The notes under the pieces were generated by a model, which searched no databases, was not told where the DNA came from, and worked only from the letters and a program-made list of their open reading frames with translations. This document shows positions 1-30,593 of a DNA stretch of 30,593 nt, piece after piece. This stretch comes from Gammaproteobacteria bacterium. Lineage in GTDB: Bacteria; Pseudomonadota; Gammaproteobacteria; Competibacterales; Competibacteraceae. Numbering within the stretch: position 1 is the stretch's first letter; every line of letters starts with the position of its first letter. The stretch covers positions 5,942 to 36,534 of the forward strand of contig JAIFNF010000294.1 in NCBI GenBank assembly GCA_020047885.1, in the 5' to 3' direction. The position numbers and the translations under genes were made by a program.

Positions 1-40
1 TTGAGTGGCGAAAACCAAGCCGTACCCTTGGGCAACCTCG

Positions 41-264
41 ATGAAGCAAGAAGTGAGTCATAGAATAAAAGACTATGATTTACGCAACGGTTCATATGAA
101 CAAGCCACCGTTCACGGCTGTTTGCGGATTATTGACGAGAGTGGCGAAGATTATGGTATGCCGCGGATCGGTTTTTTTTGCTGGAAGTCCCGCAACAACT
201 CGAACAGACGTTGTTGGAAGGTAGGCGTTCAGACCCCTCCCCCCAACCCCCTCCCCATGAATGA
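41..264 (+). pseudogene. frameshifted remnant of a small unknown gene
   Basis: Reading from the ATG at 41 gives a plausible acidic protein segment that includes RIIDESGEDY (to about base 154). The frame then loses its sense, while the +2-shifted frame continues sensibly with WYAADRFFLLEVPQQLEQ (154-207). Base 154 would be needed in both frames, so the simplest explanation is a single T deletion in a TAT-TGG context. The shifted frame runs into the GC-rich repeat and stops at 262-264. Short proteins with a DESGEDYxYPA-type core followed by an LPxxxxxAL tail are familiar to me as hypothetical proteins, but I assign no function. The true start could lie upstream of the window. This is a decayed gene or, less likely, a sequencing error. 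Confidence 0.35.
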
Positions 265-345
265 AGAGGGGGAGTGCCATAACAGGCTGTTGTGCAAGCT
301 CCCTCCCCCCTCGCGGGGGAGGGCCAGGGTGGGGGTGAATGGTTA
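236..345. repeat. pair of inverted GC-rich palindromic repeats (REP/BIME-like)
   Basis: Two C-rich/G-rich units face each other. The left unit (236-283) has a C-run arm, a short spacer and a GAGGGGGAG arm. The right unit (301-345) carries CTCCCCCGCGAGGGGGAG in reverse orientation, flanked by GGGTGGGGGTGA. About 17 bases separate them. The same consensus (CACCCCCAACCCC...GGGGAGAGGGGAG) recurs at 8819-8858 and 27428-27467. The pair sits between the 3' end of the hsp70-like gene and the frameshifted scrap. It accounts for the non-coding stretch 265-418, where no other gene is supported. Confidence 0.6.
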
Positions 346-418
346 CGTTGGAAGTATTTGAAATGGCTCGCCATCCTCCCCGGTTTCCTGCTTATTTGGC
401 GTTACCGTCCTAAATGCT

Positions 419-2260
419 TCACCCCTCGCCGCGCACGTCGAATTCCACCTTCCAGATCTCCGCGCCCACCCGTGGCACGGCTTCCAGCCGCAGCGTCCCG
501 ACTTCGGTCACTGCCGCATGGAGCCGCACCGGCACCACGTCGCCCGGTTGGCGGTCTTGCGCGGTCAGCGTCGCTTCAATCTCTTCCAATTCTTCGACTT
601 CCTCCGGCAGCCACTGATCCAGCACCGTCCCTACCTGATCAACACGCCGCACTGAGGATCCGAAGAAGCGGAACCGCACCGGTTCACCCACCACTAGCCC
701 AACTTCCTGCGCCGGTAATTCCGCCTGGGTGCCTTCTTCCATACCAAAGGGCGCGATGCACAACGCTTCAATCGGTGGTTCCATCCCAGGCACGGCAGGC
801 ATCGCGCTTTCTATACCGACGTAATACGCCTTGGCCGTGCCGCCACGAATGCGCACCCCGCCACCCCGCCGGACATGGCCGTAATAAGCCGCGCCACGCG
901 CCACCGCTAGGTCGAAATCAGCGCCCGCCAGCAATCGTACCGGCGGCGCGCTTTCTGCCACCAGCCAGCCATTCAGGACCGCCAGCGTCCGCTCCAGCAA
1001 CAGGGGCGCCTTGAACACCCCGCCGTTGAACAGCACCGCCGTCGGATGCAGGAACGTAGCACCCTTTGGTAACTCATCAGCGAACCCTGCCAAATTCCGG
1101 GTAGCGCCCGCCTGGCGACCCAGAAATGCCGCCAGATGACGAGTCATCGCCGCGTCCTGGGCATAAGGCAATCCCAGTTTGGTCAACGCCGCCCGCGCCC
1201 GGACTGTGGGTCGCGCAGAGGCTTCCACCTGTGGGAAGAAGCCTTCCACCAGAGTCTGCGTCACCTCTTCGCGGGTCAATTCGGTGCGCAGAGTGCCGCC
1301 GATCAACTTGGAACCTCGACTGGGGACGACGACTGGCGCACTCGCCACGCTGGCGTCGCTGAGCAAGAGTTCCTTGGCGTTGCGGCAACCGTGTGTCAGC
1401 GCCTGCAACTGCCAGGGATCCAGCGAGGTTCCCTGTTCCACCAGCTTGGCGCGGACCGTGTGCGCCAGCGCCAGATCCATATTGTCGCCGCCCAGCAGAA
1501 TGTGGTCGCCAACCGCAATCCGCACCAGATCCAGCGAGCCGTCGCGTTCCGTGACCGCGATCAGCGAAAAGTCAGTCGTACCGCCGCCCAGATCGATCAC
1601 CAGGATAATGTCGCCGACCTTGACCTGCTTGCGCCATGCATCGCCGTTGGCCAGAATCCAGTGGTACAGCGCCGCCTGCGGTTCCTCCAGCAAGACCAGG
1701 TGCTTCAAACCCACGGCCTCGGCAGCCTCGGCGGTCAACTCGCGTGCAGCTGGATCGAAGGAGGCGGGTACGGTGAGCACTACATCCTGATCGGTTAACG
1801 GCGCATCGGGATGCTGCTGATCCCAGGCAGCGCACAGATGCTCTAGATAGTACGTTGAGGCTTGCAAGGGCGAAATGCGGGCGACTTCCTCGGGCGCTTC
1901 AACCGGTAAAAGGGCCGCTCGCCGATCGACGCCGGGATGGCACAGCCAGCTCTTGGCGCTGGCGACCAGCCGGATGGGCGTGCGTCCGCCCATGGTTCGG
2001 GCCAATTCGCCGACGACGAAGACGGGCGATGAACCCCACGGCAAAACCCGGTCTGCCGCCCGTAGTTCATCAGGATGCGCCAGGTACAGAAATGAGGGCA
2101 GCATCAACCGTTCTTCAACCGCGCCGGGGGCGGTCAGTTGTGGAATCGCCGCGATCTGTTCGGCCACGGTATCGTGGTCGCTGGCGGCCAGATCGACAGC
2201 GGCCATAACGCAGTGTGTGGTACCCAGATCGATGCCGACCGCGTAGCGGACTGCGCTCAT
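419..2260 (-). CDS. Hsp70-family (DnaK-like) ATPase
   Basis: This 613-residue protein has an actin-like Hsp70 nucleotide-binding domain. It shows the phosphate-1 motif GIDLGTTHC at the N-terminus, the VLTVPASFD segment, the EEPQAALYHW segment and phosphate-2 VIDLGGGTTDFSLI in the first 240 residues. An adenosine-type motif LFNGGVFKAPLL follows near residues 410-420. The last 170 residues form a beta-rich tail that differs from canonical DnaK and lacks the long helical lid and EEVD-like end, so this is not the housekeeping DnaK. It begins inside the stop of the upstream DUF2760-like gene (ATGA overlap), implying translational coupling. Chaperone or assembly ATPase activity is inferred from the fold. 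The partner, if any, is probably the coupled upstream protein. Confidence 0.88.
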   Translation of the reverse strand: MSAVRYAVGIDLGTTHCVMAAVDLAASDHDTVAEQIAAIPQLTAPGAVEERLMLPSFLYLAHPDELRAADRVLPWGSSPVFVVGELARTMGGRTPIRLVASAKSWLCHPGVDRRAALLPVEAPEEVARISPLQASTYYLEHLCAAWDQQHPDAPLTDQDVVLTVPASFDPAARELTAEAAEAVGLKHLVLLEEPQAALYHWILANGDAWRKQVKVGDIILVIDLGGGTTDFSLIAVTERDGSLDLVRIAVGDHILLGGDNMDLALAHTVRAKLVEQGTSLDPWQLQALTHGCRNAKELLLSDASVASAPVVVPSRGSKLIGGTLRTELTREEVTQTLVEGFFPQVEASARPTVRARAALTKLGLPYAQDAAMTRHLAAFLGRQAGATRNLAGFADELPKGATFLHPTAVLFNGGVFKAPLLLERTLAVLNGWLVAESAPPVRLLAGADFDLAVARGAAYYGHVRRGGGVRIRGGTAKAYYVGIESAMPAVPGMEPPIEALCIAPFGMEEGTQAELPAQEVGLVVGEPVRFRFFGSSVRRVDQVGTVLDQWLPEEVEELEEIEATLTAQDRQPGDVVPVRLHAAVTEVGTLRLEAVPRVGAEIWKVEFDVRGEG

Positions 2261-2814
2261 AGTTCGACCTCCGCGGGAGCCAGCACCCGAACATCATGGC
2301 TTTCGGCCAATTTGGGCAGCGTCACCTGGCGAACCCGCCAGCCGCGATGCATCAGGGTACCGGTAAAGGGCGGCTGGCCAACGACATGGCCGGTCAACCG
2401 CACGGCCATCGCGTCAAAGCCCGCAGGCAGAGTGAGGCGCGCCCCCTCGGCTTCTTGCCGCACGGGTTCGATGTCCAGGTACTCACGGATCACCTTGCGG
2501 CAACCGGCATGGACGACCCGCGCTGCGCCGCCAATGTCAGCATCGGAATAAGCGGTGACGTTTTCCTCCAGGAAATCCACAAATCGCCCTTCATGTTGCA
2601 ACAAGGCCAGTAATTGCAGCGCTGAATCGGGTAACGCATCACGCAGGGCGGCAGGCTTGGGCAGTTCGGTAACGGCGGGTGCGGATGCCGTTAATTCGCC
2701 GCGTTCCAGTCGTTGCACTCCGCTGGCAAAATCGTGATCGACCAGTATTCGCCAACCGGCGCGCAGCGCCAGCGCCAACCGGGAAAGAAGACTAGAAGTT
2801 GAATCGCTCATCAA
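2257..2814 (-). CDS. DUF2760-like protein, partner of the Hsp70-like ATPase
   Basis: A 185-residue soluble protein with no signal peptide. The conserved-looking core is LQHEGRFVDFLEENVTAY followed by a helix containing ARVVHAGCRKVIREYL, and then a beta-rich C-terminal half. I recognise this as matching DUF2760, a family of unknown function that in my recollection lies beside Hsp70-like genes. The stop overlaps the start of the downstream Hsp70-like gene by four bases, so the two products are made together. The protein could be a client adaptor or co-chaperone, but no J-domain HPD motif or GrpE feature is visible. The family name is recalled rather than searched. Confidence 0.7.
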   Translation of the reverse strand: MMSDSTSSLLSRLALALRAGWRILVDHDFASGVQRLERGELTASAPAVTELPKPAALRDALPDSALQLLALLQHEGRFVDFLEENVTAYSDADIGGAARVVHAGCRKVIREYLDIEPVRQEAEGARLTLPAGFDAMAVRLTGHVVGQPPFTGTLMHRGWRVRQVTLPKLAESHDVRVLAPAEVEL

Positions 2815-3051
2815 ACTAAATCCTCAAATTGAACTGATTTATCGGGTATCCTATCATGCGTTGGCAAGCTGTCCCCATCATCAAAAAGCGATTCTGGTTC
2901 GCGCTGGATTTTATTGATGATGACCCTTGGCGCACGCCGCAGAGTTCGCTAGATTTATCAAGGAGAGCTTGGCTCAACCCTGATTATTTTTTATCGCCCG
3001 GTTTTGCCGTTGGCGTGAACAGATACGCAAGATCATCCCAGGAGCAGCAGC

Positions 3052-3417
3052 ATGGCCCGCATACTAATTGTTGACGACTCGCCCACCCAGATGCTGAGTC
3101 TCAGCAGAATTCTCAAAAAACATGGGCACGAAGTCCTGAGCGCTACGGACGGTGAGCAAGGCGTGGAAGTCGCCTTGGCCGAACTGCCGGATCTGGTGCT
3201 GATGGACGTGGTGATGCCCAAGATCAACGGGTTTCAGGCCACCCGCAAGATCACCAAGAACGCTTCGACCGAGCATATCCCGGTGATCATCGTGACCACC
3301 AAGGATCAGGAAACCGACAAGATCTGGGGGGCGCGGCAAGGCGCGAAAGGCTATGTGATTAAGCCGGTCGAGGAGGGCACCCTGATGGAAACGATTAATC
3401 AGTTCCTTGCCAAATAA
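3052..3417 (+). CDS. pilH: PilH-like single-domain response regulator
   Basis: A 121-residue stand-alone receiver domain. It has the acidic pair D8-D9, the phospho-acceptor D52 in LVLMDVVMP, the switch Thr in VIIVTTKDQET and K104-P105 in the KPV motif. The stretch GFQATRKITK and the VTTKDQETDKIWGARQGAK segment closely resemble PilH of the type IV pilus/twitching Chp system, which is the main reason for the name. A strong ribosome site (AGGAG at 3040-3044) lies seven bases before the ATG. No pilG, pilI, pilJ or chpA neighbours are present, so it is either an orphan receiver or separated from its operon. It converges on cobI with 16 bases between the stops. Confidence 0.85.
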   Translation: MARILIVDDSPTQMLSLSRILKKHGHEVLSATDGEQGVEVALAELPDLVLMDVVMPKINGFQATRKITKNASTEHIPVIIVTTKDQETDKIWGARQGAKGYVIKPVEEGTLMETINQFLAK

Positions 3418-3433
3418 TGTCGGGAACTGGCTT

Positions 3434-4135
3434 TCAATCCGAACTTCCCGTGCGAATCACCAGAAACAGCGCGAAATACGGTCCCGGCGTGGCCGGAATG
3501 TCCGCGAAGCGTCTGATGATCTGTTGCGTGGGTCGACTCGCCTGTTCGATGTACAGCGTGTCCTCCATCCGCCCGGTTTCCCGCAACAATTCCAGCAGGC
3601 GTGGCCGATGCCGACCCGGCTTGAGAATGGCCACGCTATCGCTGTTCAGCAACGCCTGACGCAAGGCTTCATCCCCAGCGGTCGCGGGAATAACCGTTAA
3701 CCGCTGTTCGCCGGTCATCAGGGGTATAGCAGCGGCGGCAGCGCTCGCGCTGACCGAGTTGATGCCGGGAATGACGACACAGGGAAACCGCTCGCCGAGG
3801 CGGTGCAGCAGGTAGCTGAAGCTGCCATAGAACAACGGGTCGCCTTCGCAGAGAATCGCTACATCCCGCCCGGTGTCCAGTTCTTCAGCAATCCGGATCG
3901 CCGCCGCGTCATACCCCGCATTCACCGGGCCACGATCCAGCATACAGGGCATGGCAATCGGGATTTCCCGCTTTCCTTCGAGCCAGGCGGCGGCAATATC
4001 GCGGGCCTGGGCGCTGCCTTGTGGGGTCGCGGGATACGCTACCACCGGGACGCTTTGCAGAATCCGCACGGCTTTCAGCGTCAACAGTTCCGGGTCGCCA
4101 GGCCCGACGCCCACCCCGTATAAAGTCCCCGTCAT
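3434..4135 (-). CDS. cobI: precorrin-2 C20-methyltransferase
   Basis: A 233-residue SAM-dependent tetrapyrrole methylase that adds the C20 methyl group to precorrin-2 in cobalamin synthesis. The N-terminal GVGVGPGDPELLTLKA is the signature glycine-rich loop of this superfamily. ILCEGDPLFYGSFSYLL is the second conserved loop, and PGINSVSASAAAAAIPL is the third. Length and motif order match CobI/CbiL. It overlaps the upstream cobL by the four bases ATGA, so both are translated from one message. No other cob or cbi genes lie in the window, so the rest of the pathway must be elsewhere. Whether it belongs to the aerobic (CobI) or anaerobic (CbiL) branch cannot be settled from this gene alone. Confidence 0.92.
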   Translation of the reverse strand: MTGTLYGVGVGPGDPELLTLKAVRILQSVPVVAYPATPQGSAQARDIAAAWLEGKREIPIAMPCMLDRGPVNAGYDAAAIRIAEELDTGRDVAILCEGDPLFYGSFSYLLHRLGERFPCVVIPGINSVSASAAAAAIPLMTGEQRLTVIPATAGDEALRQALLNSDSVAILKPGRHRPRLLELLRETGRMEDTLYIEQASRPTQQIIRRFADIPATPGPYFALFLVIRTGSSD

Positions 4136-5370
4136 CTCGATTTCTCCACTTTCATCAGCAATACCGGCAAATACGGACGCATCACCCGCTGACCGGCCAA
4201 TCGTTCACTGCGGGCGACGCTTAACTCCGTCCACTCCGCCTCCCGGTCGCCGACAAAGCCATGCAGTTCCACCCGGCTATCCTCGGTCACGGCGCTGGCG
4301 ACCAGTCGCCCGCCCGGTTGCAACCGGTTCCAGACCGTATCCAGCATCTCGCGCAAACTGCCGCTGCTGCCACCGATGAAGACGGCATCCGGATCCGGCA
4401 AATCCATTAGCGCTGCCGGGGCGCGGCCAGGCACGATATGCAGGTTCGTTACCACCCCGAACCGTTCACGGTTAATACCGAGATGTTCCAGCCGGTCAGG
4501 ATGACACTCGACGGCGTAGACCGTGCTGTGCTGATTCCAGCGCGCCCATTCCACCGACACGCCCCCACAGCCCGCGCCGACATCCCAGCCGACTTCACCC
4601 GCACGGGGAGCCAGCAGCGAGAGAATCGTCAAGCGCACCTCCCGTTTACTGAGTAAGCCTTTGCCGGGTTCCGCCCCCGTACTGAATCGCTCATCGGGAA
4701 TGCCGGGGAATTCGGGTAAAACGCCGCCCGACCCTTGGGTTTCAACGATGACGACGTTCAGCGGCGAAAACTCTAGCGATGCCGCCGCCAGTTCCGCCGC
4801 CTGAAACGTGCGGAACCGTTCGCCCGGCATTCCCAACTCTTCAGCGACCCACAGCGCCGATTCGCCAAAGCCGGCATCAACCAGCAACCGGGCGATGGCT
4901 ATTGGCGAATTGTCCCGGTCCGTGAGCAAAGCGTATAAGCGATGGCCTTGCAAAACGGCTCGCAGCGTCGCCAGTGGCCGCCCGTGCAGACTGAGAAACT
5001 GCGCCGATTGCCAGGGGCGTCCGAGGCGGGCGAAAGCGGCCTGAAGGCTGGATACGTTGGGGTGAAAGACCAGATGTTCCGGCGACAGGTCACGCAACAA
5101 AGTCTGGCTGATCCCGTAAAACAGCGGATCGCCGGAAGCCAGCAGGGCGATGCGTTGTCCGGCATGGGCGCAGAGCAGATTTCGCAGGCCGCTCATGGGG
5201 CTGGGATAGGGGATTTTCTCAGCGGTCAAGATTGGGAAAGCTGCCAAATGTGCAGTGGCCCCAATCACGATTTCCGCCTGCGCCAGTGCCGCCCGCGTCG
5301 TCGGACTCAACGCGCCCATCTCAATCCCCATGCCGATGACGTGAATCGGGGAACCCGGCCAGTCCAGCAT
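4132..5370 (-). CDS. cobL: precorrin-6Y C5,15-methyltransferase (decarboxylating), CbiE-CbiT fusion
   Basis: A 412-residue fusion enzyme of corrin synthesis. Residues 1 to about 200 are a CbiE-type tetrapyrrole methylase (IHVIGMGIEMGAL, then LLASGDPLFYGISQTLL). Residues about 220-412 are a CbiT-type Rossmann methyltransferase with GWDVGAGCGGVSVEWAR as the SAM-binding loop and VFIGGSSGSLREML further on. It methylates C5 and C15 and decarboxylates the C12 acetate side chain. A GGAG ribosome site sits nine bases before the ATG, just inside the 3' edge of a two-hairpin repeat (5373-5450) that forms the leader. It is coupled to cobI downstream by an ATGA overlap. Confidence 0.92.
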   Translation of the reverse strand: MLDWPGSPIHVIGMGIEMGALSPTTRAALAQAEIVIGATAHLAAFPILTAEKIPYPSPMSGLRNLLCAHAGQRIALLASGDPLFYGISQTLLRDLSPEHLVFHPNVSSLQAAFARLGRPWQSAQFLSLHGRPLATLRAVLQGHRLYALLTDRDNSPIAIARLLVDAGFGESALWVAEELGMPGERFRTFQAAELAAASLEFSPLNVVIVETQGSGGVLPEFPGIPDERFSTGAEPGKGLLSKREVRLTILSLLAPRAGEVGWDVGAGCGGVSVEWARWNQHSTVYAVECHPDRLEHLGINRERFGVVTNLHIVPGRAPAALMDLPDPDAVFIGGSSGSLREMLDTVWNRLQPGGRLVASAVTEDSRVELHGFVGDREAEWTELSVARSERLAGQRVMRPYLPVLLMKVEKSR

Positions 5371-5372
5371 TA

Positions 5373-5450
5373 TCAGATTCTCCGTGAGAGACCCCGGCCT
5401 TGCTTCGGCTGCGGCCGGGGAGGGATAGCGGGCCGAACGAAGTTCGGCGT
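5373..5450 (-). repeat. two-hairpin dispersed repeat, copy A (leader of cobL)
   Basis: On the minus strand this holds hairpin CCGAAC-TTC-GTTCGG (5433-5447), a conserved linker GCTATCCCTCCCC, and an 8-bp hairpin CCCCGGCC/GGCCGGGG (5392-5420). The conserved tail GGGGTCTCTC then runs to the cobL ribosome site. The same arrangement occurs in the same orientation at 12090-12182, directly before argE. The two-hairpin layout with an invariant linker is BIME- or mini-mobile-element-like. It could also influence translation of cobL. Confidence 0.6.
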
Positions 5451-5469
5451 CTTTTGGGTGAATTGGTTG

Positions 5470-5543
5470 TCGGGTAAGGAAGTGGCATTGCTGCCACTCC
5501 CTCCCCTAAGAACCGTACTTGAAAGTTTTCCTTCATACGGCTC
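5470..5543 (-). ncRNA. group II intron domains V and VI (3' end of a decayed intron)
   Basis: On the minus strand the 34 bases from 5543 to 5510 fold as a group II intron domain V. The lower stem is GAGCCGTA paired with TACGGTTC, with a two-base bulge and an upper stem GAAGG/CTTTC. It is followed at once by a domain-VI-like hairpin (GGAGTGGCA... TGCCACTTCC) and a 3' terminus ending TTACCCGAC near 5470. Position and orientation agree with the maturase pseudogene just upstream. The catalytic AGC triad of domain V appears as AGC near its 5' end. No 5' intron domains (I-IV) are visible, so the ribozyme cannot splice by itself. Confidence 0.8.
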
Positions 5544-6110
5544 AAACCTCATCGAAGCCCCCTTTCACGGGAGCCGGTTTCGCAACTTCTAACCTCTGAC
5601 TATGTATCTGCCTATGGCAATTAGGATGCAACAATACCAGCTTGGAATTATTGTCTTTTCCGCCTTCGGATTTTGAGAGGATATGGTGGACGTGCCAACC
5701 CGTCTCCTCCGTTATCTTCTCCCGGTAGTTAGGGCATTCCTTGTCTTGTTGCCACCAAAGTCTTAGCCATTGAATCTTTCCTGTCAGTTTGTCCTTCATT
5801 TTCCGGCCTAATCGGCTTTCAAAGTAGGTTTCCTGTGCAGGGTCAAACGGATGGGCTTCGCCTCTGATTTTGACATGCCACCCAATCTTCGTGTTGCTGG
5901 CTTTCACCAGTTTCACGGTTTGCGGTTTTCCTTCCTTGTCCTTGGTGTTTGCTATAAATACCTAGTTTCGATGTCCCACTGTCTTAAAGTATTTCTCTTT
6001 AATCCAGCGACCTCCCTGCCTTGGGTGTCGGCGGGTGGCTCATTGCCATAGTGCCTGCCAAACTTCGTGGTCTACTTTTGCAAAGGTGTCCTTGGCGACC
6101 GTACCCTCAG
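5542..6110 (-). pseudogene. group II intron reverse transcriptase/maturase, C-terminal remnant with HNH domain
   Basis: Only the X/thumb and HNH endonuclease end of an intron-encoded protein remains. Reading the minus strand from about 6105 gives AKDTFAKVDHEVWQALWQ, a stop (6040-6042), RRHPRQGGRWIKEKYF, a second stop (5962-5964), then an open stretch ending at 5542. Both stops fall where the family has Trp codons, as expected for TGG to TGA/TAG decay. The HNH part includes GWHVHHILSKSEGGKDNNS and LLHPNCHRQIHSQ. The whole reverse transcriptase core is missing. An apparent GTG start at 5914-5916 is only an internal codon. Beyond about 6110 the sequence becomes AT-rich with no further similarity, marking the truncation point. 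Confidence 0.85.
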
Positions 6111-6173
6111 TTTGAAAGTTCTCTTCGAAAATGTATACTAACAGTATATATCAAAATTTACCAACGGGAAAAT

Positions 6174-6962
6174 TTACAGTACCGGATTTTTCGGCATTGA
6201 AGTCGCCTGAGTGCGTTCCACACCGGTCAGCAGCGTCCCATCAGCATGAAATTCAAACCAGCGATAACCGGGTGGCCTGTCATCAATCTGCGGTTCCGGC
6301 GCACGGGGCTTGAATTGCACGGAGGTCGCTGGCGCAGCCAACAGATGAACCGTATTCCGCATCTCAGCGAATTCTGCGTGAATATGGCCCCAGACTACCG
6401 CCCGCACTTGGGGATAACGATCCAGCACCGCAAACAGCGCTGCGTGATTACTTACCATCATCGTATCCAGCCAGACCGTCCGGCTCGGCACCGGGTTATG
6501 GTGCAGGCAGACCACGGTATGCAAATCGGGCTGCATCGCTAGAATCGTATCTAGCAACGCCAGTTCCCCATAACCCAGATGCCCGTCAGGCGTTCCCGGA
6601 ACACTGGAATCCAGCAGCACAAACTGCCAGTTAGCCACCATAAAGTGCCGCTCCCACCGGAGCAGCCCGCCCTGGAATACCCGACTCATCACCGCCGGAA
6701 AATCGTGATTGCCGGGAAGACAGTAGGCAGGTATGCCCAGCGGTTCCAGAATCTTGCGCAAGCGGGGGTAAGCGTCGGGGTCATCACCGACCAGATCGCC
6801 GGTCATCAGCAGGAAATCCGGTTGAGAACGCCGGTTTTGAATGGACTCCAGCACCGCGTTCAGGCTAACGTCCACGTCGACGCCCCACAGCCGAGCACCG
6901 GGTTGGGATTGGAGATGCAGATCGCTGATCTGGATCACCCGTAGCGGAGCGGCGGTAGACAT
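6174..6962 (-). CDS. cpdA: 3',5'-cyclic-AMP phosphodiesterase
   Basis: A 262-residue calcineurin-like metallophosphoesterase. All metal-binding blocks are visible in order: QISDLHL (DxH), TGDLVGDD (GDxxxD), LPGNHDFP (GNHD), CLHHNPVP (H) and VVWGHIHAEF (GHxH). The order, length and the GHIHAEF end match CpdA, which hydrolyses cAMP to 5'-AMP in the cytoplasm and lowers CRP-type signalling. It begins 41 bases after argA on the same strand and is probably co-transcribed. The 3' flank holds a small AT-rich hairpin (TATACT-AAC-AGTATA at 6134-6148), which might end the transcript. Other small calcineurin-like phosphatases remain possible. Confidence 0.88.
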   Translation of the reverse strand: MSTAAPLRVIQISDLHLQSQPGARLWGVDVDVSLNAVLESIQNRRSQPDFLLMTGDLVGDDPDAYPRLRKILEPLGIPAYCLPGNHDFPAVMSRVFQGGLLRWERHFMVANWQFVLLDSSVPGTPDGHLGYGELALLDTILAMQPDLHTVVCLHHNPVPSRTVWLDTMMVSNHAALFAVLDRYPQVRAVVWGHIHAEFAEMRNTVHLLAAPATSVQFKPRAPEPQIDDRPPGYRWFEFHADGTLLTGVERTQATSMPKNPVL

Positions 6963-7003
6963 GGCGGCATTCCTGTGAAAGCGGAGTCGGGAAGGGCGAT
7001 AGC

Positions 7004-8317
7004 TTACAACGTTTTAATAAACACTTTGGAGCGGCGCTGCCAGTTATACATCATCTGTTTACGCACCGGCAGATCAGCGACTTCTGCCGGTTCAAAACCG
7101 CGTTCGCGGAACCAGTGGGCAGTGCGGGTCGTCAGCACGAACAGCCGGTTCAGCCCCTGATTCCGCGCCTGGCGCTCAATGAACCGCAGCAGCGCATCTG
7201 CCCGGCCACTGTTGCGATAACCCGGATGCACGGCCACACAGGCCAGTTCGCCGAGTCGTTCCTCCGGGAAGGGGTAGAGCGCGGAACAACCAATGATCGT
7301 GCCGTCGCGTTCCAGCAAGCTGAACCGGTCAATTTCCATTTCCAGCCGCTCCCGCGACCGGCGCACCAGCGTCCCGTCCTCCTCCAGCGGCCGGATCAAT
7401 TCCAGCAACCCGCCAATATCGTCAATCGCGGCAGGCCGCAGTCCTTCGTAAATATCGGCGGTGATCAGCGTGCCCACCCCATCGCGGGTGAACAGTTCCA
7501 GTAGCAAAGCGCCATTGACCTGCCGACTCAGGAGGTGGACACGGCGCACCCCGGCCTGACAGGCGCGTAACGCCTGTTGAAGGTGGCGGGTGGTTTCTTC
7601 GGGCAGATCGCGGCGTTCGGCCAGCAAGTGCTGGGCGTCGCTGGGGCTGAGTTCGCGGATCGGTCGCCCGGTGGTGGTATCGCAAAGCGTCGCGCTTTCA
7701 CTCAGCACCAGCAGTTTGTCCGCCCGCAACGCCATAGCGGCGGCAGTCGCCACGTCTTCGGCGCTGACGTTGAAAATTTCCCCGGTTGGGGAATAGCCCA
7801 GCGGCGACAGCAGCACAATGGCGTCCTGATCCAGCCACAGGCGCATGGCTCGGTCATCAACGCGCCGCACTTCGCCGGTAAAACCGTAATCGACGCCATC
7901 ACGCACCCCGAGCGGGCGGGCAGTGATCAGATTCCCAGAGACCACCCGCAAGCGCGCACCCTGCATCGGCGAATTAGCGACACCCATGGACAACCGCGAT
8001 TCAATCCGAATCCGCAGTCGCCCTACGGCTTGTTTAATCAACGGTAAATCCTCAGCTTCGGTGATGCGCAGACCCTGAGCGTAGCGTGGTTCACGACCGG
8101 CCTCCTGCAGGCGCGCCTCGATCTGCTGGCGTGCACCGTGAATCAGCACCAGGCGAATGCCGAGACTGTGCAGCAGGGCGAGGTCGTGAGTCAGGCTGGA
8201 GAAGCTGTCCGCCTCAACCGCGGCACCGCCAAACAACACCACAAAGGTTTTGCCGCGATGGGCATTGATGTACGGTCCGGCCTGGCGGAACCATTGAACA
8301 AAGGGATCAGAGTGCAT
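7004..8317 (-). CDS. argA: amino-acid N-acetyltransferase (N-acetylglutamate synthase)
   Basis: A 437-residue two-domain enzyme. The N-terminal amino-acid-kinase-like domain has FVVLFGGAAVEADSF, then LVLIHGARQQIEARL and VVSGNLITARPLGV. The C-terminal GNAT domain begins near residue 295 and contains GELACVAVHPGYRNSGRADALL as the acetyl-CoA loop. It ends with LTTRTAHWFRERGFEP. This is the classical fused ArgA that makes N-acetylglutamate, the first step of arginine synthesis. ArgA enzymes are usually inhibited by arginine, which is family knowledge. It is transcribed away from the HiPIP gene, with cpdA downstream. argE is also in the window, but not adjacent. Confidence 0.95.
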   Translation of the reverse strand: MHSDPFVQWFRQAGPYINAHRGKTFVVLFGGAAVEADSFSSLTHDLALLHSLGIRLVLIHGARQQIEARLQEAGREPRYAQGLRITEAEDLPLIKQAVGRLRIRIESRLSMGVANSPMQGARLRVVSGNLITARPLGVRDGVDYGFTGEVRRVDDRAMRLWLDQDAIVLLSPLGYSPTGEIFNVSAEDVATAAAMALRADKLLVLSESATLCDTTTGRPIRELSPSDAQHLLAERRDLPEETTRHLQQALRACQAGVRRVHLLSRQVNGALLLELFTRDGVGTLITADIYEGLRPAAIDDIGGLLELIRPLEEDGTLVRRSRERLEMEIDRFSLLERDGTIIGCSALYPFPEERLGELACVAVHPGYRNSGRADALLRFIERQARNQGLNRLFVLTTRTAHWFRERGFEPAEVADLPVRKQMMYNWQRRSKVFIKTL

Positions 8318-8404
8318 GGCTTTTTTAACGTTGTGCTGGTTGGCATGGCATCCGGCGACGCCAGCAGATATTTTCCTTTACGGACATTGTGGAATCTCAA
8401 TGAT

Positions 8405-8427
8405 GGGCTGACAGCCCGTGATATGAT
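8405..8427 (+). promoter_or_regulatory. possible extended -10 promoter with adjacent palindrome for the HiPIP gene
   Basis: TGATATGAT (8419-8427) fits an extended -10 element (TGn-TATGAT) 68 bases before the HiPIP ATG. No good -35 is present at 17 bases. Immediately upstream is the perfect palindrome GGGCT-GAC-AGCCC (8405-8417), placed where a regulator could overlap the promoter. The palindrome is seen directly; operator function is inference. Confidence 0.35.
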
Positions 8428-8494
8428 TTTGCCGTTCGCCTGGGTTCAACCGAGCGGACATCAATCCCGATAACAACTTTATGAGGAAACCGCC

Positions 8495-8818
8495 ATGGAT
8501 CATCCTGACAACAGCCGTCGTCGTTTTATCACACTGACCGCGATGGGTCTGGCTGCCGCGCCGTTCGCTAATGCCCTGCTCACCGGAACCGCCAGCGCCG
8601 CCGATCCAATCAGTGAGACCGATCCGCAGGCGATAGCGCTGAAATATAAGGCCGACGCGACCAAGGCCGCGGAGCGTAAGGATGCGACGGCGTTGTGCAG
8701 CAACTGCAATTTCTATACGGGTAAAGCGGGTGAAGCCAGTGGTCCCTGTGCATTGTTCCAAGGCAAGTTGGTCATGGCCAATGGCTGGTGTAGCGCCTGG
8801 GCCAAGAAGCCCGCGTAA
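8495..8818 (+). CDS. hip: high-potential iron-sulfur protein, Tat-exported
   Basis: A 107-residue periplasmic [4Fe-4S] electron carrier. The N-terminus has the twin-arginine motif SRRRFIT followed by a hydrophobic stretch and a likely cleavage after TASA (residue 35), as expected for a cofactor-bearing Tat substrate. Cys68, Cys71, Cys85 and Cys99 give the HiPIP spacing C-x2-C-x13-C-x13-C, and the end GWCSAW is typical. HiPIPs shuttle electrons from cytochrome bc1 to a reaction centre or terminal oxidase in gammaproteobacteria and purple bacteria. The cbb3-oxidase maturation genes later in the window would be a plausible downstream partner. A GAGGA ribosome site lies eight bases before the ATG. 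The gene stands alone and is divergent from argA. Confidence 0.95.
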   Translation: MDHPDNSRRRFITLTAMGLAAAPFANALLTGTASAADPISETDPQAIALKYKADATKAAERKDATALCSNCNFYTGKAGEASGPCALFQGKLVMANGWCSAWAKKPA

Positions 8819-8858
8819 GGCCCTCACCCCCAACCCCTCTCCCATGGGGAGAGGGGAG
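8819..8858. repeat. GC-rich palindromic repeat, family A
   Basis: A CACCCCCAACCCCTCTCCC arm is followed by ATGGGGAGAGGGGAG, so CCCCTCTCCC pairs with GGGGAGAGGGG. It matches 27428-27467 at about 37 of 39 positions. It lies between the converging stops of the HiPIP gene and the ATP-grasp gene, where its hairpin could act as a bidirectional transcription barrier, although no T-run follows. Confidence 0.75.
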
Positions 8859-8889
8859 TACGATTTGCCGCCGACTGCTGATCTCTCCC

Positions 8890-10371
8890 TCACTTCCCCC
8901 GCTTGCGATCCAGCCGCCAAACGAAATCTTCAATGATCTTCTGGTAAAGCGTTTCCTTGAGTACGGCATCTTCAACGCCGCTGTCGACGTTGGGGTTGTC
9001 GTTGATTTCGATGACCACCACGCCCTTGGCGGTTTGCTTCAAATCAACGCCGTAGAAGCCGTTGCCGATCAGATTAGCGGCTTTGGCGGCGGTTTTGACC
9101 ACAATCTCCGGCGCATCCTCGATCCGAAAGGTCTTGGCGTCGCCTTCGCGGACGCCGCGCCCCTGACCGGCTTCATGCTGGTAGATTTGCCAGTGTTCCC
9201 CGGACATGAAGTATTGGCAGACAAACAGCGGTGTGCGGTTGAGCATCCCGACCCGCCAGTCAAATTCGGTGTAGAGAAATTCCTGCGCCAGCAGCAGATC
9301 CGACGATTTGAACAATTTACTGGCCATATCCAGCAGTTCAGCGCGGTCGCCGACTTTGAAAACGCCGCGTGAAAACGAACCATCAGGAATTTTCAGGACA
9401 ATCGGGTAGGGGATTTCACTGTCCACTCGTTCCAGATTGTCGCGGCGCACGATGACCGTTTTCGGCGTGCGAATCCGATGCTGCCGCAACAACTCGTCCA
9501 GATAGACCTTGTTGGTGCATTTCAGGATGGAGTTGGGATCATCGATGACCACCATCCCTTCGCTTTCGGCCTTTTTGGCGAACTGGTAGGTGTAGTGGTC
9601 GATGCCGGTGGTTTCGCGGATCAACAGGGCGTCAAATTCCGCCAACCGGCCGTAATCTTTCTTCTCGATCAACTCGACATTGACCCCGCCTTCCCGCCCG
9701 GCTTTGACGAATTGTTGTAGCGCTTTGGTATTGGAGGGCGGCATCGCTTCCTTGGGGTTGTGCAGAATCGCTAGGTCGTAACGGTAGTTATTGCGCGCCC
9801 GGGGTTGCCGCCAGCGTCGGCTCAGATAGGTCGCCAGCGCGGCCATAAACAACTCTTCCTGCTCGGCAGACAGCGAGTGCAGATGCAGTGCTTTGAGAGT
9901 GGCGATGCGCCATTTGCCCTGGAGCCGGAATTCCACCCGCAGCATCGGCGAGCGGAAAGCGTCGAACAGTTGCCGAGCGAGTTCCTGCAATTCCTTGACC
10001 GCGCATTGGCCGAAGAAAATATCTAGTTCAAACGCGGTGGCGTTGAAGCCGGGCCGGGGCTTGCCCAGCACCTGTTGGACGTGGTCATCCAGGTCTTCAA
10101 TGTCCAGACTGTAGATCGACTTGCGGCTGAGATCGTTGAGCGTGCGCACGCTGGGAATGACCCGGTGGTGACGGGCTTCGGCCAGCAGCGAGCAGTAATA
10201 GCCCACGCTCAGATAGCGGTAACTGCGGCACAGGTTCAGCACTCGCAGGCTGCGTCCGGCAGAGGAATATTCGGGCTTGGCTAGATAATCCTTGGCGGTG
10301 ACGACGGGCAATTTGGGAAAATGGGGTTTCCAGTCGGTGGGGTTTTCCACCAGAATGAGGTGATCAGCCAT
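8890..10371 (-). CDS. RimK-like ATP-grasp ligase with extra N-terminal domain
   Basis: A 493-residue protein. About the first 200 residues form the RimK-family ATP-grasp N-terminal domain (SAGRSLRVLNLCRSYRYLSVGYY near residues 35-57). The C-terminal half is an ATP-grasp ligase with IPYPIVLKIPDGSFSRGVFKV as the nucleotide-binding lobe and VVVIEINDNPNVDSGVED as the metal-binding end. Members of this fold join an amino acid to a carboxyl group through an acyl phosphate; the substrate is unknown here. It follows the GNAT/C39-like gene by about 30 bases on the same strand, a pairing that suggests a shared peptide substrate. I chose the ATG at 10371 over an upstream TTG at 10392 because the protein sense begins at MADHLILVENP. 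Confidence 0.82.
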   Translation of the reverse strand: MADHLILVENPTDWKPHFPKLPVVTAKDYLAKPEYSSAGRSLRVLNLCRSYRYLSVGYYCSLLAEARHHRVIPSVRTLNDLSRKSIYSLDIEDLDDHVQQVLGKPRPGFNATAFELDIFFGQCAVKELQELARQLFDAFRSPMLRVEFRLQGKWRIATLKALHLHSLSAEQEELFMAALATYLSRRWRQPRARNNYRYDLAILHNPKEAMPPSNTKALQQFVKAGREGGVNVELIEKKDYGRLAEFDALLIRETTGIDHYTYQFAKKAESEGMVVIDDPNSILKCTNKVYLDELLRQHRIRTPKTVIVRRDNLERVDSEIPYPIVLKIPDGSFSRGVFKVGDRAELLDMASKLFKSSDLLLAQEFLYTEFDWRVGMLNRTPLFVCQYFMSGEHWQIYQHEAGQGRGVREGDAKTFRIEDAPEIVVKTAAKAANLIGNGFYGVDLKQTAKGVVVIEINDNPNVDSGVEDAVLKETLYQKIIEDFVWRLDRKRGK

Positions 10372-10404
10372 CGATTTAAAGCGTCCTGACAAGCGGAAAG
10401 GCCA

Positions 10405-11556
10405 TTACGACACCGGGAGGGTGGGAGGTTCCGAACGGGAGAGGGAAGAACGGTAGAGAATGAGTACGGCTTTTTGCGCGGCCTTGCCGTAGCGCGCCAT
10501 GCGCTGGAATTCACGATGCAAAATGGGCATGTTGACCGAGTCGGTGAGGGTTTCGCCTTTCCCGGCGTCAACCAGTGGATCGTGGACGTAGATGTAATGC
10601 TCATCAAAGCCGGTGACGACCACCCAGTGCGGGAAGCGTTCACCGTAGATGCGGTAGGAACTGATCAGCACCAGCGGAATGCCGCCCGCCTCAAACTTTT
10701 GCCGCAACTCGTCCACGCTCAGACTGCCACGCCGGAAGACGATGGGTAATTGGCCGAGTTCCTCAATCCAGTCTTCCTGCACCAGGCGCATCACTTCCTT
10801 TTTTTCGGGACTGCGCACCGAGTCAACCAGAAACGTTCCGTCTTCATTGACATGGATTTCCAGATCAAAGCCGCGCCGGTAAGCGGATAACGCCAGTCCG
10901 TAGGGACCACAGCCGCCGTGGCCGGAGGTCATAAAGATGGTGGTGGCTTCGCGCCAGAGCCGCAATTCCAGCTTGCGGTTCAATTCCAGCGCCGGGTCCA
11001 GCGCTTTCATGGCCATCATCAGCGTCGCTGGCCCACAGGTAAAATCCAGCGTTTGCGGGTAGTACGGGACTTTAACCCGATCCAGATCGAGTTGCGGCAC
11101 CAGGCGTTTTTCAAAACGCAACGCGGTCATCTGGTCTTCGTAATAACCGAGGACTTCCTTGAACTGCCGGTAGCCGTGGCGGTGAAACAGGTTCAGCGAC
11201 CGGGGATTGTCCTGCCGCACTTCCAGACGCATGGACACACAATCGCGTTCCAATGCCGCCCTTTCCGCGGCTTCCAGCAACCGGTCGCCGATGCGACAAC
11301 GGGCAAAGTCGGGATGCACCGCGATGGAGTACAGCCGGGCCATGGAGGTGCCGCTGGAGAAGAGCAACAGCACATAACCGCGAATCTGCCCACCCTCTTC
11401 TTCAAGCAGGGTGATGGCGTGGCCACGGGTCAACAGGTGGCGAAAGCTGCGGCGGGAGAGGCGGTCGGTATTGAAACAGTGCAGTTCAATGGCCAGCAGA
11501 GCGGGCAGGTCATCGAGAAGGGCTTGGCGCAGCATGGCGATTGACGGCAATTCCAC
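10405..11556 (-). CDS. GNAT acetyltransferase fused to C39-like cysteine peptidase (DUF3335-like)
   Basis: A 383-residue fusion. Residues 1 to about 150 are a RimI-like GNAT domain (SIAVHPDFARCRIGDRLLEAA as the acetyl-CoA loop, then NLFHRHGYRQFKEVLGYY). Residues about 160-365 resemble a peptidase C39-like fold: Cys174 in TLDFTCGPATLMM, His310 in RFPHWVVVTGF and Asp326 in VHDPL would form the catalytic triad. No ABC-transporter domain or membrane segment is attached, unlike bacteriocin exporters. With the next gene (an ATP-grasp ligase) this makes a three-activity module: acetylation, cleavage and ligation. The start is a GTG at 11556; an ATG at 11535 is a fair alternative, as neither has a clear ribosome site. 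Confidence 0.8.
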   Translation of the reverse strand: MELPSIAMLRQALLDDLPALLAIELHCFNTDRLSRRSFRHLLTRGHAITLLEEEGGQIRGYVLLLFSSGTSMARLYSIAVHPDFARCRIGDRLLEAAERAALERDCVSMRLEVRQDNPRSLNLFHRHGYRQFKEVLGYYEDQMTALRFEKRLVPQLDLDRVKVPYYPQTLDFTCGPATLMMAMKALDPALELNRKLELRLWREATTIFMTSGHGGCGPYGLALSAYRRGFDLEIHVNEDGTFLVDSVRSPEKKEVMRLVQEDWIEELGQLPIVFRRGSLSVDELRQKFEAGGIPLVLISSYRIYGERFPHWVVVTGFDEHYIYVHDPLVDAGKGETLTDSVNMPILHREFQRMARYGKAAQKAVLILYRSSLSRSEPPTLPVS

Positions 11557-11689
11557 AGGCAGGGAAACAGCAGCGATGAAACCAGCGGGGATAGGCGAAA
11601 CGGCTTGGGAACGGGGGCAAAGACAAGCACGGGGTACCGATCAATGAATCTTGCTATTATCGCCCGCATCAACCGCTATTGCCAGTGAA

Positions 11690-12060
11690 AATCATCGTCA
11701 ACTACCCCGCCCTAAAGGGCGAGGCTTGTGAAAGCAAGTCTTGAAGTTGACCAGACCCGTCGCGGAGCGAGAGGCCGCGTGAGAAGCGACGAGACCTTAC
11801 TGTGGAATCCGGCGCGAGCCGGTGTGATAGGCACTTCGGAATGCTTCCTCAGTTCCGAACACTGCGGTCGGCAGTTAAACAGGCATACGGGGTACGAAGC
11901 CAGTGCTGCCGCCATGGATGGACTCGAAAGAGTACGAAAACCCACGGATAAGACGGTCGAGGGGAGCGCCCGGCATGAGCGGCTAGTCGGGCTGTGACCA
12001 GGCCCTTACGGGCAGAGTCTTACGACCCGGCAGGTGGAAAGCCTGCACCTATTCAACTTT
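11690..12060 (+). ncRNA. large structured RNA element, likely solo HEARO/IscB omega RNA
   Basis: No convincing reading frame covers this 370-base stretch, but it is full of strong hairpins. GTCAACT (11697-11703) pairs with AGTTGAC (11745-11751) and encloses CGCCC-TAAA-GGGCG (11708-11721) and GCTT-GTGA-AAGC (11724-11735, a GNRA loop). Next come CCGGC-GCGA-GCCGG (11809-11822, GNRA loop), TTCGGAA/TTCCGAA (11835-11859), GCCC-TTAC-GGGC (12002-12013) and GCAGG/CCTGC (12030-12046). The opening hairpin layout and the GATGGCTAAC..CAGGAGAG tail remind me of HEARO RNAs that precede iscB genes, where the bases just 5' of the RNA act as guide. No IscB gene follows; argE does. Family membership rests on recall. 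An IS605-type end or an unnamed RNA is the alternative. Confidence 0.55.
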
Positions 12061-12089
12061 GATGGCTAACAAAACAGGAGAGCGAGAAC

Positions 12090-12182
12090 AGGGGAACGCT
12101 TCGCGTTCCGCGCTATCCCTCCCCGCCCTAACTCGTGCTGAGCGCAGCCGAAGCAAGGACGGGGTCTCTCGCGCAACATCTG
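12090..12182 (+). repeat. two-hairpin dispersed repeat, copy B (leader of argE)
   Basis: Hairpin GGAACGC-TTC-GCGTTCC (12093-12109) is followed by the linker CGCTATCCCTCCCC. A second hairpin closes with CCCCG (12121-12125) and CGGGG (12160-12164), and the tail GGGGTCTCTC leads directly to the argE ATG. It is the counterpart of 5373-5450 in the same orientation relative to its gene. The first stem has a different sequence but keeps the TTC loop, and an insert (TAACTCGTGCTGA region) enlarges the second loop. Confidence 0.6.
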
Positions 12183-13337
12183 ATGACGACCCTTTCGCCT
12201 CTGCTTTTGGAACGCCTTCGCCGACTCATCGCCACCCCTTCGGTCAGCAGCGTATCGCCGCAATTTGACCAGAGTAATCGGCCGGTCATCGATGTACTGG
12301 CCAACTGGCTGGATGACGCCGGGTTCGCCGTGCGCATTGAACCCTTAGCCGGTTATCCCGGCAAGGCGAATCTGATTGCGACTTTAGGCAGCGGTTCCGG
12401 CGGGCTGGTGCTGGCCGGGCATACCGATACGGTGCCGTTCGATGCCGGGCGCTGGCGGTTTGATCCCTTCGGCGGCGTGATTGCCGATGACCGGCTGTAT
12501 GGGCTGGGTTCGGCAGACATGAAGTCTTTTCTGGCGCTGGCGGTGGAAGCCGCACGCGCCTTTAACGCCAGCGATTTGCGTCAGCCGTTGGTGATTCTGG
12601 CGACGGCAGATGAAGAAAGCAGCATGTGCGGCGCGCAGGCGCTGACGGGACCGTTGGGTCGCCATGCGGTGATTGGCGAGCCAACCGGGTTAAAGCCGGT
12701 GCGAATGCACAAGGGCATTCTGATGGAGGCCATTCGGCTGGAGGGGCGTTCCGGCCATTCCAGCAATCCGGCGCTGGGGGTGAATGCGCTGGAGGGGATG
12801 CACGACGTCATCGGCGAGTTGCTGCGCTGGCGCGTGGAATTGCAGGCGCGTTATCGCAATCCGCTGTTTGAAGTCGAGTTTCCGACGCTCAATCTGGGGC
12901 ATATTCACGGCGGCGATAATCCCAACCGGATTTGCGGGGATTGCGAATTGCATATCGATATCCGGCCGTTGCCGGGGATGACGCTGGATGGATTGCGCGA
13001 AGAGTTGCAGGGGCGGTTACAGCAATTGGTCGTTGACCGTGAGTTGCAGTTGAGCTTCCGCCCGCTGTTTCCGGGTATTGATGCGATGGAAACCCCGGAG
13101 ACGGCGGACATTGTCCGAGCGACGGAAGCGCTGACGGGGGCACCGGCGGGCGTGGTGGGATTCGGCACCGAGGGGCCGTATTTGAACGCACTGGGGATGG
13201 AGACGGTGATTCTGGGGCCGGGCAGCGTGGATTGCGCCCATCAGCCGGATGAATTTCTGCCCCTGGCGTCGATTCAGCCGACGATACAGATTTTACGCGG
13301 ACTGATTGAATGCTTTTGCGTAACGCCGTCGCCATGA
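12183..13337 (+). CDS. argE: acetylornithine deacetylase
   Basis: A 384-residue M20-family zinc hydrolase that releases ornithine from N2-acetylornithine in arginine synthesis. Metal and catalytic residues are visible: His80 and Asp82 in LAGHTDTVPFD, Asp112 in GSADMK, and Glu144-Glu145 in TADEESSMCGA. GEPTGLKPVRMHKGI and the dimerisation-domain segment GRSGHSSNPALGVNA follow. I use the ATG at 12183, because the 16 codons available upstream fall inside a two-hairpin repeat and read as low-sense sequence. No clear ribosome site precedes it, unlike cobL, which has the same repeat as leader. The stop overlaps the next gene by ATGA. Confidence 0.92.
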   Translation: MTTLSPLLLERLRRLIATPSVSSVSPQFDQSNRPVIDVLANWLDDAGFAVRIEPLAGYPGKANLIATLGSGSGGLVLAGHTDTVPFDAGRWRFDPFGGVIADDRLYGLGSADMKSFLALAVEAARAFNASDLRQPLVILATADEESSMCGAQALTGPLGRHAVIGEPTGLKPVRMHKGILMEAIRLEGRSGHSSNPALGVNALEGMHDVIGELLRWRVELQARYRNPLFEVEFPTLNLGHIHGGDNPNRICGDCELHIDIRPLPGMTLDGLREELQGRLQQLVVDRELQLSFRPLFPGIDAMETPETADIVRATEALTGAPAGVVGFGTEGPYLNALGMETVILGPGSVDCAHQPDEFLPLASIQPTIQILRGLIECFCVTPSP

Positions 13338-14251
13338 ACAATTTGCCGCTGATTCTCAACGCGCTCGGCCCCATTTTCGCGCTGATTCTGCTGGGCCTCG
13401 GGTTGCGACGATTCGGCTTCCCCGGCGATGCGTTCTGGCCGACCGTGGAGCGCTTCACCTATTTCATCTTATTCCCGGCGTTGCTGGTGCATCGGTTGGC
13501 ACAGTCCCGACTGGGCGATTATGCCGTGTTGCCGGTGGCGTTGATTATTGTCGCAATGTTGTTGACCATGACCGCGCTGGCCTATGCGTTGCGGCCGTGG
13601 CTGAAGGTTGAGGGACCGGCTTTTACCTCTGTCTATCAGGGGGTGATTCGCTTCAACACCTATGTGGGACTGCCGGTCGTGCTGGCGGTATTTCACGCGG
13701 AAGGTGGCACGGTGGCAGCGCTGGTGATGGCGATTATGATTCCCTGCATTAACGTGCTGTGTGTGCTGGTATTGAGTACTCACGGCCATCGCGCCGTTAC
13801 GGTCAGCGTCGTGCTGCGGGGATTGGCGACTAATCCGCTGATTTTGGGCTGTTTGATCGGGATCGGCTTGAGTGTGAGCGGGATCGGGTTGCCATGGGGT
13901 TCGGCGGCAGTGCTGGAGATTCTGGCGCGGGCGGCGTTGCCGTTGGGACTGTTAGCCGTGGGCGCGGGTTTGCGGCTGGATGGGCTGGCGAGACCGGGTT
14001 TGCTGGTCGCCGCCAGTGGGTTGAAATTGCTGGTTCTGCCGGCGCTGGCCGCGTTGTTATGCGTGATCGTGCAACCGGGGCAGATAGAAACGGCGGTGCT
14101 GATTACCTTTGCTGCGTTACCCGGCGCCACCGCGTCCTACATTCTGGCGCGGCAAATGGGCGGGGATGCGCCGTTAATGGCGGCGATTGTCACCGTCGAA
14201 ACGGCGCTGGCGCTGGTCACGTTGCCGATGGTGCTGGTCTGGGTGGTGTGA
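13334..14251 (+). CDS. AEC-family (auxin efflux carrier-like) permease
   Basis: A 305-residue integral inner-membrane protein with about ten hydrophobic segments. It begins NNLPLILNALGPIFALILLG and contains the mid-protein break VIRFNTYVGLPVVLAVF. The C-terminal half includes GLLAVGAGLRLDGL and ITFAALPGATASYILARQMG, both characteristic of the AEC transporter family. Family members carry out efflux of organic acids or similar small anions; the substrate cannot be read from sequence. The ATG at 13334 overlaps the argE stop by four bases, so it is translationally coupled to argE. Export of an arginine-pathway metabolite is a possible but unproven role. Confidence 0.88.
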   Translation: MNNLPLILNALGPIFALILLGLGLRRFGFPGDAFWPTVERFTYFILFPALLVHRLAQSRLGDYAVLPVALIIVAMLLTMTALAYALRPWLKVEGPAFTSVYQGVIRFNTYVGLPVVLAVFHAEGGTVAALVMAIMIPCINVLCVLVLSTHGHRAVTVSVVLRGLATNPLILGCLIGIGLSVSGIGLPWGSAAVLEILARAALPLGLLAVGAGLRLDGLARPGLLVAASGLKLLVLPALAALLCVIVQPGQIETAVLITFAALPGATASYILARQMGGDAPLMAAIVTVETALALVTLPMVLVWVV

Positions 14252-14342
14252 AGCGCTACGGGTTGGGTTGCCGGTCTGACGCCCATCATCGTCTTTCAAC
14301 CGGAGTAGCCGACCTCCCGAACCACCCCGTCGCTTCGCGCCA

Positions 14343-14364
14343 CCCCTCCTTGGCCAAGGAGGGG
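14343..14364. repeat. perfect 22-base palindrome, family B repeat
   Basis: CCCCTCCTTGG is followed directly by its reverse complement. It resembles the family B palindrome inside ccoI (27581-27603), with C-run and G-run arms around a short AT-containing centre. It lies between the AEC permease stop and the next + strand gene. The rest of 14252-14445 shows no gene. Confidence 0.6.
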
Positions 14365-14445
14365 AATTCGGAAGTCTAGCGATCATCAGGAAAGACTATC
14401 TAATCAATGAGCAAGCGCCGCCTGGCGCGATGAAGGAGTGTGATT

Positions 14446-15003
14446 GTGGAAGAGTCCTACGATATCACCCGGAGTCTGTTTTCCGCCAAAGCCAGTGAGA
14501 ATATGCTGGCCTTCGTGGGTTTTAATGCCGCCGATCCGGCGGCGATTGAAGGCATTGAGGGGGTGCTCAAGATAGCGGCCTTTATCCGTCCCGATGGGGG
14601 CGGCTATCTGACGCTGACCTTTATCCTCGATCTGGAGGGCGATGCACGCCGACATGCCGAGTGGCCAGCCCGGTTTCGCCATGTCGATCAGGACGCTTTG
14701 GCGACCCGGCTGGGTCCAGATTTTGAAATGCTGATCGAAGTACCACTCAATCCGTTCGCCGAGTCCACCCAGTTTTATATCGAGGAACTCAATCTGTACT
14801 TTCAGCGACTCGCCGGACACGAGCAACGGTTGCTGGAGGATCGAGTGATCCCAGTACTCAGCCAGCTCCTCGACTTTACCTTTGAGCCGATCGACTGGCT
14901 CGCCAAGATGCCGGGCGATCCATGGCCTTTCGATATTGACCCCCCGGATTGGGCAAAGCTTTCGCTGAAGCAAAAAATCAAGCGGCTACCGAAGCGGAGG
15001 TGA
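14446..15003 (+). CDS. unrecognised conserved-looking protein
   Basis: A 185-residue soluble protein with no signal peptide or membrane segment. It has an alternating strand/helix N-terminal half ([20 protein letters not shown], then [16 protein letters not shown]), an acidic middle with [20 protein letters not shown], and a Trp/Pro-rich tail ending in basic residues ([11 protein letters not shown]). I do not recognise the family and assign no role. Start choice: AAGGAG at 14433-14438 is seven bases before the GTG at 14446 but only one base before the GTG at 14440, so 14446 is preferred. Its last 18 bases overlap the convergent purC 3' end. Confidence 0.7.
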
Positions 15004-15924
15004 GGCGCTTTGTTGACCGGGTTGACCGGGTTGACCGGTGAGCCGCTCCAGCGCCTCGTGGTATTTGGCCAGGGTCTTCTGCACAATTTCCGGCGGCAAT
15101 TCCGGGCCGGGCGGTTGCTTGTTCCAGTCCAACGTCTCCAGATAATCCCGCACAAACTGCTTATCAAAACTCGGCGGATTAACGCCGGGTTGATAACCGT
15201 CCACCGGCCAGAACCGGGAAGAATCCGGGGTGAGCGCCTCGTCCATCAGCACCAGCAACCCGTCCTCATCCAGTCCGAATTCAAACTTGGTGTCCGCGAT
15301 GATGATGCCCCGCTCCAGCGCATATTCCGCAGCCTCCCGGTACAGCCGCAAACTGATAGTCCGCACCTGATCGGCCAGCGTCCCGCCGATGGTCGCGGCA
15401 ATTTGTTCAAAACTGACGTTCTCATCATGGGTACCCAGTGCGGCTTTGGTCGACGGGGTAAAAATCGGTTCCGGCAACCGTTCCGCCAGTCGCAGACCCG
15501 TCGGCAGGTGAATGCCGCAAACCGTCCCGGTCTGCTGGTAATCCTTCCAGCCCGAACCGATCAAATAACCGCGCACAATGGCCTCGACCGGCAGCCCCTT
15601 CAAGCGCCGCGCCACCACCGCCCGCCCGGCGACCCGCGTCCGTTCCACCGGATCAGGCAACACCTGCTCCAGGGTCTTCTCGGCCAATTGCAGATGGTTG
15701 GGGACAATGGGGTGAGTGCGGTCGAACCAGAAATCTGCAACCGCGGTCAACACCGCACCCTTACCGGGTAGCGCGGTGGGCAGAATGACATCGAACGCCG
15801 ATAACCGGTCACTGGCGACCATCAGCAAATGTCGGTCATCGACGGCGTACAGGTCACGGACTTTGCCGCGATAGATCAGTGGCAAACTGGTGATTTCAGG
15901 TGAGGCTACATCGGAAACAGGCAT
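14986..15924 (-). CDS. purC: phosphoribosylaminoimidazole-succinocarboxamide (SAICAR) synthase
   Basis: A 312-residue purine-synthesis enzyme that ligates aspartate to CAIR using ATP. Diagnostic segments are [13 protein letters not shown] (nucleotide loop), [47 protein letters not shown] and [15 protein letters not shown]. The length matches the longer SAICAR synthase form (about 300 residues) rather than the 237-residue E. coli type. An AAGGAG site at 15931-15938 (minus strand) precedes the ATG. The C-terminus ends in a three-fold Gly-Gln-Pro-type repeat encoded by a 9-base tandem repeat (15012-15038), which also sits at the overlap with the convergent gene. Confidence 0.96.
15012..15038. 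repeat. three tandem copies of a 9-base unit in the purC 3' end
   Basis: GTTGACCGG occurs three times head to tail at 15012, 15021 and 15030. In purC it encodes the GQP-GQP-GQQ tail, beyond the conserved enzyme core. Whole-codon units mean copy-number change would not shift the frame. Such short repeats can vary by slippage. Confidence 0.85.
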
Positions 15925-15965
15925 GGATCGATGACTCCTTGGGGATTTGAGAGAACCATCTAGAA

Positions 15966-16066
15966 TCCACAGATGAACGCAGATGAACGCAGATCAACCG
16001 GATTAATCCCCATCATTGAGTATCCACTGATAAAAATCATCTGCGAAAATCTGCGTCATCTGCGGA
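15966..16066. repeat. long-arm inverted repeat built of CGCAGAT units
   Basis: The left arm (15966-15994) reads TCCACAGATGAACGCAGATG and continues with a second CGCAGAT. The right arm (16039-16066) carries ATCTGCG, ATCTGCG and CATCTGCGGA in reverse order, so nearly 28 bases can pair around a 44-base loop. It occupies the gap between purC and the Cys/Met enzyme gene. A one-sided relative lies at 18747-18777. CGCAGAT-unit repeats are common intergenic elements; their function is unknown. Confidence 0.7.
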
Positions 16067-16096
16067 CGGATAAGGGTTATCTCCGGGTTAAAAAAT

Positions 16097-17260
16097 TCAG
16101 CTCAAGGCCTGCGCGAGATCGGCAACCAAATCGCCCACGTCTTCAATGCCCACCGATAGGCGCACCAGTCCATCCACGATCCCCAGTTCCCGCCGCACCT
16201 CGGGAGGCACCGAAGCATGGGTCATGATCGCCGGGTGTTCGATCAGGCTTTCCACCCCGCCCAGGCTCTCGGCCAGCGTGAAGACCTGGCATCCGGTCAG
16301 GAATCGGGTGACTTTGGCCAAATCGCCGCGCAACACCACGCCGATCATCCCGCCAAAGCCGTTGCGCATCTGCCGCTGGGCCAGTTCATGTTGGGGATGG
16401 CTGGGCAGACCAGGATAGATCACCCGTTCCACCTGCGGATGGGTTTCCAGCCAGGCGGCAATGTGCAACGCATTCTGACTGTGCCGTTCCATGCGCAGCG
16501 CCAGGGTTTTCAAACCCCGCAAGGCCAGGAAGCTGTCAAAGGGACTGGCGATGGCACCAATGGCGTTTTGCAGATAGCCGAGCCGTTCCGCCAGCTCCGC
16601 GTTCCGGCAGACCGCTATCCCGCCAATCATGTCGGAATGGCCGTTCAAATACTTGGTCGCGGAATGCACCACGCTGTCGAAACCGTAGGCCAGTGGTTGC
16701 TGCGCCCAGGGGGTCGCAAACGTGTTGTCGGCCACGGTCAGTATCCCGCGCTCACCGGCGACTTCCGCGACCATCGCCAGATCAACCAGCCGCAATAGTG
16801 GATTACTGGGCGTCTCTACCCAGATCATCCGGGTTTTCGGGGTTAAAACCGCTTCCAGCGCCGCCCGGTCGCGCAAATCCGAATAAGAGAAGCTCAATCC
16901 GGCGCTGCGTCGCCGCACTTGTTCAAACAACCGCCGACTGCCGCCATATAAATCATCCAGCGCGATGACGTGATCGCCGCTGTCCAATAATTCCAGCACC
17001 GTCGAAGTGGCAGCCAGGCCGGAGGCGAAAGCAAAGCCGGCGACGCCGCCTTCCAGGTCAGCCATGCAGCGTTCATAAGCGAACCGGGTCGGGTTCTGGC
17101 TGCGCGAATATTCAAAGCCCTGATGGACGCCGGGACTGGATTGCACATAGGTCGAGGTGGCGTAAATGGGCGTCACCACCGCGCCAGTATGAGGATCAGG
17201 CACCTGGCCAGCGTGAACCGTGCGGGTCGCGAACCCCAGGGCGTGGGAAGAATCGGTCAT
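16097..17260 (-). CDS. cystathionine gamma-synthase/gamma-lyase-type PLP enzyme
   Basis: A 387-residue Cys/Met-metabolism PLP enzyme. It shows YSRSQNPTRFAYERCMADLEGG (substrate/PLP phosphate site), FASGLAATSTVLELL, Asp178 in VADNTFATPW and the Schiff-base Lys203 in VHSATKYLNGHSDMIGG. SLGGVESLIEHPAIMTHAS near the C-terminus is typical of the gamma-synthase/gamma-lyase group. It either makes cystathionine from an activated homoserine (MetB) or cleaves cystathionine to cysteine; motifs alone do not decide between them. There are no met or cys neighbours. A weak AGG site precedes the ATG. metB is the most usual annotation for such a sequence. Confidence 0.9.
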   Translation of the reverse strand: MTDSSHALGFATRTVHAGQVPDPHTGAVVTPIYATSTYVQSSPGVHQGFEYSRSQNPTRFAYERCMADLEGGVAGFAFASGLAATSTVLELLDSGDHVIALDDLYGGSRRLFEQVRRRSAGLSFSYSDLRDRAALEAVLTPKTRMIWVETPSNPLLRLVDLAMVAEVAGERGILTVADNTFATPWAQQPLAYGFDSVVHSATKYLNGHSDMIGGIAVCRNAELAERLGYLQNAIGAIASPFDSFLALRGLKTLALRMERHSQNALHIAAWLETHPQVERVIYPGLPSHPQHELAQRQMRNGFGGMIGVVLRGDLAKVTRFLTGCQVFTLAESLGGVESLIEHPAIMTHASVPPEVRRELGIVDGLVRLSVGIEDVGDLVADLAQALS

Positions 17261-17322
17261 GTCGGGAGCCTTGATCTTGATAGCAAAAGAAAAATCCGGG
17301 AAGGAGCGTTCACTGGCAAAGC

Positions 17323-17499
17323 GTGTTCGTCATCATATCCACATTCACCCGGACTGATAAGGGTATTCCGATTGAGTCCTTTCGGGCGTTGGAAAAAGCG
17401 ATTGCCGGTTATGATGTTGAGGAAGCCTTGGAAAAACTGCATATAATGGTCAAGGCGATTAAAGCACGGGATACAATAATGGAGACTGTCCAGCCATGA
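17323..17499 (+). CDS. small ORF coupled to the HD-GYP regulator
   Basis: A 58-codon frame with a GTG start candidate at 17323. Its TGA overlaps the next gene's ATG as ATGA at 17496-17499, a sign of real translation coupling. The product is mostly helical, with the run ESFRALEKAIAGYDVEEALE and a basic stretch MVKAIKARD. This pattern resembles the terminal helices seen at the tail of hybrid kinases and HPt modules, so it may be the remnant or miniature form of a phosphorelay partner. The AAGGAG at 17301-17306 is 16 bases from the GTG, too far to be ideal. No other gene is supported between 17261 and 17495. Confidence 0.4.
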   Translation: MFVIISTFTRTDKGIPIESFRALEKAIAGYDVEEALEKLHIMVKAIKARDTIMETVQP

Positions 17500-18698
17500 G
17501 CGACATCAGCGATTTTGCTGAACGGCAAACCCTTTTAATTGTGGATGACACGCCGGATAACATGACGCTACTGAGCGCCTTGCTCAAGGATCGTTATCGC
17601 ATCAAGGTGGCCACCAGTGGCGAACGCGCCCTGAAAATCGCGATGACCACGCCGCTGCCGGATTTGATTCTGCTCGATATTATGATGCCGGGCATGGATG
17701 GCTACGAAGTCTGCCAACGGCTCAAAGCGGATCCCCAAACCAGCGATATTCCTATCATCTTCCTGACGGCCAAGGCGCGAGTGGAAGATGAAGAAAAGGG
17801 GCTGAAGCTGGGTGCAGTGGACTACATTACCAAGCCGATCAGCCCGCCGATTGTGCTGACCCGGGTCGAGACGCATCTCACGCTCAAAAACGCCCGGCAA
17901 TTTCTCAAGGATCGGAACGCCTACCTGGAGGAGGAAGTGCAGCGCCGCACCCGCGAGGTGGTGACGATTCAGGACGTGACGATCCTGGCCATGGCCTCGC
18001 TGGCGGAAACCCGCGATAACGAAACCGGCAACCACATCCGCCGTACTCAGTACTATGTGCGGGCGCTCGCCGGGCAACTGCAATCCCATCCCCGGTTTAC
18101 CGCGTTTCTCACTGACGAGACCATCGAACTGCTGTTCAAGTCAACTCCTTTGCATGACCTTGGCAAGGTCGGTATTCCTGACCGGATTCTGCTCAAGCCG
18201 GGACGGTTTACCCCGGAAGAATTCGAGATCATGAAAACCCATACCACGCTGGGGCGGGACGCGATTCTGTCTGCCGAGCAGCATCTGGAGACGCCTAATT
18301 CTTTCCTGTGCTTCGCCCGGGAAATTGCCTACTCCCACCAGGAAAAATGGGACGGCAGTGGCCATCCCGAAGGTTTGTCCGGCGACGCTATCCCGATTTC
18401 CGCGCGGCTGATGGCCGTTGCGGATGTGTATGACGCGCTGATCAGTCGGCGGGTTTACAAAGAGCCGATGCCCCATGAACAGGCGGTCGCGCTGATCGTT
18501 GAGGGGCGAGGCGGGCATTTCGATCCGGACATCGTTGACGCCTTTCTGGCGATTGCCGAAGAGTGCCAGGCGATTGCCGCCCGCTTTGTGGACAGTCATC
18601 AGGCTTTGCAGGAACAGGTGAAGCGGCTGGAAATGGCCATCGCTGATGAGCGGATTGTGGTGGGGGCTGGGTCGGTAGCATGTCAGCCAGCATTTTGA
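17496..18698 (+). CDS. response regulator with HD-GYP phosphodiesterase domain (RpfG-like)
   Basis: A 400-residue two-domain regulator. The receiver (residues about 12-130) has the acidic pair D17-D18, phospho-acceptor D61 in LILLDIMMPGMDGYEV and K113-P114. A coiled linker (about 130-160) leads to an HD-GYP domain (about 160-360) with HD at 220-221 in LHDLGKVGIPDRIL. Its signature block, HQEKWDGSGHPEGLSG, is at 281-296. The domain hydrolyses cyclic-di-GMP, so the protein should lower c-di-GMP when phosphorylated. The usual GYP Tyr is His here (GHP). The last 40 residues are extra. No sensor kinase is adjacent; the upstream small ORF may be all that is left of one. Confidence 0.93.
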   Translation: MSDISDFAERQTLLIVDDTPDNMTLLSALLKDRYRIKVATSGERALKIAMTTPLPDLILLDIMMPGMDGYEVCQRLKADPQTSDIPIIFLTAKARVEDEEKGLKLGAVDYITKPISPPIVLTRVETHLTLKNARQFLKDRNAYLEEEVQRRTREVVTIQDVTILAMASLAETRDNETGNHIRRTQYYVRALAGQLQSHPRFTAFLTDETIELLFKSTPLHDLGKVGIPDRILLKPGRFTPEEFEIMKTHTTLGRDAILSAEQHLETPNSFLCFAREIAYSHQEKWDGSGHPEGLSGDAIPISARLMAVADVYDALISRRVYKEPMPHEQAVALIVEGRGGHFDPDIVDAFLAIAEECQAIAARFVDSHQALQEQVKRLEMAIADERIVVGAGSVACQPAF

Positions 18699-18746
18699 TC
18701 TGAATGAGAAAGATATACTTGGCACTGCCATAAACTGAACATTGTG

Positions 18747-18777
18747 ATCCGCAGATGAACGCAGATGCACGCAGATC
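18747..18777. repeat. CGCAGAT-unit tandem repeat
   Basis: CCGCAGATGAACGCAGATGC and a third CGCAGAT follow one another, with the same 10-base spacing as the left arm at 15966-15994. No matching right arm is found nearby, so this is a half copy. It lies downstream of the HD-GYP gene. Confidence 0.65.
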
Positions 18778-18787
18778 AAAACCAGCG

Positions 18788-18813
18788 AAGACGCTTGGCG
18801 ACCCTGGCGTCTT
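18788..18813 (+). terminator. weak hairpin, possible terminator of the HD-GYP gene
   Basis: AAGACGC (18788-18794) pairs with GCGTCTT (18807-18813) around a 12-base loop, 90 bases after the HD-GYP stop. There is no T-run, so a Rho-independent role is doubtful. Confidence 0.25.
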
Positions 18814-18859
18814 GGCCGTTCAAAAGGTCAAGTTATGACGGTGGGCAGTATAGCTGTGG

Positions 18860-18925
18860 ATGACTTATTTGGTCTTCAAAGAAACCTTCACGAAGGTAGA
18901 CCTCGAAGTTTGGAAGGCAACAATA
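18860..18925 (+). pseudogene. tiny fragment of a second group II intron maturase
   Basis: Frame +2 reads VFKETFTKVDLEVWKA, which aligns with the AKDTFAKVDHEVWQALWQ segment of the maturase pseudogene at 5542-6110. At the DNA level bases 18878-18915 match the minus-strand copy at roughly three quarters of positions, including GTAGACC and CGAAGTTTGG. The similarity ends abruptly after the WKA codons. It is too short to be a gene and lies in the leader of the lipoprotein. The remaining sequence from 18699 to 18968 shows no gene. Confidence 0.4.
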
Positions 18926-18968
18926 TCGCTCTCCGGCCTGAAGATCGGGGACTCACACGGAAAATCTT

Positions 18969-19364
18969 ATGAACCTGTACCTCTCGCGACTGCTGCTTCC
19001 CCTGCTGTTCTTCAGTATCACTGGTTGTGGCCCCATCTACGACACCCGCTACGATCTTGTTCCGCCGACCGATGACGCCGGGCGATTCTGTACGGTGGAA
19101 TGCGAACGGTTGCAACTAGACTGTCGGCGCACTGAGGATCGCAAGTATCAAAATTGCAATCGGGATCGTCAGGATGCCCAGGTCGACTATCAACGCTGCC
19201 TGGACAGACATAAAAACGATTCCAGCAAATGCCGGAATCTGTCTCCCAACACCTACTGCCCATCGGCTAATCACTCCGCTTGTGATAACGACTATCATCG
19301 CTGCTTTCAGAACTGCGGCGGCCAGGTGCATAGCCGTCAGGTGTGCGTGTTCAACTGTCCCTGA
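18969..19364 (+). CDS. small cysteine-rich lipoprotein, unknown family
   Basis: A 131-residue predicted lipoprotein. The N-terminus has a short charged start, a hydrophobic core (RLLLPLLFFSITGC) and a lipobox-like SITG-C, so Cys20 would be lipidated after signal peptidase II cleavage. The mature part has 12 further cysteines in spaced pairs (FCTVEC, KCRNLSPNTYC, RCFQNC, VCVFNC), enough for six disulfides in the periplasm or on the surface. It is otherwise polar and rich in Asp, Asn and Arg. No known domain is recognised. It may be transcribed with the tiny ORF 24 bases downstream. Confidence 0.75.
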   Translation: MNLYLSRLLLPLLFFSITGCGPIYDTRYDLVPPTDDAGRFCTVECERLQLDCRRTEDRKYQNCNRDRQDAQVDYQRCLDRHKNDSSKCRNLSPNTYCPSANHSACDNDYHRCFQNCGGQVHSRQVCVFNCP

Positions 19365-19388
19365 TGAACAGAATCCAATAGGTACGGT

Positions 19389-19517
19389 ATGTTACGGATC
19401 ATCAATATCATTCAAATTATCTGGTGGATCATTTTCATCTGGAACCTGATTCCAGGATCGCAAACACCAGGGATTCAAAGCGACTGCCTACCGGCATTTG
19501 CTGCCTATTGTCGTTGA
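19389..19517 (+). CDS. possible 42-residue small membrane peptide
   Basis: An ATG-to-TGA frame of 43 codons located between the Cys-rich lipoprotein and the pRiA4b-like gene. The first 25 residues are strongly hydrophobic and Ile/Trp-rich (IIQIIWWIIFIWNLIPG), consistent with one membrane helix. The last 17 are soluble with two cysteines. Only a weak AGG lies upstream, so translation is uncertain. No family is recognised. Confidence 0.35.
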   Translation: MLRIINIIQIIWWIIFIWNLIPGSQTPGIQSDCLPAFAAYCR

Positions 19518-19561
19518 TCAACTGGCGTGATTTCGCAAACTCAGACCCAAGGAGCATCCTC

Positions 19562-20164
19562 ATGCAAGCGCCTATCCCCACCTACCAGTTAAAAATCACG
19601 CTACAGGACACGAGTCCGCCGATCTGGCGACGCATCCTGATTGGTGCCAATACCCGGCTTGATATCTTTCACCTCATCCTTCAGGAAGTGATGGGCTGGA
19701 GCAACTCCCATCTTCACCAGTTTGTGACGCGCGGTGGCACGTTTGGATCGCACGACCCGGAATTCGGCGGCGACCGGCAATATCTAGAATACGAAGATGA
19801 AACCCGCTATCGACTATCACAAGTGCTGGTTCGGGAAAAGGATGCATTGGTCTATGAATATGACTTCGGCGATGGCTGGCAACACAAGATTATCCTAGAA
19901 AAAATCCTGCCCGAAGATAAGACGGTTCAGCTTCCAATCTGCGTCAAGGGCAAGCGCAACGGTCCACCCGAAGATTGCGGCGGCGTCGGCGGGTATGAGA
20001 ACCTGATTGAGGTCATGCACGATCCAAAACATCCCGAACACGAAGAAATGGTGGAATGGCTGGGCGGCGAGTTCGATCCCGAACACTTCAGTCTGGATGA
20101 AATTAACGCGGCGCTGAGTCCGTTTCATCGCCAACGCACCAAGAAAAAAACCTCAGCAAGCTAA
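19562..20164 (+). CDS. plasmid pRiA4b ORF-3-family protein
   Basis: A 200-residue soluble protein. It starts YQLKITLQDTSPPIWRRILI, then has FHLILQEVMGWSNSHLHQF and the hallmark VYEYDFGDGWQHKIILEKIL. PEDCGGVGGYENLIEVM follows, and the end contains FDPEHFSLDEINAAL. This order is characteristic of the pRiA4b ORF-3 (IS1096 TnpR-like) family, whose biochemical role is not established. An AAGGAG site (19549-19554) seven bases before the ATG at 19562 decides the start against longer readings. Its stop overlaps the convergent rsmE stop by four bases. No transposase or plasmid gene accompanies it. Confidence 0.88.
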   Translation: MQAPIPTYQLKITLQDTSPPIWRRILIGANTRLDIFHLILQEVMGWSNSHLHQFVTRGGTFGSHDPEFGGDRQYLEYEDETRYRLSQVLVREKDALVYEYDFGDGWQHKIILEKILPEDKTVQLPICVKGKRNGPPEDCGGVGGYENLIEVMHDPKHPEHEEMVEWLGGEFDPEHFSLDEINAALSPFHRQRTKKKTSAS

Positions 20165-20898
20165 CCGCAATCGCCCCACAGCGCCTGAATCGCCGCCAGC
20201 GCCGCCACGCCGGCGGTTTCAGTGCGCAGAATGCGCGGCCCCAGGCGCACACCGATAAAGCCGACTGACCGCGCCCTGGCCAATTCCCCTGGACTCAACC
20301 CGCCCTCGGAACCAATTAACAACGTTATGGAACCGGAGGGCGGCGGTAAGCCCCGCAATCCCTGTTCGGCCTGCGGATCCAGCAACAACCCCAATCCCGG
20401 TTTCGCCGTCAGTGGCGTCAACCCGCCCATCAACGCCACCGGCTCCCGTAATTCCGGCAGCCGGTGACGACCACACTGTTCACAGGCGCCGATCACGATG
20501 CCCTGCCAGTGTTGAACCTTCCGCGCCAGTCGTTCGCCGTTCAGTTGAACGCCACTGCGTTCGGTGAATAGCGGCTGGATCGCGGTGACGCCCAGTTCCA
20601 CGGCCTTTTGCAGGGTGTAATCCATCTTCTCGCCCCGGGAAATACCCTGCGCGAGCGTGATGCGCAGGGGCGATTCCGTTTCACTAGGCAGGGCGTCCAG
20701 CACGTGCGCCAATGCCGACCGTTTACCCACTTCGGTGAGCGTCGCCGCGAACGCCTGCCCTTGGCCATCGAACAGGATTAAGGGCGCACTCAATCCGAGC
20801 CGGAGAACCCGCACCGCATGGTTGAACACGAGGTCATCCAGCAGCACCGTGATGCCGGTCGCCAGTGGCATGGGCAGGTAAAATCGAGGGATACGCAT
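20161..20898 (-). CDS. rsmE: 16S rRNA (uracil-1498-N3)-methyltransferase
   Basis: A 245-residue SPOUT-class methyltransferase. The N-terminal PUA-like domain has NHAVRVLRLGLSAPLILFDG. The C-terminal trefoil-knot domain has LAQGISRGEKMDYTLQKAVE, ITLLIGSEGGLSPGELARA and LGPRILRTETAGVAALAAIQ, the SAM-binding knot of RsmE. It methylates U1498 of 16S rRNA in the assembled small subunit. It follows coaX by nine bases and shares an operon with birA and coaX. Confidence 0.95.
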   Translation of the reverse strand: MRIPRFYLPMPLATGITVLLDDLVFNHAVRVLRLGLSAPLILFDGQGQAFAATLTEVGKRSALAHVLDALPSETESPLRITLAQGISRGEKMDYTLQKAVELGVTAIQPLFTERSGVQLNGERLARKVQHWQGIVIGACEQCGRHRLPELREPVALMGGLTPLTAKPGLGLLLDPQAEQGLRGLPPPSGSITLLIGSEGGLSPGELARARSVGFIGVRLGPRILRTETAGVAALAAIQALWGDCG

Positions 20899-20907
20899 CG
20901 CCAGCCT

Positions 20908-21660
20908 TCAAACGGGGAGGTCGAACGGAGGGAACCCGGCCATGACTTGCAACCCGGTGAAAATCAACTCCGGTTCCAGTTGATACGGATCTCGCAGGAG
21001 GGGCAACACAACCTCCGCATCGCCGCCGGTGAGCAAACGCAAGCCAGGACCGCATTGGGCGATCATCCGCTCGGTAATCCCGTCAATCGCTGAGGCCACG
21101 GCATACGCCGCCCCGCCCCAGACCCCGTCGCGGGTACTTTGACCGAACAGGCACGGCCTACCGGTCTCCAGAGGAATTTGCCGAGTCTCCCGATACAGCG
21201 CCTCACGCATCAGACGCATCCCCGGTACAATCACCCCGCCCAGATGCTGCCCATCCGCCGCCAACGCATCGATCGTCACCGCGGTTCCACAATCCACCAC
21301 ATAACAGCGTTCCCCGGTTAGCGCGTGAGCGGCGATCATCGCCACCCAGCGATCTGCGCCCAGCCGTTCCGGTTCCGCGTAGGCGTTGCGAATGCCACAC
21401 GCTGCCGCTGTCGAGGTCACGAACTGCGCTTCAAGGTTCCAAGCCTGCCTGATCCAGTCCGCCAGCGCCGTGCGAATTTCCGAACCGGCCACACTGACCA
21501 TCAACACCCGTTGCGGCCGTGGCCAATTGCGCCATTGCCGATCCGCCCATTCCACCCCGCTTTCCGCGCCATGAGCCGCCTGGCCGCGCTGGCGACATGC
21601 AGCGCCGTCCCAGACCCGCCATTTAATCCGGCTGTTGCCCACATCCACGAGCAGGATCAT
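20908..21660 (-). CDS. coaX: type III pantothenate kinase
   Basis: A 250-residue ASKHA-fold kinase for the first step of coenzyme A synthesis. Visible motifs are ILLVDVGNSRIKWRVWDG (phosphate loop), ERLGADRWVAMIAAHAL and CYVVDCGTAVTIDALAADG, followed by HLGGVIVPGMRLM. The type III enzyme usually needs a monovalent cation and is not inhibited by CoA. Its ATG overlaps the birA stop (ATGA at 21657-21660), a common birA-coaX arrangement in gammaproteobacteria. Confidence 0.95.
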   Translation of the reverse strand: MILLVDVGNSRIKWRVWDGAACRQRGQAAHGAESGVEWADRQWRNWPRPQRVLMVSVAGSEIRTALADWIRQAWNLEAQFVTSTAAACGIRNAYAEPERLGADRWVAMIAAHALTGERCYVVDCGTAVTIDALAADGQHLGGVIVPGMRLMREALYRETRQIPLETGRPCLFGQSTRDGVWGGAAYAVASAIDGITERMIAQCGPGLRLLTGGDAEVVLPLLRDPYQLEPELIFTGLQVMAGFPPFDLPV

Positions 21661-22469
21661 GCCTGAACCCTCAAGCGAATTTCCCCGCCGATATAGGGCT
21701 TGACGCCGCCATCTGCACTTTCCAGCAACAATGCGCCGGTGGCGTCGACACCCCTGGCGATGCCGGTCACTATTGCATTAGGCAGATGCAAACTCACCGG
21801 GCGTCCCGCGACGTGATCAAACTGCGCCCACTCCGCTGCCAGATCGGCAAAACCGCCCTGTTGGAAGTCGTGGAACGTTTCAACCAGTTCACTGATCAGC
21901 GCCGCCGCCAGGGCATTACGCGAAATCGGTTCTACACCCAGAATTTCCTGCAAATCCACCCAAGGCTGATCGATCACTACCGCTTCCTCAACCGGCAAAG
22001 CGAGATTGAGACCGACGCCAGCCACCACATAAAAATCGCCAGCACTGCCGCCGGACTCCAGCAGGATGCCGCCCAGTTTGCGCCCTCGCCACCACACATC
22101 ATTCGGCCACTTCAAGCCTACCTCGCCCACGCCGATCCTTTTCAGAACCCGCGTCACCGCCAGACCGGTCGCCAGACTCAGACCGCTGAGTGCTTCCGGC
22201 GGTCCTGCAAAACGCCAGAGCAGGGAATACGCCAGACTGGCGCCGAAGGGCGTCAACCAACTGCGCCCCTGCCGACCTCGACCGGCGGTCTGCTGTTCCG
22301 CCAGACACACCGCGCCACTGATCCAGCCTTCCCGCGCCCCGACCATCAGGTAACGGTTAGTAGAATCCAGCACGGAATAGACGTCCAACCGGCGCACCAG
22401 TAGGCGAGTCCTACCCGTCAATCCGGCCAGAATGTGTTCTCGATCCAGCAGTTCCAACGGGCTGTCCAT
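21657..22469 (-). CDS. birA: biotin--[acetyl-CoA-carboxylase] ligase without DNA-binding domain
   Basis: A 270-residue biotin protein ligase. VLDSTNRYLMVGAREG, TAGRGRQGRSWLTPFG (biotinyl-AMP loop) and VGLKWPNDVWWRGRKLGGIL (catalytic Lys) are clear, followed by the C-terminal SH3-like domain (GIARGVDATGALLLE). The ATG at 22469 is used because the 43 codons upstream in frame run through an intrinsic terminator and part of another small ORF. With this start the protein lacks the N-terminal winged-helix that makes E. coli BirA a repressor, so it is probably a ligase only. It begins the birA-coaX-rsmE operon. Confidence 0.92.
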   Translation of the reverse strand: MDSPLELLDREHILAGLTGRTRLLVRRLDVYSVLDSTNRYLMVGAREGWISGAVCLAEQQTAGRGRQGRSWLTPFGASLAYSLLWRFAGPPEALSGLSLATGLAVTRVLKRIGVGEVGLKWPNDVWWRGRKLGGILLESGGSAGDFYVVAGVGLNLALPVEEAVVIDQPWVDLQEILGVEPISRNALAAALISELVETFHDFQQGGFADLAAEWAQFDHVAGRPVSLHLPNAIVTGIARGVDATGALLLESADGGVKPYIGGEIRLRVQA

Positions 22470-22494
22470 CGACACAAACCTCACTGAGCGGCAA

Positions 22495-22529
22495 TAAAAA
22501 CCGCCCTCCCCCTCACGGGAAAAGGCGGT
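22495..22529 (-). terminator. intrinsic terminator ending the cco operon
   Basis: On the minus strand an ACCGCC arm (22524-22529) pairs with GGCGGT (22500-22505), with an inner stem CCC-GTGA-GGG (22510-22519). A TTTTT run follows at 22496-22500. This is a textbook Rho-independent terminator. It lies 24 bases after the stop of the 33-residue ORF and just before birA, marking the end of the cco/ABC transcript. Confidence 0.8.
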
Positions 22530-22552
22530 GATAGCCCTGGTTAAAACGGGAT

Positions 22553-22654
22553 TTAGAACAAACTGCCCCACGGCACTGCCGAGAAAAAAATCAGCCACGA
22601 GGCAACTATCATGACCAGAATCAACACCAGTGGGAAATTATCGAAAGTAAACAT
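22553..22654 (-). CDS. 33-residue single-pass membrane peptide at the end of the cco operon
   Basis: An ATG-TAA frame with a good AGGAG site seven bases upstream (minus strand). The product begins MFTFDNFPLV and has one membrane helix (LILVMIVASWLIFFSAVPW). It lies 37 bases after ccoS and just before a strong terminator, so it is the last cistron of the operon. Size and placement suggest a small oxidase subunit or assembly peptide, but I recognise no named family. Confidence 0.5.
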   Translation of the reverse strand: MFTFDNFPLVLILVMIVASWLIFFSAVPWGSLF

Positions 22655-22691
22655 GCGGGGTCTCCTACGGTTTATTGAGGTGAAATAACCA

Positions 22692-22898
22692 TCAATGGTC
22701 TTGATGATTCAAGGACGTATCGTCGCCCTTTTGCGGGTTGCGCCGGGGAATGCGCGGGTCATCATCATCCATCAGGATGCGGTGGGCGGGTCCTTCCAGA
22801 TCATCAAACTGCCCGTTGCGCACCGCCCAGAGAAAGGCCCAAAACGCCACACCGACAACGCCCAGAGCCATGGGAATCAGCAGGAACAGGATGCGCAT
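22692..22898 (-). CDS. ccoS: cbb3-type cytochrome oxidase assembly protein CcoS
   Basis: A 68-residue membrane protein with one N-terminal helix (LFLLIPMALGVVGVAFWAFL) followed by the CcoS hallmark WAVRNGQFDDLEGPAHRILM and an Asp-rich tail. CcoS is needed for insertion of haem and copper into cbb3 oxidase. It normally follows ccoI directly. Here a three-gene sugar ABC transporter lies between ccoI (stop 26785) and ccoS. No strong ribosome site is visible before the ATG at 22898. Confidence 0.92.
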   Translation of the reverse strand: MRILFLLIPMALGVVGVAFWAFLWAVRNGQFDDLEGPAHRILMDDDDPRIPRRNPQKGDDTSLNHQDH

Positions 22899-23022
22899 GG
22901 CGTCGTTACATCAAACCATAAAAATTCAAGAATAGGGAACATAGTGCACCAAGTCTGACGCCGCCCTGGGCAACGTGCAAAAAAGATCCCCCACCGGGCG
23001 AGGCACCATTGCAAGCTGAGAG

Positions 23023-23042
23023 GGTCAGGCTGAAGCCTGACC
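23023..23042. repeat. 9-bp-stem inverted repeat (REP-like)
   Basis: GGTCAGGCT and AGCCTGACC form a perfect 9-bp stem with a GA loop, about 67 bases downstream of the sugar-binding protein stop. It lacks a T-run. In similar genomes such GTCAGGCTTCAGCCTGAC elements are dispersed repeats. The gap 22899-23108 holds no gene. Confidence 0.6.
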
Positions 23043-23108
23043 TACCGCTACAGCAACCATGGTCGACGCGCTACAGGGTACTTATTGCGCCTGGCCTTGG
23101 CCGCCCAT

Positions 23109-24146
23109 CTACGGCGTTTCCTTCGGTTGACCGGCTGGCACGTTCTTCCCGGATTGACGGGCGGCTAACAGTTTGTCCACATTGCTCTGTGTCACCGGTG
23201 TCCAGGGTACCTTATATTCGGCGCTCGCCCCACCATTCCAGGGCATGTCAGGATAAGCAACCCAGACATCCGACATCGGCTGGTACTTACCGCCTTTTAC
23301 GGTGTTGATCGCCACATCAAGCGCTCCTTGAGCCTGCGCACGGCCATCTTGCAGGATAGAGGCCATATCCCCCCGTTTGACCGCCAGCAGGGCATCGGTT
23401 ACTCCATCAATTCCGGCAATGGCGAAGTCCTTGACATTCAGACCGGCCGCCTTGATCGCCTCAATCGCGCCAAGCGCCATTTCGTCATTCTGGCCAATCA
23501 CGCCTTTAATTTTGCCTGGATGAGCGGTCAGCCAGTTTTCCATCAGCTTTTGCGCCTCGGCACGCGACCAGTTGGCGGTCTGACGCTCCAGGACTTTCAC
23601 TTTTGGGCACTCGGCCAGCGCCTTTTGATTGCCTTCCAGTCGCTGAATCTGCGCGGATTGGCCAATCGGTCCTTCGATGATGACGACATTGCCCTGACAG
23701 CCCAGCTTGTCGAGAACGTATTTCGCTTCCATATAACCCGCCTGCGCATCATTGGAACCGACATAGGCAGTGAGCAGGTTGCTGTTTACTCGGGTATTAG
23801 AGCCGAAAACGGGAATGCCGGCTTCATGGGCAGACTTGACCGCAGTCGCTCCCGCCTCAATGTCAATGGGCACAAAAATAATGGCTTTGAAACCCTGGGT
23901 GATCATCGTCTCGAATTGCTCCTGCTGCACGAGCGCGTCATAGCGGCCATCGAAGATCGTGAGATCAACCATTCCCGAGGTTACCGCCGGATGCTGCTCG
24001 AGCGCTGCCGACCACAGTTGCATGAATTCTGCATTCAATCCATAGACTGCCGCACCCACTTTGATCTTGTCCTGCGCCATTGCTGTGCCCGATATGACGG
24101 ATACGGCGATAGTCAGTCCCAACACCCATCTCATCCACTTTTTCAT
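23109..24146 (-). CDS. CUT2-type sugar ABC transporter, periplasmic binding protein
   Basis: A 345-residue periplasmic-binding-protein-like I protein. A signal peptide is evident (MKKWMRWVLGLTIAVSVISG with cleavage after AMA). It is followed by IKVGAAVYGLNAEF, IIFVPIDIEAGATAVKSAHE, VFGSNTRVNSNLLTAYVGSN and VIGQNDEMALGAIEAIKAAG, typical of ribose/inositol/galactofuranose-type binders. I prefer the ATG at 24146, with GGGAG nine bases upstream, over 24164. It is the last of the three transporter genes, an unusual order, since the binding protein is more often first. The sugar is not identifiable by eye. Confidence 0.9.
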   Translation of the reverse strand: MKKWMRWVLGLTIAVSVISGTAMAQDKIKVGAAVYGLNAEFMQLWSAALEQHPAVTSGMVDLTIFDGRYDALVQQEQFETMITQGFKAIIFVPIDIEAGATAVKSAHEAGIPVFGSNTRVNSNLLTAYVGSNDAQAGYMEAKYVLDKLGCQGNVVIIEGPIGQSAQIQRLEGNQKALAECPKVKVLERQTANWSRAEAQKLMENWLTAHPGKIKGVIGQNDEMALGAIEAIKAAGLNVKDFAIAGIDGVTDALLAVKRGDMASILQDGRAQAQGALDVAINTVKGGKYQPMSDVWVAYPDMPWNGGASAEYKVPWTPVTQSNVDKLLAARQSGKNVPAGQPKETP

Positions 24147-24223
24147 CGTGTTTTTCTCCCACATCTAGATTCGCCAAAAAGACCATGATCAATCAAATGA
24201 TTAACCCTCATCCGGATAAAAGG

Positions 24224-25237
24224 TCATTCCCGCTTGTGCCATGTCTGATCGAGCATGACTGCCGCTATGATCAGAATTCCCTTGATCACTTGTTGATAAT
24301 AGGACTCGACTCCCAGCAAATCTAGACCGTTGTTCATGACGCCGATCAACAGCGCGCCTATCAGTGTGCCCGTTACCCGACCGACCCCGCCGGTTAAGCT
24401 GGTTCCACCAATCACGACCGCCGCGATGGCGTCAAGCTCATAGGCGACGCCGGCCTGCGTCAATGCCGATCCGGTGCGTGCCGCCAGGATCATCCCCGCC
24501 AGTCCTGCCAGCGCACCGGAAATGACATAGACCGCCAGGCGCAGGCGCACGACATTAATCCCGGAAACTTTGGCCGCATGGGGATTGCCCCCGACGGCAT
24601 AAATGTGTCGGCCAAAGCGTGTTTGCGTCAGTATCCACCAGGCCGCCAGGAAGACCAAACCAAAGGCCACAATCGGTATGGGAATGCCCAAAATGTCGCC
24701 AGTCCCGATCCAGCGGAATTCAGGAGTCAGCGCCGGCACCGGTTTGCCCCCGGTGTAAATCAGCGTCAAGCCCCGTGCGGCGGAGAGCATGCCCAGCGTT
24801 GCGACAAAAGCGGGGACGTTAAACCATGCCACGACGACGCCGGAAATCGCCCCACAGGTCATCCCCACCAGCAGCCCGGCCGCCAGAGCCAGCACCACCG
24901 GATAGGGGCCACCGGCGATCATGACCGTCTCCGAGGTAGTGGCCAGCGAGGCGGCGACGACTCCCGCTAATGCCACCACCGACCCGACGGATAGATCAAT
25001 CCCGCGTGCCAGAATGACGAACGTCATCCCGATAGCCAGAATTCCGTTAATTGCCGTCTGACGCAGTACGTTAAGGATATTGCGCGTAGTCAGGAAATAC
25101 TCGCTGGCAAAGGAGAGCACCACACAACAGACGATGAAGGCGATGAAAATACCGTATTTCCGGGCATAAGCTGCCGCTTGTGCCTTCAGGCGAAGGACAG
25201 CGTTTGTCTCGTTCTTCTCATCGATGGCAGTAGTCAT
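24224..25237 (-). CDS. CUT2-type sugar ABC transporter permease (RbsC-like)
   Basis: A 337-residue inner-membrane permease with about nine hydrophobic segments. GILAIGMTFVILARGIDLSV (residues about 65-84) is the signature of the ribose-type permease family. NVPAFVATLGMLSAARGLTL, the cytoplasmic coupling loop RFGRHIYAVGGNPHAAKVSG and IAAVVIGGTSLTGGVGRVTG follow. It forms the channel of the transporter with the neighbouring ATPase and binding protein. The gap from the ATPase stop is 40 bases. Confidence 0.93.
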   Translation of the reverse strand: MTTAIDEKNETNAVLRLKAQAAAYARKYGIFIAFIVCCVVLSFASEYFLTTRNILNVLRQTAINGILAIGMTFVILARGIDLSVGSVVALAGVVAASLATTSETVMIAGGPYPVVLALAAGLLVGMTCGAISGVVVAWFNVPAFVATLGMLSAARGLTLIYTGGKPVPALTPEFRWIGTGDILGIPIPIVAFGLVFLAAWWILTQTRFGRHIYAVGGNPHAAKVSGINVVRLRLAVYVISGALAGLAGMILAARTGSALTQAGVAYELDAIAAVVIGGTSLTGGVGRVTGTLIGALLIGVMNNGLDLLGVESYYQQVIKGILIIAAVMLDQTWHKRE

Positions 25238-25277
25238 ATTCTTTTCGCACCCACTTCTTTTTATTGGAAAGCAGAGG

Positions 25278-26759
25278 TCAGGTCGCCAAATGAACCAGAG
25301 ATTCAGCGGTCATCTCTTCTCGAGAAATTTCACCTGAAATACGCCCATCGTGCATCACGATCACTCGATCAGCCATACCCAGTACTTCATCAATCTCCGA
25401 TGACACTAAAATCACTGCCCCCCCATGTGAAGCAAATTCGGACATAACCCGGTAGATTTCACGCTTGGCCCCAACATCGACTCCACGGGTAGGTTCGTCA
25501 AGCAATAAAACCCGTGGCTTGGTCAAAAACCACTTGCCCAAAACCACCTTTTGCTGATTCCCCCCGGACAGGCTGGACACGGTCAATCGGTCGCTGGCGG
25601 TCTTGATGTTGAGCAGGTCGATCATCTGTCGTGCGGCACCGGCTTCCTGCCGGGTACTCATCATCGGGCCGATTCTCAGGTTGTCAAGATGGGCCAGGCA
25701 GAGGTTGGCGCGCACATCCTCGGTGAGCACTAAACCGCTTTCCTTGCGATCCTCGGTGACGAAAGCGATACCCTGCGCAATGGCTTCGCGTGGCGCGGTA
25801 ATGTGCGCAGACTGCGCTTCAATCTGGATTTCCCCCCCGTGATCGGGCACTAACCCAAAAATGCGCTCAAAAATCTCCGTTCGCCCGGAACCCATCAGGC
25901 CATAGAGCGCCAGAATTTCTCCCTTATGCGCCGTGAATGAAATATCACGCACCCGATTGCGGCTGTTCAGACCGTGAACCGACAGCATTGCCTTATCTTT
26001 CGGGCGGTTTTCCTTGATGAATTCTTCAGTCAGGGGACGCCCTACAATTTTCTGGATCAGTTGTTCCTTGGTGATGTCAGCAATCCGCCCGGCATCCACG
26101 AAGGCTCCATCACGGAACACCGTATAACTATCGGCAATGCGAAATATCTCGGACAAGCGGTGGCTAACGTAAATAATCCCTTTACCTTTTGCCTTTAAGG
26201 TCGCCACGGCTTCGAAAAGCTGGTCTGCTTCGTGTTCACCGAGTGCCGAAGTCGGCTCATCCATGATGATGATTTCGGCATCGTAGCTTAAGGCGCGGGC
26301 GATTTCGACCAACTGGATCTCGGCCACGGTCAAATCCATCATCAATGCCGTCGGCGATATAGAGAAACCCAGATCACTCAAAAGCTTACCTGCCTCGGCA
26401 TTCATGTGCGTAAAATTAACCTGCCCGAAAAATCGAACCGGCTCGCGCCCGAGATAGATATTTTCCGCAACAGTCATGGCGGGAACCGGGCTGAGTTCCT
26501 GTTCAATAATGGAGATGCCATTTGCCAGCGCCTCAGCCGGCGAAGTGAACTGGACGGGGATGCCATTACGCCGGATCACGCCATTATCCCGGGGTTGAAT
26601 ACCCATCACGATGGAAAGGAAGGTTGATTTTCCTGCGCCATTTCCACCACAGAGTGCATGAACCGAACCGGGACTCAATTGGAATTGCCCATTCTTCAGT
26701 GCAGCGACCCCTCCAAAAGACTTTTGAAGATTCTCGACCTCCAGCAATAGCCCATTCAA
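25278..26759 (-). CDS. CUT2-type sugar ABC transporter ATPase, two ABC domains (RbsA-like)
   Basis: A 493-residue tandem ATPase. The first domain has Walker A GGNGAGKST, the atypical signature LTVAEIQLVEIARAL and Walker B IIIMDEPTSALGEHE. The second has a degenerate Walker A (GLMGSGRTE), the intact signature SLSGGNQQKVVLGKW and Walker B VLLLDEPTRGVDVGAKREI. This asymmetry is normal for RbsA, MglA and XylG. It starts only 25 bases after the ccoI stop, with a GGGAG ribosome site and no room for a separate promoter. By eye the transporter genes look less G+C-rich than the cco genes, which suits later acquisition. Confidence 0.93.
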   Translation of the reverse strand: MNGLLLEVENLQKSFGGVAALKNGQFQLSPGSVHALCGGNGAGKSTFLSIVMGIQPRDNGVIRRNGIPVQFTSPAEALANGISIIEQELSPVPAMTVAENIYLGREPVRFFGQVNFTHMNAEAGKLLSDLGFSISPTALMMDLTVAEIQLVEIARALSYDAEIIIMDEPTSALGEHEADQLFEAVATLKAKGKGIIYVSHRLSEIFRIADSYTVFRDGAFVDAGRIADITKEQLIQKIVGRPLTEEFIKENRPKDKAMLSVHGLNSRNRVRDISFTAHKGEILALYGLMGSGRTEIFERIFGLVPDHGGEIQIEAQSAHITAPREAIAQGIAFVTEDRKESGLVLTEDVRANLCLAHLDNLRIGPMMSTRQEAGAARQMIDLLNIKTASDRLTVSSLSGGNQQKVVLGKWFLTKPRVLLLDEPTRGVDVGAKREIYRVMSEFASHGGAVILVSSEIDEVLGMADRVIVMHDGRISGEISREEMTAESLVHLAT

Positions 26760-26784
26760 AACGATCTCCCCCTTTTGCCAAAAA

Positions 26785-29340
26785 TCATCGGTCTGATTTG
26801 ATCAGTGGCCTGGCCGCCTGCCCGGTTCCAGAGTGCCGAAGTCGCAGCGCGTTGACCACGACCAGCAACGAACTGAACGACATGCCAATCGCGGACATCC
26901 ACGGGGTGAGCCAACCCCCGGCCGCCAGTGGCAACGCGAGGAGATTGTAACCGATTGCCCAGGCAAAATTCTCACGCATGATCACTAAAGTCCGTCGAGC
27001 CATATCGACGCCTGCGGCCAAGTGTTCCAGCTTCTCGGACAGCAGAATCATGTCGGCCGTCGCATGTGCCAACTGGGTTCCGCTCCCCATCGCCAGCGAC
27101 ACCTGGGCGGCGGCTAACACCGGGGCATCGTTTACCCCATCGCCGACCATCGCCACAATCGCACCCTGCGCTTGCAAGACCCGAAGGCGATCCAGCTTGT
27201 CCTGGGGCGACAGGCTGCCCTGAAAGGTAGTGATTCCAACTTGATGGGCAACATGTTCGACGGCTTCAAGCCGGTCGCCGCTGAGCAACCCGACGGTCAG
27301 ACCCCGCGCCTGCAAGGCGGCCACCGCTTCCACGGCACCGGGACGTAGTGCATCGCTTAGTTGAAACCAGGCCAACAGTCCCTGCTCATCGCCCAGCGCC
27401 ACCCAAGTGCTGGCCGGGTCGAGATCAGCCCTCACCCCCAACCCCTCTCCCACGGGGCGAGGGGAGTCATTGCTCAAAGCGGCGACAAATTCCGGTTGGC
27501 CGATCCGATAGCGGCGACCATCGATCCAACCCTCAATGCCGCTGCCGGGCGTATTGTGCAATTCCGTCGCTGACACCGTTCCCCCCCTTTGCAAAAGGGG
27601 GGGCAGGGGGGATTTCTCCACCGCTTCCACCAGCGCCCGCCCCACTGGATGTTCAGAACCTCGTTCCAGCGCTGCCGCCAAAGCCAAACACGGTTGCGGC
27701 TCCAGCGCACTAAAGGGTTCGACCGCCGTGACCTGTGGCCGACCGTAAGTCAGGGTACCCGTCTTGTCGAAAATGACATGGGTCGCTCGCGCCAGGGTTT
27801 CCAGCGCATGACCGCGCGTAGTCAATAAACCCATGCGGGTCAAGGTTCCCGTCGCGGCAACCATCGCCGTCGGGGTCGCCAGTGACAAGGCACAGGGACA
27901 CGTCACGACCAGCACCGATAGCGTGATCCGCAACGCCGTATCAAAATCACTGAACGACCACCAGGCAGTAAAGACCACTGCGGCTACGGCCAGCACTACC
28001 GCGATAAACCAGCCGGCGATGCGGTCAGCCAATAACGCCAGTTGGGGTTTTTCGCCCTGGGCGCGATCCAGCAGCCGGACAATCGCCGACAGCACCGTAT
28101 CCACGCCGACTTTCTCAATGCGCATCACCAGCGGACTGTCGACATTGACCGAGCCGCCAATCACGGTTTCGCCCATCCGTTTGGCCAGCGGCAAACTTTC
28201 CCCGGTCAACAGCGACTCATCGACGCTACTGGCACCCTCCTCGATCCGGCCATCGGCAGGAATCGTTTCACCCGGACGCACCAGCACCCGTTCGCCCGGT
28301 ACCAGTTCGGCCATCGGCACGATCGTTTCAACGTTCTCAACATCCAGTCGGGTAGCGGTCGCCGGCAACATCCGCACCAGCGCCTCGGAAATCTGTCCCG
28401 CTCGGTGGCGGGCGTTCATTTCCAGAAAGCGCCCGGTCAGCAGAAAGAACACGAACATCGTCACCGAGTCGTAATACACCTCGCCACTGCTCATCCAGGT
28501 ATGCCAGAGGCTGGCGGCGAAGGCAGCCAAAATCGCCAGCGATACCGGCGTATCCATCCCCAGTTGCCGGTTGCGTAAATCCCGCCAGGCGGCGATGTAG
28601 AAGGGCTGGGCGGAGTAAGCAACGACCGGTACGGTCAAAATCAGGCAGATCCAGCGCAGAAATTCCCGAACCCACTCGTCCATCCCCTGGTATTCACCCA
28701 CATATAACCCGACCGCCAGCATCATCACCTGCATCGACCCCAATCCCGCGACCGCCAATCGGCGCAAGGCCACTGACCGTTCGCGCTTTTGCAGAGCCTC
28801 CTGACGACTAGGATCAAAGGGATGAGCGATGTAGCCGATATTGGCAATCGCTGCGAGGATGTCACTGAGCTTGATCTGCTGCTCATCCCACCGCACCCGG
28901 GCACGATGGGTCGAATAGTTGACCCGGAACTCCAGCACACCGGGCAGGGCGTTGATATGCCGCTCGCTCAACCAAACGCAGGCCGCGCAGACGATGCCTT
29001 CCAGAATCAGCGCCGCTTCCCGCGTATGCTCATTCTCAATTCGGACAAAGCTCTTCTGTAAATCGGGCCGGTCATACAGTTCCAGCCCGCGCAATTGTTC
29101 AGGAATCAGGTCTTCGGCGCGACGCGAGGGGGCGGTGCGATGGTGGTAAAAGTCGGTCAATCCGGCAGCGACAATCGCTTCGGCGACCGCCTCACAACCA
29201 TGACAGCACATGGGCTGGCGTTCACCGTTAATGACTGCTGCGTAAGGAGCGCTGGGCGGAACGGGCAGGCCGCAGTGAAAGCACACCTTTGGAAAATCCA
29301 GGGTACCTGGCGGTATTTTATTTACCGAAAGCACAGACAA
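26785..29340 (-). CDS. ccoI: cbb3-oxidase-associated copper P1B-type ATPase CcoI (FixI)
   Basis: An 851-residue Cu+-exporting ATPase. The N-terminal domain has CFHC (20-23) and CCHGC (45-49), then an HMA domain with CAAC (118-121). Membrane segments precede the TGES actuator loop (379-382), the CPC ion-binding motif (481-483), phosphorylation site DKTGT (525-529), HP (564-565) and GDGVNDAP (about residue 715). The Cys-rich extension is diagnostic for the CcoI/FixI subgroup that supplies copper to cbb3 oxidase. Two palindromic repeats encode extra residues at about 575-588 and 625-638 in the nucleotide-binding domain. The start is TTG at 29340 or GTG at 29334; neither has a good ribosome site. 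Confidence 0.95.
27428..27467. repeat. family A palindromic repeat inside ccoI
   Basis: This near-copy of 8819-8858 (about 37 of 39 bases) lies within the ccoI reading frame and encodes roughly residues 625-638, [13 protein letters not shown]. The frame stays open on both sides. The encoded motif is that expected whenever this intergenic repeat is read in this frame. Confidence 0.85.
27578..27615. repeat. family B palindromic repeat inside ccoI
   Basis: CCCCCCCTTT-GCA-AAAGGGGGGG (27581-27603, counted arm by arm) is an almost perfect palindrome. It is read in frame as [14 protein letters not shown], residues about 576-589 of CcoI. It resembles the palindrome at 14343-14364 in layout. Confidence 0.8.
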
Positions 29341-29379
29341 TAGGGAAGCATCCAGTGGGGTGTTGGCAGAAGAGAACGC

Positions 29380-30186
29380 TTATTGGGCTGGCCGACTTTC
29401 CAGCACTGCCGTACTGGCCTGAACTTCATGCAGATCATCACCCTGACGAATACTCAACACCAGATTCCAGCGTCCGGCGACCGGCAAGATGACTGTTGAT
29501 TCATAAACGCCCGGCGCGGTTTCATCCAGGACAAAATCGACATCCAGCTTACTGGTGGACGTGCGGAGAAATTGCCCGGCCACCGTGGCACCGGCCAGGG
29601 ATTGACCTTCTTGTGTTTGCACCGCTACTCGGAACAGAGCCGGTTCCCCCGCAACTGGTTCACCGATCCAGCCCTTTTGAACCTGCCAGCCACGCTGGTG
29701 CTGGCGCTCCACCTGCTGGAGATACTGATTATACAGCGCCTCCTTCTTGTGGAAATCGTGCGCGATCACGCCAGGAAAGATGGATGTGGTCTCACGTTGA
29801 CTGGCCGGTGGGGGCAACAACCCGTCGCGCACCCACGGCGGTACGCCATGTTCAGCCACGGCGATGAATATCGCGCCAAATACCGCTACAAAAATGAAAA
29901 ATCCGATCAGCGTCGCTGGCCCCCAGTGTAATCCCTGGCCGCTGGAGCGGAGACCCAGCAACATCCCGCAGACCAGCGCCGCCAGCAGATAGATGGCCAG
30001 ATGAATCGCGAAGATATCGCCGCCCGGCCAGCGCAGAATGCTGTAAGGTACATATAAACCCACCGCAGTTAGAGCGGTCACCGTCGCCGCCCATTTGGCG
30101 CTGACCTTGGCAAAACGGATCAAGCCGAGATTAGCCAGTACGATCAGCACTGCGCCAATGCCCAAGCTGAGCAGCAAATCAGTCAT
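29380..30186 (-). CDS. ccoH: FixH/CcoH-family protein with extended membrane N-terminus
   Basis: A 268-residue protein. The first 130 residues contain about four membrane helices (LLLSLGIGAVLIVLANLGLI, HLAIYLLAALVCGMLLG, TLIGFFIFVAVFGAIFIAVA). The C-terminal 140 residues form a beta-rich FixH-like domain beginning HDFHKKEALYNQYLQQVE and ending ILPVAGRWNLVLSIRQGDDL. Canonical CcoH has one helix and about 150 residues, so this is a longer form. CcoH stabilises cbb3 oxidase during assembly. The ATG at 30186 overlaps the ccoG stop by one base (TGATG); the TTG at 30189 is unlikely. ccoI follows after 39 bases. Confidence 0.8.
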   Translation of the reverse strand: MTDLLLSLGIGAVLIVLANLGLIRFAKVSAKWAATVTALTAVGLYVPYSILRWPGGDIFAIHLAIYLLAALVCGMLLGLRSSGQGLHWGPATLIGFFIFVAVFGAIFIAVAEHGVPPWVRDGLLPPPASQRETTSIFPGVIAHDFHKKEALYNQYLQQVERQHQRGWQVQKGWIGEPVAGEPALFRVAVQTQEGQSLAGATVAGQFLRTSTSKLDVDFVLDETAPGVYESTVILPVAGRWNLVLSIRQGDDLHEVQASTAVLESRPAQ

Positions 30187-30593
30187 CAATCACTTTCCGG
30201 GATGTAGAACGGGACTTCACAACGGATGGGTTCAGACTTGACACCCTCCAGGGCTTCAATCATGAACACCACCTTGTCACCCACCTCCGCATCTTTCGAC
30301 ACTGGCGGAATCTGCACCCGTGCCAGTAGCTTGATCCGCTCCTGCGGAGCCATATCCAACCGTTCCATACCGTCCATATCCAATACGGCACCCGGCAGTC
30401 CTTCAATCCGGATACCCACGGTCATGGGCGCGGTCAGCTTGTTATTCAGCTTGACCTCGTAAGTATTGCGGATGCTGCCGTCGGACATCTGGGTATACAG
30501 CGGTTGGCGAATTTGTTCGACCGTGCCGGTATAGGGTGAACGGGTCACGATACTCCAGATGAGTAGCCCGGTCGCAGCGGTCAAAATCACCCC
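30186..30593 (-). CDS. ccoG: CcoG (FixG/RdxA), C-terminal part only
   Basis: The 5' end lies beyond the window. The visible part has the end of a membrane helix (ILTAATGLLIWSIVTRSP) followed by an Ig-like FixG C-terminal domain: QPLYTQMSDGSIRNTYEVKL, then IRIEGLPGAVLDMDGME and a final IRCEVPFYIPESD. CcoG is a polyferredoxin-like membrane protein that reduces copper for cbb3 oxidase assembly; its iron-sulfur motifs would be in the missing N-terminal part. Context (ccoH and ccoI next on the same strand) supports the name. The stop overlaps the ccoH start by one base. Confidence 0.85.
   Translation of the reverse strand, partial: GVILTAATGLLIWSIVTRSPYTGTVEQIRQPLYTQMSDGSIRNTYEVKLNNKLTAPMTVGIRIEGLPGAVLDMDGMERLDMAPQERIKLLARVQIPPVSKDAEVGDKVVFMIEALEGVKSEPIRCEVPFYIPESD

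Follow-up and report, generated by a model that had tools for sequence, protein, structure and literature searches.

The window analysed here, a stretch of 30,593 nucleotides from a gammaproteobacterium of the family Competibacteraceae, carries argE (acetylornithine deacetylase) at 12183-13337 on the forward strand (NF003474, 536.5 bits; cut-off 460) and, between base -1 and the ATG of that gene, a whole mobile element of 486 nt at 11697-12182 (+). The start codon of argE, which is conserved in relatives and reads ATGA (ATG at 12183), abuts the right end of the element. An open frame from GTG 12135 starts inside the element, and the true start of argE is the ATG at 12183. For the neighbouring gene at 10405-11556, 72 related loci were found in the genome collection; most of its close relatives are Competibacteraceae, and the closest locus (L001) matches at 93%.

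The 5' part of the element, 11697-11971 (+), is a HEARO/omega-RNA core. The only match to the Rfam model RF02033 (HEARO) in the window lies there, with 101.8 bits against a gathering cut-off of 83 (E 4e-20), and spans the full length of the model (1-211 of 211). A preliminary description of this DNA had proposed a HEARO-type omega-RNA and had named the lack of a HEARO match as evidence against it; running the model bore the proposal out. The extent given there, 11690-12060, is corrected to 11697-11971 for the RNA core and 11697-12182 for the element, and the label of a stand-alone RNA holds in that the element is guide-only but is too narrow, the RNA forming the 5' portion of a mobile element 486 nt long. 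The enclosing helix described earlier is present, with GTCAACT at 11697-11703 pairing with AGTTGAC at 11745-11751, as are the two stems with GNRA loops, both of which are GAAA. The folding energy of the element was not unusual compared with shuffled sequences (z -1.45; 10 of 100 shuffles folded as well or better) and was dropped as proof of structure; because it is unremarkable by itself, the claim of a structured RNA rests on the covariance-model match.

Downstream of the core, a 3' tail of the guide-only form with more stems (11972-12110, +) is common to the copies L116, L121, L139 and L141, and part of it matches the Allochromatium tepidum plasmid pAt1 (90.6% over 53 bases, blastn). The plasmid locus found with this tail (L172, about 1780-2122) is a guide-only HEARO-like element below the Rfam cut-off that precedes trfA, the gene for the replication initiator; it does not end at ATGA, and the trfA start follows about 40 bases further on. 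The tail of the window element is followed by an IS200/IS605-like right-end hairpin at 12121-12164 (+) of the design CCCCGGCC..GGCCGGGG-TCTCTCGCG, which recurs in IscB elements and 3' of a tnpA in the sister genome. The loop of this right end holds extra bases that are partly common to another right end in the window, at 5435-5371. An insertion unique to the window element was considered for these bases and fails, since the right end on the cobL side also has GCAGCCGAAGCAAG. Comparison across the family indicated that the window copy is one of two RNA types joined to one of two tails. The preliminary description had treated a transposon end beside relatives of the RNA as speaking against an omega-RNA; the hairpin is such an end, and it does the identification no harm because IscB elements share it.

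That no nuclease gene adjoins the RNA, as stated earlier, was confirmed: tblastn with one IscB and one TnpA query detected no iscB or tnpA gene in the window, apart from a 27-residue iscB tail at 5456-5376. The element is thus not a complete IscB system, and its omega-RNA identity is unaffected, given that a standalone form is known. It differs from a typical HEARO/IscB locus in this respect and in having a tail and end hairpin directly 3' of the RNA, but resembles one in the full-length model match, in a guide position directly 5' of the core and in its IscB kin in sister genomes. It likewise resembles IS200/IS605 elements and their non-autonomous derivatives in its hairpin end, its insertion without target duplication, its short fixed motif and the occurrence of Y1 TnpA in relatives, while it differs from them in lacking a transposase and in that a guide RNA makes up most of its length. 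The window element is a member of the HEARO/omega-RNA class, namely a guide-only, IS200/IS605-like derivative. The exact 34-base pattern of the element had no match in viral contigs, and phage records held no match to the element.

The bounds of the element were read from empty sites. In L001, window segments 11400-11695 and 12175-12400 adjoin directly. The argE start and leader were read in 12 of 15 relatives (L004, L005 and L007 fell outside the search pattern), and the element was absent from argE in all 12. The L001 leader shares 15 of 16 bases with 11681-11696, and the leaders of 11 more relatives are alike; leader length equals that of the window to the base in L001, L006 and L015 and is off by 1-2 bases in the others. 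The empty sites set the bounds at 11697-12182, and at both argE and sucC they agree with the flanks at every or almost every base, in line with insertion without target duplication. The same comparison identifies 11681-11696 (+) as host argE leader sequence directly 5' of the element, where the guide of an IscB system lies, in agreement with the guide position proposed earlier; the length of 16 bases is the literature-based value of that description, and the would-be guide is read from sequence. The base following the argE ATG in the 12 relatives is C in nine, T in one and A in two; the A in the window fits a demand for ATGA. An extended -10-like motif, TGNTATTATC, occurs in the argE leader of the window and of all 12 relatives. 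A promoter shortly upstream of argE is not claimed, as the one promoter that the scan gave at these bases is on the opposite strand.

The position of the element, immediately 5' of argE and on its coding strand, had also suggested a cis-regulatory role, in which a structured leader would have been co-opted to control argE, possibly through binding of IscB to the message. A precedent of a kind is given in PMC9581776, where the terminal hairpin of an IsrB omega-RNA includes the nuclease gene's Shine-Dalgarno sequence and is suggested by the authors to have a possible regulatory role. However, copies of the family precede many unrelated genes (named by eye) rather than keeping a conserved association with one, and the absence of the element from argE in all 12 relatives gives no sign of a conserved regulatory role. 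We regard such a role as very improbable.

IscB is considered the probable ancestor of Cas9, and ATGA has been reported as one of its motifs. HEAROs are said to have been described by Weinberg in 2009 with ATGA or GTGA beside them, solo copies being noted. In L001, past argE, lies a full IscB element with a HEARO at 4710-4480, an iscB gene at 4430-3033 (-; guided_IscB, 449.6 bits, cut-off 175) and a right-end hairpin of the window type. RF02033 was searched in 39 genomes of the family to which G001 belongs, G001 being the genome of L001 and the closest relative of the window. Matches were obtained in 12 of the 39 genomes and above the cut-off in eight, with the following numbers of matches (above cut-off in parentheses): G001, 15 (13); G034, 16 (10); and G023, 8 (5). 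Of 54 matches, 40 were fetched, including all 35 above the cut-off, which together with the window gave 41 copies. The family right end, scored with at most one mismatch in CTCTCGCG, was visible in 24 of them, counting L134, which the pattern missed and which was added by hand. Ten of the other 17 copies are cut by contig ends (L113, L114, L115, L117, L118, L119, L120, L143, L145 and L151), six begin differently (L123-L126, L135 and L136), and L132 is the single unclear case. The four G034 copies L123-L126 belong to another HEARO subfamily that starts with GTTGATT; they have a 30-base left flank in common and, judging by this sequence, probably sit inside a larger repeated element.

Eight of the 24 copies with a right end measure 1652-1694 nt and have an iscB frame; the other 16, at 360-532 nt, are without a whole iscB. 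A subterminal hairpin and ATGA are found at all 24 readable right ends, save that the short copy L137, which keeps a partial iscB, is missing the 5' arm of the hairpin. This partly deleted gene would suit the view that the window element is a fossil, that is, what deletion has left of an IscB element, no longer mobile and making no useful RNA. The same view is served by the iscB-free surroundings of the window element and by two other right ends in the window that are clearly remnants, one of which is accompanied by an iscB tail and the end of a group II intron. Against it, the window copy retains a full-length match to the RNA model, and in G001 the short copies score 91-126 bits for HEARO, compared with 94 and 105 for the two with a full iscB. 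When the short copies other than L137 (15 in all) were compared, 20 of 49 predicted pairs had both partners changed, with pairing kept, in at least one sequence; a single division into two RNA types accounts for much of this count, and alignment and structure derive from the same data. In addition, G034 has nine guide-only copies, two complete (L116 and L121) and seven cut by contig ends; the seven share 97-99.7% identity with L116 over 283-390 bases and have different left flanks, which suggests that it was the guide-only form itself that spread, and did so recently. The conserved stems and this spread favour an active family, as far as sequence can tell, and we consider a fossil unlikely.

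Proteins that could serve such copies are encoded in the related genomes. An iscB above the cut-off was found once in G034 and twice in G023, and G001 has two full genes and one partial gene at a contig start. Y1 TnpA (PF01797) was present in all six relatives searched, and in G001 a right end of the family design, and then ATGA, comes after one tnpA copy. At L174 (G001, contig C38), the guide-only copy L150 has a tnpA next to its left end. This tnpA has a right end of its own, followed by ATGAGG, and could encode the transposase by which the family moves.

The reading we hold to be probable, with moderate confidence, is that the element is a guide-only IS200/IS605-like element that depends on IscB and TnpA in trans and lives in the leader of a host gene. 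The argE promoter would transcribe the leader together with the omega-RNA, and the leader bases would become a guide of about 16 bases, with ATGA as the adjacent motif. IscB made elsewhere in the genome would bind the omega-RNA and cut argE alleles that lack the element, in which the guide match is followed by ATGA; such cutting may keep the element in place after excision or when empty DNA enters the cell. A Y1 transposase (TnpA) would move the element in trans. The host gene should still be translatable, because the start codon is intact and most copies supply a well-spaced GGAG or GGA: at 6-8 bases before the ATG, the end of the element itself reads GGAG in 9 of 24 copies, GGA in 8 and neither in 7. 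The window copy is among these seven, which counts against the translation step of this explanation.

Two steps of this mechanism are supported by analogy with known systems. Standalone omega-RNAs, guide RNA loci separate from the nuclease gene, can work with IscB, and ATGA targets are cleaved by an IsrB (PMC9581776, for the former citing Altae-Tran 2021). Unlike those RNAs, the present copies are whole mobile elements with defined ends, in several genomes and mostly at start codons, and their function in trans would be an extension of that precedent. TnpB has been presented as both a retention device and a drive for IS200/IS605 elements, the guide recording the insertion site and the nuclease attacking element-free DNA (PMC11870625); the mechanism proposed here would share this logic but employ another nuclease, which would act in trans. 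HEARO nucleases beside TnpA are few, according to PMC9755519, and this scarcity fits movement in trans.

The address at which the family sits is the start codon. ATGA lies directly 3' of all 24 family right ends, and at 21 of the 24 copies (exceptions L122, L150 and L152) it is start-like, meaning that its ATG begins an open frame of 100 codons or more, and that the same frame stays open for fewer than 75 codons in the left flank. As a control, ATGA sites were scored in 27 Competibacteraceae-like loci, and 134 of the 1395 were start-like. The binomial probability of 21 in 24 against all ATGA sites, assuming independent insertions, is 7e-19; the sample comes mainly from one family of draft genomes, and its copies are not fully independent. 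Downstream products, named by eye, include malate dehydrogenase, BioD, SucC, LeuB, CheB, CobI, MlaC and others. At empty sites, the native ribosome-binding sequence lies immediately 5' of the start: in G002, mdh has GGAG seven bases before its ATG, and the left flank of the filled site L146 agrees at every base with the last 20 bases before the sucC ATG.

Placement could be a matter of survival, any ATGA being entered and insertions within genes being purged, so that start codons are favoured among the copies that persist. Shine-Dalgarno-like pairing (energy -5 or lower) occurs in the left flanks of 16 of 24 copies, compared with 31% for 161 long ORFs and 46% for the 37 among them that have an ATGA start; the first value is not clearly higher than the last, and no special Shine-Dalgarno demand is therefore visible. 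A tnpA/tnpB-type element with similar ends (L180), which lies 14 bases upstream of a start codon and not at it, also suits this account. Purging of in-gene insertions alone, however, fits poorly with the intergenic control: ATGA sites with upstream bases outside long ORFs were start-like in only 26 of 163 cases, as opposed to the 21 of 24 copies (P 2e-14, if insertions are independent). Survival would still account for the bias if IscB keeps only transcribed guides. This account, which is compatible with the mechanism favoured above, we judge quite plausible, at somewhat under an even chance.

A broader proposal, which we put forward tentatively and are rather inclined to doubt, is that HEARO/IscB elements, guide-only copies included, are start-site specialists that use the host leader as guide, often bring a new ribosome-binding sequence, and maintain dispersed guides with few IscB genes. 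Such elements would enter between the ribosome-binding site and the ATG and take over the host promoter, and one or a few IscB nucleases would serve the dispersed guides in trans. Among titles and abstract openings, we recognised no literature that places HEARO/IscB elements at start codons; standalone omega-RNAs and ATGA motifs are known, and no description turned up of the start-codon address, with its frequent new ribosome-binding sequence. The proposal bears on how IscB guides are expressed and on why nuclease-free guide RNAs exist. If the elements systematically occupy the start sites of expressed genes, this would offer a simple source of guide transcription, and the copies at start codons suggest a route to it that does not ruin host genes; harmless insertion before sucC, mdh and leuB would be explained. 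The scattered arrangement of one nuclease and many guides would also become testable, and G034, with one iscB above the cut-off and nine guide-only copies, is a ready example.

The idea that the iscB stop generally overlaps the host ATG was considered and rejected: of the eight full copies, only two have an iscB frame that overlaps the ATG by one base, one has a frame that ends within ATGA, and in five the frame ends 27 bases short of the ATG. In three beta-proteobacterial plasmids, by their own annotation, the iscB stop overlaps the next start by one base. Some of the 16 short copies have a putative short frame that ends at the junction.

A wider check on plasmids covered 19 iscB loci hand-picked from 85 matching records (Pseudomonadota, Thermodesulfobacteriota and cyanobacteria). 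In nine (L153, L154, L156, L157, L158, L162, L165, L167 and L169), an annotated CDS starts at ATGA at the presumed end of the element, and a tenth (L161) is close to an ATGA start; the other nine (L155, L159, L160, L163, L164, L166, L168, L170 and L171) are not at such a start or are unclear. The start-codon pattern is weaker in these plasmid loci, among which the cyanobacterial element boundaries were set by eye, without empty sites.

Two further family right ends occur in the window. One, at 5371-5456 (-), carries the iscB tail and lies directly before a cobL-like gene (start 5370); the tail at 5456-5376 (-) is a 27-residue tblastn match to the IscB protein P0001 (E 2e-7), and the boundary reads ATAATG, not ATGA, and differs from that of relatives. 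At 5469-6130 (-), a group II intron end (RF00029, 60.8 bits) precedes the iscB tail, the right end and the cobL-like gene, and is itself preceded by a degenerate intron-protein/HNH stretch with stops; this order suggests that a group II intron inserted itself close to the 3' end of an iscB copy. Beside the cobL-like gene, window 3434-4135 is a homologue of a cobI-like gene that in G024 has an IscB element before its start (L134). The other right end, a pattern match at 18927-18968 (+), lies directly before the ATGA of a putative lipoprotein gene (start 18969). Homology of this region with the G001 gene, which has CGGAG directly upstream, starts at 18967. Just before this right end, 18870-18926 (+) encodes KVDLEVWKAT, which resembles KVDHEVWQAL in the remnant of an intron protein near 6100, and is probably another group II intron remnant.
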